Shown piece by piece: positions 1 to 64,000 of a stretch of 64,000 bases of DNA. The notes beneath the pieces are model-generated. The model had not been told where the DNA came from. It searched no databases and saw nothing but the letters and a program-made list of their open reading frames with translations. Position numbers and translations under genes: made by a program. How positions within the stretch are numbered: the stretch's first letter is position 1; each line of letters begins with the position of its first letter. The DNA comes from Chitinophagaceae bacterium 26-R-25. Its GTDB lineage: Bacteria > Bacteroidota > Bacteroidia > Chitinophagales > Chitinophagaceae. The stretch covers positions 1,240,001 through 1,304,000 of the forward strand of contig JARWSJ010000001.1 of NCBI GenBank assembly GCA_029906195.1, given 5' to 3'.

Positions 1-110
1 GCGTGATTGATACGCATAGTGTGCGACAGTATTAGACCCAGATCCCTCCTTCGTCGGGATGACAAGCAGTCTTTCGTTCCTGGGAATACCAACCAGTAAC
101 TGAAGCGACA
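1..110. repeat. Right-hand part of a dispersed hairpin repeat (copy 1)
   Basis: Positions 1-100 match the right half of the element at 3876-4070 with few differences. The 29-base arm at 39-67 is identical to the right arm of that copy (3983-4011); the left arm would lie before the window. No reading frame or transposase is linked to it, so it looks like a non-coding REP/MITE-like element. Confidence 0.75.
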
Positions 111-157
111 GACCCCATTTGGCGAGTTGATTTTACAACCGGCCAAATGGGGTCTGT
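108..157. repeat. Perfect 16-bp inverted repeat (hairpin)
   Basis: ACAGACCCCATTTGGC at 108-123 is the exact reverse complement of 142-157, with an 18-base loop. It lies about 100 bases beyond the stop of the minus-strand gene at 259-1002 and could end its transcript, but there is no T-run after the stem on either strand. It directly abuts the end of the dispersed repeat, so it may equally belong to that element. Confidence 0.5.
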
Positions 158-258
158 TAGACTGGAATTTCCAACCTGCAAACATTGAATGAATAATAGC
201 CAGGCCCGCAAGTTTATTACTTTATGTTGAGGCCGTTATTAATCCACCAGAGAAAAAA

Positions 259-1002
259 TTATTTAGAACTTAGGTCTTTACGAAAGAACAGCAATTCGCT
301 CCAACTTTCCTGCACGAACTCACCTATGTCCTTTAGATATTGTGCATAAGAGCCTTCGCCGTTGATTGATTCATATACTTCCTTAAAGGGCTTGCGAAAA
401 CCAACTGCTCGTTCTTTTAACCCCTGCTTATACCTTGTTACCACCGTATATTGTATAGGGCCAGAAGAACTGGCCATATAAACGGCAACAGTAACACCTG
501 CAGCCTCCCATGTCTTTTTCAATTTCTTAATGATGTTCATAACATTATCGCTCTGGCCAGGTTTTGGGAACACATGATTAATGCTGATTTTATCAGTAAA
601 ATCTCCTAATGCAATGGTGCTTAATGAATCCTGGTAAACGGAGTAACCGCCGCTCTGCCGGTCTGTTAAATAAATGGCTACGTTTTTATTCCAGTCGGCC
701 ATATGTTCGGGGCTTATTTCTCCTCTTGTATCTTCACTTTCCCAACTTTTAGGGCCTTCAGTAATATGATATCCACCAAAATCAGGGCCTGATTGAATTT
801 TAAACACATGCCAGTTCACATCGCCGCTGTGATATTTTTGTGCATGAGCAGCCAGGGCCTTTTCAAATTCCATGATTTTGTCTACCTTAGGAAACACCCG
901 ATGAAAAGAAATCACATTTTTGGTTTGACTGATACCTGCAAAAGAGAGTAGCAACATTAAAAGAACAAATGCGCCGGATTTTTTAAGAAGTTTCTGTTTC
1001 AT
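259..1002 (-). CDS. Secreted protein with two related ferredoxin-like halves, function unknown
   Basis: A 247-residue protein with an N-terminal signal peptide (basic KQKLLKK, then a hydrophobic stretch ending near GISQ, about residue 26). The mature part seems to hold two related halves: ISFHRVFPK near residue 31 and ISINHVFPKPG near residue 139 each open a segment of about 100 residues rich in alternating strand and helix. This resembles tandem dimeric alpha/beta-barrel (ABM-like) domains, but no catalytic residues can be named. It starts at ATG 1002 and is divergent from the HTCS gene at 1227. No operon partner is visible. Periplasmic or outer-membrane location is inferred from the signal peptide only. 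Confidence 0.75.
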   Translation of the reverse strand: MKQKLLKKSGAFVLLMLLLSFAGISQTKNVISFHRVFPKVDKIMEFEKALAAHAQKYHSGDVNWHVFKIQSGPDFGGYHITEGPKSWESEDTRGEISPEHMADWNKNVAIYLTDRQSGGYSVYQDSLSTIALGDFTDKISINHVFPKPGQSDNVMNIIKKLKKTWEAAGVTVAVYMASSSGPIQYTVVTRYKQGLKERAVGFRKPFKEVYESINGEGSYAQYLKDIGEFVQESWSELLFFRKDLSSK

Positions 1003-1226
1003 ACCGATTTGTTTTGGTTTTACGAATCTTGAGGTTAAACGTTCCTCAAAGCTCAGTTAAAACAAAAGTTTTTGTGAGTACAAATCCACCGTTTAGGTTC
1101 AGTTTCTCTTCAATCAACAGGACAAATTGTGCAGCGTCAGGATAAATTGATATTTCTAAAAAAATGCCCCCTGTTTAATAGGAGACGGATGAAATAGAAA
1201 GTAAGTCGTCAAATCTTTATAAACTA

Positions 1227-3098
1227 ATGCTTAAAGCCCCCATCACCACTAAACTGCTGCTTGCCTTTTTGGGGTTTGGATTGGCTGTGCCTGTTTTTGG
1301 ACAACTTAAGTATGACTGGCTAACGACATCTAACGGGTTATCGCGTTGGTTCGCTTATCTTATTTACGTGCTGTTGATTGGGTTCGCAGTGAGGGCCTAT
1401 TTTTTATTCAGGATCAATAAAACAAGACTTCAATCTCAATTAGATTATGAGCATCAGGAAGCAAAACGTGTGAAGGAATTAGATACGCTTAAAACACAAC
1501 TCTATGCCAATTTTACGCATGAGTTTAGAACACCACTCACTGTTATACAAGGCATGGCCAACCAGGTAAAAAACGAACCGGAAAAATACCTCGATACCGG
1601 CACTGAGATGATTGTACGTAACAGTCAGTACCTGCTCAACCTTGTAAATGAAATGCTCGATTTATCAAAGCTGGAAGAAGGGAAGATGAAGCTTCACCTT
1701 ATAAATGGCGATGTGATTATTTTTTTAAGATATGTGGTAGAATCTTTTCAATCCTTAGCCGTCGGCCAGCAAAAGCAATTTCACTTTTTACCTGATACGG
1801 ATGAATTGACGGTGGCTTATGATGCAGAAAAGTTGCGGCAGATTGTTTCCAATCTTTTGTCCAACGCCTTAAAGTTTACACCGGAAGAAGGCAATGTGTA
1901 TATAAGTGTTTCGCAGGAAGCAGCTACAGCCGCTGACCACACCATATTGGTTTTAAAAGTAAAAGATACTGGCATAGGTATTCCTGAAAATCAAGTGCAG
2001 CACATATTCGACCGGTTTTATCAGTTGGATAACAGCCACACACGCAAAGCAGAAGGTACGGGAATCGGTCTTGCACTGACAAAAGAACTAGTAAAACTTA
2101 TGAAGGGGACCATTGCCGTAAAAAGTCCGGCGGCGGGTGCAACAAAAGGTACAGAGTTTATAATAACGTTACCTCTGCAAAAAGCAAGTGAGGAAGATAT
2201 CGTGGCAGCGGTTCCCTTATATACAGAGGAACCCATAATCATACCAGCTCACGCGGCAATTGAACCTGTAATCATCCACAATGAAAACACAGCGCCTTCC
2301 ACACCACTGATTTTACTGGTTGAAGACAATGTGGATGTTGTGACTTACACCGCCAGCTGTTTACCGCATTATAAACTGGCTGTTGGTAAAGATGGAAAAG
2401 AAGGTTTTGATATTGCAGCAGAAATAATTCCGGATTTAATTGTGACAGATGTAATGATGCCGTTTATTGATGGCTTTGAGATGTGCAAAAAACTAAGACT
2501 GGATGAACGTACCAGCCACATTCCCATCATTATGCTTACTGCAAAAGCGGACATGCAAAGCAAGCTGGAAGGACTGGAGAAAGGTGCGGATGTATATTTG
2601 GAAAAACCCTTTCACAAAGAAGAATTATTACTACGCATCAAAAAACTGCTGGAGCTCCGAAAAAAATTACAGCAGCATTACAGCAAACAAATTGGCATTG
2701 CACAACACACAGAAATTGTAGTGACGGAAGAAATTATAACTGCAACCATTGGAGAATCGGCGGAGCATGAGTTTGTGAGAAAAATAAGAGAGCTGGTGGA
2801 AGCCAATTTTTCCAATTATGAATTTAGTGTGGAGCAGTTGTGCAAGTTAATATTCATGAGTCATTCACAACTGCATCGCAAGCTGGAAGCTTTGACCGGT
2901 TGTTCACCCAATAGATTTATCAGAATCGTACGATTAAAAAAAGCAAAAGGATTATTGTCCAACCCCGCACTAAGTATTGGTGTTATTGCATTGGATTGTG
3001 GATATGCTGATGCTGGATATTTTGCCAGGGTATTTAAGCAGGAGTACGGAGTAACCCCACAAGAATGGAGAGTGGGCAATATCTCGAACGATAGATAA
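1227..3098 (+). CDS. Hybrid two-component regulator (HTCS) lacking its periplasmic sensor
   Basis: A 623-residue fusion of histidine kinase, receiver and AraC-type DNA-binding domain. In order: signal peptide (1-25), a short stub with WLTTSNGLS (31-39), one membrane helix (about 41-61), HisKA with phospho-acceptor H98 in FTHEFRTPLT, HATPase with NLLSNALKF, DTGIGIP and GTGIGLALT boxes, receiver with phospho-acceptor D408 in VTDVMMP and conserved K in EKPF, and a two-helix-turn-helix AraC domain at about 530-620 ending in GVTPQEWR. HTCS proteins are usually 1,300-1,500 residues because of a beta-propeller plus Y_Y_Y sensor; here the typical first lines of the propeller run straight into the membrane helix. 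All cytoplasmic motifs are intact. It may be constitutive, may answer membrane signals, or may be dying. No target locus lies next to it. Confidence 0.9.
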   Translation: MLKAPITTKLLLAFLGFGLAVPVFGQLKYDWLTTSNGLSRWFAYLIYVLLIGFAVRAYFLFRINKTRLQSQLDYEHQEAKRVKELDTLKTQLYANFTHEFRTPLTVIQGMANQVKNEPEKYLDTGTEMIVRNSQYLLNLVNEMLDLSKLEEGKMKLHLINGDVIIFLRYVVESFQSLAVGQQKQFHFLPDTDELTVAYDAEKLRQIVSNLLSNALKFTPEEGNVYISVSQEAATAADHTILVLKVKDTGIGIPENQVQHIFDRFYQLDNSHTRKAEGTGIGLALTKELVKLMKGTIAVKSPAAGATKGTEFIITLPLQKASEEDIVAAVPLYTEEPIIIPAHAAIEPVIIHNENTAPSTPLILLVEDNVDVVTYTASCLPHYKLAVGKDGKEGFDIAAEIIPDLIVTDVMMPFIDGFEMCKKLRLDERTSHIPIIMLTAKADMQSKLEGLEKGADVYLEKPFHKEELLLRIKKLLELRKKLQQHYSKQIGIAQHTEIVVTEEIITATIGESAEHEFVRKIRELVEANFSNYEFSVEQLCKLIFMSHSQLHRKLEALTGCSPNRFIRIVRLKKAKGLLSNPALSIGVIALDCGYADAGYFARVFKQEYGVTPQEWRVGNISNDR

Positions 3099-3150
3099 AA
3101 TGGATATAAATCCCGTGCAAATGAGTGGTTGGGTTAGGTTTAAAAAATAC

Positions 3151-3210
3151 TGTCGTTTAGTTAAGATGTTTGAAAAATAAAAAGCATGTCGCTTGTGATC
3201 TGTGGTGATT
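3151..3210. repeat. Truncated copy of the dispersed hairpin repeat beside mazF
   Basis: 3151-3196 matches 3876-3921 over 46 bases with four differences. The match resumes at GATCTG (3197-3202), skipping the left hairpin arm, and runs into the stop codon of the toxin gene at 3209. With the full copy at 3876 it places direct repeats on both sides of the toxin-antitoxin pair. Confidence 0.7.
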
Positions 3211-3544
3211 ATAAATCTAAAACGATTTTGAGATTCTGTTTAAGTTGAAACGACTGCTCAGTGGTAAGTTTGCCAAGTCTTTTTATGAAACGTTTGTTGT
3301 CGATAGCCCTGGGTTGGTCGACGAGAATGTCGCTCGGCTTTGGTAGTTGCGACTTTTTAAGATGAATTCTTAATAATTCAGCTTCTGGTTTTATGTTCGT
3401 TGTTATCGGACACACAATTGTTGACAGATGTATGTCATTTAGCAAATCTGTTTGAATTATCACAACTGGTCTCGTTTTACCAGGTTCGGTTCCCACTGTT
3501 GGATTTAAATCTGCAAGCCAGATGTCATATTGCTTATATCTCAT
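3209..3544 (-). CDS. mazF: MazF/PemK-family endoribonuclease toxin
   Basis: A 111-residue protein, the usual MazF size. The N-terminus carries the family signature: YDIWLADLNP (strand 1 and loop), then GTEPGKTRPVVII, with the conserved G-x-E-x-x-K-x-RP and the strand that forms the RNA-binding face. MazF toxins cleave mRNA at short single-stranded motifs when the antitoxin is degraded; that activity is known for the family and not shown here. ATG 3544 is preferred over the TTG at 3550. The start overlaps the antitoxin stop by 11 bases, so the two are translationally coupled. Flanking direct copies of a palindromic repeat suggest that the pair arrived or moves as a cassette. Confidence 0.88.
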   Translation of the reverse strand: MRYKQYDIWLADLNPTVGTEPGKTRPVVIIQTDLLNDIHLSTIVCPITTNIKPEAELLRIHLKKSQLPKPSDILVDQPRAIDNKRFIKRLGKLTTEQSFQLKQNLKIVLDL

Positions 3545-3764
3545 CGGCAAGCTTTTCGAATTCAGCTAATATTTCTGAAGAACTTTGAGCCACCAGTCTA
3601 CTTTCCTGAGCAAGTTTCTTTTTCAAAACTCGTCTTTTATTATACTGATTGTAAAGATTAAGCGCCTCGTTGATATAACGATTTCGTGCAAGCTTTAGCT
3701 CGGAAACAACCTTTTCAGTTTCTTCAAAAACGTCATCATCAAGTTTAAGAGATAGTGTTTTCAT
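3534..3764 (-). CDS. Ribbon-helix-helix-type antitoxin partner of MazF
   Basis: A 76-residue protein whose first part, TLSLKLDDDVFEETEKVV, has the beta strand plus helix pattern of an RHH DNA-binding domain, followed by RNRYINEALNLYNQY, the second helix. The C-terminal part (about 45-76) is charged and helical, as expected for the disordered toxin-neutralising tail. It is the first gene of the pair, as is usual for antitoxins. A palindrome overlapping the promoter (3785-3805) is the natural site for its autorepression. It starts at ATG 3764. Confidence 0.85.
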   Translation of the reverse strand: MKTLSLKLDDDVFEETEKVVSELKLARNRYINEALNLYNQYNKRRVLKKKLAQESRLVAQSSSEILAEFEKLADEI

Positions 3765-3779
3765 AATCGTGTCTTTTCA

Positions 3780-3805
3780 CAAAGGTATATATTAATAGTA
3801 TATAC
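3780..3805 (-). promoter_or_regulatory. Toxin-antitoxin promoter and overlapping palindromic operator
   Basis: Read on the minus strand, TACCTTTG (3787-3780) fits the Bacteroidota -7 motif TAnnTTTG exactly and lies 16 bases before the antitoxin ATG. GTATATA (3785-3791) and TATATAC (3799-3805) form a perfect inverted repeat with a 7-base spacer that touches the -7 element. Binding there would block the promoter, as expected for RHH autoregulation. The operator role is inferred. Confidence 0.65.
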
Positions 3806-3875
3806 TCAAAATCGACAAGAGTTAGTAATTCTCACCGGACTTTTTTATTTAAAAAAAAACATATTGCAAAATCAA

Positions 3876-4070
3876 TGTCGATTAGTGAAGTTGTTTGGAA
3901 AATAAAAAGCATGTCGCTTGTCATCCCGACGAAGGAGGGATCTGCGTGATTGATTACGCATTGTGTGCGATAGTATTAGACCCAGATCCCTCCTTCGTCG
4001 GGATGACAAGCAGCCTTTCGTTCCTGGGCATAGCGACCAGTAGTTGAAAAAGTTGCTTAACCAAACGACA
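3876..4070. repeat. Complete dispersed hairpin repeat (copy 2, about 195 bp)
   Basis: The element contains a perfect 29-bp inverted repeat, 3916-3944 against 3983-4011, around a 38-base loop. Its outer ends are also inverted: TGTCGATTAGTGAAG at 3876-3890 against CTTAACCAAACGACA at 4056-4070. There is no open reading frame. Relatives lie at 1-110 and 3151-3210. The structure fits a non-autonomous MITE-like or REP-like element mobilised in trans. Confidence 0.8.
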
Positions 4071-4072
4071 TT

Positions 4073-4135
4073 GGATTAAAATCCTTGTTATCTTTTATTC
4101 AACATGCCCTGCGGAACATGTCGAATAGCGTGAAT
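4073..4135. repeat. Second palindromic repeat family, copy 1
   Basis: The core at 4097-4126 is an imperfect palindrome (ATTCAACATG...CATGTCGAAT). The surrounding 60 or so bases, starting at GGATTAAAATCC, match 4864-4930 at close to 90 percent. It lies beyond the 3' end of the methyltransferase gene. Confidence 0.75.
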
Positions 4136-4221
4136 TGCTACAGTTATTTAGTGCGGCAGCTAAGGTGTTCACGGAAGCCACCCTGTTTTGCGTCCGTGCT
4201 AAATTAGTCATAAGCACAACA

Positions 4222-4695
4222 CTAGACCCATCTTCTAACCTTTGCTTTGTAATCAAGATACTGTTGTCCATATCTGCGGTTAAGGTATTTCTCTTCACGC
4301 TTAATGACGTACTCTTGAACTATCAAAAAGATAAAGGGAAATAATATCAAATTCCACCAGTTCCCAACTACAAACGAGAGTCCACAGTAAATCAGAAGTA
4401 AGCTAATGTACATGGGGTTGCGGCTTATCGAATAAATACCTGTCGTCTGCAATGAGTTAGAAGGTTTAATAGTAACAAGAGTATTTTTTGTCCTAAAGAA
4501 TTGCCTCAATGCTGGAAAAGAAAAGAGCAGCCCGATAAATATGATTGTCGAACCCATAATCTTTGATGGTGCAGTGTAAAAAAAATCTTTTTTGAGTGGT
4601 AGAAGCTTTTGAAGTAGAACTGCTACAAAAAACGTAGTTACGTAAAGAAGCGGCGGTGGTATATATACTCCAGGATTATCTTTTTTGTTTTCCAT
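4222..4695 (-). CDS. Isoprenylcysteine carboxyl methyltransferase-family (ICMT/PEMT-like) membrane protein
   Basis: A 157-residue integral membrane protein with four or five hydrophobic segments. The C-terminal half has the family core: GIYSISRNPMYIS, a long hydrophobic pair of segments, then EEKYLNRRYGQQYLDYKAKV, which carries the conserved EE and RYG...YxxYxxxVRRW pattern that binds S-adenosylmethionine in this superfamily. The bacterial substrates are usually unknown (lipids or small thiols). ATG 4695 is chosen; an upstream TTG at 4740 would add 15 poorly fitting residues. It stands alone, bracketed by two copies of a palindromic repeat (4073-4135 and 4864-4930), so it may have been acquired as a unit. 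Confidence 0.85.
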   Translation of the reverse strand: MENKKDNPGVYIPPPLLYVTTFFVAVLLQKLLPLKKDFFYTAPSKIMGSTIIFIGLLFSFPALRQFFRTKNTLVTIKPSNSLQTTGIYSISRNPMYISLLLIYCGLSFVVGNWWNLILFPFIFLIVQEYVIKREEKYLNRRYGQQYLDYKAKVRRWV

Positions 4696-4863
4696 GATTT
4701 TTAGTTTAAGCAAGAGATTACAAAATAGACCATTCTCCAAAGGTAGTTCTTCTCAATCTGTTCCGACTATCGGAGCTGCAGAGCTGTTCGAGATGTTCCG
4801 CAAGGCATCTTGAACAATAGGTAAAAAGGATATTAATCATGTACAAGTGAGCGGTCTATTTTG

Positions 4864-4930
4864 GGATTTTAAAATCCCTTGTCATCTTTTATTCGACATG
4901 TTCTGCGGAACATGTCGAATAGCGTGATGT
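4864..4930. repeat. Second palindromic repeat family, copy 2
   Basis: The core at 4891-4920 is a perfect palindrome: a 13-base arm (ATTCGACATGTTC), a 4-base loop, and its reverse complement. It shares about 60 bases with 4073-4135 in the same orientation. It lies upstream of the methyltransferase gene. Confidence 0.8.
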
Positions 4931-4950
4931 GAACTGAATACTTATTATAA

Positions 4951-4984
4951 AGAAGCTGCCCCAAAAAGAAAACGGGCAGCTTCT
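4951..4984 (-). terminator. Hairpin terminator after the diheme cytochrome gene
   Basis: AGAAGCTGCCC (4951-4961) pairs perfectly with GGGCAGCTTCT (4974-4984). It lies 24 bases beyond the cytochrome stop and is followed on the minus strand by an A/T-rich tail. It probably ends the transcript that starts at tetR or the TonB receptor. Confidence 0.65.
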
Positions 4985-5007
4985 CTATTTATAACATGCA
5001 GCTACAA

Positions 5008-6090
5008 TTATTTTTTTTGCCGTTGCATTTTATTGATCCATTCTGTTATTAATTGCACACCTTCTTTGTGTATCACTGTTCTTGCAAGCTCCGGCATTGC
5101 GGTACCAGGCTCCGCGCTGTTCATGCGGTAGGCAAGAATAGAGTGGGCTGCATCGCCTGGAATGATATCGTAATTAAGACCTCCGGCACCTCCGCCTGCA
5201 GACACAGGTTCCTTCATAATCCCAATATGTGGAAGATCTTTTTGCTGGTATTCTAAAAATAGGCCAGTATTGTACGCATCACCTCCGTGGGTATGGCAGT
5301 GCGCACAGTTAACATCCAGGTAAGCACGTGCCCGTTGGTCAAGCGTAAAATGTTTTGCATCGTTCCATTTAGGCAACACAGGCACTGTTGAAATATCAGG
5401 CAAACCGGCAATCATACCAAGCTTGGCCATTTCAGATAATTGATTCTCGTTGTGACCCGCAACAGTAACGTTAAGATTGCGTGCCTTTGGCCCGATGGGC
5501 GTAAAAATGTCGTTGTTAATATGACATCTTTTGCAATCATTGGTATTGGGTACCTGGTAAGTGGTGGTAATTTTGTTGCCATCATCATCCAGTAAGGTGA
5601 TAGGCAAACGGGCTCCTGTAATGTGTTTTATGGCGTCTGTTTGTTCTGCATTCCACAGGTAATCCATCACTTTCCATTTTTTATCAAAGGGATCTTTTAC
5701 CAGCAACCTTGTCTCAATCATAATTTTTTTATGATCAGTATTGGTGTAAGCAAAATTTTTGATGAGGATGGTAGAATCTGGAAAATCCTGTACACCTTCA
5801 GCTACAAAGTTCATTTGTTTCCCGTTTGGCAATACGATGTAACGATCTTTAACTGCATAGTCAGTAAATAACGGAGTAGCCAGTTCGTAATGAAATACAC
5901 CGGGTTGCGGATCGAGGTCCTTTAAATTGGTTTTAAAAAAACCGTACTCAGATAGTTTTTCTTTAAACTGGTAAGATCCATCAACAGCGGCCTTTTCCTG
6001 CTGCTGATTATTTCCGCAACCTTCAATCATAAGCATACCTGCAACAATCGAAAGAAATATGCTGCCGCCAAATAAAATATAGTTCTTCAT
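5008..6090 (-). CDS. Diheme c-type cytochrome lipoprotein, SO_2930/HNE_0200-like
   Basis: A 360-residue exported protein. The N-terminus is a lipoprotein signal with the acylated Cys expected at C25 (IEGC). Two heme-binding sites are visible, CKRCH at 186-190 and CAHCH at 262-266, and M332 in GTAMPE could be an axial ligand. The region before the first heme (40-180) resembles the conserved N-terminal part of the SO_2930-type cytochromes, a small family of unknown function that is typically encoded next to a parallel beta-helix protein, exactly as here. It likely carries electrons in the periplasm or at the outer membrane. It is last in a four-gene minus-strand group, 50 bases after the beta-helix gene. 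The electron donor and acceptor are unknown. Confidence 0.85.
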   Translation of the reverse strand: MKNYILFGGSIFLSIVAGMLMIEGCGNNQQQEKAAVDGSYQFKEKLSEYGFFKTNLKDLDPQPGVFHYELATPLFTDYAVKDRYIVLPNGKQMNFVAEGVQDFPDSTILIKNFAYTNTDHKKIMIETRLLVKDPFDKKWKVMDYLWNAEQTDAIKHITGARLPITLLDDDGNKITTTYQVPNTNDCKRCHINNDIFTPIGPKARNLNVTVAGHNENQLSEMAKLGMIAGLPDISTVPVLPKWNDAKHFTLDQRARAYLDVNCAHCHTHGGDAYNTGLFLEYQQKDLPHIGIMKEPVSAGGGAGGLNYDIIPGDAAHSILAYRMNSAEPGTAMPELARTVIHKEGVQLITEWINKMQRQKK

Positions 6091-6140
6091 TTCAAAAAGT
6101 TTGCAACTACCTCAGTAGTTTTCTTGGTTTGGATTTTTTG

Positions 6141-7433
6141 CTATTTGCAATTGTATGCTGAAACCTCAGTGTTTGGGTGCCAAACTTTGGGATTATTAAT
6201 GTTTATAAAGTCTGCATTCACGAAAATGTTATCTCCCTGCTGTTGTATGCAAAGTGAATCTGGATTAGGAGTTGTTCCTTTAGTAAGCAGGTTGGTTGAA
6301 ACACCATCGTACATGATGTACGGGATGCGTTTGTTTTTTCGAGTCGGGTCCTGCGCATTTAATTTTTGTTCAATGCCCACCAGCAGTTTGCCGATATGAT
6401 GCTGGTAAACCGGTTCAGGAAAACTGTTTCCCATTTCCATAGTATTGTCATGGATTTTTATATTTTTTGAAATGGGTGAATAATGATCATTTATTTTTTC
6501 AACAGCTTTATCATCAACTGCAAAACCGGATGCAAGAATGATGGCACCCGAATTGTTATTCAGGATGCGGTTATTGTACAGTTCAATATTTGATGCAGCA
6601 AGAATAATTACACCACTGCCGGGCGAAGCATTACCAACGCCCCATGAAGTACCGAAACTTCCGGCTTTTGCAAAGTTTCTAAAGTTGTTATCATGAAAAT
6701 AATTGTCGTGCGCCTTTACATAGCCACCTCTTTGTGAGAGACCCGGAAGATCGAAGACAAGAAAACCGGCTGTATTGTCGTAGAATTCATTGCCATAAAC
6801 TTCCGCATGCAGTGTGTTTTCAATTTCGCATCCGGCAACATTTTTTGCGCCCTTGCAATTTCTTACAATAGCTGTGTCTGTCTGGCCCACATAGATACCG
6901 GCGTCTGAAGAACCTTGCGCATAGCAGTTTTCAATGAGCACGTTTTTACATAAGACAGGATAGATGGCATAACCTCCGCTTGTAGAATCAGCTGTTTTCC
7001 AGATAGCATGAAGATTGTTTACCACTACATCGCGGCTCATATTTATTTTGAGAAGATCGCCTTTGGAATCGCGGATGGTCATATCATTAACGGTAAAGCC
7101 ACTAACATTGGTCACGCGAATTCCTTCACCACCGGATGTTTGCTGAGAGAAGTCGAGAATCGTTTTGTCAAAACCCTCGCCTCTGATGCGTATGTTTTTT
7201 ACCTGAGCGATGCTAAGATTTTCAAACTTGTACGTTCCCTGTTTTAATAAAATATCTGTACTGTCTTTGATGGACAGAAATGCTTCTACAATTTTGCTTT
7301 CATCGCCGGGGCCGAAGGTGAGGCTTGTGTTATAAGCATCTTTGTGTGTTGAAGTCGCAGGATTGCTGCAGGAAGAAAACAGGAATGCCACAGATATAGT
7401 GAACAGTAGAGAGAATGATTTTATAATTTTCAT
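6141..7433 (-). CDS. Parallel beta-helix lipoprotein, partner of the diheme cytochrome
   Basis: A 430-residue lipoprotein (FSSC, acylation expected at C22). Residues 50-350 are made of short repeated coils rich in N and V/I with the pattern seen in right-handed beta-helices: IRGEGFDKTILDFS, VNDMTIRDSKGD, VLIENCYAQGSSDAGIYVGQ, IVRNCKGAKNVAGCEIEN and others. This matches the family of beta-helix proteins that co-occurs with SO_2930-type cytochromes. Such folds bind or cleave polysaccharides, but no lyase or hydrolase catalytic set can be named from sequence alone. It lies 30 bases after the TonB receptor gene and 50 before the cytochrome gene, so cotranscription is likely. The surface location is inferred from the lipoprotein signal. 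Confidence 0.85.
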   Translation of the reverse strand: MKIIKSFSLLFTISVAFLFSSCSNPATSTHKDAYNTSLTFGPGDESKIVEAFLSIKDSTDILLKQGTYKFENLSIAQVKNIRIRGEGFDKTILDFSQQTSGGEGIRVTNVSGFTVNDMTIRDSKGDLLKINMSRDVVVNNLHAIWKTADSTSGGYAIYPVLCKNVLIENCYAQGSSDAGIYVGQTDTAIVRNCKGAKNVAGCEIENTLHAEVYGNEFYDNTAGFLVFDLPGLSQRGGYVKAHDNYFHDNNFRNFAKAGSFGTSWGVGNASPGSGVIILAASNIELYNNRILNNNSGAIILASGFAVDDKAVEKINDHYSPISKNIKIHDNTMEMGNSFPEPVYQHHIGKLLVGIEQKLNAQDPTRKNKRIPYIMYDGVSTNLLTKGTTPNPDSLCIQQQGDNIFVNADFININNPKVWHPNTEVSAYNCK

Positions 7434-7463
7434 ATAATGTTTTTAAGAAAATAAAAAATGAAA

Positions 7464-10223
7464 CTAGAAAATATTATAAGCATAGGTTACATAATAAACC
7501 GCGCCAATTGCCGGATTGGCGGTGCCGGTAGAGTAGTACTTGTTGGTGATATTTGTTCCACCAATTCTAATTCCGGAATGTGCTTTTATAAGCTTGTAAC
7601 TGATCTGCGCATCTATAACGGATGATGAAGGCACGTTGCCTTTTGCCAGTCCGCCGTTTACTGCATAGAAATATCCGGGTTTATAACGCATGGACACACC
7701 ATATGACCATTGCTGGTTTTTACCAAACCCGCTGTTTGAAAAATCCATGTTAACATGAAAATGCGGCGTATTGAAATTATTGATCTGGCTATTATTCTTG
7801 TTAACCATGTAGTCTGCATAATAATTTACTTTGAATAAATAATTGTGCGTAAGATCTACGCTCATGCTTGCTGCCCATCCATAGGTGTTTACCATTTCGG
7901 TACCATTAAAAGCGATGTTGTAAGATACATATGTGCTGCGGTCCTTAAAAGCCGCAGGGTCATTTGTTCCCGGTGTATTAGCTACATCCGCATATCCAAT
8001 GAAATTTTTCCACGTAGAGAAGTAACCCAATACATCCAGTAAAACTCTTTTGCCGATCAATGTAGCGTAACCAAGCTCGAACGCATTCACCGATTGAGGT
8101 TTCAGCTCATTAGTATAAAACCGTTTCAGCGAGTCGGGCACGCTTGATTCCTGGTATGCTTTAACGCTCGCAGCGGTGTATGGTGCGTATTGGTTAAAAT
8201 GATAGATATCGTTCAGCAAATAGCCTGAGCCACCAGATGAATAACTGTTATATCCATTGAGGGTATTTTGCAAAGCTTGTATGTTGGATGGAAAGCTGTA
8301 GGCATTCTGGTATGAAAAACGGATGAAATTATCTTTAGCCGCTTCATACACTGCAGAAAACCTGGATGTAACTTTTGGCGTTGGGAACAAACTGTTTTTA
8401 TCGTCTCTGAAGGAAGCACTCAGTGCTAGTTTATCATGAAGGATCTTTTTTGATAATTGTATATATGCGCTGTATTCATTCACTTTAATAGGCGTTCCCA
8501 TATCAGGGAAGAGCGTGTTCTTGCTGTTAAGGCTGTAATGACGCCAGTTTACCCCTGCAATTACATTTACGAATTTGATGAGTTTTGAAAAATTATATTG
8601 CGCCTCAGTATTGTACAATTTACTTCTGTCTAAAAACAATGTACCACCTTCTGGAATAGGAGTGGAGGCAATACTATCCTTCAAATGATTGAAGTAAGCG
8701 GTACCTGGCATAGCCCTTCCCTGGTCGGCAAAAGATCTTGCGGCAAGATTTGCATCAACAGAACTCATGCCGTTAGCCAATCCATTCAACAATGCCTCTG
8801 TATATTCAGGATACCAGCCGCCCGCGGCGCCGTCGTAACTTGTTTTCCAGGCTTCATTGATCAATTGCGCAGTAGGGCCGGCCACCAATGTTTTTCCTGA
8901 ATTTTCTTGTGTAGTGTAGGAGCGCACAAACCAGTTGGCGCTTTTAAGTTCGAGCCTGTATTGCCCAACTTTAAAATCCTTCAACTGGTACCTTGTGTCG
9001 TTGGTATAAACAACGCTTCCAGTACCATAAGTGCCGGAGGCAATCGCTTCAAGTTTATCAGAAATCTTGTACCTGATCTCCGCGTTTCCTTTAAACAAAC
9101 CCGCATTGTTATCGAGGTAGCCATACTCAGGGTAACCCGTGCGTGCAACGTAGTTTGGTTTTTCCAGCATGGGAGATATGAGTGGGTCCAGTGCCGGGTT
9201 CTGCGACAATGCATACTCCAGGAAAGGGTTGATGTCTGTTGATGTAGCGCTGCCGTAATCATTCACGCCCATGTAATTTGGATCGGTGTATTTTGTACCC
9301 GTTCCGTTTTTATTGGTCGTGTCGGTTGCTACCCAGTCCTTTGCTTTTGTGTATTGTGCATTGATTTTAAATGCCAGTTTATCGTTTATTTTTTTTGCAT
9401 AGCGGATCGTCCAGTCATAGTATGGCGAAGGCTTAACAGGATCATTGCTGTTTTTGTTACTGATATGGTTTACACCTTGTGTGATGAGAACGCTCAGTCC
9501 CTGGTATTTGAAGGGATCTTTACCCGTCATTACCATCGTGCCATTCAGTCCCCTTGATCCATACAACGCAGAAGACGCGCCCGATAGCAACTCAATGTTG
9601 TCTACGTCAAGTTGTGTAAGGCCAATAGCAGTTCCAAGCGGGAAATTGAGTCCGGGTGCCTGGTTATCCATGCCGTCCACAATTTGGGTAAAGTTCGTAT
9701 TACCGCTGGTGTTAAAGCCTCTCGTCGTAACACTTGTGAATCCAAGGCTGGACACCGTTACATCAACGCCTTTTAATCCCTGCATCATATCCATATAGTT
9801 CAGCTGGGGCGCATTTGCGATTTCTTTGCTGCTTAGCTGTTCTATGGTTACCGGTGATGCAAGTTTCCGCTGTGTAGTGCGGCTTGCGGATACTACTACC
9901 TCCTCGCCCAAGCCGGTTGCTTGCTGCAATTCTATGGTCAGTGGCTGTGAAACTGTCGACACAACAACTTCCCTGGTGCTGAAGCCAATGGAAGAAATGA
10001 TTAAAGTAAGGGGCAGTTTTGCATTTGTATTCAATTGGAACCTTCCGCGGTTATCGGTATATGTACCCTGCGATGATCCTTTAATTGAAACGGATACTGC
10101 ATAAAGAGATTCTTTGGTTCCCGCATTCTTAACATCTCCTTTGATAACATTTTGTGCATAGGATACGGATGCGGTAAAACAAAATAAAGCAAGTGGCAAA
10201 AGCAATCGTCTGATTCTTTTCAT
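7464..10223 (-). CDS. TonB-dependent outer-membrane receptor
   Basis: A 919-residue receptor. Signal peptide 1-23 (ends SVSYAQ), then a carboxypeptidase-regulatory-like domain at about 26-108 (VIKGDVKNAGTKESLYAVSV...), a plug domain at about 110-240 with LASPVTIEQLSS and TRGFNTSGNTNF, and a 22-strand barrel to the C-terminal aromatic residue (YNIF). It lacks the STN domain, so it is not a sigma/anti-sigma transducer. It is not a SusC-length protein and no SusD is adjacent. In this cluster it is the only import gate and should bring in the ligand handled by the beta-helix and cytochrome proteins. It lies 61 bases after tetR on the same strand. The ligand is unknown. Confidence 0.92.
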   Translation of the reverse strand: MKRIRRLLLPLALFCFTASVSYAQNVIKGDVKNAGTKESLYAVSVSIKGSSQGTYTDNRGRFQLNTNAKLPLTLIISSIGFSTREVVVSTVSQPLTIELQQATGLGEEVVVSASRTTQRKLASPVTIEQLSSKEIANAPQLNYMDMMQGLKGVDVTVSSLGFTSVTTRGFNTSGNTNFTQIVDGMDNQAPGLNFPLGTAIGLTQLDVDNIELLSGASSALYGSRGLNGTMVMTGKDPFKYQGLSVLITQGVNHISNKNSNDPVKPSPYYDWTIRYAKKINDKLAFKINAQYTKAKDWVATDTTNKNGTGTKYTDPNYMGVNDYGSATSTDINPFLEYALSQNPALDPLISPMLEKPNYVARTGYPEYGYLDNNAGLFKGNAEIRYKISDKLEAIASGTYGTGSVVYTNDTRYQLKDFKVGQYRLELKSANWFVRSYTTQENSGKTLVAGPTAQLINEAWKTSYDGAAGGWYPEYTEALLNGLANGMSSVDANLAARSFADQGRAMPGTAYFNHLKDSIASTPIPEGGTLFLDRSKLYNTEAQYNFSKLIKFVNVIAGVNWRHYSLNSKNTLFPDMGTPIKVNEYSAYIQLSKKILHDKLALSASFRDDKNSLFPTPKVTSRFSAVYEAAKDNFIRFSYQNAYSFPSNIQALQNTLNGYNSYSSGGSGYLLNDIYHFNQYAPYTAASVKAYQESSVPDSLKRFYTNELKPQSVNAFELGYATLIGKRVLLDVLGYFSTWKNFIGYADVANTPGTNDPAAFKDRSTYVSYNIAFNGTEMVNTYGWAASMSVDLTHNYLFKVNYYADYMVNKNNSQINNFNTPHFHVNMDFSNSGFGKNQQWSYGVSMRYKPGYFYAVNGGLAKGNVPSSSVIDAQISYKLIKAHSGIRIGGTNITNKYYSTGTANPAIGAVYYVTYAYNIF

Positions 10224-10284
10224 AAGCGTTCGTTTGGGTTTGGTCTACTTTTATGGTTAGGTTTCAAAGCTGCTTGCAGGCTGT

Positions 10285-10890
10285 TTACTTTTTTTTCAGC
10301 CCGGTGAATATGAGCGTTACCAGGAATTTCATATCGGTGATACTTTGGGTATAGTCTATCTTATCCTCTCCGCGCAATATTGATTTTTGTTCTTCGCTAT
10401 GTTTCAATGCATCGCTCAGGTTTATGAGTGTGGATGCGATTTTGGTGGCATTTGATTTCACCAGTTCTCCATTTTTTGTGGCTGTTTCAATGAGTTGTGT
10501 CAGGAATTTCTTTTCCTGTTTCATCATCGAATCATATAGTTCAAAAAACTTCGGTAATATTTTATTGAGTGTTTCCGCAGACACCCTGTTCATGTTCAGC
10601 ACATTCTTATAGTAGTTAAACCTGCTGTACATATAAAACCATATCTGATTTTCTATCCCTTTCTTCCTGATTGTTTGTTGCTGCAGCTTTGCGAGGTACT
10701 CTTCACCTTCGCTCACTGCAATTTCAAGGAAGATGTCCTCCTTGTTTTTATAGTAATAATACAGGGTAGCTTTATTAAGCCCCACCACTTTGGCAATATC
10801 TCCCAGTGTAGTTTTATCCAGTCCGAATTTTGCGAAGCACTGCATTGCCGCTTTGCCAATTTTATTCTTTACATCTTCCTTTTTTGTCAT
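10285..10890 (-). CDS. TetR/AcrR-family transcriptional regulator
   Basis: A 201-residue regulator. The N-terminal helix-turn-helix is clear: TTLGDIAKVVGLNKATLYYY followed by YKNKEDIFLEI. The C-terminal ligand-binding part (60-195) is all-helical without recognisable signature. It starts at ATG 10890. A perfect 14-bp inverted repeat 42 bases upstream (10932-10964) is the likely operator and would let it control both itself with the receptor-cytochrome group and the divergent monooxygenase. TetR regulators are usually repressors released by a small molecule, here perhaps the substrate of the pathway (inference). Confidence 0.92.
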   Translation of the reverse strand: MTKKEDVKNKIGKAAMQCFAKFGLDKTTLGDIAKVVGLNKATLYYYYKNKEDIFLEIAVSEGEEYLAKLQQQTIRKKGIENQIWFYMYSRFNYYKNVLNMNRVSAETLNKILPKFFELYDSMMKQEKKFLTQLIETATKNGELVKSNATKIASTLINLSDALKHSEEQKSILRGEDKIDYTQSITDMKFLVTLIFTGLKKK

Positions 10891-10931
10891 CGCCGTAATT
10901 TAACAAAATGAATATATGTCCTATTATTTAT

Positions 10932-10964
10932 TTTTTCAAACATTTTATTCAAATGTTTGAAAAA
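10932..10964. promoter_or_regulatory. Perfect 14-bp inverted repeat, probable TetR operator
   Basis: TTTTTCAAACATTT (10932-10945) and AAATGTTTGAAAAA (10951-10964) are exact reverse complements separated by TATTC. It lies in the divergent promoter region between tetR (ATG 10890) and the monooxygenase (ATG 11147). The size and symmetry suit a TetR dimer or pair of dimers. It has no GC-rich stem, so it is a poor terminator. Confidence 0.7.
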
Positions 10965-11146
10965 TAGAATTATTTTGAACGACGCTTTGAGAGGTAATTT
11001 TCTTCCGTAACCGGAAATATTATTTTTAGAAGCAGAAAAAGACAATGGTATCTTTTAAAAGAAACAAGCGTCTTTATCGGTGTTTCATTTTTTCAAAAAA
11101 ATGAAAGCCATACTCTTATTAATTGCTTATACGATTCACTACCATT

Positions 11147-12274
11147 ATGAAAAAAACACAAACGCTCATTGTTGGCGCCAGCATTTCAGGCCTTGCATGT
11201 GCAGGCGCGCTTACCAAAGCAGGACTCGAACATACTATTATTGAAAGGGCCGAACGTATTGCAATGCCCTGGCGCAACCATTATGATCGCCTGCACTTGC
11301 ACACCAGCAAGCATCTGTCTGAATTGCCTTATAAAAAATATGCTGCAGGTACACCACGTTATCCCCCTCGATTGCAGGTTATAGAGTATCTCGACAATTA
11401 CCAAAAGCAATTTCAAATCGATCCCCTTTTTAATACGGAAGCAACATCAATCAGGAAGGAAGGAGCGTATTGGATCATCGAAACAAGTAAAGCTGTTTTC
11501 CAAGCTGAAAATGTGATCATGGCAACCGGGCCATATGGCAAACCGAGAACAATTGATTTTAAAGGAGTGGAAACATTTCCGGGCGCTATCACACACAGCA
11601 GCAAGTACAAAAAAGGTGATGTATTTAAAGGGCAGAAAATTTTGGTCGTTGGTTTTGGTAATTCGGCTTGTGAAATAGCATTGGACCTTCATGAGCAAGG
11701 AGCATTACCTTCCTTGTCTGTAAGATCGGCTGTGAATGTATTGCCAAGGGATGTTTTCGGAATACCCATATTGCAGCTCAGTTTGTTGTTTTCTGTGCTT
11801 CCGCCTGCATTTGCAGATAAATTAAACGCACCACTGATAAATGCTTTGACGGGCGATATAAGGAAGCTGGGGCTTAAGAAACTTCCTTATGGCCCACTGG
11901 AGCAAATTCATAAACACCAAACTGTGCCATTGCTTGACATAGGTACATTGAAACTGATAAAAGACGGTAACTGCAAGGTTTTTGAAGGTATTGAAAACAT
12001 AGAGGGTAAAACCGTTTATTTCAGCAATGGAGCTAAAGAAGAATTTGACGGTATCGTGGCCGCTATCGGCTACGAAAAAGGGTTTGCATACCATGTGCTG
12101 CAAGTAGACAAAAGCAGGTTTGAAGATTTAGCTGTGCCAGTTGGCAAACAAAAGTATTTTGGAAAAGATGGTCTTTATTTCTGCGGATTTTTTATTTCTC
12201 CCAACGGGCAGATACGCGAGATTGCTTCGGATGCAAAAAAAATCGCAGGAAGTATTGTTAAGAATGGGAGCTGA
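11147..12274 (+). CDS. FAD/NAD(P)-dependent monooxygenase (YUCCA/flavin-containing monooxygenase-like)
   Basis: A 375-residue cytoplasmic flavoprotein. The FAD site is at the N-terminus, LIVGASISGLACAGAL, followed by the acidic end of strand 2 (IIERAE). A second dinucleotide site, ILVVGFGNSACEIALDL, at about 160-180 should bind NADPH. ATGPYGKPR and the late AAIGYEKG are the ATG-type motifs joining the domains. The overall size and order resemble YUCCA-type flavin monooxygenases, which hydroxylate or decarboxylate small substrates. ATG 11147 is used; a TTG lies upstream at 11123. It is divergent from tetR, sharing the presumed operator, and convergent with the SRAP gene 13 bases away. A copy of its last 67 bases is found at 13476-13542. 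Confidence 0.9.
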   Translation: MKKTQTLIVGASISGLACAGALTKAGLEHTIIERAERIAMPWRNHYDRLHLHTSKHLSELPYKKYAAGTPRYPPRLQVIEYLDNYQKQFQIDPLFNTEATSIRKEGAYWIIETSKAVFQAENVIMATGPYGKPRTIDFKGVETFPGAITHSSKYKKGDVFKGQKILVVGFGNSACEIALDLHEQGALPSLSVRSAVNVLPRDVFGIPILQLSLLFSVLPPAFADKLNAPLINALTGDIRKLGLKKLPYGPLEQIHKHQTVPLLDIGTLKLIKDGNCKVFEGIENIEGKTVYFSNGAKEEFDGIVAAIGYEKGFAYHVLQVDKSRFEDLAVPVGKQKYFGKDGLYFCGFFISPNGQIREIASDAKKIAGSIVKNGS

Positions 12275-12287
12275 CAAACAGTTCAAA

Positions 12288-13130
12288 TCAGAAAAGACTT
12301 AAACTCTGATACGGATTAAACGGCTCATCGCTACCAAGGGGTGGCAAGCCTGCATATTCAAATTTTTCCCGTGTATTGAATGCAGATTGGAAACCTTTCG
12401 AAACTGTCCATGCGTCCATTTCATCTGTTGAATATTGCGTTTTTGCGATATCCATGATGTCATCTTTTGACAATTTGCCAAACATCCATTCATAACCGAG
12501 GGCCTCATTTAAGATCGTGGGCATTCGCTTTTTCGCATTGTGCACTTGTGCACATAATTCATTGGCGGCAGTTGTAACAATTGAAAAGTTTTCAACCACT
12601 TCGCCACTTTGCTCATCTACCCACGTGCCACAGATGCCAGCCATATAAAAGGGGCGATCTTCCTGGTGATCGGTAATGATTACATGGTAAGGGATTTTTA
12701 TCGGATCTTTTAAAATCTTGCCACTCTTGCCCACTTGTTTGAGATGCCTCCATTCCCAATAGCCTGTAGAAGGAACAAGGCATCTGCGATATTGTGCGGA
12801 TCCTGCATACATGGAGGGTTTTCCTTTCTCATTCAAAAACAATCCTTCGCAGGTGGCATTCAGGGTCGTGTACATGAACCGCCATTTTGCAACCTCTTCT
12901 CTTGTTTTTAGAAAAGGCCATTTTGATTCCTCGGGAATATAGCCCCATTCCATTTGTTTCAGTTCCGGGCCATTGTCAGTCGCTTTAAGTACAGGGTAGG
13001 GTTGGTTGTACAGCGGTCCCTGGTTCAGGTCGCAATTGATCCCGTCCCCGTTTTTTCCAACAAATACTTCAAGGTCCTTCAATCGGACGTACTCCGTATG
13101 TGATACTTTTATGCCATTGAAATAACACAT
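12288..13130 (-). CDS. SRAP-family abasic-site protection protein (HMCES/YedK-like)
   Basis: A 280-residue SOS-response-associated peptidase family protein. After removal of Met, C2 becomes the N-terminal residue that forms a thiazolidine cross-link with abasic sites in single-stranded DNA. Other conserved positions are N91 and E95 in LNATCEGLF, E126 in GYWEW, and H197 with RMP at 202-204. It is somewhat longer than YedK, with insertions around 30-45. It follows the 82-residue gene by two bases, an obvious operon. The protein guards stalled forks; nothing ties it to the monooxygenase next door, with which it is convergent. Confidence 0.93.
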   Translation of the reverse strand: MCYFNGIKVSHTEYVRLKDLEVFVGKNGDGINCDLNQGPLYNQPYPVLKATDNGPELKQMEWGYIPEESKWPFLKTREEVAKWRFMYTTLNATCEGLFLNEKGKPSMYAGSAQYRRCLVPSTGYWEWRHLKQVGKSGKILKDPIKIPYHVIITDHQEDRPFYMAGICGTWVDEQSGEVVENFSIVTTAANELCAQVHNAKKRMPTILNEALGYEWMFGKLSKDDIMDIAKTQYSTDEMDAWTVSKGFQSAFNTREKFEYAGLPPLGSDEPFNPYQSLSLF

Positions 13131-13132
13131 GA

Positions 13133-13381
13133 TTAGTCGTTTTCGTGATCATGGAAATATTCTTCAATCATTTGTCCAATACGTTCGGCGGCCGGTTGCC
13201 GGCCTTCAGGAATAGATGTCCAGAAATGATCGCCCTGCGCGTCCGTTGCCCGGTGAATGTATAAGTCATTAGCACCGGGATAAGTGGCTACATAGATCAC
13301 CCCTTTGGCCGTATCCAAACTTTTGATGTGGATAGGCTTGCCGTTATAGTCAACATCAAATTCAACGTTTACTGGTATCAT
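13133..13381 (-). CDS. Small conserved-looking protein cotranscribed with SRAP, unknown
   Basis: An 82-residue soluble protein without signal peptide or membrane segment. It has a beta-rich start (IPVNVEFDVDYNGKPIHIKS), a middle with FWTSIPEGRQ and an acidic helical end (AAERIGQMIEEYFHDHEND). I do not recognise a named family. Its stop lies two bases before the SRAP start, so the pair is translated from one message and may act together. Confidence 0.75.
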   Translation of the reverse strand: MIPVNVEFDVDYNGKPIHIKSLDTAKGVIYVATYPGANDLYIHRATDAQGDHFWTSIPEGRQPAAERIGQMIEEYFHDHEND

Positions 13382-13475
13382 CGGAACATCTGTTCTGTTG
13401 CAGTCTAAGTTAATATTTTTCTGCTAAAACAGGTTGTTGACACAGTTATATGCGTGACTATTGAATTCCTGTTAT

Positions 13476-13542
13476 GGGCAGATACGCGAGATTGCTTCGG
13501 AGGTAATAAAAATCGCCTGAAGTATTGTTAAGAATGGGAGCT
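13476..13542 (+). pseudogene. Duplicated 3' tail of the flavin monooxygenase gene
   Basis: 67 bases match 12206-12272, the last codons of the monooxygenase, at 62 positions. The upstream and downstream sequence does not match. It is too short to code for anything and is a remnant. The SRAP pair lies between the original and the scrap, in the opposite direction. Confidence 0.8.
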
Positions 13543-13659
13543 AAGCCCCCTATACCTCAACCTAACCGGATTTTTTTTGTTATGATCTCATGAATAATAA
13601 TCTAACCCTTCGACTGCAATTTGGATTTTAGTTTGAAAAAAATATAAACTATCAAGACA

Positions 13660-14922
13660 ATGAATATTACCGTTTTGGGTGAAGCGAAATTTGCATCCCC
13701 GATAGGGCACAGCGTGAGTGATGATCTGCGCATTCCCGAGAACATTATAATTGATCCAACGTCAACTGCAAAAGAAGAGTTGACGTTTGAATTGGCAGGG
13801 CCACGGTCTAAACTTTTTTTTGATCCAGCACAGACAAAGGCAGGCATCGTTACTTGCGGTGGGCTATGTCCCGGTTTAAACAATGTTATAAGATCCTTAT
13901 TCCTGGAACTTCATCATGCTTATGGCGTGAAAGAAGTACTTGGTTTTCGTGGCGGATACCAGGGTTTGGATCCCGCAAAAGGGAAGGAGCCAATCGTACT
14001 TACACCGGAATTTGTTCACAAAATTCATAAAGAAGGCGGCACTGTTTTAGGAACTTCGAGAGGCCCGGTGAATATTCAGGTCGCAGTTGACAACCTTATA
14101 CAACGAGGGATAAATATGATATTTACTGTAGGTGGTGATGGAACACAGCGAGGCGGAAATGAATTATTTCAGGAAGCAAGGAAACGTGGCTATCCCCTGG
14201 CAGTGGTGGGTGTTCCAAAGACAATTGATAATGATGTTGCTTTTGTTACAAGAACTTTCGGTTACATGACCGCTGTGTCAGAAGCGAGTAGAGTTTTGAG
14301 TAATGCACACAACGAGGCAATAAGTGTTGAGAACGGGATAGGATTGGTAAAGCTTATGGGAAGGAACGCCGGATTTGTTGTTGCCGGTGCGACTGTTGCC
14401 TGCCAGGACGTAAACTTTGCCCTTCTGCCCGAAGTGCCTTTTAAACTGGAAGGGCCAAATGGATTTCTTGCTGCTTTAAAAGAACGTATTATTGACCGGG
14501 CACATGCAGTAATCGTTGTGGCCGAGGGTGCGGGCCAGGATTTATTTGCAGCAGATGAAATGAAAAAAGATGACTCCGGAAATGTCAAGGCTAAAGACAT
14601 AGGACTATTTCTGCGGGAGTCTATTGAAAAATATTTCAAGGGCGAAAATATTCCTGTGGTGATAAGATACATTGATCCAAGTTACATTGTTCGGAGCAGC
14701 GCGGCCAATTCTGAAGATGCCATACTCTGCGATATGTTTGCCCGGAGCGCCGTTCATGCAGCGATGGCAGGAAAAACGGGATTGGTTATTGGCTATATGC
14801 ACGATAGATTTATACATGTTCCCATTGAGCTTTTAGCCAGCCGCAAAAAATCTATGGACCCACGTAGTTTTCAATGGAAAGCTGTGCAGGCATCTACGGG
14901 ACAGGTCGAGCAATTTAAATAG
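13660..14922 (+). CDS. pfkA: 6-phosphofructokinase, probably ATP-dependent
   Basis: A 420-residue enzyme of the PFK family that phosphorylates fructose 6-phosphate in glycolysis. The nucleotide loop TCGGLCPGLNN is at 65-75. GGDGT at 158-162 has Gly where pyrophosphate-dependent enzymes carry Asp, which favours ATP. PKTIDND at 186-192 holds the catalytic Asp; the Lys before it is found both in PPi-dependent enzymes and in the long plant and trypanosome ATP enzymes, which this protein resembles in length and order. MGRNAGFVVAGA is the substrate-binding loop. The roughly 60-residue N-terminal extension precedes the core. It is a single gene, with 238 bases to the next. Confidence 0.9.
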   Translation: MNITVLGEAKFASPIGHSVSDDLRIPENIIIDPTSTAKEELTFELAGPRSKLFFDPAQTKAGIVTCGGLCPGLNNVIRSLFLELHHAYGVKEVLGFRGGYQGLDPAKGKEPIVLTPEFVHKIHKEGGTVLGTSRGPVNIQVAVDNLIQRGINMIFTVGGDGTQRGGNELFQEARKRGYPLAVVGVPKTIDNDVAFVTRTFGYMTAVSEASRVLSNAHNEAISVENGIGLVKLMGRNAGFVVAGATVACQDVNFALLPEVPFKLEGPNGFLAALKERIIDRAHAVIVVAEGAGQDLFAADEMKKDDSGNVKAKDIGLFLRESIEKYFKGENIPVVIRYIDPSYIVRSSAANSEDAILCDMFARSAVHAAMAGKTGLVIGYMHDRFIHVPIELLASRKKSMDPRSFQWKAVQASTGQVEQFK

Positions 14923-15112
14923 TCGATACATGGTCGATGACCACTTCCTCAAATTGATCGTTTGATGTCAACGAAAAGACAACTTCCGTAAATGAACGCA
15001 ATTTTTTTCCTCGTTAATTGTTCCCTACCGGTCTAATCATCAATGGATTATCTATTTTTTAGAACTATTATTTATTGCCAGTAAATTAATCGCTACAACT
15101 CAATAAAATTTT

Positions 15113-15120
15113 TATTTTTG
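15113..15120 (+). promoter_or_regulatory. Bacteroidota -7 promoter motif before the giant T9SS gene
   Basis: TATTTTTG fits TAnnTTTG and lies 40 bases before the ATG at 15161. No convincing TTG -33 element was found at the usual spacing, so this is a weak call. Confidence 0.4.
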
Positions 15121-15160
15121 CGATCACTATTTAGTCCTTTTTTACCCTGAAAAAAGCCCT

Positions 15161-18100
15161 ATGCCTATACCGAGTTCTTTCCTAAATAAGCTTTTGACTT
15201 TTTTTGTATTTGTCCTTTTTATAGGTCTTCATCCGTCTTTTGGTCAATTGCGAAAAGTCTATACTGACAGCGACCCCGCCAATGAGTTAAAAACGATCAG
15301 TTTCTTTTCTCCATCTGAAGGTTTTGTTGCTTTTGCGAAGGATATTGGCTTCACTACAGACAGTGGTAAAACATTTATCAAAAAGAGAATTTCCATTAGT
15401 AATGTAGATTTCAACGGTTACACGGTTGGAATCACTTTTGGCTTTGCGATAAACGGCATAAAAGCTTTTGATCGAAACAACATTCTTGTATATGGTGACT
15501 ATGGTGAAGAAGCTTCCATACTTTCTTCCACGGATGGTGGCAGTACTTTTAAACTTGTTTATCACGAGCCGTTCAATCCAAATCAGACAAATACCGTGGC
15601 TGCCATGACCTTTGTCCAAAACAGCAATGTTGGTTTTGCCGTAACTACGGATTATGTATTGAAAACAACAAACAAAGGAAGTTCATGGAGCATCGTTTTG
15701 GGTAGTCCGGGACTTTTCTTCGCAGGCGTTGAAGCTGCCGACAACAATACAATTTTTGCTTTTGGTACTAAAAACTATTGGCTCTTCAAATCTGTTGATG
15801 GAGGAAGTAACTGGCAATCGCTTACACTTCCCCTAATGAAGAATGGCAAGATAGGGTGTGCGTCTTTCATTAATGCCAACACCGGTTGGCTGGCTGTAAA
15901 TAATATTGATGGTGCGGATAGAATATACAAAACGATCAATGGTGGCGCAGTCTGGACTTTGCAAAACGATTCAATTGCTACTCCGTTTCGTGCAACCAAA
16001 ATGATATTTCTGGATGATCAAACAGGCTACGCGCTTAATCCTTATTCAACATCCGTATTCAAAACATTGGATGGAGGTGCTACATGGGAGCCGTTATCAA
16101 AAGACAACAGTGATTTTTTTTCTTATAACGATTTGCAAAACCTTTCAGCAACGCAATTGTGGGCCGGAGGGGCAACAGGCGTTTTGGAAATGAGCACCAA
16201 TGCGGGTGGTACGCCTTTGCCAAAAGCCTATTTTATAGTGGACACAACGGGTGTGGGAGCTACGGACAACGTGAATCTGTTGAACTATTCAAGGCCAGGA
16301 TACACCTATAAATGGTTTGTAAACAACGTGCAGGTAGGTTCAGATTACAATGGTTCATACACGCATGTGAACAGTCATATTTACGACACCATCAAGTTGG
16401 TTGTATCTAATGGTGTTGCTACAGATACCGCCGTAAAATATTTTCTGTTTCCGGCTATAATGCGCATCCAATCATTCAATCCTGCGATTGGAGCAAGAGG
16501 TACAAAAGTTCTGATCAAAGGTGAGAACTTTAAGTATATCACTTCAGTAACATTTGGCGGCACTCCGGCATGGAGTTATACAGTGTTATCCGACACGCTG
16601 ATCAATGCGGAAGTTGCATTTGGCTCCTCCGGTAATGTTCGCGTGTCATCCTCATCGGCTTATGGATCGGCACCCGGATTTACTTACCTGCCCGCGCCCG
16701 CAATCGATCTTCCCACTACGGTATCAAAGCCTGTGTTGTGTAAGGCAGAAAGCGTCGTCATCACATTGCAAAATACCGAACCGAATGTTCGTTATGATCT
16801 ACTCGACAGCTTAAACAATGTTTGGGGTAGCGTACAATCAACAGGAGGCACGGCTGTGCTTACTACCAGTCAAATTACCCGTACAGGAAATTACACGATA
16901 AAAGCGGTGCGCACGAATGTTGTTTCGACTGCGGTATTTACCAAAAAGATATTCTTAACAGTGGAGCATACAACCTCTGTATTTACCGGCAGCAAAATAA
17001 ATATATTGCCCGGTGAAAAAGTAGACTTTGTCAACCATTCCTTGGATGCCCAAAGTTTTAGCTGGACACTCCAACAGGATGCAAGCTTAACGAATGCAAG
17101 CAGTAGAGATGTCCCCGGTATTTCCTATGGCGCGTCCGGACAAAAAACCATTACGCTAATAAGTGTAAGCGATCACGGCTGCAGAGATACACTTACAGCC
17201 AATGCTGTTTACGTATATCAAAAGCCGCAACCTGATCTTAGCTGCTATGCAATGAATATTGTTGACAGCAACTACTCCAGCAATACTACCGTGTCGCCCG
17301 CTACCATTAGCAAAATCAGCACCACTTCCGATGATGGTTACCTTGTTACCGGATATGCATTGCAGCCGGCGCTAAAATCAAATGTGGGTGTAGGAAAACA
17401 ATTTGCGAAAGATAATACAGCCTATTTGGGAAAGTATACCAAAGACGGTGTGTTGAGTTGGGCAGCTTCTCTGAGCAACATCTCTACAATCTTCAAAGAT
17501 CCTCTGGAAAAGGTGGTTACCAGCAGAATATATTGTACGGAAAAAGACAACCAGGGGAACATTTACGCCGCTGGTATTTGTTGTGTAAAAGATTATTTGA
17601 TATTGCCTTCAGGCGATTCGATAAAAATTGCAGCTACAACTGCTGATACAACAAGCTATACAGAGAAAGTTAACGGCTTCATTGTAAAGCTGAGTAGCGA
17701 AGGAAAATATTTATGGCACGTTGTTCTTGATAACCCGGCACAAGAGTGGCAGGGATATGCTGTGGTAGGGGGAAGGCCGTTACAAATGAAAATTGCCGGC
17801 GATAACATTGCTGTCATGGGACAATTCTCCGGTCTGTTGAACTATTATAAAAATGGAACAGCTACGCAGATGTTTAATTTAAACAGGGCTCCAAAATGTT
17901 TTATTATGCGAATGAAAACGGATGCTTCCCTGGTTTGGAGTTCATATTTGGATGCGGCATCAATGGACGTCGGTGCCAATGTTACGGGTTTGGATATCGA
18001 CGCAGAAAGCAACATTTATTATGCGGGTGTCTACAAATACCAGGCAACATTATATGAGGCCGGTAATACAAACAACATTAAACTAACGGGTCCAGGGGCC

Positions 18101-20620
18101 GCTGTTCAGTCTTTTATTGTAAAAGCGGATGCTGACGGAAAAATTGTCTGGAATGCAGGCATATCCACTGGTGCTGTCAACGGAAATGTTAAACCAACAG
18201 GGTTGCAAGTTTCGTCTGTCGGTGACTGTTATGTTTCCGGCGTTTCATCGGTTGAAGACAGTCGCGGTTACCTTGCAATCACCAGTGCCGGTGGTAAAGT
18301 GGATACGGTAAAGCTGTCCGGATTTTTGATGAAATTTGATAAGGCCGGAAATTACAAATGGAGTGTTGGTGACCAATATTCATCCGGCAACCAGCGGGTT
18401 GCGCTTTGTTTGAATCAAGACCGGATCTATACTACAGGAACGCTGACTAACACCCCTGCGACACCCTTGCAGACATATAAAATGACAAGCACAGATGGAA
18501 CTTTTGTAAACAAAAGTTTGAACTATACCGAGTTCTACGTTGCGACTTACGACTTGAATGGCGTTCTGCAAAAAGTAACATCAAGCGGCCAGAATAACGG
18601 TGGACATTTTGACAACACTGATATTGCGGTGGATAGCAAAGGCAACTATTTCATTTCCGGCTTTGCGACCAGCTCATATGGAAGCAACAATGCTTTCACA
18701 CTGTTCAATAACAGCATTACAACAGATGGAAGCGATTGTTTCATTCTAAAGCTTAATCCTAATTATTGCTATGTATCCAACCCGCCCGTTGCCAGCGCTG
18801 GCCCGGATAGAACCATCTGCAAAAAAGCGACTACCGGTATAGGAAGCACTGCTAAAATGGGAGAGTCCTATTTCTGGTCGTCTAAACCGGAAGGACTATA
18901 TACGGTAGTTTCCAATCCGATAGTTAACCCAACTGAAACTACCGAGTACTATCTCACTGTAACAAATAATGCCGGCGAAATAAGTAAAGACACAGTTATT
19001 ATTACAGTGGTTCCAAGCCCTGATGCAAATGCAGGAACGGACAGAACCATTTGCAAAGACGCGAAAATAACAATCGGAGCGGACGGTGTTGACGGCAACA
19101 CATACTCATGGAGCTCAAGTCCGGCAGGCTTCTCGTCATCACTTGCAAAGCCAGACGTGACACCATCGGCGACAACTAATTACTTTTTGTATGTAACAAA
19201 TACAGCAGGTTGTGTTGCTAAAGACACGGTGTTGATCACTGTTGCACCAAACGCGATAACACCCGCGGTTTCTATTTCGTCAACTACAACAAATATTTGC
19301 GAAGGGTCACATATTGACTTCACGGCACAAGCAACCAATGGAGGACAAAATCCAAAATTCGTTTGGCTTGTTAACGATACAATTGCCGGCACAAACAAGA
19401 ACACGTTTATCAGCTACTCCCTTAAAGATAAAGATGAAGTGAAGGTTGCTTTGGTAAGCAGTGCAGGATGTGTTACTTCGGACTCGGTAGTAAGTAATTC
19501 AATATTAGCAGAAATAACTGCCAACCAAACACCGCTGGTTTCAATTACATCTTCCACCACCAGCGCTTGCGTGGGCGAAACAGTTGTGTTTAACGCGGTA
19601 CCTGTAAATGGAGGTGATCTGCCGCAATACACCTGGTATGTTAACAATCAACAGGTATTGGGACAAAACAATGCATCGTACAGCATCACCGCGAACAATG
19701 ATTTCAGCGTAAAAGTTATTTTAACGAGCAATGTACCTTGCCCATCGCCACGTACCGTAGAAAGCAATGTTGTGGCGGTAACCGCAGATTATGTTATTAA
19801 CCCGCAGGTTTCTATCAAAGCCTCTGCTACGGCTATTTGTAGCGGCAATACAGTTAAGTTTACTGCGACTCCAAATACGGAAGCGGCACTGCGCTATGAC
19901 TGGACGATCAACGGCAAGAGTGTGGGCAAAGATACCAGCGTATATGAAACCTCGACGCTTGCTAATGGTGATGTGGTAAAGGTTTCTGTTACTGTAGTCA
20001 ACAACAAATGTGTTCCAGCCAATACTACAGCAACCAGCAATGCCATTACAATGGGGGTCGACATGCTGGTTATGCCTGCAGTACAAATTGACGGAAATAC
20101 AACGGTCACAAAACATTCGTTCACCTCTATAAACGCTGTAACAGCAAATACGTGGGGGAATGTTACTTACCAATGGCAGGACAGTACATCGCTACATTCA
20201 TGGCAAAATATTTCCAATGCCAATGCGACAAGTATTACCTACAGCCCTTCAACAACCGGAGATAAAATCCGATGTATCACAACAAGTCTTGCAAATTGCG
20301 GAACCCGCACATACTCTACAATCAGCAATTCACTCTCGTTTGTTGTAAGTGAAACGGATGTATTAACCAACAGTGTAAGACTGTATCCTAATCCAGCAAC
20401 CGATAAACTAACTATATCAATTGACGGGTTAAACACGGGCAACAAATGGAGCACGCTTGAAATAAGAACAGCTTCCGGAAATTTAACAGGATTGACACAA
20501 AACATAAGTGGCCTCCGCAAGATCACTGTCTTTGTAGATAAACTGACTCCCGGAATGTATATAGCGATTCTAAGAAATGAAAACGGTGAAAGTGTGCGAT
20601 TGAAATTTATGAAGCTTTAA
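15161..20620 (+). CDS. Giant T9SS-exported surface protein with YCF48-like, IPT and Ig-like repeats
   Basis: 1,819 residues. Signal peptide to about residue 29 (HPSFGQ). Residues 30-400 are a propeller-like array of BNR/YCF48-type repeats (SSTDGGSTFK, KSVDGGSNWQ, KTLDGGATWE). An IPT/TIG domain follows near 430-510 (IQSFNPAIGARGTKVLIKGE). Residues 660-1200 hold SBBP-type propeller repeats with LAWAASL-like and YISGF-like lines. Then come two tandem copies starting AGPDRTICK and AGTDRTICK (about 1,209 and 1,289) and three Ig-like repeats starting at about 1,367, 1,457 and 1,547, each with a CxG pattern. The end from 1,739 (RLYPNPATDKLTISI) is a type-A T9SS sorting domain, so the protein is exported by the gliding/T9SS machinery and anchored at the surface. 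Adhesin is the most likely role. Confidence 0.9.
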   Translation: MPIPSSFLNKLLTFFVFVLFIGLHPSFGQLRKVYTDSDPANELKTISFFSPSEGFVAFAKDIGFTTDSGKTFIKKRISISNVDFNGYTVGITFGFAINGIKAFDRNNILVYGDYGEEASILSSTDGGSTFKLVYHEPFNPNQTNTVAAMTFVQNSNVGFAVTTDYVLKTTNKGSSWSIVLGSPGLFFAGVEAADNNTIFAFGTKNYWLFKSVDGGSNWQSLTLPLMKNGKIGCASFINANTGWLAVNNIDGADRIYKTINGGAVWTLQNDSIATPFRATKMIFLDDQTGYALNPYSTSVFKTLDGGATWEPLSKDNSDFFSYNDLQNLSATQLWAGGATGVLEMSTNAGGTPLPKAYFIVDTTGVGATDNVNLLNYSRPGYTYKWFVNNVQVGSDYNGSYTHVNSHIYDTIKLVVSNGVATDTAVKYFLFPAIMRIQSFNPAIGARGTKVLIKGENFKYITSVTFGGTPAWSYTVLSDTLINAEVAFGSSGNVRVSSSSAYGSAPGFTYLPAPAIDLPTTVSKPVLCKAESVVITLQNTEPNVRYDLLDSLNNVWGSVQSTGGTAVLTTSQITRTGNYTIKAVRTNVVSTAVFTKKIFLTVEHTTSVFTGSKINILPGEKVDFVNHSLDAQSFSWTLQQDASLTNASSRDVPGISYGASGQKTITLISVSDHGCRDTLTANAVYVYQKPQPDLSCYAMNIVDSNYSSNTTVSPATISKISTTSDDGYLVTGYALQPALKSNVGVGKQFAKDNTAYLGKYTKDGVLSWAASLSNISTIFKDPLEKVVTSRIYCTEKDNQGNIYAAGICCVKDYLILPSGDSIKIAATTADTTSYTEKVNGFIVKLSSEGKYLWHVVLDNPAQEWQGYAVVGGRPLQMKIAGDNIAVMGQFSGLLNYYKNGTATQMFNLNRAPKCFIMRMKTDASLVWSSYLDAASMDVGANVTGLDIDAESNIYYAGVYKYQATLYEAGNTNNIKLTGPGAAVQSFIVKADADGKIVWNAGISTGAVNGNVKPTGLQVSSVGDCYVSGVSSVEDSRGYLAITSAGGKVDTVKLSGFLMKFDKAGNYKWSVGDQYSSGNQRVALCLNQDRIYTTGTLTNTPATPLQTYKMTSTDGTFVNKSLNYTEFYVATYDLNGVLQKVTSSGQNNGGHFDNTDIAVDSKGNYFISGFATSSYGSNNAFTLFNNSITTDGSDCFILKLNPNYCYVSNPPVASAGPDRTICKKATTGIGSTAKMGESYFWSSKPEGLYTVVSNPIVNPTETTEYYLTVTNNAGEISKDTVIITVVPSPDANAGTDRTICKDAKITIGADGVDGNTYSWSSSPAGFSSSLAKPDVTPSATTNYFLYVTNTAGCVAKDTVLITVAPNAITPAVSISSTTTNICEGSHIDFTAQATNGGQNPKFVWLVNDTIAGTNKNTFISYSLKDKDEVKVALVSSAGCVTSDSVVSNSILAEITANQTPLVSITSSTTSACVGETVVFNAVPVNGGDLPQYTWYVNNQQVLGQNNASYSITANNDFSVKVILTSNVPCPSPRTVESNVVAVTADYVINPQVSIKASATAICSGNTVKFTATPNTEAALRYDWTINGKSVGKDTSVYETSTLANGDVVKVSVTVVNNKCVPANTTATSNAITMGVDMLVMPAVQIDGNTTVTKHSFTSINAVTANTWGNVTYQWQDSTSLHSWQNISNANATSITYSPSTTGDKIRCITTSLANCGTRTYSTISNSLSFVVSETDVLTNSVRLYPNPATDKLTISIDGLNTGNKWSTLEIRTASGNLTGLTQNISGLRKITVFVDKLTPGMYIAILRNENGESVRLKFMKL

Positions 20621-20743
20621 TGTAAAGTTTGCTTGGTTAACAGTAAAGCGATAGCGAAGAAACAGTCACCCAGTGTGTTTTTTCTTTCACACCGATATCT
20701 CTGTTTGAGCAAATCACAACGGGCTTTTTGTTTTATTAAAGCA

Positions 20744-20775
20744 TGAGCGGATCAAATACAAATTTGATCCGCTCA
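20744..20775. terminator. Convergent hairpin terminator
   Basis: TGAGCGGATCAAAT (20744-20757) pairs perfectly with 20762-20775 around ACAA and is followed on the plus strand by TTATTTTC. It sits between the giant T9SS gene and the converging putative glycosidase gene. Confidence 0.8.
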
Positions 20776-20826
20776 TTATTTTCAGTACTCAGTTTGACTG
20801 AATGCTAAATAATTGGCCCATTCATT

Positions 20827-23028
20827 TTACTCAACAGTGTACCATGTATAACTTTCAGGGGCAATGGTAAAAGTTAATTCAATTTCATACTGCCTGTCAA
20901 TCGAATATTTTTTTGCTAGACCATCTTTCTCACGAACCGTTGCAGATGTTGTCAATCCAGTGTAGTACAAAGGAACTTTAATGGTCCTGGTCATACTGAC
21001 TTTAAGTGGATTGTACAACATGAGCATTCCTTTTGTGCTTAGTTGTGAATTTACGTGCAGTAGCCCGTCCCAATCCCTGCCATCTGCGCGGCGAAGGTGA
21101 ATAATGCTTGAATTAAGTATGTCGCGATATTTTTTGTACCAGTTAACAACGCTTACGACCATCTGCCGGGTTGTTTCAGTATCGTACAGTCTCGGTCCAC
21201 GGTAGCAAGCCTGAACGCCCGCTCCATAGTATTGCATCATCAATTGCTGATAATCTTTCAAATGTTCCGAAAGCGGTTCCAGCACAGCCTCCGGGCCGCC
21301 GCCCTGGTAACGTGTGAGTGGCACAAATCCCCAGCCCATAGATGGACTCTTTTCCCAGGTGCCGTCAAATATATTCTGACGGTTCAATATCATTTGCTGT
21401 TCACGCGGCAGGGAAAAATTAACCTCGCGGTAGCCGAGTGCAATTTTATTGGTGCCATCAAGGAAATACCAATCAGGTGCATTCACATACACACCGTGCT
21501 CATTGCACCAATGGTATAAACCCTTTTGCAATTCCATTTGTTTCCATTGGCTGTCGTCAAGGTTTTTATGGCCCGGATGATTGGTAGACGCGCAGAGATC
21601 GCCCGGGTAAGGACCATCATTTTCGAAAATGTCGAAACCGGTATTGCTGATAAAGTATTTTATTTTATCCAGGTAAGCCAAACCCCATTTGCTCCCCATG
21701 CAAGGCGCATGTCCAAACATTGCAGCCACGTCAGGCTTTTTTGTTACCGGATCGATCACATCATCTTCATCACTGATTCGCCTTGAGCTGAATAAAGAAT
21801 AACCTCCAATCATAATGTGTTTACTATGCGCATAACCAGCCAATGCCTTCCATCGCTGCACATTTGCAGCCGAAGAATCCTCCATGTTACAATGACTGCC
21901 AAAACTAAGGATCAATGCTTCATATCCAGTTGCCACGCATTGGTCTATCGCCGCTTTTACCTCTTCATCATTACGGCTCACCAGGTGCATGAAAATGGGA
22001 TTTTGCATCGTCCAGGGGGCTATAACACCATACATCTTTTGGATGGCCAGGCCTCGTCTTTCACGGTCGTAACTGTCGATCAGCAATTCATTGGTGCGAA
22101 CCGAGTTGTACATTTGTCCTTTCTCTAACTCAATGCCAGCAGCTTTTTCAGGATATACTTCCAGCAGGCAGGGCGTCTCGTAGTCATAATTTACCTGGGA
22201 GGTGTACTTCTTGTCCGCCTTCCAGTGAGTGGTCTGATCACTCAGGTCATATCGCATAGAGTTGTTAAAGGCATAGTTGGTTTCTACATAAATACCATGC
22301 TGTTTTTCCATTTGTGCGGGAGAGCCCACTACGGCACTTTGCTCCTCCACCGTCCCCAATATTTCATTAACGACGCGGTTGAGAAGAACCGTTTTATTTC
22401 CTTTATTCTCAATTGAAAGCCACTTGACCATTAGTGGAATACCGTTGTACAATTCATAGTGTACAGTCACAAGCAAATCTTTTAAGTCTTCCATATTTGA
22501 TTTGTACACGAACGAAATCATTTTGCCGGATGCAGGAATCGTATTCAACGCCCATTCCCGTGACTGCCAACGCAGGAAGGGAATAATGTCTGACACAGAA
22601 TATGATTGATATTGAAAATCTTTTTCATCGTTTTTAAATCCGTCAACCCATTCAGGTATCAGGTATGCGTTTTCTTTTTGCCCGTAAAGACCACCGACAT
22701 TATACTCTTTGCCATCGATAGTTAACACTGCCTCCGGTTTTACCGCCCTTAACAATTGCTGGTTGTTGCTAAGGTTGCTGTAATCAATACAGGCAACATT
22801 TTGCTGAATACGGAAAATCCTTTTTACCAAACCATTTGTCAGCACAACATCTTTGTCGTCGTTATAAACAGCAGCCTTTTGTTGCACAGGACTTATCAGC
22901 CAATCCTGCGAAACAGCCGTCTTATTGATTGGCTTCGCTGCAGGCAACTTTTTATTTACCTGCTGTGCACTGGCGGAATGCACCACGCCAAATAAAACAG
23001 CAGATACAAAAAACAATTTGGGGTTCAT
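20827..23028 (-). CDS. Putative secreted glycoside hydrolase (clan GH-D-like TIM barrel)
   Basis: A 733-residue exported protein (signal peptide ends SASAQ at about 22). An N-terminal beta-sandwich (50-330) includes LMVKWLSIENKG, typical of the supersandwich of GH36-like enzymes. A barrel region (350-620) follows, with EALILSFGSHCNMED, FDIFENDGPYPGD and VYVNAPDWYFLDG, where acidic residues sit at strand ends as in GH27/31/36 enzymes. A C-terminal beta domain ends the protein. D at the DGPYPGD line and D in NAPDWYF are possible catalytic acids, but the family and substrate cannot be fixed. It follows the SusC-SusD locus on the same strand, after two hairpins and about 470 bases, so it may belong to that locus through its own promoter. 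Confidence 0.6.
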   Translation of the reverse strand: MNPKLFFVSAVLFGVVHSASAQQVNKKLPAAKPINKTAVSQDWLISPVQQKAAVYNDDKDVVLTNGLVKRIFRIQQNVACIDYSNLSNNQQLLRAVKPEAVLTIDGKEYNVGGLYGQKENAYLIPEWVDGFKNDEKDFQYQSYSVSDIIPFLRWQSREWALNTIPASGKMISFVYKSNMEDLKDLLVTVHYELYNGIPLMVKWLSIENKGNKTVLLNRVVNEILGTVEEQSAVVGSPAQMEKQHGIYVETNYAFNNSMRYDLSDQTTHWKADKKYTSQVNYDYETPCLLEVYPEKAAGIELEKGQMYNSVRTNELLIDSYDRERRGLAIQKMYGVIAPWTMQNPIFMHLVSRNDEEVKAAIDQCVATGYEALILSFGSHCNMEDSSAANVQRWKALAGYAHSKHIMIGGYSLFSSRRISDEDDVIDPVTKKPDVAAMFGHAPCMGSKWGLAYLDKIKYFISNTGFDIFENDGPYPGDLCASTNHPGHKNLDDSQWKQMELQKGLYHWCNEHGVYVNAPDWYFLDGTNKIALGYREVNFSLPREQQMILNRQNIFDGTWEKSPSMGWGFVPLTRYQGGGPEAVLEPLSEHLKDYQQLMMQYYGAGVQACYRGPRLYDTETTRQMVVSVVNWYKKYRDILNSSIIHLRRADGRDWDGLLHVNSQLSTKGMLMLYNPLKVSMTRTIKVPLYYTGLTTSATVREKDGLAKKYSIDRQYEIELTFTIAPESYTWYTVE

Positions 23029-23332
23029 CTATTTTTCAATTTATTTAATTCGGGATATTATTTTATTACTTGATTTGCTTTTGCGCCAAGTACCTGTTGG
23101 CTTTGCCAGCATTTCTTCACAAAATATCTATACATGAAGGGGAGGAGCAAGTGCTGTTGTAATTTGACGTAAAAAGTTCAAATAAAATTATCCATTAAAC
23201 ACCGGATAGTTGTAATGAGAAAGTGAAAATTAATGTAGTATTTTATTATTATGCATTTGAATCTATTCCTCAAATCCATATCGATAAAATGAAACGGAAA
23301 ATGCTGCTTGCATTCGTTGCAGCATAAATAAA

Positions 23333-23365
23333 AAGGCTCTGGAAATTATTAACTTCCAAAGCCTT
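23333..23365 (-). terminator. Hairpin terminator after the SusC-SusD operon
   Basis: AAGGCTCTGGAA (23333-23344) pairs with TTCCAAAGCCTT (23354-23365), 11 of 12 bases. On the minus strand the stem is followed by TTTTATTT. A second hairpin (ATGCTGC/GCAGCAT, 23301-23325) lies just beyond. The rest of 23029-23494 shows no gene; its part next to 23028 should hold the promoter for the putative glycosidase. Confidence 0.7.
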
Positions 23366-23494
23366 CATTTTTGGGATGACCGTGTTGTCGTACTGTCTAT
23401 TAAAAAGCAATAGGAAGTCTGTTGCGCTGATACCAAAATAATAATTCCAGTAAAATTTATAACAACAAAACGACACATTCACTATAAAAACAAG

Positions 23495-24217
23495 TTACCA
23501 AAACAATGTATTTGTAACTATTGAGTCACTATAGTCTGATAATATATCCGTTCCTGAAGAATTTTGGCCACAAATTGCTGCAACTTGAATTTCATAGTAG
23601 GTACTTGACTCTAACCCTGTAACAACCAAAGGCCAGGTTGATGAAATTTGATTTCTTTGATAATACCAAGTACTAGTGCCCTGAACTCGATAACGAACCA
23701 TACAATCAGCTTGGTAGGTGATACTTGGGTAGCCTACTTTTAACGGAATGGTTGTTTCTGTCAATAGCTGCGTTTGATCACTTGTTCCATACATAACTGG
23801 GGGCACACACCCGACCCCGCCATCACCTCCCGTAGAAGGTGCTGCAATTGAGCGATTTTGTGGGTTAGCCGAACAGCCGTCCGGAGGCGCAACTCTCAAG
23901 TTATACAACATGCCATTTGAATATGAAAAAGTGTAATCACAAGGTAGTTGTTTATTTTCTGTCGCATAAGTAGAAACACCATAATACTGTAACGAAATTA
24001 GCACAGTTCCGGTTCCGTCTATATGAACATGACATTTCCCTCCAGAAAAACTTGCGGAACCTATGGCTATTCCCGAAGGACATATTCCAGGATAACCACC
24101 TGTTACTGTTTTCTTATCCAACATATTAGTTTCAACATTAGTGTTAGTTGTTGATGTTGATTTACTACAACCGAAAAGAAAAAACATAAAAATCGTAGCA
24201 AGAGATAAATGTTTCAT
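23495..24217 (-). CDS. Lipoprotein with a C-terminal fibronectin-III-like domain, unknown
   Basis: A 240-residue lipoprotein (LFGC, acylation at C17) with a Ser/Thr-rich linker. The C-terminal hundred residues (VRYRVQGTSTWYYQ, VTGLESSTYYEIQVAAICG) have the strand pattern of a fibronectin type III domain. The middle is Gly/Cys-rich with several Cys that could pair. It is the last of five genes on the SusC-SusD transcript, 9 bases after the DUF5007-like gene. A glycan-binding role at the surface is plausible but only from context. Confidence 0.75.
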   Translation of the reverse strand: MKHLSLATIFMFFLFGCSKSTSTTNTNVETNMLDKKTVTGGYPGICPSGIAIGSASFSGGKCHVHIDGTGTVLISLQYYGVSTYATENKQLPCDYTFSYSNGMLYNLRVAPPDGCSANPQNRSIAAPSTGGDGGVGCVPPVMYGTSDQTQLLTETTIPLKVGYPSITYQADCMVRYRVQGTSTWYYQRNQISSTWPLVVTGLESSTYYEIQVAAICGQNSSGTDILSDYSDSIVTNTLFW

Positions 24218-24226
24218 GTTTAAGAT

Positions 24227-25318
24227 TTATTTGTGAGTGATGTTTAAAATTTTCAATCTTAATTTATAAGACCCTGGCACTTGTATTCTCATTGGAACTC
24301 TAAAAGAAAAATCATATTTGCCGTCCGGATAAATGCCTTTATAATGACTGTCAGAAGTTCCTTGATAATAAACACCCGATGTATTAGTAGACCACGTAGC
24401 AGTTGTATCAATTTGTACAGAGGTAGTAGGAATACAATAGTACATATTATAGCCATTACCGAGTGATGCTATGGGGAATGGTGTTAATGGATAAAGCAAA
24501 GTCATAGAAGTGTCTGTAGCCTTATATGTATCAGGCGCGTAATCCTGCAAATTTTGAAGAAAAGGGGGATTTGGATTCAGTCCTGAATTTGGACGTTTAA
24601 CAACTTCATTATTTTTCGGATTAAAAGCCCTTCCATTACGATCCGTAACCACCACCTCAACTCTATTGGGTGTGTCTGCAATACGTGTTAAAGATTCAAA
24701 AACGTAAGGATTGTTATTGCCATTAAATATAGCGGTTGAGGTTCCTGTATTAGCAATTAATTTATAAACAGCGTAGGCTCCTGTTTCAGGAGTTGTTTCG
24801 AAAGGCTTTCCAGTACTTAAGTTCATTGTTATGATTTTAGGCAATAAAATGGTTCCCTGCACATTTGTAACCTTCAAATCGAAAGTATAGCTCCCCAGTG
24901 GCAAATAAACCGTAGCGGAATTGGTTTCAAAAACACCACTTTTCGGATTGATTATTACCGGAGGTAATTGAGTTGTCGTCCTCTTTGCCGTAATAGCAGC
25001 AAACGTAGTGTCGGTGGCATTGTTATAGGCGGCTGTCCACACCGTTACGGGATATTTTTTTGTAAACATACTGTCTACGATATTGCCCTTTGCATCATAA
25101 ACATGTTGCAGTTCTATATTGAGTGGAAGGGAAGAGCCATCGGAAACCAAGCTATAAGAAGATGCTGCTCTACCCTGTACAACCGTAAATTGTGATACAG
25201 AATAAGCCATCGTAGAACTTAAATAACCCTTTTCAACTTTGGTGCATTGTGCCAATGTAAGAGATAGTACAATAACCATCAATATGCAAAAAGAAAATTG
25301 TTTTATAGAAGATTTCAT
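24227..25318 (-). CDS. DUF5007-like surface lipoprotein of the SusCD locus
   Basis: A 363-residue lipoprotein (LAQC, Cys at about 25). It is beta-rich with no enzymatic motif. The order fasciclin protein then this protein after SusD matches many Chitinophagaceae loci where the fourth protein carries DUF5007; I assign the name from that pattern and from overall look, not from a search. It could be an auxiliary surface glycan-binding protein. It lies 15 bases after the fasciclin gene and 9 before the Fn3-like lipoprotein gene. Confidence 0.65.
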   Translation of the reverse strand: MKSSIKQFSFCILMVIVLSLTLAQCTKVEKGYLSSTMAYSVSQFTVVQGRAASSYSLVSDGSSLPLNIELQHVYDAKGNIVDSMFTKKYPVTVWTAAYNNATDTTFAAITAKRTTTQLPPVIINPKSGVFETNSATVYLPLGSYTFDLKVTNVQGTILLPKIITMNLSTGKPFETTPETGAYAVYKLIANTGTSTAIFNGNNNPYVFESLTRIADTPNRVEVVVTDRNGRAFNPKNNEVVKRPNSGLNPNPPFLQNLQDYAPDTYKATDTSMTLLYPLTPFPIASLGNGYNMYYCIPTTSVQIDTTATWSTNTSGVYYQGTSDSHYKGIYPDGKYDFSFRVPMRIQVPGSYKLRLKILNITHK

Positions 25319-25333
25319 ATTCTCTGTTTTTGA

Positions 25334-26035
25334 TTATCTACGGAAAAATAATGTATGAGATTCTGATAGCTCATTCACGATACCATTTTTTGTTTGAACG
25401 CCCGCACGCCTTACCAAAACCCTGGCACCTACATCTGAACCGATATCACTTGCAGGATTGTCAATGCTTAACGGAGGGTATGGCTTATATAAATGAGTAA
25501 AATACAATACTCTCAACGGTGAAGAATAATTGCTATTATATCCCAGGTTTTGATCTTTGGTTACTTCATAAGAAATAATCGCAGTGTCTTTTGCTAAACC
25601 ACTGGGGAAATATTCTCCTATTGCCTTTACGTCAAATGAAATTGGTTGCCCGAACAAATACATCTTTAATGAGTCCCGCAAATTTTCTTTATTGGTGGAA
25701 ACATAATATAGCAGGGAATCTAATGGCCATTTTGCGTACTTATCTTTTTCTTGCACCTGAAGCGTACGCAGATTTAAATAGGAAAGAATCGAAGCATTGT
25801 TTGGTGCGAAGAAAGTGGTATTTGACGCATTTATAGCATCTTTCAAGCCTCCTGCATCAATCACTTTCAGCAAGGTATCATACCTGGGGCGTGATTGAAG
25901 GTAATCATAGTTGGTAACAGATTTGTACTGAGTTACATCTTCAATGCCCCCGGTAACAGAATTTTTTGAGCAGGCACTCATAAGCACTCCAATGCTTATG
26001 ACAACTGCAGCAACAAATAATAATTTCATTTTCAT
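25334..26035 (-). CDS. Fasciclin-domain lipoprotein
   Basis: A 233-residue lipoprotein (LMSAC, acylation at about C22). RYDTLLKVIDAGGLKDAIN and STTFFAPNNASILSY-type lines are the first conserved stretch of a fasciclin (FAS1) domain; the second box is weak. The domain mediates adhesion or ligand binding. It is the third gene of the locus, 28 bases after SusD. Two close ATG codons (26035 and 26029) are possible; the first is used. Confidence 0.85.
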   Translation of the reverse strand: MKMKLLFVAAVVISIGVLMSACSKNSVTGGIEDVTQYKSVTNYDYLQSRPRYDTLLKVIDAGGLKDAINASNTTFFAPNNASILSYLNLRTLQVQEKDKYAKWPLDSLLYYVSTNKENLRDSLKMYLFGQPISFDVKAIGEYFPSGLAKDTAIISYEVTKDQNLGYNSNYSSPLRVLYFTHLYKPYPPLSIDNPASDIGSDVGARVLVRRAGVQTKNGIVNELSESHTLFFRR

Positions 26036-26063
26036 ATCTAAAATATTATTGTATTAATTGAGG

Positions 26064-27578
26064 TTATTTGTGTGCGGTCCACCAGGGGTTTTGAGTTAAC
26101 AAATTGTCCTGTGGAAATAACGTAGCCATGTCTAACGGCCAGTAATATCCTTTATTTTCTGGCTTTACACGCTCCGGCTGGTATCCTACAGCTCCCAGCC
26201 ACGATTGTGCCGAGTCTGTTCTGATCAGGTCGTAAAACCATGAACCTTCTCCTGCCAGCTCTCTGCCTCTTTCAGCAACTACTTCGTCAAGCATTGAATA
26301 TTGATCGGTAGGGTCGTTGTATGAGGTAATGCCGGCTCTGTCTTCAGTCTGCTTCAACATGGCCTGGGCACCGGCCAAATTTCCAGTTGATGCCTGTGCT
26401 TCTGCGTCCAGCAAAATGATATCAGCCAGGCGGAATAATACCAGGTTATTATTTAAGTAGGGACTCGTTTGTGAACTTGGGATTTTGTATTTGAAATTGT
26501 TGTATTTCAATAACAGGTATCCATCCGCATCACCATTTGTCGCATTGGTATGAACGAAATAGTTTAAAAATCTTTGGTCATTCGCCTTGTCTGTAAATAT
26601 GTAATCCATTACGCCTCCTTTTGCCATAACCCATGCATTGCCTCTTTGATCGTCCACTAATGAACCCTTCAGAAACATACTGAAAAAATCAAAGTATTGT
26701 GCATTGGTTTCAGATATATCAGTTCTGTCATTAGTCATCATCGGCAGTTCCAAAATATTTTCCTGAGAACCCTGTCCCAACCAAATATTTCCATAAGTAT
26801 CCATTGGCTCCAAAGCATATCCGCCATTATTAATAACCTTTTGACAATACTGGTGACAAGAGTCATACTGATGCCTCCACGCAAAAATGTGAGCCATTAA
26901 AGAGTAAACAGTTCCTTTGTTAGCCCTGAAGGAACTACCGCCATAATCAAGATAAGCGGCAGCTTTTCTTAAATCAATGAGGCAACTATCCAAAACCTTA
27001 CTTTCGGGAGTGCGTGCCAGGGGCGGAATTTTACCATAATCCACATCGTTATAACTTTTAGAAACATACACCGGATCGCCCCATACGCGTGTCATATAAA
27101 AATAGGTGTAGGCTCTCATAAACAATGCTTCAGCGATGTAAGAATTAGGTCGATTCTCGATAAATAAAGTGGGAGACATTGCCGGCACATTTTGTTGAAT
27201 CAAATTGCTTTGGGCAATGATTTTATAAAAGCGTGACCAGTTTTGCAGCGGTTCTTCCATGTAAGGAACATAGGAAAAGAAAAATGGCCCTTTGCTATAA
27301 TCCGGTCTTACTGCATCCAAAGTCCAGTCGCAGTTATATGAACAACTGAATAAATTGGTTGTAAGATCTCCAAAAATAAAATGAGAACTCCCATCGCGCA
27401 AAGCACTCCTCAACTGAACATACATAGCTTCTGTTGCCTGGTTCACGGAGGTTTCCGTTGTCCAGAAATTTTCGCTGTAAACTGTACTTATGGGTGCTTC
27501 ATTCAACATTTTTTTGCATGAACTGAGCGATGAACAAAGCAGGAATATTGCCAGTATTTGAACAAAATATTTTTTCAT
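26064..27578 (-). CDS. susD: SusD/RagB-family nutrient-binding lipoprotein
   Basis: A 504-residue lipoprotein (LSSC, Cys near 21). It has the SusD marks: an N-terminal TETSVNQATEAMYVQLR helix, an IAEALFMRAYTYFYMTRVWGDP helix, TPESKVLDSCLIDLRKAAAYL, and the C-terminal LLDAEAQASTGN, DEVVAERGRELAGEG and WFDLIRT-like lines. Total length and order are typical. It caps the SusC barrel and binds oligosaccharide or peptide ligands at the cell surface. It lies 22 bases after SusC. Ligand specificity cannot be read from it. Confidence 0.96.
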   Translation of the reverse strand: MKKYFVQILAIFLLCSSLSSCKKMLNEAPISTVYSENFWTTETSVNQATEAMYVQLRSALRDGSSHFIFGDLTTNLFSCSYNCDWTLDAVRPDYSKGPFFFSYVPYMEEPLQNWSRFYKIIAQSNLIQQNVPAMSPTLFIENRPNSYIAEALFMRAYTYFYMTRVWGDPVYVSKSYNDVDYGKIPPLARTPESKVLDSCLIDLRKAAAYLDYGGSSFRANKGTVYSLMAHIFAWRHQYDSCHQYCQKVINNGGYALEPMDTYGNIWLGQGSQENILELPMMTNDRTDISETNAQYFDFFSMFLKGSLVDDQRGNAWVMAKGGVMDYIFTDKANDQRFLNYFVHTNATNGDADGYLLLKYNNFKYKIPSSQTSPYLNNNLVLFRLADIILLDAEAQASTGNLAGAQAMLKQTEDRAGITSYNDPTDQYSMLDEVVAERGRELAGEGSWFYDLIRTDSAQSWLGAVGYQPERVKPENKGYYWPLDMATLFPQDNLLTQNPWWTAHK

Positions 27579-27600
27579 AATGATTTCATCAATTTAATAG

Positions 27601-30600
27601 TTAAAAAGTAACATCCACTCCGAATGTAAATTTGATCGGTGTAGGATATTGCCCACCGGAGTATACGCCAATTCCACTCACCAGTTCGGGGTTTGGCATT
27701 GATGATCTTGAGAATGTCGCAAGGTTATTTGCCATCATATACAGTCTGGCATTTTTCAAAGTCAACCTTCTGAGAAGATTGTTTGGAAGTTGATACCCCA
27801 AAGTAACTGCGGCTATTTTGAAGTAGCTGCCATCTTCCACAAATTGATTTGACATAGGCGTGTATTGATAATAACCGCCTTCAAAAGGATTGATAGACGG
27901 AAAATCTGCTTTATAATCAGGCTTAGCATTGGCTTTTTGCGGAGTCCAGTAATTGATGTTAGTCATATCAGGAGTACGAGTCGTAGCAAAAGTTTTCATG
28001 CTGGAGTTATAGCCTCCTACAACGTTGGCAACCTGTTGTTGAAAGAACGTATTATATACGGACCTTTTGCCCGAGAAAACACACAACACGCTTAATGTAA
28101 AATTCTTATAGCTAAAATCGTTTGTCCATCCGCCCGTAATTGCCGGATTCGGATCACCTACCGGCAATCTGTCTCCATATTGGTCCCCGTTATCTTCTCC
28201 GCTCCATACATCATAATCCTGGTTAACATCCTGCCAAATCGGATCCCCTGCTTTTACAGTATGGTTTCCCTTGAAGTAGGTGATTTTTTTTCCTGTAATA
28301 GGATTAAACGGAATATCGCTTTCATGATTATAAACGCCCTGGTATTTCAGCATATACATTTCATAAATAGGCTGGCCAACCGCATAAATGCGGGATACGC
28401 CTGCATAGTCCGTTACTGCAAAAGTTCTGTTATCGTTAGGTAGTTTGGCGATACGGTTTTTGTTATAAGACAAAACAAGGTTAGTTCCCCATCTCAAATC
28501 TTTTGCAATTTTTATCCTGTTAGCTCCAATTGTCAAATCCATTCCTTTGTTGCTAACCCATAAATCGTTTGCATTAAAATTGATTTGATCGTAGCCCACA
28601 TAGAAAGGAAGGTTGAAGTCATAAAAATCACCTTTGGTCAAACGGTCATATACATCCACACTTAACGTTACTTTGTTATTCAGGAAGAACGCATCAAGAC
28701 CCACGTTTTTGTCAATATTGGTACTCCATGTAAGGTTGTTTTTTGTTAAGCCATTAGAGTAATCGGGACGAATAGTAGTATTGCCATTGTAAGACTGATC
28801 GGTAACATAAGAGTTATAAGGTGCGTAAAATTTATCCGAGTTTCTTCCGGATTTTCCGATAGATCCACGCAGTTTTAAAAAGCTAACGGCCCTTGTTAAT
28901 CCACCAAAAAACTTTTCATCGGACACAATCCATCCAAGTCCGGCAGCCGGGAAATAACCCCATTTAGAATCCGATCCAAAACGTGAAGAAGCGTCTGCAC
29001 GATAACTCAGGTTCACCAAATATTTACGGTTCAGGTCGTATTGAACCTGGCCCAGGTAAGATAATATTGCAGAGGCAGCATATGTAGAATATCCACTAAT
29101 ATCAGTTTGGGCTATTCCTGTAACTGTTTGGATATTGTCATTAGGAGTACGGTATCCGTGGACGTTTGTAGAAGTCGCTACATCTCTTGAAAATTGCTGG
29201 CTACCTGTTACTACTACATTATGCTCGAATCTGCTTGATTTGAATGTTTTTGCCCAGTTCAGGCTGTTAGAAAGAAAGAAGGAATTGTAAACGCCTTTAT
29301 TGCTTTCTGCATAGTTGTCCTTGCCTGCGGCACGGGCATCACTAATATCAGATTTGCTGGAAGGCTGAAAATAGTCGCGGCTGTCGTTAGTGGCATTTAC
29401 TGAGCCTTGCAGGACGTACCTCAATGAATGTAAGATATCGTAGTTAAGCGTCAGCGAAGCAGAATACTCATCAGTAAGGTTCTTATTTCTCAGGTTTGAT
29501 GCCGTTCCTAAATACAAAGATGAGTCGAGTGCATTCAACTTATAAAACGATGTAGGCATGTTTGCTCCTGAAACGGGAGTGTTGTCATCGCTATTGTTGT
29601 ATTTCATCCCTCTCTTTCTATCGCCTCGTGTGGCGGACAGTAAGATTTGTGTATTTAGCCTATCGTTAATTTTCAAATTGAAATTACCCCTGAACCCATA
29701 ACGTGTATAGCCAAAGCTTTTAATTACCCCTTGCTCATCGTAATAGTTAACACCAAAACGATAGTTGACCATATCCGAATTTCCGGAAAAAGAACCATCA
29801 ACATTTTTTATGGCAGCTGTTCTGTAGAACAGGTTCTGCCAGTCTGTTGCATTATTGTAAGATGGGTTAAAAGGGTCTGTTAACAATTGTGATACTAAAC
29901 CAAGTTTCATGCTGGTGGGATCATACTGATTAATGATATTCATTTTTTGATCCCGTTCTTCTTTCCCCGTGAACGTCCTTAATAATTCTGGTTTCGCTAC
30001 CACGCCACCATATACATTCAGTTTAAATTCCGGCGTTCCGCTTTTTCCTTTCTTTGTTCTTATATAAATAACACCGTTTGCGCCTCTGGATCCCCATGCA
30101 GCTTTAGCTACGGCATCTTTTTGCACGTCAACAGATTCTATATCGTTAATATTTATACCGGCTATATAGTTCGTTCCAGATGACCCGATCGTACTGATAT
30201 CCGAAGTGTTGATCGGCATACCATCTATCACATATAACGGAGTGCTTAATGACTGTGCGTCAGCAACGGCTTTATCACCAATGCCAGTATTAACAGTAGA
30301 GTTACCACGCACTACGATTGTTGGCGCTACACCAGGTTCACCGGAGTTAATTTGAACGTTCATACCCGAAACACGGCCTTGCAGCAATTGGTCCACGCTG
30401 GCAACGGGATTGTTTTCAATTTGCGCAGCTGAAATAGAAGATATTGCAGACACGACATCTCTTTTCTTTTGGCGCTGCAAACCAACTATTACTATTTCCT
30501 GCTGTTGAGTAGCTGTTTGAGCCAATACAATTTTGATGTGGTCTTGTCCATTTACTTTTACTTCTTTTGTTTCATAGCCAATGGTTGACACAACTAAAAC

Positions 30601-30894
30601 GACAGAGCCGTCTTTTACAGTAAGGCTAAATTCTCCAAGTTCATTTGTAGTAGCACCATGCTTTGATCCTTTAGCCATCACGGTTGCATTGGATAATGGC
30701 TTGCCCTTTTCATCAGTTACTTTACCGTTAATGACTCCCGGCGGCGATAGTAATTCAGAAGCTGTTTCAGAAGATGTGGTGATTAAAAGAGAATGCGAAA
30801 ATCCCCAGGAGTGTCCCTGGACGCAAAAAAATAATATCAGGAAAGTAAAATTTTCAGCCGGAGAGGATGCTTGCAAATTTTGGTGTGGGAACAA
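27601..30894 (-). CDS. susC: SusC/RagA-family TonB-linked outer-membrane transporter, start region frameshifted
   Basis: About 1,097 residues. A carboxypeptidase-regulatory-like domain begins at VINGKVTDEKGKP, a plug with ISSISAAQIENNPVASVDQL and GRVSGMNVQI, the SusC line VVRGNSTV and LYVIDGMPI, and DIESVDVQKDAVAKAAWGSRGANGVI, then a full barrel ending FTFGVDVTF. The frame lacks an ATG: it opens with TTG at 30894 and a weak signal peptide. In the next frame an ATG at 30926 opens MRKKLMGNELF...RLKILLS, then stops. Joining the two frames near 30845 gives a good basic-then-hydrophobic signal peptide (LKILLS followed by FLILFFCVQG). A one-base slip, real or from sequencing, is likely. The first gene of the five-gene locus. 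Confidence 0.88.
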   Translation of the reverse strand: MFPHQNLQASSPAENFTFLILFFCVQGHSWGFSHSLLITTSSETASELLSPPGVINGKVTDEKGKPLSNATVMAKGSKHGATTNELGEFSLTVKDGSVVLVVSTIGYETKEVKVNGQDHIKIVLAQTATQQQEIVIVGLQRQKKRDVVSAISSISAAQIENNPVASVDQLLQGRVSGMNVQINSGEPGVAPTIVVRGNSTVNTGIGDKAVADAQSLSTPLYVIDGMPINTSDISTIGSSGTNYIAGININDIESVDVQKDAVAKAAWGSRGANGVIYIRTKKGKSGTPEFKLNVYGGVVAKPELLRTFTGKEERDQKMNIINQYDPTSMKLGLVSQLLTDPFNPSYNNATDWQNLFYRTAAIKNVDGSFSGNSDMVNYRFGVNYYDEQGVIKSFGYTRYGFRGNFNLKINDRLNTQILLSATRGDRKRGMKYNNSDDNTPVSGANMPTSFYKLNALDSSLYLGTASNLRNKNLTDEYSASLTLNYDILHSLRYVLQGSVNATNDSRDYFQPSSKSDISDARAAGKDNYAESNKGVYNSFFLSNSLNWAKTFKSSRFEHNVVVTGSQQFSRDVATSTNVHGYRTPNDNIQTVTGIAQTDISGYSTYAASAILSYLGQVQYDLNRKYLVNLSYRADASSRFGSDSKWGYFPAAGLGWIVSDEKFFGGLTRAVSFLKLRGSIGKSGRNSDKFYAPYNSYVTDQSYNGNTTIRPDYSNGLTKNNLTWSTNIDKNVGLDAFFLNNKVTLSVDVYDRLTKGDFYDFNLPFYVGYDQINFNANDLWVSNKGMDLTIGANRIKIAKDLRWGTNLVLSYNKNRIAKLPNDNRTFAVTDYAGVSRIYAVGQPIYEMYMLKYQGVYNHESDIPFNPITGKKITYFKGNHTVKAGDPIWQDVNQDYDVWSGEDNGDQYGDRLPVGDPNPAITGGWTNDFSYKNFTLSVLCVFSGKRSVYNTFFQQQVANVVGGYNSSMKTFATTRTPDMTNINYWTPQKANAKPDYKADFPSINPFEGGYYQYTPMSNQFVEDGSYFKIAAVTLGYQLPNNLLRRLTLKNARLYMMANNLATFSRSSMPNPELVSGIGVYSGGQYPTPIKFTFGVDVTF

Positions 30895-31324
30895 AACAAT
30901 TCATTCCCCATAAGTTTTTTTCTCATGATTTGTTAGAAGCTGTTAGTTTAAAAATAACTCTAAAGGAGCTTGCGTTTTCTTTCAAAGCGCCTTGTAGTTT
31001 AAAACGAAAATCACAGTACAGGCATGTAATTTCTTGCCGTTTTTTGGTTTCTTATTTACATATGTTCAATTTTGGTTTAAAAGCATTTTTCATATTATTA
31101 AGCAATGTGGTCTAAATGATTAGTGGCTATTTGGAGGATTGTTCCATACGTACGGTCAAATTAAAATAGGGGGAAGCGGTTCTCATAAACTTTCAGTAAG
31201 CGTTTATCAGGATGCCGGGTGTTAATACATCCAACTCGTGCAGCCTTTCTATTCAATATCCAACCCCAATAGCCTTGGTTAATCTTGATTTGTTAAATAT
31301 AAGTAAAGACGTCACAGGAAATAA

Positions 31325-31340
31325 ACGCAACCGTTTGCGT
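31325..31340. promoter_or_regulatory. LacI/PurR-type operator-like palindrome upstream of susC
   Basis: ACGCAACCGTTTGCGT differs at one position from the LacI/PurR-family consensus palindrome ACGCAAACGTTTGCGT. It lies about 400 bases before the SusC start on the minus strand, so either the leader is long or it serves another element. No LacI gene is in the window. The remaining 30927-31650 stretch shows no convincing gene or TAnnTTTG motif. Confidence 0.5.
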
Positions 31341-31650
31341 TATTTTCGAAATGCTTCTATTTCCGTTTCGTAAAGGATGCATTTGTACATTGAAAATTGG
31401 AACTAACAAATTGTCGGCAAGAATCAATGCGAATCGCCTTTTGCCGCATTCACGGTGATGATAATTACTAGCCCGCCGAAACAGTAATTAGCGTTATTGT
31501 GACACTTTTTTTTGCGACGCTTGCCAGTCCATCGCCTCTGTATAAATTCAAGGATGTTTAGTGGAAGGGTAGAAAAGTATGAAGCATCGCAGATGCCTGA
31601 GAGAGGAGAAAAAGGAATTATCAAAAAAATAATTGCGGTAACAATAACCC

Positions 31651-31690
31651 TCAAGAGGCCATCTCAAAACCTATTGAGACAGCCTCTTGA
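31651..31690 (-). terminator. Hairpin after the M3 peptidase gene
   Basis: TCAAGAGGC (31651-31659) pairs with GCCTCTTGA (31682-31690), with a further inner TCTCAA/TTGAGA pairing (31662-31667 with 31674-31679). It is 24 bases beyond the M3 peptidase stop. There is no strong T-run. Confidence 0.55.
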
Positions 31691-31713
31691 AGTTATTGAT
31701 TTAATTCAGTTTT

Positions 31714-33849
31714 TTAGTGTTCGATCATTCCGAGATCCTTCAACATCGGCATGATGTCTGGTGCATGTCCGCGGAAGTTCTTAAACATCGTCATGTAATC
31801 TTCTGTATTTCCTTTTGACAGGATCATGTCCCTGAAACGCTGGCCGTTTGCGCGGTTGATACCACCATTTTCCTTGAACCATGCATAGGCATCTTCTTCC
31901 AGCATTTTGGTCCACTGGTAAGCATAATAACCCGCTTCATAACCTGTCCAGATGTGCTTGAAGTATGAACTGCGATAACGTGGAGGCACAGGTGTCATTT
32001 GCATGCCCACAGCAAGCAGCGCATTTTTTTCAAAAACATCTACGTCTTTAACAAGTGATGTGTCCTTTAGCATATGCCACTGCATATCCAACACAGATGC
32101 GCTAACCAGTTCACTAAGGCTGTATCCCTTATTAAATGTTGCGGCTTTGCGTATTTTTTCAACAAGACTTGCAGGAATTGGTTTGCCTGTTTTGTAATGT
32201 ACTGCATAGTGAGATAATACTGCAGGGTCCAGCGACCAGTGTTCATTGAATTGAGAAGGGAACTCAACAAAGTCGCGAGCCGTATTGGCGCCGGACAAAC
32301 TCGGATATTTCTGATTGGCAAACAGGCCATGCAGCGAGTGTCCGAATTCGTGGAAAATAGTCGTTACATCGTCAAAGCTGATCAATGCAGGTTGGCCTTT
32401 TGCAGGTTTTGTGAAATTGCAAACATTATAAATAACCGGCTTATTGTTGAGGAGATGAGATTGATCAACGAGGTTGCTCATCCATGCACCGCCTTCTTTA
32501 TTATCACGTTTGTAAGGGTCACAGAAATACAGCGCCATTGGCTGCCCGTCTTTATCAAACACTTCGTACACCTTTACATCTTCCTGGTACACAGGAATGT
32601 CGTGTCGTGGTTTGAATGTAATACCGTATAGTAAATTGGCCGCATAGAAAACGCCGTCTTCCAACACCTTGTTCATTTCAAAATAGGGCTTGATCTCGCT
32701 TTCATCGAGATCGTATTTTGCCTTGCGTACTTTTTCTGCATAATAATCCCAATCGTAAGGCTCCAGTTTAAAACCACCATTTTGTTTGTCGATCAATGCC
32801 TGGATATCTGCCGCTTCCATGTTTGCTTTCTTCATTGCATATGGTTGCAATTTGCTTAAGAAGTCCATCACTGCTTCTGGTTTTTGCGCCATTTGATCCT
32901 GCAACTTCCATGCAGCGAAATTGTCGAAGCCCAGCAACTTTGCCTTTTTGAACCTAAGCGCAACAATTTGCGTAATAATATTTCTTGTGTCATTGGAGTC
33001 ACCTTTTTCCGCCCTTGTCCAGGAAGCCTTGAATAATGCCTCGCGTGTAGTACGGTTCGATAGCGATTGCAGCATGGGTTGCTGTGTAGTGTTTTGCAGG
33101 GAGAGAAGCCATTTGCCTTTGCTGCCCGAAGCACTTGCCTTACTGGCAAAAGCCGCCATATCTGTTTCTGCAACACCTGCCAGTTGAGTGCTGTCGCTGA
33201 TCAGCAAAGCGCCCTGCTTCGTCGCACCCAATAAGAGGTTGCCGTATTTTGCTGTCAGGAGGGCTTCCTGTTCATTCATTTGTTTGAGCGTTGCCTTGTC
33301 CGCATCGGAAAGCCTTGCGCCCGCCATCAGGAACTTTTGGAAGTAGTATTCCACCAGTCTTTTAGATTCTGCATCCAATTGCAAATGCTCACGATCGTTA
33401 TAGATCGTCTCCACTTTTTTGAACAATTTTTGATTCAGGAAAATTTCATCATTGTGCACAGCCATCATCGGGTCTACTTCTTCTTTCAATTTGCTGAGAA
33501 ACTCATTGGTGTTTGCGCCCGTTACCATATTGAAAGTATTCAGCACGCGTCTCATCAATATACCGCTCGATTCCATCGCCTGCAGCGTATTTTCAAAAGT
33601 TGGAGCTTCGGTACTTTCTGTAATTTTCCTTATCTCTTCATTATGAAGTTCGATTCCTCTTAGAAGAGCAGGTCGGTAATCAGCGTCTTTTATTTTATCC
33701 AAAGCGGGAATGCCATAAGGCAAACTACTTTCCGCAAAAAAAGGATTGTCTTTCAGGTTTTGTTCGCTATTGGCGGCAGGAGCATTGGAACAACCTGTGT
33801 TCGAGATTGCCCATAGTGCCATGGCTGTTACTACTGTAAGTCGTCTCAT
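31714..33849 (-). CDS. dcp: M3-family zinc metallopeptidase (peptidyl-dipeptidase Dcp-like), lipoprotein
   Basis: A 711-residue lipoprotein (ISNTGC, acylation at about C20). The zinc motif FHEFGHSLHGLF (HExxH with the extra G-H) is near residue 500, with the third zinc ligand Glu expected in the DFVEFPSQFNEHW line some 25 residues on, as in thimet-type M3 enzymes. Length and the large helical N-terminal half match Dcp, which removes C-terminal dipeptides from short peptides in the periplasm. It starts at ATG 33849. It stands alone, its 5' side facing a 420-base gap. Confidence 0.93.
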   Translation of the reverse strand: MRRLTVVTAMALWAISNTGCSNAPAANSEQNLKDNPFFAESSLPYGIPALDKIKDADYRPALLRGIELHNEEIRKITESTEAPTFENTLQAMESSGILMRRVLNTFNMVTGANTNEFLSKLKEEVDPMMAVHNDEIFLNQKLFKKVETIYNDREHLQLDAESKRLVEYYFQKFLMAGARLSDADKATLKQMNEQEALLTAKYGNLLLGATKQGALLISDSTQLAGVAETDMAAFASKASASGSKGKWLLSLQNTTQQPMLQSLSNRTTREALFKASWTRAEKGDSNDTRNIITQIVALRFKKAKLLGFDNFAAWKLQDQMAQKPEAVMDFLSKLQPYAMKKANMEAADIQALIDKQNGGFKLEPYDWDYYAEKVRKAKYDLDESEIKPYFEMNKVLEDGVFYAANLLYGITFKPRHDIPVYQEDVKVYEVFDKDGQPMALYFCDPYKRDNKEGGAWMSNLVDQSHLLNNKPVIYNVCNFTKPAKGQPALISFDDVTTIFHEFGHSLHGLFANQKYPSLSGANTARDFVEFPSQFNEHWSLDPAVLSHYAVHYKTGKPIPASLVEKIRKAATFNKGYSLSELVSASVLDMQWHMLKDTSLVKDVDVFEKNALLAVGMQMTPVPPRYRSSYFKHIWTGYEAGYYAYQWTKMLEEDAYAWFKENGGINRANGQRFRDMILSKGNTEDYMTMFKNFRGHAPDIMPMLKDLGMIEH

Positions 33850-34132
33850 TAATTGATTTTGTTTGAAGAGAAAATTCTTTATTCACGAATTTATTGAAAC
33901 CATCCTGTTAAATACGCTGATTTATATGTAAGGTGATTATTCGGGTACAAGTCGGCGATGGAAGAGGACAAACAAATCGGTATTGTATTAAAGAGGGCGA
34001 CTATATTTCCTCATCGTCTGCGAATGAATAATAGGATCCCGGTGTCGGTAAGCTATACTGGTTAGCCAAATCAGCCTTGCAACAATTGAACGATGTTTTT
34101 ATTTTGTTCTCTGATTAATAATATTTTGTAGC

Positions 34133-34167
34133 AGCCTATGCCCTTCATTTTTGTTTGCGCGTAGGCT
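34133..34167 (+). terminator. Orphan hairpin before the DHFR-like gene
   Basis: AGCCTATGC (34133-34141) pairs with GCGTAGGCT (34159-34167), 8 of 9 bases, and is followed by TTTGCTATTTT. There is no upstream plus-strand gene for it to end (33850-34130 codes for nothing I can see), so it might terminate a small RNA or act in the leader of the gene at 34268. Confidence 0.4.
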
Positions 34168-34267
34168 TTTGCTATTTTAATACGTATGATGATGAATTGA
34201 TATTTGTAAAGTGGTTTGTTAAACATTGTGTATTTGCATTTCTAAACAGATTCACAAAAGAGAAAAT

Positions 34268-34813
34268 ATGAAAAAAATAATTGCAGCAATCAATATGACG
34301 ATTGACGGGTTTTGTGACCATACCTACGGCGTGCCTGACGAAGAAGTACATCAACATTACGCTGACCTGTTGAGAACTGCCGATACTATTTTATATGGCA
34401 GGATCACCTACCAGCTGATGGAATTTTGGCGAACTGTACTGGATAATCCCACCGGCGACAAATCAATGGATGACTTTGCAGTCGCAATCGACAGCACCCC
34501 AAAAATCGTTTTTTCTCACACACTGCAAAATGTAGATTGGAAAACTGCGAAATTAGCCGATCAAGACCTTGAAAAAGTAGTTTTTGAACTCAAACAACAA
34601 TCGGGTAAAGACGTTTTTGTGGGCAGTCCGAGCTTGATAGTGGCTTTGACGAAACTTAATTTGATAGACGAATATCAACTCTGTGTTCACCCGGTAATCG
34701 CTGGAAGTGGTTTGCCGCTATTTAAAAACATCAGCGAAAAAATTACACTTAAACTGATAAAGACCAAAACTTTTAGCGGTGGTGCCGTCCTTCTTTATTA
34801 TGAACGACAATGA
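34268..34813 (+). CDS. Dihydrofolate reductase-like protein (RibD C-terminal family)
   Basis: A 181-residue cytoplasmic protein. KKIIAAINMTIDGF at the start, DTILYGRITYQLM at about 45, a segment with KIVFSHTLQNVDW, and KDVFVGSPSLIVALTKLNLIDEYQL then HPVIAGSGLPLFK form the usual strand order of RibD-C/DHFR-like reductases, where GR and the G-S-P-S-L loop bind NADPH. These proteins (YyaP-like) have no established substrate. The ATG 34268 is used; the earlier TTG at 34226 would add 14 unlikely residues. Single gene. Confidence 0.88.
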   Translation: MKKIIAAINMTIDGFCDHTYGVPDEEVHQHYADLLRTADTILYGRITYQLMEFWRTVLDNPTGDKSMDDFAVAIDSTPKIVFSHTLQNVDWKTAKLADQDLEKVVFELKQQSGKDVFVGSPSLIVALTKLNLIDEYQLCVHPVIAGSGLPLFKNISEKITLKLIKTKTFSGGAVLLYYERQ

Positions 34814-35122
34814 ACGCGGTTTGTTTCCTAATCTAACGCAAGTATATTTTTTGTCTTTCTCATGGATTGCTTTCTGAATCCTTTCCCTCCGCTATTGTCA
34901 ATTAAAAGTTTCTTACCCAGATATACTGTATTGACATTGATAACTGTAGCAATATTGTTTATAAAACTGCCTCTTTTTGACTTAGAATGACGTAAATGCT
35001 CATTACGCAAACGATTGTGTGATTTTTGGATGATATTTTGAAATAAGTTTATCCGTAACGAATTCGGCTCAAATATTAAGTGTAAACGAAATCGTTTTTT
35101 TGATACCGTAAATTGAATCAGG

Positions 35123-36049
35123 ATGAAGCCGCAGTTGATCGATGTTCCATTTGAAAATAAACACACAATTCAGTTAAAGAAAGTAGATCAATTTTACCTG
35201 GATAACCCGTTTCATTTTCATCACTTGTGTGAATTGGTTTGGATTGAGGAAAGTTTTGGCAAAAGAATTATCGGCGATAAGATCGATAGTTTTTCTGATG
35301 GTGAACTGGTGCTGATGAGTCCCGATCTGCCCCATATCTGGCAGAATGATCCTGTTTTTTTTCACAAGAAAAAAGGCTATCGCTGCAAGGCAACGGTCAT
35401 TTATTTTCCAGCAGATTTTATACTAAAACTTTCAGATGAGCCTGCCATTGTTCATCCAATACAGGAACTTATCAGCAATGCTTCAAGAGGATTGAAATTT
35501 TATGGCGACGCTTATGAACAAGTAACAAAGTTGCTCGTAAATATCAGCGACACCAGTGGCCTGGAAAAAATAATTTGCTTTTTGAACGTCATTAAAATAT
35601 TGGCTCAATCAAAGGAATTTGAATTACTGGCAAGTGAATCCTATAAAAACGTTTACAGTGAAAAGGATACGAACAGGATTGACGCGGTTTACAAATTTTT
35701 GATGCATAACTTCCACAGGAACGTCTCACTGGAAGAAGTCTCCAAGATTTGCAATATGACACCAACGGCATTTTGCAGATTTTTTAAAAGCAGAACAAAA
35801 AAATCTTTGGTGCAGGTTCTGAATGAATTGCGTGTAGGACATGCCTGCAAATTGCTGCACAACGAAGATTACACAATCGCTGCACAGGCTGAAAGGCAAC
35901 GAACCATTGATTTGCATCCTGTGAAGAAATTGGGAACTGTTGATGAGATTGGTGGATGGTGCGTGTTTCTAGCCAGCGATTACGCAGCATTTGCATCGGG
36001 CACTACTTACCTTGTGGATGGTGGCAGAAGTGCCTTAATGCAAGATTGA
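35123..36049 (+). CDS. Chimera: AraC-family regulator fused to the tail of a short-chain dehydrogenase
   Basis: 308 residues. Residues 1-250 are an AraC regulator: a cupin sensor (FHFHHLCELVWIEESFGKR, ELVLMSPDLPHIW) and the first helix-turn-helix (VSLEEVSKICNMTPTAFCRF, then KSLVQVLNELRVGHACKLL). The second helix-turn-helix should follow HNEDYTIA, but from about residue 254 the chain reads AQAERQRTIDLHPVKKLG, TVDEIGGWCVFLASDYAAF and ASGTTYLVDGGRSALMQD, the last 55 residues of a short-chain dehydrogenase. The join, near 35879, keeps the frame. DNA binding is probably impaired because one of two recognition helices is gone, and the SDR piece lacks its Rossmann core and catalytic YxxxK. It is 62 bases upstream of the GH95 gene. 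Confidence 0.88.
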   Translation: MKPQLIDVPFENKHTIQLKKVDQFYLDNPFHFHHLCELVWIEESFGKRIIGDKIDSFSDGELVLMSPDLPHIWQNDPVFFHKKKGYRCKATVIYFPADFILKLSDEPAIVHPIQELISNASRGLKFYGDAYEQVTKLLVNISDTSGLEKIICFLNVIKILAQSKEFELLASESYKNVYSEKDTNRIDAVYKFLMHNFHRNVSLEEVSKICNMTPTAFCRFFKSRTKKSLVQVLNELRVGHACKLLHNEDYTIAAQAERQRTIDLHPVKKLGTVDEIGGWCVFLASDYAAFASGTTYLVDGGRSALMQD

Positions 36050-36111
36050 TCTTCATATACATGAGTTGTCTTTTGTTTTATTAAGTTTATTATCTAAAAT
36101 GAATTGCCCGC

Positions 36112-38388
36112 ATGAAAAGTTATTTTATCAGAGCTAATTTTTTAGTGGTATTGTTTTTACAATTAATCGTTGGAAGAGCACAAATAAACCCGACGCACAA
36201 TCTGCAGAGTAAACAACTTGCTCACAGGTGGGACGAAGCAATGCCATTAGGCAACGGAATGCTTGGTGCATTGGTATGGGAGAAGGACGGTAAACTCCGG
36301 CTTTCTCTTGATCGTGCGGATTTGTGGGATGAGAGGAAGGCTCTTGATTTACGGAAGCTCAATTTTAAATGGGTTGAACAACAAGTTCTAAAAAATGATT
36401 ACGACACTGTGCAGCGAATAGGGGATGCCCCTTACGACAGGTCTCCATATCCAACCAAATTGCCGGCAGCAGCGATGGAGTTTAATATCAACTCGTTCGG
36501 GAAAGTTGTATCGAGTGAGTTGGATATTCAAAAAGCGATTAATACCGTTGTCTTTCAAAATGGTACAGTGTTTCATTGTTTCATTCATGCTACATTACCA
36601 CGCGGGTACTTTGCATTTGAAAACATTTCCCAGAATGATTTTGAGTCTGCAATTCCGCAACTTGTTACCCATGCTTATAATATTGAGGCAGTTGAAGATA
36701 AAAAAGATAACAGTCATGCAGGCAGTAGTTTACAAAAGCTTGGGTATGCAAAGGGGAGTCTTGCCAAAACAGGCAACAGTATATTGTACAGGCAACCCAC
36801 TTACGATAATCATTATTTTGAAGTGCGTGTTGACTGGAAAAAATTTCCCGGCAATAAAGTTATTGGAACATGGACTATCACCAGCGACACACGAAGTGCT
36901 GCTTACCAGTGGCCGGGAGAAGCGTCCGCATCTGAATACATGGCGTCGCATATCAATTGGTGGAAAAGTTTTTGGTCACGGTCTTCTATATCGTTGCCTG
37001 ATACGTTGCTTGAAAAGCAATATTTTCTTGAGCTTTATAAACTGGGAAGTGTAAGCCGGAAAGGGGCACCAGCTATTACCTTACAAGCTGTATGGACGGC
37101 GGATAATGGAAGCCTGCCACCCTGGAAAGGAGATTTTCACAACGACCTGAACACACAACTAAGCTATTGGCCTTGTTACACCGCAAACCATTTGACCGAA
37201 GGAGTCTCTTATACTGACTGGCTGTGGAAAATCAGGCAGAAGAATTTTCAATACACAAAACAATACTTTGGTGTAAATGGATTGAACGTGCCAGGCATTG
37301 TTACGCTGAGCGGCGATCCAATGGGAGGATGGATACAGTACTCACTTTCTCCAACAATAGGAGCATGGTGCGCACAATATTTTTACTGGCAATGGAAATA
37401 TTCGATGGATGAAAAATTCCTTCAGGACAAAGCCTATCCATATGTTCATGACGTGGCTACTTACCTTGAAAATATTACACGCCTGGAAAACGGTAAAAGA
37501 AAACTACCACTTAGCTCAAGTCCCGAATATAATGACAATGACAGAAGTGCGTGGTTTTTAGAGTGGAGCAATTTCGATTTGTCGCTCGCAAGATTTTTAT
37601 TCGGTGCGGCTGCTGAATTAAGCAATAGCACCGGCAAGAAAGAAGAAGCAAAACATTGGTTACAAGTATTGGGGCAACTGCCGTTGTACGAAGTAAACGA
37701 AACGGGCTTTACGGTGGCACCGGGGCTGAACCTGAATGAATCTCACCGGCACATGTCGCAGTACATGGCTATTTATCCGTTGGCATTAATGGACATCAAT
37801 AATGCAAGTGACAAAGTAATCATCGATAATTCATTGAAGCGTCTTGAACAAATGGGCACAAGGGCCTGGTGCGGTTATTCCTTTAGCTGGATGGCATGTT
37901 TGTATGCAAGGGCGCACAAGGCCGATAGTGCCGTAAAACAATTGCAGATATTTGCTTCCAATTTTTGTTCATCAAACAGTTTTCATCTGAATGGCGATCA
38001 GAAAAATGGCCAGTATTCGAATTTCACTTACAGGCCATTTACGTTGGAAGGGAACTTTGCCTTTGCGCAAGGTGTCCATGAACTTTTGCTGCAAAGCAAA
38101 AATGATTACATCGAGATATTTCCTGCTGTGCCAGCCTCATGGAAGAATGTTTCTTTTACCAATCTACGTGCAGAAGGCGCTTTCATCATCAGTGCGGCAA
38201 AGGAAAATGGCGTTCCATCTTATGTAAAAATCAACTCAGAAAAAGGTGGGTTACTTCGAATAAAGCTTCCATTTAAAACATGGCTTATAAAAAATAATAG
38301 CTCTAAAAAAGTGGAGAGTAAGGATGGAATTGTTGAAATAAAACTCAAGGCATCAGAAACGATCATTTTTGAAAATGCTTACGAATAG
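36112..38388 (+). CDS. GH95-family glycoside hydrolase (alpha-L-fucosidase-like), secreted
   Basis: 758 residues with a signal peptide (ends VGRAQ at about 24). The N-terminal sandwich begins with the family line WDEAMPLGNGMLGALVW and RLSLDRADLWDER. The (alpha/alpha)6 barrel has NDLNTQLSYWPCY at about 343 (the Asn pair that helps activate water in GH95), SSSPEYND near 467 (position of the catalytic acid Glu), HRHMSQYMAIYP, and TRAWCGYSFSWMACLYAR. A C-terminal beta domain follows. Known members release terminal alpha-1,2-fucose or galactose. Its neighbour upstream is the AraC-SDR chimera, perhaps the last trace of a fucose-use operon (inference). Somewhat diverged from canonical members, so substrate is not certain. 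Confidence 0.85.
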   Translation: MKSYFIRANFLVVLFLQLIVGRAQINPTHNLQSKQLAHRWDEAMPLGNGMLGALVWEKDGKLRLSLDRADLWDERKALDLRKLNFKWVEQQVLKNDYDTVQRIGDAPYDRSPYPTKLPAAAMEFNINSFGKVVSSELDIQKAINTVVFQNGTVFHCFIHATLPRGYFAFENISQNDFESAIPQLVTHAYNIEAVEDKKDNSHAGSSLQKLGYAKGSLAKTGNSILYRQPTYDNHYFEVRVDWKKFPGNKVIGTWTITSDTRSAAYQWPGEASASEYMASHINWWKSFWSRSSISLPDTLLEKQYFLELYKLGSVSRKGAPAITLQAVWTADNGSLPPWKGDFHNDLNTQLSYWPCYTANHLTEGVSYTDWLWKIRQKNFQYTKQYFGVNGLNVPGIVTLSGDPMGGWIQYSLSPTIGAWCAQYFYWQWKYSMDEKFLQDKAYPYVHDVATYLENITRLENGKRKLPLSSSPEYNDNDRSAWFLEWSNFDLSLARFLFGAAAELSNSTGKKEEAKHWLQVLGQLPLYEVNETGFTVAPGLNLNESHRHMSQYMAIYPLALMDINNASDKVIIDNSLKRLEQMGTRAWCGYSFSWMACLYARAHKADSAVKQLQIFASNFCSSNSFHLNGDQKNGQYSNFTYRPFTLEGNFAFAQGVHELLLQSKNDYIEIFPAVPASWKNVSFTNLRAEGAFIISAAKENGVPSYVKINSEKGGLLRIKLPFKTWLIKNNSSKKVESKDGIVEIKLKASETIIFENAYE

Positions 38389-38429
38389 AGAACGAACCGC
38401 TGATTAAAATATGGGGAATGACAAACCTT

Positions 38430-38957
38430 TTATTTGCTGGTCAGGGACTGCTTGAGTAGTTCCTCCAGCCTTCCGGTCGATTGTCCCTGTTCTTCATTGG
38501 ATGTGAACATATTCGGGTAGTAAGTACAAATTACAACGGGGTCTACTCTCACCGTTGTAAGCCCTTTCCCATTTTCGGTAACCTGAATGGTCCATTTACA
38601 AAATATATTGTGGGTTTTCCACTCCTTATTATTTACAAATACCCGGCGCAAAACGACCAAGGCGTCCGGTTCTATTAGCTTGCCATTCTCATCTTCAAAG
38701 GTATAGGCAGGAATAAAAGAAGTTTTGGTAGAAACAATCAGCCCATTCTCTTTATCTAATTTTTTAATGGATAAGCCGTTTTGATTAAACAGCTCAGCAA
38801 TAGTTAACCAGGTTGAGTCGGCATGTTTAGTCGAAATAATTTCTGCAGGGGTTTGTGAATACACGCCTTTAAGTAAAACAATATTAGAGCTGCAAGCCCC
38901 GGTAATAACAAGGCTAACAATAACCACTAGGGAGTATATTTTATTAATTGCTTTCAT
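38430..38957 (-). CDS. Lipoprotein of unknown function
   Basis: A 175-residue lipoprotein (ITGAC, acylation at about C22). The mature part has alternating strands (STWLTIAELFNQNGLSIKKL, CKWTIQVTENGKGLTTVRVD) and no known motif. It is convergent with the GH95 gene and divergent from the AraC gene at 39132. I cannot assign it. Confidence 0.75.
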   Translation of the reverse strand: MKAINKIYSLVVIVSLVITGACSSNIVLLKGVYSQTPAEIISTKHADSTWLTIAELFNQNGLSIKKLDKENGLIVSTKTSFIPAYTFEDENGKLIEPDALVVLRRVFVNNKEWKTHNIFCKWTIQVTENGKGLTTVRVDPVVICTYYPNMFTSNEEQGQSTGRLEELLKQSLTSK

Positions 38958-39131
38958 GAGTTGTAATAAATCTACAATTTATTTTGGATTTATTTTATTC
39001 AAAAGGGGATTTCACTCTTTGGTTTTTCGCATATCCTTATGGTAGTTGTTATCGATAATGAACATACGAAAGGCATCAAAATAAGAAGAGGTTTATCAGT
39101 ATCTTGCATTTAGGATCAGAGAAGGAATATT

Positions 39132-40034
39132 ATGCACCAATCAAAGACACAACTGCCGTATTATACTGATATCAATAATTTCCTGGCGTCGATACCATGG
39201 CCGGGTAGAACTGCCAACCCGGATTTCTTTTGTTTGCGATTAAAAAAATTGGATAGGGAACAATTACAGGTTTACAGGCCTCCTTTTAAGCGATCGTTTT
39301 ACTTTTTTGCACTGCTTCGTAATTCCGGCAGTATTGAAGTCAATTATAATAATCAAACAGTAAGCAACCCAGATTCCTACCTGGTCTTCCACTCGCCCAA
39401 TCTGCTATACAGCTTTGCACACAACAATGCTCTTGAGGGTTATCTCATTTATTTCAAGGCAGCTTCTTATTCCTTCTTCAAGCCTGACTTTCACCAGACG
39501 TTTTCCCTTTTTGATGTGCTGCACACAAACCTCTTTAACTTCGACCACGCGACTTTTGACCGCCTTGCACCTCATTTTGAGGAAGTATTTGAAGCCTATG
39601 AACGCTCATCCAAGCAAGATCATATCGAAGCACGTTTAAAGCTATTGGGTCTGTTGTACTATTTAGAAGACATTGTTCTTGAACAGAAAAAAGACGCCAA
39701 GCCTGTGACCGGGCAACAGATCCTGTTCAGGAAATTTATCCAGCTGGTCAACCACCACTACATTGATAAACGAACTGTACAGGAGTATGCCGATATGCTG
39801 TCTGTCACTGCAAACTATCTCTCCCAATCTGTTAAACGTTTATCCGGCAAAAACGCATTGGTCCATATTACCGATCGATTAGCAAGCGAAGCTCGCTCGC
39901 TTGTCCAGTATACTGATGTTGACATATCGAGTATTGCCTATCAACTTAATTTTTCCGATCCTGCAAACTTTGGCAAGTTTTTTAAAAGACAAGTGGGTCT
40001 TTCGCCTTCTGAATACCGAAAGCTACAGAAGTGA
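39132..40034 (+). CDS. AraC-family transcriptional regulator
   Basis: 300 residues. An N-terminal cupin-like sensor (40-160, SYLVFHSPNLLYSFAHN) is followed by two helix-turn-helix units: RTVQEYADMLSVTANYLSQSV and VDISSIAYQLNFSDPANFGKFF, ending GLSPSEYRKLQK. Typical length and order for activators responding to a small molecule. Target genes are not obvious; the VOC protein gene lies 150 bases downstream on the same strand. Confidence 0.92.
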   Translation: MHQSKTQLPYYTDINNFLASIPWPGRTANPDFFCLRLKKLDREQLQVYRPPFKRSFYFFALLRNSGSIEVNYNNQTVSNPDSYLVFHSPNLLYSFAHNNALEGYLIYFKAASYSFFKPDFHQTFSLFDVLHTNLFNFDHATFDRLAPHFEEVFEAYERSSKQDHIEARLKLLGLLYYLEDIVLEQKKDAKPVTGQQILFRKFIQLVNHHYIDKRTVQEYADMLSVTANYLSQSVKRLSGKNALVHITDRLASEARSLVQYTDVDISSIAYQLNFSDPANFGKFFKRQVGLSPSEYRKLQK

Positions 40035-40184
40035 TTGAATGGACCTGTATATCCAAGTAATTGACCAACTGGTCTAATGGCACTGTTATTTCTTTGTGCC
40101 ATCAAATAAATGGACGTAGCTAAACAAAGCCGTTAACCAACGGCAGTAATCTAAATTCAAAAGTTATATTCAAATTCTAACAAG

Positions 40185-40592
40185 ATGTCAAAACAAGTTT
40201 TTATTAATCTTCCTGTAAGTAATCTGAAAAAATCAATGAGCTTTTATGAATCTATTGGATTTAAGAATAATCCACAGTTTTCAGATGACACCAGTGCGTG
40301 TATGGTAGTGAGCGATACTATTTTTGTAATGCTGCTTACATCTGAAAAATTTCAGCAATTTACTTCGAAAGCCATCATTGACGCAAAAAACACTGTCGGT
40401 GTGCTTAATTCCCTTTCAATGAGCAGTAATGATGAACTGAATAGTTTTGTGACCAGTGCACTGAGTGCAGGAGGTCGTGAATACCGCGAACCGCAAGACT
40501 TTGGTTTCATGCAGCTGCGTTGCTTTGAAGATCTTGACGGCCATAATTGGGAAGCCACTTATGTGGACATGAGTAAATTCCCAGCACAGTAA
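40185..40592 (+). CDS. VOC-superfamily (glyoxalase/bleomycin-resistance-like) protein
   Basis: 135 residues made of the two beta-alpha-beta-beta-beta units of the VOC fold: VFINLPVSNLKKSMSFYESIGF opens the first, and SALSAGGREYREPQDFGFMQLRCFEDLDGHNWEATYVD closes the second in parts, with E of the WEATYVD line as the usual last metal ligand. The first metal position (His in many members) is Asn or absent, so the role as a metalloenzyme is uncertain. Function unknown. Confidence 0.88.
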   Translation: MSKQVFINLPVSNLKKSMSFYESIGFKNNPQFSDDTSACMVVSDTIFVMLLTSEKFQQFTSKAIIDAKNTVGVLNSLSMSSNDELNSFVTSALSAGGREYREPQDFGFMQLRCFEDLDGHNWEATYVDMSKFPAQ

Positions 40593-40645
40593 ATCAACAT
40601 TAAATGGCTGGCTGAAGTCTGCATAGTAACAGCTTTGCAGACTTC

Positions 40646-41242
40646 TTACTTCCAGATGTTAAAACTGATCCTGAATTTCTTCTCTTGCAGCAATTTTCTC
40701 CAATCAATAAACAGGAAAAGGCATATCAAAACCACTCCGATCAACGTTCCCACTAAAACCTTCCACGTCAAAAGACCATGAATAATATCATTAAAATTCT
40801 CCGCAACATAATCACCCGTAAAAACCATAACGGCATCACTAATAAATTTGCCAACAATAAACGCAGGAATCAGATATGATGTCTTTATTCCGGAACTTCC
40901 CGCCACTGTAAACAATGGTGTAGATGGTAGTGGCATCAGCGTATAGAGCAATACAAAGAGCTGCACCTTCCAGCTATTGTTAGCAAGCTTTCCGCCGATA
41001 AATCGCAGGTCTTCGTTTTTTTGAGGTTTGATAAAACGCTGGGATAGTAAGTATATATAAGTACTATACAAGTATCTACCTATTGCAGATCCTGCAACGC
41101 CGGCAACGAGCACAATCCAGATATTCAGGTCAAACCTTACCTGGAAAAAAACCATCACCATCCATGCCGGAGGGCCTATAAAGGGTACAATGTCCACAAC
41201 AAGAGATGATAGAAAAACAAAAAAATAGTTTAGAATGTCCAT
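40646..41242 (-). CDS. VTT-domain (DedA/SNARE-associated-like) membrane protein
   Basis: 198 residues with about five hydrophobic segments. The central amphipathic re-entrant part (VDIVPFIGPPAWMVMVFF, VAGSAIGRYLYS, LMPLPSTPLFTVAGSSGIK) is like the VTT/DedA core, where the conserved G-R-Y and P-L-P-S-P stretches lie in the membrane. DedA-type proteins flip lipids or keep membrane potential. It ends in a basic tail (DWRKLLQEKKFR). It is convergent with the VOC gene. Confidence 0.75.
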   Translation of the reverse strand: MDILNYFFVFLSSLVVDIVPFIGPPAWMVMVFFQVRFDLNIWIVLVAGVAGSAIGRYLYSTYIYLLSQRFIKPQKNEDLRFIGGKLANNSWKVQLFVLLYTLMPLPSTPLFTVAGSSGIKTSYLIPAFIVGKFISDAVMVFTGDYVAENFNDIIHGLLTWKVLVGTLIGVVLICLFLFIDWRKLLQEKKFRISFNIWK

Positions 41243-41409
41243 AGTTTAACCTCCTGCCTGTATTTCTAAATTTATCATCATTGTCTTGCTTTTAAGAGGC
41301 GGGCCAACAACTTCCCATAGGGTAGTAGAAGAAGCAAATGATAAAAGAAGAAAATTATTTTTTAGGTACGTTATATTAATGGCTATTTTTAGTTTATAAT
41401 TTTTTGCTC

Positions 41410-42051
41410 ATGCCAACACCTACAATTGACTGGTCAAAAGCAGTCAAACCTCTGATCAAAAAATACAAAAATGAAAAGCATCCACTAGATGCAGGGAACC
41501 TCTATGAAATGGTAGTCATGGTAGTACTATCTGCAAGGAGCAATGATAAGCTGATCAATAATATTGCACCTGCATTTTTCAACGTTTATCCTAACATGTC
41601 ATCCCTTGCAAAAGCAACAGCAGACGATTTGAAGCCTCTGCTTGCCAAAGTAATCAATTCAGCCAATAAGGCAAAATGGTTGATTGAAATAGCTGAACAT
41701 GTTAAATCGGATAAGAATATTCCACTTGACATTGACAAGATGGTTGAACTGCCGGGTATTGGCAGAAAATCTGCGAATGTGATCAAGCGTTTTGCCGATG
41801 CTCCTTATGAAGGTGTTATCGTTGACTTGCATGTAGTAAGAGTATCTCAAAGGCTCGGCATTGCGACAAGCAGCGACCCAGTTAAAATTGAGAAACAGAT
41901 AATGAGCGAGCTTCCCCAAAAAGAATGGGAAGCCGGCATGTCAATGTCGTTTCTTGGAAGAGATATTTGCCGGCCAAAACCTTTATGTGAAGAATGTTTG
42001 ATGAACAAGGTATGTGCCTATTATAACGGCTGGGAAATAAAGGCTAAGTAA
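41410..42051 (+). CDS. nth: Endonuclease III-family DNA glycosylase/AP lyase
   Basis: 213 residues, the usual Nth length. The helix-hairpin-helix LPGIGRKSANVI carries the catalytic Lys, and D in VDLHVVRVSQRLG is the catalytic Asp of the HhH-GPD fold. The C-terminus keeps the four cysteines of the iron-sulphur cluster, but spaced C-X5-C-X2-C-X5-C; Escherichia coli Nth has six residues in the first gap. The enzyme removes oxidised pyrimidines and nicks the strand. ATG 41410 is used instead of TTG 41404. Some relatives of this short type belong to a subgroup with altered specificity, so the exact base range is open. Confidence 0.92.
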   Translation: MPTPTIDWSKAVKPLIKKYKNEKHPLDAGNLYEMVVMVVLSARSNDKLINNIAPAFFNVYPNMSSLAKATADDLKPLLAKVINSANKAKWLIEIAEHVKSDKNIPLDIDKMVELPGIGRKSANVIKRFADAPYEGVIVDLHVVRVSQRLGIATSSDPVKIEKQIMSELPQKEWEAGMSMSFLGRDICRPKPLCEECLMNKVCAYYNGWEIKAK

Positions 42052-42069
42052 ATGCAAGTTGGCTTGAAC

Positions 42070-43089
42070 TTAACGCTGTCCGTAATTATATACTCCCTCT
42101 TTTTTAACTGCACGCGGCGCCACGTTCGTCCACGACTTAAAAGCTTTTCTAAATGCAGTAGGGTCTGAGTATCCAAGGATATCTGAAACCTCCGATATTT
42201 TTATCGCGGGGTTTTGCATTAATTGGAAAGCGATATCTTTTCTGATTTCCCCGGCAACATCGCGGAAGGTAGTGCGCTCCTGCATCAGTTTTCGTTGCAG
42301 GCTGCGGGGCGTCATATCCAATGCTGATGCCGCTTCATCAATTGAAGGTATTCTTCCTTTGAACTGCATGAACAATACTTGTTTCAAATTTCCGCTGGTC
42401 GTGTTGGTGGCGAGCAGTGCCTGCTTTTCGGCTACCATTGTGTTGAAGCGCTCAAACATAGATTGGTCGCTGGTGAGTATGGGCGTGTCCATATCATTTT
42501 TATCTAAAATAATCCGGTTCACCTCCTGGTTAAAAAGCACATCGCAACCAAAAAACTTTTGATATTCTGAAATTTCCCGCTTTGGGTAGGCCAGTTCTAT
42601 CCTTAACGGAACAATGCGCTTACCGGTAAGCGCTGCGGATGTGTTGAGGGTTGATGCAAATAGAAAATCGTTTGCCTGCCTTGCCGGTTCGGGATGTTTA
42701 AGCAGCCACATTTTATTCTGTTCTATTTCAAGAACGGCTACATCATTGATGGTGTATTTATATGAAACCATCGGCGATACCATGTGGCCGTACCTGCTTA
42801 ACATTTGCAACGCCTGGTCAAGATCTTTACAACTCTGGATCAGAAAACCAACCATGCCGTGAAGCATTTTTGGCGTGCCGATTCCTATATGCAAGCCAAT
42901 CAGGGGATCGCCGGTCAACTTTAGAAGTGGTACCCAGATCAACGCCGCTTTTTCCCATTCAACCATTTTTTCTGAGTCGCCCACTTCATCAGCAGTGATG
43001 TGCGACACCTTGCAAAGTTCATCAAATGCTGCCCCAAATGAAGTAGCTGTTTGAAAGATGGTGCGTATGACAGTTCCCTGTAAACCCAT
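42070..43089 (-). CDS. AraC-family regulator with an N-terminal arabinose-binding-like (OruR/ArgR-type) domain
   Basis: 339 residues. The N-terminal 200 residues match the pattern of the AraC subgroup with a ligand domain (LWVPLLKLTGDPLIGLHIG, MLHGMVGFLIQSCKDLDQAL, LELAYPKRE-like PLRIELAYPKREISEYQKFF), as in OruR and similar proteins. The C-terminal domain has two helix-turn-helix units: SIDEAASALDMTPRSLQRKL and IKISEVSDILGYSDPTAFRK, then FKSWTNVAPRAVKK. It is divergent from the membrane protein at 43175 with under 90 bases between, so it likely regulates that gene. Confidence 0.93.
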   Translation of the reverse strand: MGLQGTVIRTIFQTATSFGAAFDELCKVSHITADEVGDSEKMVEWEKAALIWVPLLKLTGDPLIGLHIGIGTPKMLHGMVGFLIQSCKDLDQALQMLSRYGHMVSPMVSYKYTINDVAVLEIEQNKMWLLKHPEPARQANDFLFASTLNTSAALTGKRIVPLRIELAYPKREISEYQKFFGCDVLFNQEVNRIILDKNDMDTPILTSDQSMFERFNTMVAEKQALLATNTTSGNLKQVLFMQFKGRIPSIDEAASALDMTPRSLQRKLMQERTTFRDVAGEIRKDIAFQLMQNPAIKISEVSDILGYSDPTAFRKAFKSWTNVAPRAVKKEGVYNYGQR

Positions 43090-43174
43090 GGCGCAAAATA
43101 TATCATTTTAAGAATAAAAGATGCCTTTCTCAGCCTGCAAAACGAAGGTTCTTTGCATTCTAAATTACACTATT

Positions 43175-43819
43175 ATGAACAACACTAAAAGCACGTTTTT
43201 AAAAAAATGGGTTATTGGCAACCTGATCGTTTACCCGGGATTATTGGGCCTTTTGCACCCGCTGATTGCGCACGGTTTTACCGGCGATCATGATAAACTG
43301 TTGACCACGCCACAGTTCATCATGCATACAATTTCTATCTTCATTTTTGTTTTCTTCCTGGCAGTTTCGAGGAACAAGACATTTGAAATAGTTGGAAAAA
43401 GGAAAACCCTGTCAGACGCGTGGCCATTTCTTTTCTTTACGCCATGGGTGTTCTGGCTCGGCTACTATACCTTGTTCGTGCCGTTCGATATTCTTTTTAT
43501 GTTCCTCTCCATCGGCATCATCAATGCTATACAACTAAGGCCGTTTGTTAAGTCTCCTGCCAAATGGATATGGCAATGCATACTTGGTTATTTGCTCGCA
43601 GCCGTTGCAGGCATCGTGATTGGCCTGGGCGCTCATCTTCGTTATTACAAAGACTTCCACGGCATCTCAAAAGATCTTGCCACCTGGACATCCATCAGTA
43701 TTCCCGCTGCAATCGTCCTTGCTTACTACTTCAGGTATATTCTGAGCAAGCAGATACGGGTTGAAGATAGCCAGGACATGATTTCCGGAAACAAACCGCA
43801 TTTCTCAAAGGTGGCGTGA
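43175..43819 (+). CDS. Multi-pass membrane protein, unknown
   Basis: 214 residues with about six hydrophobic segments (VIGNLIVYPGLLGLLHPLIA, FIMHTISIFIFVFFLAV, WPFLFFTPWVFWLGYYTLF, FDILFMFLSIGIINAI, ILGYLLAAVAGIVIGLGA, IPAAIVLAYYFRYIL). Most conserved-looking part is the proline and tryptophan-rich WPFLFFTPWVFW. No family is recognised. ATG 43175 is preferred to 43121 because a membrane protein starting with KSTFLKKW is more natural. Its gene is divergent from an AraC regulator and is followed after 36 bases by a lipoprotein gene, which suggests a two-gene operon. Confidence 0.8.
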   Translation: MNNTKSTFLKKWVIGNLIVYPGLLGLLHPLIAHGFTGDHDKLLTTPQFIMHTISIFIFVFFLAVSRNKTFEIVGKRKTLSDAWPFLFFTPWVFWLGYYTLFVPFDILFMFLSIGIINAIQLRPFVKSPAKWIWQCILGYLLAAVAGIVIGLGAHLRYYKDFHGISKDLATWTSISIPAAIVLAYYFRYILSKQIRVEDSQDMISGNKPHFSKVA

Positions 43820-43855
43820 CAATCCCCGTTCACTAAATCAAATAAAATATTACAA

Positions 43856-44617
43856 ATGAAATACACAACATTCCATTGGCTATTGCCATTACTATGCAGT
43901 ACAGTTGTAACTGCCTGTAGCAAAAATGCAAACTTACCTGATGCTCCTGCCACGGAAACGAAAAATGGCATTGTAACCGGCCTTGTAACCGACGCTAAAA
44001 ACCTGCCGGTGAAAGGTGCGAACATCACCATTGAACATACGGTGTGGCATAGTAGTTATCTGCTTGCTGCCAGTGATAACGCAGGGAAATACGAGGTGCA
44101 ATTACCGGATGACCCTGCGGGTGACTGGACTGCCAAAGCCCAGTTTACAAAAACTGCTTACGGGCAAACCTATAAGTTTGACCTGGAGCCTGATAACACC
44201 GGAGCTTTTAGCAAAGCCAGCGGTACTATCCGAAACTTCAAATGGAAGCTCAGCGGCCAGCGTCCCGGTGGCACCGGCTATTATGGTGCACACGTTGATC
44301 TTTACATGTTTGGTGCCGATGTGGATATGACGAAAATAAAACTGTTGTTTACACCTTATCCCGGCGAAACAAATTTGATCGATGGAACGGTGGCTACTGT
44401 ATTTGAAAGGCCTGTTGAGGATGTCGCCGGCACTTTTATGGCAAAAGACATACCGATCGGGAAATACACGGTCAAAGCGGTATACAACGGTAAAACGTTA
44501 TTGCTCAATAACCGCCATCTGGACGATAACAACCAGGAAGCCAAGATGGTTATTTTTGGTAAAAATAGCTACCTCGGCGAAACAGAATACAATATTGAAT
44601 TTTACGTAACGGAATAG
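43856..44617 (+). CDS. Lipoprotein with a carboxypeptidase-regulatory-like domain
   Basis: 253 residues (VVTAC, acylation at about C20). Residues 35-105 are one CarboxypepD_reg/CNA-B-like sandwich (GIVTGLVTDAKNLPVKGANI, then AASDNAGKYEVQLPDDPAGDW). A second, less clear beta domain follows with IPIGKYTVKAVYNGKTLLLN. Probably at the outer membrane; binding role not known. It lies 36 bases after the membrane protein gene. Confidence 0.8.
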   Translation: MKYTTFHWLLPLLCSTVVTACSKNANLPDAPATETKNGIVTGLVTDAKNLPVKGANITIEHTVWHSSYLLAASDNAGKYEVQLPDDPAGDWTAKAQFTKTAYGQTYKFDLEPDNTGAFSKASGTIRNFKWKLSGQRPGGTGYYGAHVDLYMFGADVDMTKIKLLFTPYPGETNLIDGTVATVFERPVEDVAGTFMAKDIPIGKYTVKAVYNGKTLLLNNRHLDDNNQEAKMVIFGKNSYLGETEYNIEFYVTE

Positions 44618-44978
44618 GATAGTGCGCAATAAGAGAAAGGCCAGGAGCATTCCACCCTAAATCGGCCCACAAAAAAATGCCATAATGCTTTATTTAATGA
44701 GGATAAAGTAATATTTTGATAAAACAGATAGTCCTCCACCAACCACATTCATCGTTCCCCCTATGTCAAGGATTGTGCAAAAGAATAAGCAAATCATTTT
44801 GATTGTGTATCCCTTTTCGATTGCTTTTCGACTATAATCAGTGCTTGCTGTTATTGTTTTTTTCAATGCTGCTTTAATCTGCGTATTGTACCAGGTGAAA
44901 ATGCCATGCTATGTCGATTTTAGGAAAAATTGACCCTACACCACGTTTCGAAAAAAACGCTCATTAAACCCCCTTTAT
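44618..44978. other. Intergenic stretch without a recognisable gene
   Basis: 361 bases between two plus-strand lipoprotein genes. No reading frame with coding character, no strong hairpin and no clear TAnnTTTG promoter is seen. The promoter for the gene at 44979 should be inside it. Confidence 0.6.
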
Positions 44979-45818
44979 ATGAAAAAGAATAAAATTGAAA
45001 ATGTGGCATTTGCACTGTCTTTCACCCTGGCCATTTGTTTAACCAGCTGCCAGAAAGTATTTGACTATATTCATAAGCCCGGCAATGGTGACGCCGTTTC
45101 GAACATTTGCCAGGTGCAAACGCTCGCCGTAGACGGCCCGTGGGGCCCCACCAGTTACGCCTTTAATTACAACAAGCACAATGACCTGGAAAGTCTCATT
45201 GTTACCCCGCAGGCCGATGGTTATACGAATATGTTCTTTTTTTACGACAATAAACATCGCACCAACAAGGTTCTCCATTCATCCCTGCCGGATGTAACAA
45301 ACCCGGATTATGTGTGGCGTACTGACAAATTTGAATACAATAAAGCTAACCAAATTATAAGGGACAGTTTAATCATCCCGTATTTTCACTTTATCATTGT
45401 TTCCTTACCGCAGTACGACGCCTACGACAGGGTTATTGCAACTGTCGACAGCGTTTGGTCAAATGGGAATTTACAGGGCATGTACCTTTATTTTTACAAG
45501 TATGATGAACGTGGTAACTTGGCCCGGCAGGTGCGGCGATACAAGGGCGACCAGACAAGCTGGATTTTTTATAGCGACACATTGAAGCTCGCTCCTTATG
45601 ATGATAAAATAAGTATCAGGCAACCGAACAAATTTTGGATGTACATAGACAGGAACTACAGCATAAATAATTGCCTTAGTGGTGCTACTTACAACAACTT
45701 CGGGTTGCCGGTGAATTTCGAAGGCGAGCAATATTCCCGTGGATATAATTGGTTTTTGAATTATCTGAATGGCAAGGTCACTGTGGAATACCAGTGTGAC
45801 GCAAAAGGTAATCATTAA
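44979..45818 (+). CDS. Lipoprotein with RHS/YD-like beta repeats, unknown
   Basis: 279 residues (LTSC, acylation at about C24). The body is a series of beta strands with tyrosine-rich turns (SYAFNYNKHNDLESLIVTP, MFFFYDNKHRTNKVLHSS, KFEYNKANQIIRDSL, YKYDERGNLARQVRRYKGD), like the RHS/YD-type repeat units found in many Bacteroidota lipoproteins of unknown role. It ends VEYQCDAKGNH. A single gene with its own terminator at 45875. Confidence 0.8.
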   Translation: MKKNKIENVAFALSFTLAICLTSCQKVFDYIHKPGNGDAVSNICQVQTLAVDGPWGPTSYAFNYNKHNDLESLIVTPQADGYTNMFFFYDNKHRTNKVLHSSLPDVTNPDYVWRTDKFEYNKANQIIRDSLIIPYFHFIIVSLPQYDAYDRVIATVDSVWSNGNLQGMYLYFYKYDERGNLARQVRRYKGDQTSWIFYSDTLKLAPYDDKISIRQPNKFWMYIDRNYSINNCLSGATYNNFGLPVNFEGEQYSRGYNWFLNYLNGKVTVEYQCDAKGNH

Positions 45819-45874
45819 CCGCAGGGAAACGAAAAAGATGTCTCACAGACAAAAATAAAGTCAGATGATTAAAT

Positions 45875-45914
45875 AAGCCGAAACTCTTGCTATGATGGGA
45901 TTTCGGCTTTTTTA
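45875..45914 (+). terminator. Rho-independent terminator
   Basis: AAGCCGAAA (45875-45883) pairs with TTTCGGCTT (45901-45909), followed by a run of T. It ends the lipoprotein transcript before the T9SS adhesin gene. Confidence 0.85.
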
Positions 45915-46026
45915 ATTGAAGTTGGGGCGGAATAACATAGCTGGTGACCAAACCATGTAGCTGCAATCCGGTAGCAGGATGAGTATTTCTAAAATTTTCT
46001 TATCTTGCCGCACCCCTTATTAACCG

Positions 46027-49000
46027 ATGAAAACAATCATTCTATTATTACTCGCATTAAGTTCCGTTTGCCCTGTTTTTGCAAATACGTTTACTGTTAC
46101 TTCCAATGCCGATAGCGGCCCGGGAACACTACGGGAAGCCATTACATTGGCAAATGCCAATGGTACGTCTGTTGCGGATGTCATCGATTTTAATATTGCT
46201 GATGTAACGGAAGCAGGAAGGACCATCACGCTACTTACAGAACTGCCTGTACTCAGTTCAAACATCACTATCGATGGGAGTAACCAATCCGGCACGCTGC
46301 TTGGCATGAGTTCTGCGCGTGTTACGTTGTTTCTGAACCATCACCCACCTACATCATTCACCTACCTTTTTATACAAAATGCCAGCAATGTAAAAATATA
46401 CGGACTCTATTTTAAATTCTTTGATGATCCCAATACAGGAGGCAATGACCATTATGCCATCGGATTACGCAATAGCTCTAATGTTACGATAGGTGCCCCC
46501 GGAAAAGGCAACCTGTTTTTTAATGTCCGCGCAAGTATAGCAAACAGATACTGGAACTATTCTTCCGACGCAGTGAATGATGTAACAATTCAAAGCAACG
46601 TGTTTGGTTTTAGTAGCTCAAATGGCTATGGCAAGGGCGGTTTTATTCAACTGGACAAGGCTGCCAACATAACTTTCGGCGGCCCGAATGTAAACGAAGG
46701 AAATATCTGTCTTGACATGGGCATCACTCTTTCAGAATCTACCAATCCGCAATTTGCCTTTTTTTTTAAAATGCAAAACAACCGGTTCAATCTTGACCCG
46801 AATGGTAACTATTTAACTTTTGCAGGCCTTTCCATTATGTTGTATGGCGCCACTGGAGATATGAATACGGTAAGAACGTGGATACAGGACAACATTTTAG
46901 CCAGCACCGGCACCGGTGACGGTATCTCACTACAGAATGTACCGCACAAGATAATTGTAACGGGCAATAAGTTTGGAGTCAATGCTTCCGGAACAGTTTG
47001 CTATGGAGGTTCTGCTTTGGGATTTTACAATTGCAAGAATGCTGTGGTAGGCGGCTACACTGCTGCCGAGCAGAATATTTTCGGAGGTTATATATACAGC
47101 CAAACCCATGGTGTGCACTTCATCCAAAACACCATCAGCTCTCTCCAAATTAATGGCGAAACCCCGGCTGATCCGTATGTAAGGATCATCTCTTATGATA
47201 ACGGGCTTATTACCGGCGTCTCGCAACCCAATTCCAAAATCCAGCTTTATAGCGTGAGCTGCCCGGGACCTTGCAAGGAATATAGTTATTACTCTACCAT
47301 ATTTGCCGACGCTTCAGGTAACTGGAGTTATCCCTACACGGCCAGTATGCCAACCCTTGCAGCAACAGCCACCACGCCCGATAGCTCCACTTCGGAATTT
47401 TCGACACCGATAGTAGATTATTACACCAACCGTGTGATAAAAAATGCGACCTGCGGTAAAAGCAATGGTTCCATTACCGGCATGAAAATAATAGAAGGCA
47501 CGCACATTGTATGGAAAGATTATTTTACGTCGAAAGTAATAAGCACCGATACCAACCTCATAGATGCTCCGGCCGGCCACTATGTGTACCTTGTGTCAAA
47601 TGGTGCAAATGGTTGTCAATGGAGGATCGATCTTAGTATTGAAGACATCAGTCCTCCGCCGTCTTTAAGTGTCTATTTGCAGGATGCTACCTGCGGAAAA
47701 ACAAACGGCTACATTAATACGAATTCCAGCAGCAGTTATAGCTATAAATGGACAAACGCAAACGGAGATTCTGTAGGAACCAACTATTACATAAACCAGC
47801 TACCGGCAGGCACTTATTACGTAACGGCATATATGCCAAATGACAGAAGTTGCAACAAAACATATGGCCCCTATACCATCAAAAACCTGTCTGGCCCAAC
47901 CCTGAACATGGCGCCGCAGATCAATGCCGCTACCTGCAGCCAGGCGAACGGCAGTATCACCGGCATCACGGCTACCAACGCAACTGGTTCGATCTTCAGG
48001 CAATGGATCGATTCGCTGAATCGTCCCGTGGGCAACAACTATGACCTGCTTAACCTCAAATCGGGAAAATACCGTTTCAAATTCAAGGACCAGGGCTCCT
48101 GCGACACGATTATTTCTCCCTGGTATGTTGTTCCCGACAATGGTGCCATTACAGTAGACCAAAGCAAGCAACTGATAGAAGCCAGCAATTGTAATGCCTC
48201 AACAGGATCTGTAAAACAACTGCAGATAACCAATGGCGAAACTTACCAGTGGACCAATACCGCCACCAACCAGGTAGTGGGCGGTTCGCCAGACGTTTAC
48301 AACCTCGCAGCGGGTAGTTATCAATTAAAGATATCCAATGCCACAGGCTGTTCACAATCTATAGCCGTTGCAGTACCGGCTGCAGCGTTTAAGAACATTG
48401 GAGTTGCATCTTCGTCACTCAAAAATGCTTTTTGCAATCAAAACAATGGGTCCGTAACCGTCAATTCATTTGACCAGGATCAGAAACTGTACTCATTCAG
48501 ATGGGTTAACCAAAACACCGGCGCTATTGTGGGAACAGGCACCAGTCTGGCCAATATTTCAGATGGCAGTTATCACCTCGTTGCAACTGACGACAAAGGA
48601 TGTGAACGAGATATCTTCGTTGGACAGGTTGGACGAACACCTTTTCCTGTATTCAATTATTCTGCGGCAAAAATAAAAAATGACCAGTGCCAGTTTGACG
48701 AGGGAAGCATTACCGGCATACAGATTGAAAACCTCGTATCTCCAACGACATATACCTGGTACGATCAAAACACCCACGTTGTTGGCAATACACCTGCATT
48801 GCAACAAGTAGGAGCGGGAGTCTATACGCTTAAAATTACAGACGGAGGCATTTGCACTACAGAGTCAAAACCTTTCACACTGATCAACCAGGATATAACC
48901 TTGCGAGCTCCTTCGTATGACAACATAACCATTCCACGGAATACCGATGCCAATTTACAGATCAGGAACGCTTCAGCAGGCACATACAGGTTGTTCACCG

Positions 49001-49425
49001 ATGCAGCCGGCACCGATCTATTGTCGGAAAACACCACGGGAAATTTCACGGTAAATCATGTCACAGCAGACGCAAACTTTTATGTGCAGTATATTACCGG
49101 TACCTGTAGCAGTGAACCCACACCGGTAAAAATCACCGTTGTTGACAAATCTTTCTTTTCAATACCAAATGCTTTTTCGCCTAATGGTGATGGTAATAAC
49201 GACAGGCTTACACTTAGAGTAACTGGCCGCATCAATGTAGATTTTTTCAGGGTATTTAATCGCTTCGGGCAATTGGTATTCGAGACTAACCAGGTGAACG
49301 ATAGCTGGGACGGCAGTGTCAAAGGTCAGCTGCAATCTTCCGGCACCTATGTTTGGATAGCCCAGGGAAAAGATCTGTTAGGGAAAGTGATTCAGGCAAA
49401 AGGCAGCTTTGTGTTGATCAGGTAG
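46027..49425 (+). CDS. T9SS type-B surface protein with beta-helix and SprB-like repeats
   Basis: 1,132 residues. Signal peptide to about 21 (VCPVFANTF). The N-terminal part (22-400) begins FTVTSNADSGPGTLREAI, the common start of a right-handed beta-helix domain. From about 470 there are six repeats of about 80 residues, each opening with a Cys and an N-G pattern: ATCGKSNGSITG (472), ATCGKTNGYI (553), ATCSQANGSITG (634), SNCNASTGSVKQ (720), AFCNQNNGSVTV (800) and DQCQFDEGSITG (887), in the style of SprB gliding adhesin repeats. The end (IPNAFSPNGDGNNDRLTL, about 1,045 on) is the gliding-motility-type (type B) T9SS sorting domain. It should be surface-exposed and adhesive. Confidence 0.92.
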   Translation: MKTIILLLLALSSVCPVFANTFTVTSNADSGPGTLREAITLANANGTSVADVIDFNIADVTEAGRTITLLTELPVLSSNITIDGSNQSGTLLGMSSARVTLFLNHHPPTSFTYLFIQNASNVKIYGLYFKFFDDPNTGGNDHYAIGLRNSSNVTIGAPGKGNLFFNVRASIANRYWNYSSDAVNDVTIQSNVFGFSSSNGYGKGGFIQLDKAANITFGGPNVNEGNICLDMGITLSESTNPQFAFFFKMQNNRFNLDPNGNYLTFAGLSIMLYGATGDMNTVRTWIQDNILASTGTGDGISLQNVPHKIIVTGNKFGVNASGTVCYGGSALGFYNCKNAVVGGYTAAEQNIFGGYIYSQTHGVHFIQNTISSLQINGETPADPYVRIISYDNGLITGVSQPNSKIQLYSVSCPGPCKEYSYYSTIFADASGNWSYPYTASMPTLAATATTPDSSTSEFSTPIVDYYTNRVIKNATCGKSNGSITGMKIIEGTHIVWKDYFTSKVISTDTNLIDAPAGHYVYLVSNGANGCQWRIDLSIEDISPPPSLSVYLQDATCGKTNGYINTNSSSSYSYKWTNANGDSVGTNYYINQLPAGTYYVTAYMPNDRSCNKTYGPYTIKNLSGPTLNMAPQINAATCSQANGSITGITATNATGSIFRQWIDSLNRPVGNNYDLLNLKSGKYRFKFKDQGSCDTIISPWYVVPDNGAITVDQSKQLIEASNCNASTGSVKQLQITNGETYQWTNTATNQVVGGSPDVYNLAAGSYQLKISNATGCSQSIAVAVPAAAFKNIGVASSSLKNAFCNQNNGSVTVNSFDQDQKLYSFRWVNQNTGAIVGTGTSLANISDGSYHLVATDDKGCERDIFVGQVGRTPFPVFNYSAAKIKNDQCQFDEGSITGIQIENLVSPTTYTWYDQNTHVVGNTPALQQVGAGVYTLKITDGGICTTESKPFTLINQDITLRAPSYDNITIPRNTDANLQIRNASAGTYRLFTDAAGTDLLSENTTGNFTVNHVTADANFYVQYITGTCSSEPTPVKITVVDKSFFSIPNAFSPNGDGNNDRLTLRVTGRINVDFFRVFNRFGQLVFETNQVNDSWDGSVKGQLQSSGTYVWIAQGKDLLGKVIQAKGSFVLIR

Positions 49426-49623
49426 TTTAAGGAAAAGAGAAGCATCCTCCCAAGACAACAACCCCCTGAAGAAATTACACCAGCAATTCTGAATATATTC
49501 TGAATTCTGTTTAAACTAATCTTTACGCTATAGTTACTAAATTATCAAACCTTTACGGGCATGTATAAACGCGCTGATTTTTTGTGAAATATTGCACCTC
49601 AATTATAAAACACACAAAAAATC

Positions 49624-52428
49624 ATGATCGCGAAAATGACCAACTACTGCGCCAGGAGCTTTTGTATCTTACTGGTTATTATGAGTGCCAGCTTTGCCGG
49701 TTTTGCACAAGGAAACCTCAAAGGCAGGGTATTTGACAAACAAACAGGCGAACCCCTGTCCGGTGCTACGGTTCATCTTGAGGACACAAAACTCTACACC
49801 GTTGTGAACCTCGATGGATCTTATCTCTTCAAAAATCTTCACAGTGGTAACTACAAAATTGAAATATCTCAGGTTGGCTACAAAAAGTCAATGGACATTG
49901 CTGTAACCGTGGAAGACAACAAAACACTAAAGGTTGCAGATGTTGTGTTGGACGAAGACAAAACAGAATTGACCAGCGTAATTGTAACGGAAAAAAGCAA
50001 TGGTCGCTCAGACAAAAGCGCCAGAAGTCTGGAGAAAAACGCGGCAACCGTTCAAAATATTTTATCGGAGCATACTATTCAACTTTTGCCTGACATTACC
50101 GTAGGTAGTGCATTGCAAAGAATAAGCGGCGTAACGGTGCAACGTAGTAACAGCGGTGAGGGCCGTTATGCAATTATTCGCGGCATGGATGAGCGCTACA
50201 ACAATACCCTTGTGAATGGCGTAAAAATTCCAAGTCCTGATGCCAAGTACAGGTACGTTCCAATGGATATGTTTCCTTCAGAAATGCTTGACAGACTAGA
50301 GGTAATCAAATCGCTTACGCCTTCTATGGAAGCGGATGCAATTGGTGGTACCATGAACCTCGTAATGAAAAGCGCACCACAGAAATTTGTTTTTAATGCA
50401 AACGTGGCAGGCGGTTTTTCTACATTGTTTTCCAGCTCCAGGCCATTCACAGCCTTTGACCACGGTGCTGTAAACAAACAATCCCCGGCAGAAATTCATG
50501 GCAATGATTACATGGCCACACAAAAAGATTTCTCAACCGGCAACCTGAATTACACAACTAAGAATTTCCCGATCAATACAACAGCAGGTTTTACAATAGG
50601 AGGCAGGACAGCACATCAGAAGTTCGGTATTATCCTGTCTGGTTCTTTGCAAAACATGTATCGCGGGTCAAACTCTATGTTGCTGTTGCCAAATGCACAG
50701 CCTCAGATTATTACCAATCCTGACGGCACGGAGCTGTACAACCAGTCGGTAATAAGCGATTTATATCAACGCAAGTATTCTACACAAACGTCACGTTTGG
50801 GATTACATAACAAAATCGATTACGTGTTCAATGAAAGAAATAAGTTGTCGCTGTACAGCATGTATGTCCACATGAACGAGTATCAAACAAGAGAAACGTA
50901 TGACTCCGTTTATCTGAACAAGCTGACAGATAATTTGATGCGCAGCCGTTTGCAAAAGCAAAGTATTTATAACTCTACTTTGCAGGGCGATCATGTGCTG
51001 TCAAATCTGTTCCGCATTAACTGGATTGGAAGTTATGCCATTGCAAAAAGTGCCGTACCTGATCTTGCTGAATACGACTACCAAAGCAGCAAAGACAACC
51101 AGGGAAAATACACTTATATCACGCAGACCATGTCAAGAGAATGGCAGCGCAATACTGACAAAGATCTTGCAGGATACCTCAATTTGTTTTATACCCCAAC
51201 AATTGCCGGAAGAACTGTAGAGTTTAATGTTGGCGGCATGTACAGGCACAAGTCAAGAGACAACTATTACAACCCTTATTCATTACAACCTTCTTTGATC
51301 GGAGGGGGCCGCCAAACATGGACGTCTTATAACAATGCCGTGTATGAGTTTGCACCGGCAAGTAAATCAATGGGAAGCATTACAAGCCTGAATGCAAATA
51401 CTTACAATTCCAAAGAAGATGTATCTGCAGGATATGCACAAGTGAAATTTAATCTAAGCAAGAAATTATCGGTTCTTGGTGGTGCAAGAATAGAACACAC
51501 TGAACAATCTTTCAATACCGCTGCGGCAGAAACTTCTCCTGCAAAATATGGAACAGTGAAGTATACGGATATGTTGCCTTCCATCCATTTCAAATATGAG
51601 CTGGACGCAAAACGCAGCATCCGGTTGTCGTATTTCCGTTCTATCATCCGACCTGATTTTTATGAAATCATTCCAACTGAAATTGACGGAGAAACATTTA
51701 ACATCAAAGGCAATGATAGTTTGAAACATTCTATTGCGGACAACATAGATCTTCGTTATGAGTTCTTCCCCGGCGGTGCAGACCAGTTTCTGATTGGTGC
51801 ATTTTATAAAAACATCAACAACCCAATTGAATATGCCATTGTAAGAAATGGTGGGCCAAGTGCACAATACTTTATGCCAATGAACTTTGGAACGGCGCAC
51901 AACTACGGTATCGAAGCAGTGTTCACCAAATTCTTTGGCAACTTTGGTGTGTCTGCAAATTACACATACACCAAGTCGCAGATAACAACCAGCAAGTTGT
52001 ATTTCTATCGCGATAAAACACAAGGCATCACTACAAAATCAGTGGACCAAACAAGACCATTGCAAGGGCAGGCAGATCACATTGGTAACCTTGCGCTGCT
52101 TTACAAAAACCACAAGATCGGCCTCGACGTACAGGTTGCATTTGTTTACACAGGTAAATACATCGCACAAGTATCGCCATACTACGATTTGGATTATTGG
52201 AAGCTTGGGCAAGGAACGCTTGATCTTTCTTTCGAACAACGTCTGGGCAAGCACTTCTCAGTATATGGCAAAGCCAATAACCTTACCAACGCATCTTCAA
52301 AGATCGTGATCATGCAGGCGCCTGTTGCAGGAAACAATTTTCCTGATCAGCAATACAGCGACAAGACAGTGGTGGGTAAGGATATTTATGGTCTTAACAT
52401 ACTCGCAGGTATACGATATAAATTCTAA
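49624..52428 (+). CDS. TonB-dependent receptor (OprB/FepA-like with CarboxypepD_reg domain)
   Basis: 934 residues. Signal peptide ends SFAGFAQ (about 28), then a regulatory beta-sandwich (GNLKGRVFDKQTGEPLSGAT), a plug with NIGAL-like VGSALQRISGVTVQR and RYAIIRGMDERYNNTLVNG, and a barrel ending GIRYKF with terminal aromatic residue. The GMDERYN...NG line is found in the class of receptors that often pair with a single exported binding protein. No STN domain is present. It lies 198 bases after the adhesin gene and 23 before the beta-helix lipoprotein gene, so the latter is its partner. The ligand is unknown. Confidence 0.92.
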   Translation: MIAKMTNYCARSFCILLVIMSASFAGFAQGNLKGRVFDKQTGEPLSGATVHLEDTKLYTVVNLDGSYLFKNLHSGNYKIEISQVGYKKSMDIAVTVEDNKTLKVADVVLDEDKTELTSVIVTEKSNGRSDKSARSLEKNAATVQNILSEHTIQLLPDITVGSALQRISGVTVQRSNSGEGRYAIIRGMDERYNNTLVNGVKIPSPDAKYRYVPMDMFPSEMLDRLEVIKSLTPSMEADAIGGTMNLVMKSAPQKFVFNANVAGGFSTLFSSSRPFTAFDHGAVNKQSPAEIHGNDYMATQKDFSTGNLNYTTKNFPINTTAGFTIGGRTAHQKFGIILSGSLQNMYRGSNSMLLLPNAQPQIITNPDGTELYNQSVISDLYQRKYSTQTSRLGLHNKIDYVFNERNKLSLYSMYVHMNEYQTRETYDSVYLNKLTDNLMRSRLQKQSIYNSTLQGDHVLSNLFRINWIGSYAIAKSAVPDLAEYDYQSSKDNQGKYTYITQTMSREWQRNTDKDLAGYLNLFYTPTIAGRTVEFNVGGMYRHKSRDNYYNPYSLQPSLIGGGRQTWTSYNNAVYEFAPASKSMGSITSLNANTYNSKEDVSAGYAQVKFNLSKKLSVLGGARIEHTEQSFNTAAAETSPAKYGTVKYTDMLPSIHFKYELDAKRSIRLSYFRSIIRPDFYEIIPTEIDGETFNIKGNDSLKHSIADNIDLRYEFFPGGADQFLIGAFYKNINNPIEYAIVRNGGPSAQYFMPMNFGTAHNYGIEAVFTKFFGNFGVSANYTYTKSQITTSKLYFYRDKTQGITTKSVDQTRPLQGQADHIGNLALLYKNHKIGLDVQVAFVYTGKYIAQVSPYYDLDYWKLGQGTLDLSFEQRLGKHFSVYGKANNLTNASSKIVIMQAPVAGNNFPDQQYSDKTVVGKDIYGLNILAGIRYKF

Positions 52429-52451
52429 ACAACTAATCTAATTTGAAAATA

Positions 52452-53870
52452 ATGAAAACGAATTCTTTTACATTGACTGCATTTTTTGCGGCAGTCTGTT
52501 TCATCGGAACCGGCTGTAAGAAATGGGAAGAAGAAAAGATTTCTCTTTCCAAGCCAAAAGAAATGATAGCAGCACCTGTTGACGATAAAGTGCCATTGTG
52601 CGGAGCAATCAAAGGAACCATGTTATCAGGAAAAACATACACATTTGGTTGTGACGTCGTGGTGAAACAAGGCGATACACTTACGATTCAGCCTGGAGTA
52701 CACATCAATGTTACCAATCACGCCGGTCTGTTTGTACAGGGTTCTTTAGTGAGCCTTGGAACAAAAGAAGCGCCTGTTTGGTTGACTGTTGACAGTTTGC
52801 AAAAACTAAAAAACGATGCGCCCAACCAGGACCCTTCAAAGGATGTTGCTTTTTCAGGTGGTTGGGCCGGTTTGTACTGCGCATCTACTTGCCCCATGCT
52901 TATTCTCAAATGGACGCACATCGAGTTCGGCGGTTATGCATTGTCTAACGACCAGGGTACTCTTGTAAATCAAAAATCGGGCACGGCGTTTTCCATATTG
53001 TTTCAAAATCCGAATGGAATGTTCATCATGGAAGATAGCTGGTTGTATGGCGGTGCGGATGATCCTATCCGTATTTCGAATGGCAAAATCAGCATCATGA
53101 GAAATACGTTTGAGAAAGCCGGCCTTCACGGAGGTGATTGCCTGAACACGAAAGGAGGTACGGTAGGAGACATGGCTTACAACTTGTTTGTCGGCATCGC
53201 GACCAACGGACAAAAAGCTTCCAACAAAGGAATTCCAACGGGTGCACAGCAAACGAATATCAGGATGTGGAACAACACCTTTATTTCCTGTGGTTACAGG
53301 CAAATACAATCTGGCCGTGGAGCAAACATCAATTTTGAAGAAGGTGCAAAAGGGATGGCTTATAACAACCTGATGGTAAACTGTAAATTCGGTTTGCGTA
53401 TAGTTAACAACCCAGCGGCTGATACTGCAAACATCAGCTATGGCAACAACTACGAGTACGGCGATTCTCTTTCCGTAGTGAACCAGATCTATCCAACGAA
53501 TGACTTTGGCTCGGGTGGATGGACCGCACCAAAATTGACCGACATTCCAGACTATACGAAGTTCCTGCCGGCAGGGTACAAGTATGGTGACACTTATGAT
53601 GGTTCCTCATTGGTGCAAAAGAACAACCCGATGTTTTATAATTTTCCTTTGCCTGTAACTGGCGGCATTCCTTTGTCGGGCATACAAGCGGTGAACAAGT
53701 TTGACTTCAGGCTGCAGGCCGGTTCACCAGCAATAGGAAAAGGATATACTGGTTTAGCACCTTTAGCAGTAGTACCTGTAGATCCTAAATATGGCGCTAC
53801 TGAAATTACTTTGCCAGGTAAAGATATTGGTGCCTTCCAGTTCGATGGAACAGGCAACCAGCACTATTAA
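52452..53870 (+). CDS. Beta-helix lipoprotein cotranscribed with the TonB receptor
   Basis: 472 residues (FIGTGC, acylation at about C22). Residues 60-420 show the periodic coils of a parallel beta-helix: GTMLSGKTYTFGCDVVV, LTIQPGVHINVTNHAG, LFVQGSLVSLGTKEAPVW, ILKWTHIEFGGYALSN, MFIMEDSWLYGGADDPIRIS, KISIMRNTFEKAG and so on. No obvious active site is visible. The ATG at 52452 is used; a TTG is at 52443. Close linkage (23 bases) with the receptor suggests the protein passes ligand to it, in the same way the beta-helix lipoprotein at 6141 is tied to its own receptor. Confidence 0.85.
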   Translation: MKTNSFTLTAFFAAVCFIGTGCKKWEEEKISLSKPKEMIAAPVDDKVPLCGAIKGTMLSGKTYTFGCDVVVKQGDTLTIQPGVHINVTNHAGLFVQGSLVSLGTKEAPVWLTVDSLQKLKNDAPNQDPSKDVAFSGGWAGLYCASTCPMLILKWTHIEFGGYALSNDQGTLVNQKSGTAFSILFQNPNGMFIMEDSWLYGGADDPIRISNGKISIMRNTFEKAGLHGGDCLNTKGGTVGDMAYNLFVGIATNGQKASNKGIPTGAQQTNIRMWNNTFISCGYRQIQSGRGANINFEEGAKGMAYNNLMVNCKFGLRIVNNPAADTANISYGNNYEYGDSLSVVNQIYPTNDFGSGGWTAPKLTDIPDYTKFLPAGYKYGDTYDGSSLVQKNNPMFYNFPLPVTGGIPLSGIQAVNKFDFRLQAGSPAIGKGYTGLAPLAVVPVDPKYGATEITLPGKDIGAFQFDGTGNQHY

Positions 53871-53883
53871 TTTTAATTATGGC

Positions 53884-53927
53884 AAAAATAGTCTTCGTTA
53901 TTTTATAATAGCGAAGACTATTTTTTT
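53884..53927. terminator. Strong bidirectional terminator
   Basis: AAAAATAGTCTTCGTTATT and AATAGCGAAGACTATTTTT form a nearly perfect hairpin with A and T runs on either side, 14 bases after the beta-helix stop. The following 230 bases to 54157 hold no gene. Confidence 0.9.
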
Positions 53928-54157
53928 AGGCTAATTCAATTTTCTTTAACTCTTCATATCGGCAACCCACATGTTTTATTACACCGTTTTTTAAACAATG
54001 GCTCACACTGCTTTTTCATTTTATTCATTGTGTTGGCAAGTGGTCTCTTTTAAATATTTAGCTAATCTCTTGTTATAATTCAAGCAATCCAATTCGGTTA
54101 CTCTTATTAAACTATCTTTTGTCGCCATCTTTTGAGTGGACATCAACTTACCGACAT

Positions 54158-55279
54158 ATGAAGCGCCGTAATATTTTATTAATACTTTTTCTTTCAAATT
54201 TTAGCATCGCATTTTGCCAGGGACCCAAGATCTATGTTGAGGCAACTAAAACGCTCCGAGACTATGATGTGGTGCTGTATAATGCCATTCCAGGCCAACA
54301 TGAGGTTGAAATAGATAGAAACAAAATTAAAGGTGGGAAAGCGACATTTATATTACCGAAACAAACAGAGCCATTTTATGCCTATGTTAAACTACAATTA
54401 AAGGATAGTGTAGTTGATCGTACGTATTTTTTAGTTACAAATTCAATTATTAAAATAGCGTTTGATACAGTCCAATATAGTGCAGTTGTAACTGGGGGTG
54501 AAAATGAGTTTATATTTAGGCACCGACAATTATTGTTTGATTTACCTCTAAGTATTTATAAAAGCCCGGCTTTTAGATCAAATTATTTGGTGAAAACCGA
54601 TGAATTTAAAACAGAGGACTGGAATCTAAATGCACGTTGGAGGGAGTACGAATCTGATGTTTATGAGACAATTAGCGAGCACAAGAATTATTATTATGCT
54701 TTAGAGAAATTTAAAGACCGTGGTTTCGCGTTACCAACGAATGTATTAAAAAAAGGATTTTCCTTGTTTGCTGATACATTAAAGAAGACTTCTCTGGGCA
54801 AAGAATTGCAAGAATATATATCTAAGAGAGAAAAATTGCAAATTGGAAAATCCGCGCCATCGTTTTTCGTATCGGACAGCGATGGAAAATTAGTTGAATC
54901 ATCTCAACTCTACACGAATAAAAAAATTGTTTTACTTGATTTTTGGGCCAGTTGGTGCGGGCCTTGTCGGGAAGAAATGAGAGAGTTAAAGTCTAAGTTT
55001 TCTGCTATTGATACTTCGAAACTCAGGATAATTTCAATTAGCATTGATGTAAATAAAAATAATTGGGTGACAGCTTCGCAACAGGAACAAATCCTTTGGG
55101 AGAATTATATTGCACCGGGTGGGGGACAAGGAGATATTTCAAATAAGTTTTGTTTAGAGTTCGTACCAAGAACATTTTTAATAAACCAGGATGGTACCAT
55201 TATAGATTTTGATCTGCGGACTACGGAACTGGAGTTGTTTTTTACAAACAATTCTTTATGGAAAAAGAAAGACGATTGA
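54158..55279 (+). CDS. TlpA-like thioredoxin-fold disulfide reductase, exported
   Basis: 373 residues with a signal peptide (ends SIAFCQG, about 18). Residues 20-225 are a DUF4369-like N-terminal region of strands then helices, followed by a thioredoxin domain from about 240: ASWCGPCREEM with the redox motif C267-G-P-C270, the cis-Pro in FVPRTFLINQDG. The protein should keep periplasmic thiols reduced, for cytochrome c maturation or for folding. ATG 54158 is used; a TTG start at 54119 is less likely. It is followed by a terminator shared with the converging immunity gene. Confidence 0.9.
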   Translation: MKRRNILLILFLSNFSIAFCQGPKIYVEATKTLRDYDVVLYNAIPGQHEVEIDRNKIKGGKATFILPKQTEPFYAYVKLQLKDSVVDRTYFLVTNSIIKIAFDTVQYSAVVTGGENEFIFRHRQLLFDLPLSIYKSPAFRSNYLVKTDEFKTEDWNLNARWREYESDVYETISEHKNYYYALEKFKDRGFALPTNVLKKGFSLFADTLKKTSLGKELQEYISKREKLQIGKSAPSFFVSDSDGKLVESSQLYTNKKIVLLDFWASWCGPCREEMRELKSKFSAIDTSKLRIISISIDVNKNNWVTASQQEQILWENYIAPGGGQGDISNKFCLEFVPRTFLINQDGTIIDFDLRTTELELFFTNNSLWKKKDD

Positions 55280-55332
55280 AATACTTATTGCAAATCTAAT
55301 CCGGCTGACTCGTCAATTTCTATTTAAACAAC

Positions 55333-55359
55333 TAAAAACCGCCCGAAGGCGGCCTTTTA
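55333..55359. terminator. Convergent hairpin terminator
   Basis: CCGCC (55339-55343) pairs with GGCGG (55348-55352), with A-rich sequence on the left and CTTTTATT on the right. It serves the thioredoxin gene and the SUFU immunity gene on the other strand. Confidence 0.7.
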
Positions 55360-55956
55360 TTAAATAACTGATTTTCGATTTAAATCAAAAATATCTACAC
55401 CTTTCTTTTCAAATAAATCTTCCAATGCAGGAGCGCCAAGTTGATTTCTGTAATTTAATTCCGAATCTGAAATGGGGATAGCCAACAACCAGTTGACTGT
55501 TTTAGACTCAAGTTTTAATGGATGCAATTTCCCTTCCCACAAGAATGGAGAAGTGAAAAGTATGTGCTTCATTTCTAACTTCTCATAGTACATCTCCACC
55601 ATGCGCATAAAAACTGATCCTGGTTGACAACTCCACTTATTCTTTGATATATAAAAGCCACATGTTGATATTATATTGGACGCTTTGTCGTATTCCTTGT
55701 ACCCTGTAATCAGCAATTCGATAGGGATATTTTTTATTGCGCCGGATTTCTGTTCGATTTCGTTAGGAAAATCAGAAAGTCCAATTGTGCCACAAAACGC
55801 AATACGCGAATCAATAGGATCTTGACAATTAAAAACATCCAAGAAATTACTTCTATCTTGATCCCAATGTCTTTGGATAGTTCTATTTAGACCAAGAATA
55901 GTTGTAATGTATTTTGCCAACTCCTTATTCTCTGTTGTCACTTTTTTATCAATCAT
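55360..55956 (-). CDS. SUFU-domain immunity protein
   Basis: 198 residues, cytoplasmic. Residues 50-195 follow the suppressor-of-fused fold as seen in bacterial immunity proteins: IAFCGTIGLSDFP, IPIELLITGYKEYDKA, FTSPFLWEGKLHPL, VNWLLAIPISDSELNY and the end FEKKGVDIFDLNRKSVI, which is a common SUFU terminus. SUFU proteins neutralise nuclease toxins of polymorphic systems, and the gene directly upstream (36 bases) encodes a GH-E nuclease-ended effector. The pairing is therefore toxin and antidote. Binding has not been shown. Confidence 0.85.
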   Translation of the reverse strand: MIDKKVTTENKELAKYITTILGLNRTIQRHWDQDRSNFLDVFNCQDPIDSRIAFCGTIGLSDFPNEIEQKSGAIKNIPIELLITGYKEYDKASNIISTCGFYISKNKWSCQPGSVFMRMVEMYYEKLEMKHILFTSPFLWEGKLHPLKLESKTVNWLLAIPISDSELNYRNQLGAPALEDLFEKKGVDIFDLNRKSVI

Positions 55957-55992
55957 CTATTGTATTTATTCTGTTTTAAAAGTACGATTTTT

Positions 55993-57501
55993 TTAATCGC
56001 CAAAATATGTATCATCCATAATTTCATCCGCGTGAGATCTATTTGAGGAGGGTAATTCTGGACGATAATGTTCCATTGTATTATGTTCATCTAAAAATTG
56101 CTTTCTACTAATTCCCCTTTCCGCAGCACTTAATTGATGTTTTCTAAATTCATAACCAGGTTTATGTCCCATATCCCAAGGATTATCTGGATCCATTACG
56201 TCTTCAGTTAGTGGGTCTCGGACAATTCCATTCTCGTCTTTTGCGTCATTCCAAGTTTCATCTCGCACACCATTTCTGAAACCACTTGGTCTCTCATAAT
56301 ACCATTTTCCATATTTAGTAATATTGCCATTTTCATCTATTACAGGATACTCGGGTTGTACCGGTCTGTTTCCTTTCATCACACCTTCCGGAACATTGTT
56401 GCCATCGAGGAGTGCATCACCTTCAAAAGCATCAAATTCACCTGCACCATCAGGTATTTCATTTACTTCTCCGTTGCTTGCAGGTTTTATAGGGTTTTCC
56501 TGTTCATCATTGGATTTGTTTTCATCTTCATTTGGCGCATCCTCACTCTCGGTGTTTTCATTTCGACTATAATCTTTACCAGGTTCCTCACCCTTCGTCA
56601 TATCTATCACCGGGCTAGCCCATAAAGCTATACCTACAAAGTCTAATGGGTTTGCAGTGCCATTTACTATATTTTTAAAGCTGTTCGCAGTGCCCAGCTC
56701 CATGCCAAAAAAACCTTGTGCTTTATCTTGCACTGTTACATAGCCGCGCTGTCCGTAGCCATCCATTTCGCTTTGCGCTTTCATTGTAGTGCGCAGGGCA
56801 ATACCGGTACCGGTGAGCCAGGTGGCGGCATAGTTCTTTAAAACATTGGAGCCTAAAAAGCGAAAGGCATTAAGCATGCCACCTTCGGCAAAGGCAACTG
56901 CACCGCCTTCTAACATGGCCGGCAATGCCACAACAGCACCGCCTATCATCATGCCTGTCATAGCGCCCTGTAGTACATTGGCCACAAACGATGCTGTGCC
57001 CATTTTAATGGCCTGCCACCAGTTCTTTATTTCCGGGTTAAAGGTAATATGCTCTTCACTCATTCCAAGAAATGTAAAAGCAGTGCATGTTATTTTGCTT
57101 CCTCCCGTAATGGTTTCCACACCCTGTATCTGGAAATCTTTTTTGTAGCTGAGCCACACACGTGTGGGTGCTACCAGCTGCCCGCATATTAAACTGCCTA
57201 TTATCGCACCATAGGCAGCACCGGAAGCACCCGCCAGTGCACCTATTACCACCAGCGCCGCACCTCCCGTGGCAACACAAAGCGCGGCCACAACTGCCGC
57301 TACAGCTGCAACAACTGCATAGAGCAGCATTATTTTTTTACAACCAAAGTCTACCCAGCTAACGGTTGACACATCGTTCCTGGTTATGTATTTTGCTCCA
57401 TCCTTTCGTTTTACTTTAAGCTGCCTGGCCTGAAATGTCGATGGCATCATGCCTCCGCTGCATTGCCAGAAATCTTTTTCCGTTATTATTTTATTTCCCA
57501 T
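55993..57501 (-). CDS. T6SS effector with PAAR-like N-terminus and GH-E nuclease C-terminus
   Basis: 502 residues. The N-terminal 50 residues (FWQCSGGMMPSTFQARQLKV) resemble a DUF4280/PAAR-like spike start. A hydrophobic Ala/Gly-rich part (57-115) and a second (170-230) may cross or insert into the target membrane. A charged linker (310-400) of D/E/N follows. The last 61 residues hold the GH-E signature of HNH/endonuclease VII toxins: MGHKPGYE (H446, E451), EHYRPE (H478, E482) and SNRSH (N487, H490). This is the toxic part, presumably cutting DNA or RNA. Its start overlaps the gene at 57486 by 16 bases. It is followed by its SUFU antidote. Confidence 0.85.
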   Translation of the reverse strand: MGNKIITEKDFWQCSGGMMPSTFQARQLKVKRKDGAKYITRNDVSTVSWVDFGCKKIMLLYAVVAAVAAVVAALCVATGGAALVVIGALAGASGAAYGAIIGSLICGQLVAPTRVWLSYKKDFQIQGVETITGGSKITCTAFTFLGMSEEHITFNPEIKNWWQAIKMGTASFVANVLQGAMTGMMIGGAVVALPAMLEGGAVAFAEGGMLNAFRFLGSNVLKNYAATWLTGTGIALRTTMKAQSEMDGYGQRGYVTVQDKAQGFFGMELGTANSFKNIVNGTANPLDFVGIALWASPVIDMTKGEEPGKDYSRNENTESEDAPNEDENKSNDEQENPIKPASNGEVNEIPDGAGEFDAFEGDALLDGNNVPEGVMKGNRPVQPEYPVIDENGNITKYGKWYYERPSGFRNGVRDETWNDAKDENGIVRDPLTEDVMDPDNPWDMGHKPGYEFRKHQLSAAERGISRKQFLDEHNTMEHYRPELPSSNRSHADEIMDDTYFGD

Positions 57502-58457
57502 TCGTCCATTATTACGTTAAAGCCGCCTTGTTTCTGTACGGGAGGTTGGTGTGATGGTGGAGGTACATTCTCCTTCTTTTTCAGTTTTGCCATTGTATCG
57601 CTAATCATGTGGTATTTTATAGTGGCGTGCAATAGTTCAGGATGTACCACCTCTTGTTTTTGTCGCGTAGCTTCCAGCAGCATTCCTGTTTTCCGCACTA
57701 TTTTATAATCGCCCTCATCTTTAAAAACCGGCTTTACTTCTTTAAGGTTAAGGTGGCTGAAGTCTTTGTAGGCCGCCGCTACCCAGGCTTTATCTATGTA
57801 GGTTTCTTTGCTTCCTTCAATATTAATGAGCCAGTTTTCACCGGGATAATATTGATTCTGGGGCTTTACTTTATAGCGCCATTCAAGGTTGGCCGTATTG
57901 AGTAATGTTCTTTGTGTATAAGTTTGTGTGGTAGCGGGTATTTTAAGGCCAAAAATGTGATGGAAATAAAGCATGAAGAACTCGTTGCCTTCAATGGCTG
58001 CAATTATTTTTTGCGGAGTTGTAAATAATTCATCATTTAGCTTTATTACATTTTTAATGGATTCATTTTGCATTTGTATCTGCTCCATCTCCTTTTTTAT
58101 TGCATGCCATTTCTTTTGTATCACATCAAGGTTCAGCACCTTGCTTATTCTTCCATTTGGCTGCATTACAAGGTGCAGTTCATTGTACATCTGGCCAAAT
58201 GCCTGGCTCATGGCGGCCAGGTCCTTTACCATAGGATTGTTGCTTTCCAGCAACCTGTTATCAAGTGTTATCAGTTCCAGGGTTATGCATTCCTTATCTA
58301 TTTTTTCAACACTAAGTTGCCAGCGCAATTCTGTTTTTGTTTTTATCGGCATATTACCTGCCTGGATGTGGGTATCAATTAGCAAAGTGTATTTTTCAGT
58401 AAACGCCTCTCTAAATTGAAGATCTATTTTATCAGCGCCTAAAAGACTCCAACTCAT
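57486..58457 (-). CDS. Unknown protein between VgrG and effector, possible T6SS adaptor
   Basis: 323 residues, no signal peptide, no membrane segment. It begins SWSLLGADKIDLQFREAF and ends GGFNVIMDEWEIK, with a proline-rich linker (PPPSHQPPVQKQ) before the end. The middle is beta-rich with helices and shows no known motif. Position between VgrG and effector, with 18- and -16-base spacings, is where adaptors or chaperones that load effectors onto VgrG are encoded. I assign no function beyond that context. Confidence 0.75.
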   Translation of the reverse strand: MSWSLLGADKIDLQFREAFTEKYTLLIDTHIQAGNMPIKTKTELRWQLSVEKIDKECITLELITLDNRLLESNNPMVKDLAAMSQAFGQMYNELHLVMQPNGRISKVLNLDVIQKKWHAIKKEMEQIQMQNESIKNVIKLNDELFTTPQKIIAAIEGNEFFMLYFHHIFGLKIPATTQTYTQRTLLNTANLEWRYKVKPQNQYYPGENWLINIEGSKETYIDKAWVAAAYKDFSHLNLKEVKPVFKDEGDYKIVRKTGMLLEATRQKQEVVHPELLHATIKYHMISDTMAKLKKKENVPPPSHQPPVQKQGGFNVIMDEWEIK

Positions 58458-58475
58458 GTTTTTGTGTTTTGATAA

Positions 58476-60527
58476 TTAATTGAGAAATGTGTATCCTCCG
58501 TCAATATGGGTTTTGCCTCCTGTGAGTATAGACTCACCCTTTATAGTTGTTGTTGCTGAGGTAATGTCAAACTTTGTCGTTGCGCAGAATGTAGTGTCCT
58601 TGGCCTTTATGTCCAGTTTTGCGGCGTCGCCAGTTACGCCTTCAACAGAAATATTCAAGCCTTTGATCGTGATATTTTTTCCGTCTATTTCAATACAACC
58701 GCCATCTTCTCCAACCTTCAGGGTTATTTTGCTTTTTGCACCAATTGATATTGCATTGTCTCCATCTAATGTTATGTGTTGGAGTTTGCTTTTGTCTTTG
58801 AGCAAGATTCCTTCTCCATCATTTAACTGTATCGTATGGCCGCTTTTACTTGTTAGGCTTTTTACATTATTTCCGCTGCCACCGCCGGTGCCGCTTTTGC
58901 TATGAAATACACTGCCGGTTACAAAAGGCATTTCCGGATTGCCATTGCGGAAGTCTACCATTACCTGGTCACCTATTTCGGGAATGGTTACAAAGCCGCG
59001 GTTGGCTGCTACTTTGCCTTTACTATCACCTCCGGCATCAGGCGTTAATACTCTTAGCCAATTACTGCTGTTGTTGTTGCGGTCGCCATTCCATCCCATG
59101 AATTTTACTTTCACTCTTCCCAAGCTGTCTTTATTGTCTGTCACTTCTGCAAGAACAGGATGTGTGGAGGGTTCTTTGTAGTTTACAGGTGGAGGGGTCA
59201 TGGCATTTGCCGGGATGGCGGTAAATGTGTTTTCATATTTGCCACCGGCTTCGTACCAATGCTTTACACCAATGATGCGTACGGTCATGTGCGGTTTTTC
59301 ATCTCCGTTAACACTAAAACTTACTTCGGCTGTTTTGCCGAGATGCAAGCACCAGTTGATGCTTTTACCTGTGATGCAGTATAGGTCTGCAGCTCTTCCT
59401 TTGCTTCGCGCTTTGGCCATTGCCTGCAATGCACCATCACCAGTGAGTGTGCCGGGCTGGGCAGACATGTTTTTACCAAATAATTTGGCTGATTGTTTGT
59501 AGGCTCTTTCATTGTAGTAATGGATATTGCCTCCATTTTCTGCCGTATTTTTTGTAATAGGATTATGACCCGCAGCATCGTAGCCTTCGAGGCTTCCTTG
59601 TATTGCTGTAATGCTCATGCCCATTTTTAACTGGCTACAATTTTGACCATACACTAATTTGGTTTGGGCATAGGAAGGCAATTGACCAAATACGAATCGT
59701 CGGCCATCAAAGAACTGCCATTCGCCGAGCTCATGCGCATAGCGTTGCAGGAAATCAAAATAGTTTTGATTAAAGCAGCAGGCAAAGGGTAGCTCCTGCA
59801 CAAAATTTGGTTGACATCTTAAGTCAGCTTTAGTCAGGGATTGATGGGGTCTGAAGGCTTTTTGCACAATGGCTTCAAGTGTAGTTTCTACAAAGGCTTC
59901 ATAGTGTGGCATGCCTTGCAGCAGGCAATCGGGTGAACTGCCCAGCAGTACCAGCATACCTCCGTTTGAGCCATCCTGCTCCAGCTGCACATCGGTTATT
60001 ACAAAGAGGCTTTCCAGGCGATCCTCCTTGGGATTGAGTGTGTTTTGCAGTGTTATTTCTGCTGTTTTACCCAGGAACTTTTCGGCACCGTCAATATACA
60101 TGCTGGCCGGGTCCTGTATACCGTCAGTAAATAGTTTTATTTCCAGCGCATTGGGGGCGCCATATTTTTCTTCGATTTTTATAGAAGCAATGTTGAAGAT
60201 CTTTTCATCGCTGATGTAAACACTGTAGCCTACTCTAACCGGCGAGGAGGAATTATAGGGAGCTGGCGTATAGCGCTGTGGTTCGGGCATGTCACTTTCC
60301 GTAGTATAATTTTGCGTATATGGCGACAGTGTAAACTCTATTGGTGGGGGAATAGTTTGTGCCGCAGCCTGCTGTGCTGCTTGCATTGCTCTGGCAGCTT
60401 TTTCTTCTGCCTTGGCGGCTAAGAGTTTTTCAATGGTTGTTTCCCCTTGTTCTAGAACTGCTTCTTCACTTTGTTTGATGGCTCCCTCTAATGTGTTTTC
60501 GTTTTTATCTGTTGATGCAAATGGCAT
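58476..60527 (-). CDS. vgrG: VgrG-type T6SS spike protein with an N-terminal extension
   Basis: 683 residues. The core from about 97 (VRVGYSVYISDEKIFNIASI) is the gp27-like domain, with a gp5-like OB fold at about 455-550 (HPVLAEVTDNKDSLGRVKVK and RGFVTIPEIGDQVMVDFRNG) and a beta-helix needle of repeats to the end (ISIGAKSKITLKVGEDG and more), ending GGYTFLN. The first 95 residues are an extra tail rich in A, E, Q and P, not normal for VgrG. It is first of the four-gene cargo group. No other T6SS structural gene is in the window, so this is an orphan VgrG island. Confidence 0.9.
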   Translation of the reverse strand: MPFASTDKNENTLEGAIKQSEEAVLEQGETTIEKLLAAKAEEKAARAMQAAQQAAAQTIPPPIEFTLSPYTQNYTTESDMPEPQRYTPAPYNSSSPVRVGYSVYISDEKIFNIASIKIEEKYGAPNALEIKLFTDGIQDPASMYIDGAEKFLGKTAEITLQNTLNPKEDRLESLFVITDVQLEQDGSNGGMLVLLGSSPDCLLQGMPHYEAFVETTLEAIVQKAFRPHQSLTKADLRCQPNFVQELPFACCFNQNYFDFLQRYAHELGEWQFFDGRRFVFGQLPSYAQTKLVYGQNCSQLKMGMSITAIQGSLEGYDAAGHNPITKNTAENGGNIHYYNERAYKQSAKLFGKNMSAQPGTLTGDGALQAMAKARSKGRAADLYCITGKSINWCLHLGKTAEVSFSVNGDEKPHMTVRIIGVKHWYEAGGKYENTFTAIPANAMTPPPVNYKEPSTHPVLAEVTDNKDSLGRVKVKFMGWNGDRNNNSSNWLRVLTPDAGGDSKGKVAANRGFVTIPEIGDQVMVDFRNGNPEMPFVTGSVFHSKSGTGGGSGNNVKSLTSKSGHTIQLNDGEGILLKDKSKLQHITLDGDNAISIGAKSKITLKVGEDGGCIEIDGKNITIKGLNISVEGVTGDAAKLDIKAKDTTFCATTKFDITSATTTIKGESILTGGKTHIDGGYTFLN

Positions 60528-61539
60528 ACAATATATGTTTTACACCAATGTTGTAAGGGCACTCTATTAAAACGGAAATAGGTAGAGAATGCGCAATACA
60601 TCTACAGATTATGTCCGTAGCATAATATTCTACTTACAACATCGACTGTTGAAAAAAAATACAAGTAGTGAAGTAAATGGAGAGGTGCGCAACAATGGAA
60701 ACAAAACCCAATTTGCCTGCAACATACAGATGCCGGTAAAGGAGTTACAATAATTGTTTTTTAATAAAGAACAGGCGGATTTTGCTTAATCCTGGTGCTG
60801 CAACGTAAAGGTTCTAAGGGGTACATATAGCTATTCTCGTCGAATGTTAATTCGCCGCAAAACGCTTGCGGCCGATTGAAATCTTTTCGCAAAGAGCGGT
60901 GGAGTCGTCTTTTTCTTTAATTAAAAACTTCGCGTCTGCTTTTACAACGAGGCATGCTAATTTACCCGCAGTTCCTGCCATAAATTAAACCGTTTAAATG
61001 ATTAAAAAATAATTGCGCAATGAAGCTATGCGCATTACTTTATTCGCACAAGAAGAAAAGAAACATTTTCACGAGAAAAGTCTTTTCAAATAACATAGGT
61101 GACCCTTATGGTAAAATACATCTGTTAGAAACTGTTATGCACATGTTTTTATCCGACAGCATGATTTTTTAGAGCGAGCCCACACGGTAGCTTTACATAC
61201 TAAGCGCATTAAATCGTTTAAAGTTTACAGTCTTTCGTCAATGGAGCATTTTTGGCATCAAGTCAAACATCTCATTTGCGGATACACGAATACTTCGCGA
61301 TCAAAAATCGCAACGAAATGGATAAAATAAAGGTGGTTTATTAGCACTTAATTTTTGATCTTGCCCTGTTCCATAAATCAAAAACGATATCAATCGATTG
61401 CATAACTTTCTGGTATTGATACACGTTATGAAATTCATACATTTGTTCTCCATGTTGAATGACAAGGATGATTGTGTGATGCGAAAGAACATGTTTTTAT
61501 TTCAGGGTAGCCAAAACGTAAACTAACAACTTAGGGGAT
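60528..61539. other. One-kilobase gap with twin near-palindromic sites
   Basis: No gene can be supported here. Two near-identical 14-mers, TTAAACCGTTTAAA at 60985-60998 and TTAAATCGTTTAAA at 61209-61222, stand 224 bases apart and look like a regulator's operator pair. A small hairpin (GCCGCAA/TTGCGGC, 60854-60872) is also seen. The promoters of vgrG and of the sigma gene must lie inside. Confidence 0.55.
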
Positions 61540-62151
61540 TTGAATAGAGAAGATTGTCATACTGAAATGCTGCTTTTACAGGAACTGGCGCAAGGATCGT
61601 CGTCTGCATTTGACAAGCTCTATTACCGCTATTACGAACCTGTGCGGTTGAACATCCTGAAAATTGTGAGGGACGAAACAGTGGCAGATGATATTTTGCA
61701 GGAAGTGTTTATCAGCTTGTGGCAAAAGCGGGAAAAATTTTCATCGTATGAAAAGATAGGAGGTTGGCTTTTCGTTACCAGCTATAATCGTTCTCTTAAT
61801 TATGTACGCAACCTCTCCGTAGAACGGCTACGACAAAAAACTTCAAAAATAATGGATGTTTCTGGTGACTGGCCCCTGGAAAACAGTTCACAGGAAATGC
61901 AATTGAAATTGTTGGAGGAAGCCATTGCACAATTGCCACCCCAGCGTCGCCGCGTGTTTGAGCTCTGCCGCTTTGAGGGTAAGAGTTATGAAGAAGCTGC
62001 TTCCGAACTTTCGATTTCCAAAAATACTGTCAAGGAACATCTTGTCCGCTCCAAAGAATCAATCCTTTCTTACGTACATCAGCAGAGTCCGCAAAATCAA
62101 AAAATCACCGCGTTGGCACTTGTTTTCGTTTTTGAAAACTGTTTTTTTTAA
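61540..62151 (+). CDS. ECF-type RNA polymerase sigma factor
   Basis: 203 residues. Region 2 (SSSAFDKLYYRYYEPVRLN, ADDILQEVFISLW, IGGWLFVTSYNRSLNYVRN) and region 4 (AQLPPQRRRVFELCRFEGKS, then SYEEAASELSISKNTVKEHL) are clear. The reading frame starts with TTG at 61540 giving a usual-length N-terminus; the first ATG is at 61567. It is followed after 60 bases by a FecR gene and then an STN receptor, which is the standard cell-surface signalling trio: the receptor reports ligand to FecR, FecR frees the sigma factor, and the sigma factor turns on the receptor locus. Confidence 0.92.
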   Translation: MNREDCHTEMLLLQELAQGSSSAFDKLYYRYYEPVRLNILKIVRDETVADDILQEVFISLWQKREKFSSYEKIGGWLFVTSYNRSLNYVRNLSVERLRQKTSKIMDVSGDWPLENSSQEMQLKLLEEAIAQLPPQRRRVFELCRFEGKSYEEAASELSISKNTVKEHLVRSKESILSYVHQQSPQNQKITALALVFVFENCFF

Positions 62152-62211
62152 AAAAAGTTCCAACAGAACCACCCTTTTTCACAATGCCGGTGTTTTTAGA
62201 AAAATTTTATT

Positions 62212-63420
62212 TTGGAAAATATCAACACCAGGCTTGAGGAGTTATTCAGCAAAACGCAATGGACAACCGAAGAGTGTGAGTGGTTTCTGGAATTGCTCCG
62301 GCTTAAATCGCCTGCTGAGCTTCAACAATATTTCCAGGAAGATTATTTATCCAGTCTTTTCAAAGAACAGCCTGCAGATATTCACCATGCCGAAACATTA
62401 TTGCAGCAAATTCATCAGAAAGCCGGCATTCAACCTCAGCAAGCACCGGTCGTGCAAATAACATCCCGCAAAAACTGGTGGAGGGTAGCGGCAGCAGCTA
62501 TAGGCATTATTGCCATTGTTGGCGTGGGTTACCTATTCATACCAAAAAATAATAAACAAGAAGCGCAATCCATTGGAAGGAATCATCGTCCTGCAAACGA
62601 CGTAAGTGCACCAACTAGCAGTCGGGCAATGATCACCCTGGCCAATGGCGACAAAGTATTTTTAGACAGCATCAACAAAGGACAACTGGCGCAAGAGGAT
62701 GATGTAAAGCTTGTGAAACTCGCAACAGGCGAAGTCATTTACAAGGCCGGGAACGGTGAAGCTTTAAAAGAAACCCGTTACAATACCCTGTCTAATCCAA
62801 AGGGAAGCAAAGTGGCTACCATCGTACTTTCCGACGGGACCCGTGCATGGCTCAATGCCGGATCCTCACTTACTTATCCTGTGAGCTTTATTGATAATGA
62901 CAGAAAGGTTTCCGTGTCAGGTGAAGTATATTTTGAAGTTACTTCCTTGTTGGCCGAAGGGAAAAAAAGACCATTCATTGTACAGACCAATCACACTACT
63001 ATTGAAGTGCTCGGTACTCACTTTAATGTAAACAGCTACGAGGATGAACCGGAAGCAAAAATAACATTGCTGGAAGGCTCTGTACGTATTCGCAGGAACA
63101 GCGAAACCAAATTATTGAAGCCGGGTGAGCAAGCACAGGTATCGTCCATTATAAAAGTGGTGGATGACATCAACGAAGAAGAAGTTATGGCCTGGAAGAA
63201 CGGCTTTTTCCAGTTTGCAGGCGCCGATGTGGAGGAGGTTATGCGCCAGTTGGCCCGCTGGTACGACGTGGAAATTGTTTATGAAGGAAAACCGGCAGAA
63301 CAACATTTCCGTGGAGGAATTCCAAGAGATGTGGAGGTGTCCAAAGTGTTTGAAATGCTTGAAACAACAGGGGCTGTGCGGTTTCGCATAGAGGGTAAAC
63401 GAATCATCGTAAGGCCCTGA
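62212..63420 (+). CDS. FecR-type anti-sigma factor
   Basis: 402 residues. The N-terminal 85 residues are the cytoplasmic sigma-binding part (TRLEELFSKTQWTTEECEWF). A single membrane helix is at about 95-112 (WWRVAAAAIGIIAIVGVGYL). The periplasmic part has the FecR core (TIVLSDGTRAWLNAGSSLTYP and VSVSGEVYFEV, HFNVNSYEDEPEAKITLLEG) and a C-terminal DUF4974-like STN-interacting domain (EVMRQLARWYDVEIVYEGKP, VFEMLETTGAVRF). The frame begins with TTG at 62212 and has no ATG nearby, so a TTG start is implied. Confidence 0.93.
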   Translation: MENINTRLEELFSKTQWTTEECEWFLELLRLKSPAELQQYFQEDYLSSLFKEQPADIHHAETLLQQIHQKAGIQPQQAPVVQITSRKNWWRVAAAAIGIIAIVGVGYLFIPKNNKQEAQSIGRNHRPANDVSAPTSSRAMITLANGDKVFLDSINKGQLAQEDDVKLVKLATGEVIYKAGNGEALKETRYNTLSNPKGSKVATIVLSDGTRAWLNAGSSLTYPVSFIDNDRKVSVSGEVYFEVTSLLAEGKKRPFIVQTNHTTIEVLGTHFNVNSYEDEPEAKITLLEGSVRIRRNSETKLLKPGEQAQVSSIIKVVDDINEEEVMAWKNGFFQFAGADVEEVMRQLARWYDVEIVYEGKPAEQHFRGGIPRDVEVSKVFEMLETTGAVRFRIEGKRIIVRP

Positions 63421-63456
63421 GAAAATTTGAATTAATGACGATCCAATAAAAAACAA

Positions 63457-63476
63457 GACCCCGCGGGGGCGGGGTC
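63457..63476 (+). promoter_or_regulatory. GC-rich hairpin between fecR and the receptor gene
   Basis: GACCCCGC (63457-63464) pairs with GCGGGGTC (63469-63476), a strong stem with a four-G loop but no T-run. It may weaken read-through or protect the message of the receptor gene. Confidence 0.5.
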
Positions 63477-63574
63477 CTGCAAATAGTCTGGATCAATTAA
63501 TTATACAGGTCTCGCTAAAGACTGCTTTTTATTCAACCAAACCTGTTCCGGGGTAACCGGAACGAAACAAAGTT

Positions 63575-64000
63575 ATGCATTTAACGATTGATTATGCTCC
63601 TGCATTAAAGGAGATTTTATCCAAAACACTGCGGATCATGAAACTGATTGCCATCTTCTTAACTTCATTCTGCCTCACAGCCGGCGCTGCCGGTTATTCT
63701 CAGCGGGTAACTCTTTCGGAAAGAAATGCCCGGCTGGAGAAACTGTTTAGAGAAATCAAAAAGCAAACCGGTTATGAATTTCTTTATACAGACGAAATGA
63801 TGGAACAGGCCGGAAAGGTGACCATTAAATTGAAAGATGCAGGCCTGACTGATGCATTGAACACCTGTTTCAAAAACCAGCCACTGAGTTATGACATTGT
63901 TGAAAAAACAGTGGTGGTGAAACCCCGGCCGGTTACCATTTCCGATATGGAAAAAATAGCGGTGCCGCCTGTAAAAGTAATCGGTACAATAACCGATGAA
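63575..64000 (+). CDS. SusC-type TonB-dependent receptor with STN domain, cut by the window end
   Basis: The first 142 residues of a receptor that continues beyond the window. The ATG at 63575 gives MHLTIDYAPALKEIL; a second ATG at 63638 (MKLIAIFLTSFCLTAGAAG) may be the true start because it opens a good signal peptide. From about 42 there is an STN domain (RVTLSERNARLEKLFREIK, YEFLYTDEMM, VTIKLKDAGLTDALNTCF), which touches FecR, and then the first residues of a carboxypeptidase-regulatory-like domain (VKVIGTITDE). With the sigma and FecR genes it forms a trans-envelope signalling unit. It was found by reading the sequence directly, since it lacks a stop in the window. Confidence 0.9.
   Translation, partial: MHLTIDYAPALKEILSKTLRIMKLIAIFLTSFCLTAGAAGYSQRVTLSERNARLEKLFREIKKQTGYEFLYTDEMMEQAGKVTIKLKDAGLTDALNTCFKNQPLSYDIVEKTVVVKPRPVTISDMEKIAVPPVKVIGTITDE

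Follow-up and report, generated by a model that had tools for sequence, protein, structure and literature searches.

Four genes in the 64,000-nucleotide stretch of a soil-type bacterium analysed here (the window) encode a TetR-family regulator, a TonB-dependent receptor, a parallel beta-helix lipoprotein (BHX) and a diheme c-type cytochrome (CYT), and the explanation that we tentatively favour is that they form a TetR-repressed outer-envelope operon with which the cell takes up a hydrophobic organic compound and uses it oxidatively. The gene set suggests an undescribed route by which some oily organic compound is taken up and oxidised, and its content fits the substrate recognition, oxidation and import proposed in the first-pass annotation. 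This reading, in which the compound would be broken down via an aldehyde and CYT would act as redox component or enzyme, draws on a recurring aldehyde dehydrogenase (ALDH), the conserved receptor-BHX-CYT core, and the catabolic neighbours of the pair in Alphaproteobacteria. TIGR03805 and TIGR03806, two paired protein families whose function our searches did not reveal, are hereby placed in a definite operon, alongside their own receptor, a regulator, a putative operator and the recurring ALDH. Among the genera that carry the operon, Pedobacter, Sphingobacterium, Chitinophaga and Pinibacter have cultured members, and the families are now open to a short list of experiments.

The locus and its conserved core

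Open reading frame calls and profile matches for each gene bear out the five genes originally described, in kind as well as in number. On the reverse strand the first gene of the operon, tetR (10285-10890), encodes a local regulator with a TetR_N DNA-binding domain (PF00440, 52.8 bits against a cut-off of 24), whose NCBIfam matches, all under their respective cut-offs, include efflux regulators and one fatty-acid regulator. It is followed in the same direction, with gaps of 61, 30 and 50 bp, by the receptor (7464-10223; Plug domain PF07715 and a carboxypeptidase-regulatory-like N-terminal domain, PF13715), BHX (6141-7433; lipobox-like FSSC by eye) and CYT (5008-6090), a likely lipoprotein with a lipobox-like IEGC by eye. 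Divergent from this tight operon, on the forward strand, lies a flavin monooxygenase gene (11147-12274), its start set at ATG 11147 in place of the listed TTG at 11123. Its product has FMO-like and dinucleotide-binding domains (PF00743, 75.6 bits against a cut-off of 22), and an ArsO model matched it under cut-off in the NCBIfam scan.

Conservation was assessed across the nearest loci from named genomes, 34 in all, among them Chitinophaga, Pedobacter, Sphingobacterium and Niabella; they form a group set apart by a branch that has 100/100 support in the CYT and BHX trees alike. CYT has an adjoining BHX in all 34, a receptor homologue is at the cluster in 30 (28 of them full length), and a regulator precedes the cluster in 29. 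Receptor, BHX and CYT stay together within a clade. The first-pass annotation had made its five-gene system depend on the receptor, TetR and the monooxygenase being kept with the BHX/CYT pair elsewhere. The receptor is kept in this way; TetR is kept in 13 of the 34 loci and gives way to an unrelated LytTR regulator in 16; and only two loci, those of Pinibacter and one MAG, have the monooxygenase, so that the five-gene system as originally stated was rejected. The shared divergent region (10891-11146) holds as a layout but not as the centre of a five-gene unit, the conserved set being four genes with the monooxygenase as a lineage-specific neighbour that adjoins the unit without belonging to it.

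Across 294 family genomes BHX and CYT are adjacent in 31 of 34 places over cut-off, and two of the remaining three are at a contig end. Among 46 further loci the pair is present in 41, a receptor-like match is nearby in two, an ALDH of the window type in one and a TetR of the window type in none; since these loci mostly have the pair without receptor, ALDH or TetR, the pair can function without them. Close monooxygenase homologues (E <= 1e-60) occur in 16 of the 294 genomes, at 52-64% outside the window's genus pair. They are commoner with this form of CYT (4/11 against 12/283 genomes, Fisher p 0.0016), in a count where two of the four genomes are of one genus and orthologues and paralogues are pooled. 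A third genome of the window's genus has a close monooxygenase homologue and no CYT match, and the window's own genome holds a second monooxygenase copy, at 59%, in unrelated surroundings.

A putative operator ahead of tetR

The region between tetR and the monooxygenase contains a perfect inverted repeat, TTTTTCAAACATTT-n5-AAATGTTTGAAAAA (10932-10964), a palindrome upstream of tetR that is a putative TetR operator; judged by eye, its tetR-proximal arm overlaps the place where the -33 region of that gene's promoter is expected. Of 17 distinct regions upstream of tetR, 14 contain a match to the palindrome, or 13 of 16 when the window, as source of the motif, is set aside, and we infer that TetR binds it. 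When up to three mismatches were allowed, the pattern was found in the window's own genome at one perfect and one three-mismatch place, and the reversed-pattern control at four places on each strand. With up to two mismatches, eight of 11 other genomes had one place each, but Pinibacter had a second, two-mismatch place; three of the 11 had none, and controls gave 0-2 places per strand. A weak operator match on its own therefore means little, and a TetR regulon outside the operon was considered and rejected.

About 10 bp past the operator is a possible, weak Bacteroidota-type promoter for the monooxygenase (TTG, 17 nt, TAATTTTC; 10975-11002, forward strand), the one match found and with one mismatch, and the monooxygenase is possibly co-regulated with the operon in Pinibacter. 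At the other end, some 24 bp past the CYT stop codon, a terminator-like inverted repeat, AGAAGCTGCCC/GGGCAGCTTCT (4951-4984, reverse strand), was recognised by eye; its loop of 12 is over the limit of the terminator scan, which did not list it. Scans for sigma-70-type promoters and for terminators gave results near chance level.

Envelope proteins of the operon

BHX scores well over the TIGR03805 cut-off (281 bits against 141.5, model positions 1-314 of 314), and a search of its profile against the PDB returned weak matches to phage-appendage, pectate lyase and pectinesterase structures only. It is likely the outer-membrane partner of the receptor, which falls under the cut-off of all five NCBIfam models matched. 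The arrangement recalls SusC/SusD-type pairs, in which a receptor with a carboxypeptidase-regulatory-like N-terminus is likewise followed by a lipoprotein gene, but the SusC/RagA model (TIGR04056) gives the window receptor 95.1 bits against 368.25, no SusD adjoins, and the lipoprotein is instead a beta-helix protein followed by a cytochrome. Among 20 loci fetched for paralogous receptors (about 41-48%), 14 have the receptor followed by a lipoprotein from a single cluster, the one member scanned being a Fasciclin, and in 18 the receptor adjoins another single gene cluster, which we take, by recognition, to be purC-like. The attempt to find the substrate through receptor kinship was abandoned, as purC-like and fasciclin-type neighbours name none.

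CYT is likewise over the cut-off of its family, the SO2930-type diheme cytochromes (TIGR03806, 354.8 bits against 313.3, model positions 3-314 of 314), with heme sites CKRCH at residues 186-190 and CAHCH at 262-266. Both CxxCH sites and Met332 are present in 168 of 168 alignment rows, which were not dereplicated and of which about 16 were chosen by a pattern that includes MPE; in these rows, leaving aside the CxxCH motifs and the start codon, no second His or Met is more than 90% conserved. From the alignment CYT reads as having one His/Met heme and one heme that appears to have no conserved His/Met sixth ligand, where His341 (89%), a Lys or a Tyr could serve. Pfam gave no match for CYT, and a 52-row profile matched no solved structure in the PDB up to E 0.1, so that homology to the CCP/MauG/RoxA superfamily was not found. 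The RoxA/RoxB and MauG/CCP-type diheme enzymes, which are also extracytoplasmic diheme c-type proteins, are comparable by analogy only, and RoxA is longer (678 residues against 360). The product of RoxA is an oligo-isoprenoid aldehyde, according to the part of the source consulted (PMC10947199). It is conceivable, though doubtful, that CYT founds another class of extracytoplasmic diheme oxidases or oxygenases, one with no sequence kinship to CCP/MauG/RoxA. Together with its beta-helix partner it would then attack hydrophobic compounds, perhaps isoprenoid-like ones, at the outer membrane, and the product would enter through the dedicated receptor, with TetR or LytTR in control. If CYT is indeed an enzyme, a class of surface diheme oxidase would be added.

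Neighbouring genes and competing explanations

Nine of the 34 nearest named loci include an ALDH3-type aldehyde dehydrogenase, which lies between tetR and the receptor in L132, L140, L141 and L152, immediately past CYT in L151, L153, L154 and L156, and is divergent in L142. Its nearest solved relatives (6k0z, the dimeric ALDH that prefers NADP, and the fatty aldehyde dehydrogenase) mark it as ALDH3-like. It is missing from the other 25 clusters and from the window's own, and accompanies one of the 16 LytTR-type loci; the nearest ALDH of the window's genome (57%) lies elsewhere, in unrelated surroundings.

Beyond the Bacteroidota, CYT has an adjoining BHX in 14 of 14 sampled CYT-bearing alphaproteobacterial genomes. 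A P450 is directly upstream in two, DUF1302-DUF1329-YCF48 genes adjoin in four and TetR genes are nearby in at least five; these catabolic neighbours differ among the 14 genomes, and several have none that we named. On a Novosphingobium plasmid the order is ALDH-adhP-receptor (apparently IS-split)-BHX-CYT-receptor-ALDH. DUF1302, DUF1329 and COG4447 proteins constitute AmeABC of a monoterpene-linked system, as far as the consulted part of its description goes (PMC6394551), and Pseudomonas putida is reported, in an excerpt, to need DUF1302/DUF1329 proteins for Tween20 use (PMC10866462). The AmeABCD system of Castellaniella comprises DUF1302, DUF1329, COG4447 and RND components, and its counterparts beside the alphaproteobacterial pair are the DUF1302, DUF1329 and YCF48 genes, YCF48 presumably corresponding to AmeC (COG4447); they are absent at the window locus, and the portion of the Ame description consulted names neither a beta-helix protein nor a cytochrome.

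In the mechanism that we favour, TetR would sit on the palindrome and repress the operon until released by the substrate or its product. BHX would bind the substrate or present it to the receptor, CYT would oxidise it or accept its electrons, and the receptor would import the oxidised product. The aldehyde would then be oxidised inside by ALDH in relatives, whereas in Pinibacter other enzymes, for instance the monooxygenase, would deal with it.

A literature search on the TIGR03805/TIGR03806 pair returned no function, only passing mentions of SO_2930/SO_2931; the two families are adjacent as known, but here they lie inside a regulator-receptor operon. There is an appreciable, if lesser, chance that CYT and BHX serve electron transfer alone, passing electrons out to an acceptor that is external or periplasmic, with CYT a carrier rather than an enzyme and receptor and ALDH as neighbours that use the pair. 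One paper lists Shewanella SO_2930 and SO_2931 with the c-type cytochromes that are outer-membrane or extracellular (PMC4837345), and SO2931 was among the outer-membrane cytochromes deleted in an electron-uptake study (PMC5829830), as the consulted parts of both papers indicate. Most of the 46 further loci, having the pair without a window-type receptor, agree with this, but TetR, P450, ALDH and hydrophobe transport genes adjoin the pair in several lineages and point to organic catabolism, and the heme with no evident conserved His/Met sixth ligand would also be at odds with a simple carrier.

TetR, ALDH3 and flavin monooxygenases are common in detoxification, and the sub-cut-off matches of the regulator to efflux and fatty-acid regulators would suit a system in which a toxic aldehyde, quinone or terpenoid is the signal for TetR and is cleared by cytochrome, ALDH and monooxygenase. 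This is unlikely, considering that 30 of the 34 loci retain an import receptor and that no recurrent efflux pump was seen among the clusters identified, part of which were scanned. Acquisition of a metal, heme or other cofactor, CYT reducing a surface metal complex for the receptor to import, is very unlikely: pairing a receptor with a redox protein at the surface would make sense for it, and an additional TonB-dependent receptor lies one to a few genes past CYT in L117, L145, L153, L154 and L155, the only one of these scanned, that of L153, being of a type near siderophore receptors (213 bits, cut-off 223.5), but the regulator is TetR or LytTR, the window receptor is under the cut-off of every NCBIfam model that it matched, and the recurring enzyme is an aldehyde dehydrogenase.

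An argument from decay of the locus comes from a single family genome (G569), which has no CYT match and an interrupted receptor but whose adjoining ALDH frame has stayed open; G492, with BHX and CYT kept, likewise has a receptor stop. A gene of the fatty acid hydroxylase family lies past CYT in L140 and L141, of which L141 was scanned.

Operon layout and co-inheritance

The window comes from a 6.5 Mb genome whose nearest named relative among the matches listed is Pinibacter aurantiacus (Chitinophagaceae; 96% identity in the cytochrome). Its established layout is a row of four minus-strand genes. The first, tetR (10285-10890), is followed by those for a TonB-dependent receptor (7464-10223), the beta-helix lipoprotein BHX (6141-7433) and CYT, the diheme cytochrome (5008-6090), with gaps of 61, 30 and 50 bp, respectively. 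BHX scores over the NCBIfam cut-off of TIGR03805 and CYT over that of TIGR03806, names under which the pair is already known, and by eye a terminator-like inverted repeat lies 3' of CYT. The flavin monooxygenase gene runs in the opposite direction (+), 256 bp from tetR. Also nearby are a hybrid histidine kinase/response regulator/AraC gene (1227-3098, +), which seems to lack a large sensory half because only ~88 residues precede its HisKA domain, and a toxin-antitoxin gene encoding a PemK/MazF-like toxin (PF02452; 3209-3550, -).

TIGR03806 is found over its cut-off in 22 of 395 phylum genomes and at 34 places in 33 of 294 family genomes. BHX adjoins CYT in 18 of the 22 (not in L050, L055, L060 or L057, whose stretch starts at a contig start 1.3 kb ahead of CYT) and at 31 of the 34 (not in L104, nor in L093 and L118, which are contig ends); it is present at none of the seven inspected (L120-L126) of nine family places below the cut-off. 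A scan of named genomes gave at least 569 confirmed relatives, the best 80 of which, a set skewed to close relatives of the window, were used. The 34 nearest of these best 80 (L129-L162) all have BHX, and 30 have a receptor homologue (28 full length, L130 partial, L161 broken), with TetR in 13, an aldehyde dehydrogenase (ALDH) in nine and the monooxygenase in two. A LytTR regulator (PF04397 in the two members scanned) replaces TetR in 16, and five have neither (L138, L143, L161 and the contig ends L131 and L133). The remaining 46 of the best 80 yield BHX in 41, a receptor-like match in two, and ALDH and a weak monooxygenase match in one each; window-type TetR was sought there and found in none. 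Thus, of the five-gene system with one divergent promoter region proposed in the first-pass annotation, the receptor is kept in the 34 nearest of the best 80 (30/34), TetR is kept there in part (13/34) and the monooxygenase drops out (2/34). Pedobacter panaciterrae carries two copies of the operon (L136, L137), inverted and ~146 kb apart on a single contig, with identical CYT and BHX.

Trees of CYT and of BHX were built from the window and 65 loci with full frames of both genes. In each, a branch with 100/100 support sets apart the window and 29 loci of L129-L162, and therefore receptor association is confined to one group within the sample used, the group having been chosen by likeness to the window, the roots being midpoint roots and L176 a long branch. 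Within this group L138 and L143 lack the receptor, and both regulator and ALDH are variable.

Receptor matches of at least 60% occur in ten family genomes, and CYT accompanies them in nine. In the remaining one, G569, no CYT match reaches E <= 1e-20, and the receptor is interrupted, with an open ALDH frame just upstream; BHX and CYT were sought in the stretch shown, with no match. This pattern, which rests on one genome, fits the loss of one function as a whole; against it counts G492, with one stop in the receptor although BHX and CYT are in place. The receptor is missing from two of the 11 family genomes with this CYT form, G445 (L110, a contig end) and G652 (L109, a fragment).

TetR, the upstream palindrome and the monooxygenase

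Upstream of tetR lies a palindrome, TTTCAAACATTT-n5-AAATGTTTGAAA, with its core at 10936-10960. The motif, derived from the window sequence itself, is conserved: of 17 distinct tetR upstream regions, 14 (13 of 16 once the window is set aside; two duplicate regions removed, L116 outside the set) contain a match scoring 18-24 of 24, located 49-76 bp ahead of tetR, and dinucleotide shuffles equal those scores in at most 1 of 300. L114, L115 and L130 lie below that range at 16-17, and none of the 18 LytTR loci scores above 16. Because the palindrome is conserved with tetR and is perfect at only one place in its own genome, TetR seems to be a repressor dedicated to the operon that encodes it, and it would bind the palindrome and be released by a ligand. 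Bacteroidota promoters have a -33 element plus a TAnnTTT-like -7 stretch. By eye, the arm nearer tetR falls at the expected -33 position, and TAnnTTT-like stretches follow ~20 bp further on in several loci; a regular promoter search toward tetR in the window gave no match. On the monooxygenase side, a promoter-like site with one mismatch begins ~10 bp past the palindrome; TetR might control the monooxygenase too.

Close homologues of the monooxygenase occur in 16 of 294 family genomes, comprising 4 of the 11 with this CYT form (two of them Pinibacter-like, the window's genome and its nearest relative) and 12 of the 283 others. It lies on a contig other than that of CYT in G445 and G528, and 3.1 kb from CYT in the metagenome-assembled genome L141. 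We take it to be a loose functional neighbour of the operon.

Variable neighbours within and beyond Bacteroidota

ALDH (PF00171) recurs at any of three positions with respect to the operon, with 8 of 13 TetR forms and 1 of 16 LytTR forms (nine loci of the nearest 34, from the best 80 of at least 569). Its top NCBIfam model, MdlD benzaldehyde dehydrogenase, is reached below cut-off (387 bits vs 550), and the solved structures nearest to it are 6k0z, dimeric NADP-preferring aldehyde dehydrogenase (ALDH3A1) and fatty aldehyde dehydrogenase.

In the class of a Rhodobiaceae genome (Alphaproteobacteria), CYT is found at E <= 1e-60 in 14 of 337 genomes, all 14 over the cut-off and all with BHX adjoining. 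Neighbour labels here rest largely on homology to a handful of named proteins, and the counts are lower bounds: TetR near the pair in at least five of 14 (L198, L294, L298, L300, L306), a receptor in three, a P450 directly upstream in two (L301, scanned; L302, by likeness) and DUF1302-DUF1329-YCF48 in four (L198, L296, L297, L299); several loci show none of these. AmeA and AmeB of a monoterpene-linked cluster have a DUF1302 and DUF1329 make-up (PMC6394551). On a Novosphingobium plasmid the order is ALDH, adhP, receptor, BHX, CYT, further receptor, ALDH, the first receptor being apparently IS-split. In L301 (6929-13252) and, by likeness, L302, both from small alphaproteobacterial genomes of 1.4 Mb, P450, BHX, CYT and a GFA-domain gene stand one after another, and a TonB-dependent receptor gene adjoins them.

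Heme sites and a proposed pathway

In an alignment of 168 CYT rows, ~16 chosen by a pattern including MPE and the rest by similarity, some loci entering twice, every row keeps the two CxxCH sites and Met332. We infer from its placement, which is that of a class I cytochrome ligand, that Met332 serves the second heme. Apart from the start codon and the CxxCH motifs themselves, the same rows, searched for a sixth ligand of the first heme, hold no second His or Met above 90% (His341 is conserved at 89%; His264, at 94%, lies within the second CxxCH). An open first heme is therefore possible and, if true, would suit CYT as an enzyme. The near-invariant Lys81, Lys111, Tyr68, Tyr144 and Tyr178 are possible candidate ligands.

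In the pathway we propose, CYT would be the site of oxidation, the receptor would be the importer and the aldehyde step would take place inside the cell. The substrate may be hydrophobic, the best argument being the neighbours in different lineages, since a fatty/aromatic-type ALDH with a fatty acid hydroxylase family gene, P450s and Ame-like transport genes adjoin the pair; the best argument against is that every such neighbour is variable and that the window's cluster has none of them, only the monooxygenase. Searches of open-access papers yielded no functional account of the pair; one may exist in subscription papers, which were mostly outside their scope.

We class the operon as a variant within the receptor-plus-lipoprotein type of uptake operon. 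Of 294 family genomes, 171 contain receptor matches at E <= 1e-100. Receptors ~41-48% identical to the window's (L268-L282, L284-L287; family genomes and its own genome) adjoin one gene cluster, purC-like by recognition, in 18 of 20 loci; a lipoprotein gene follows that of the receptor in 14 of 20, the one member scanned being a Fasciclin, and this is another receptor-lipoprotein pair.
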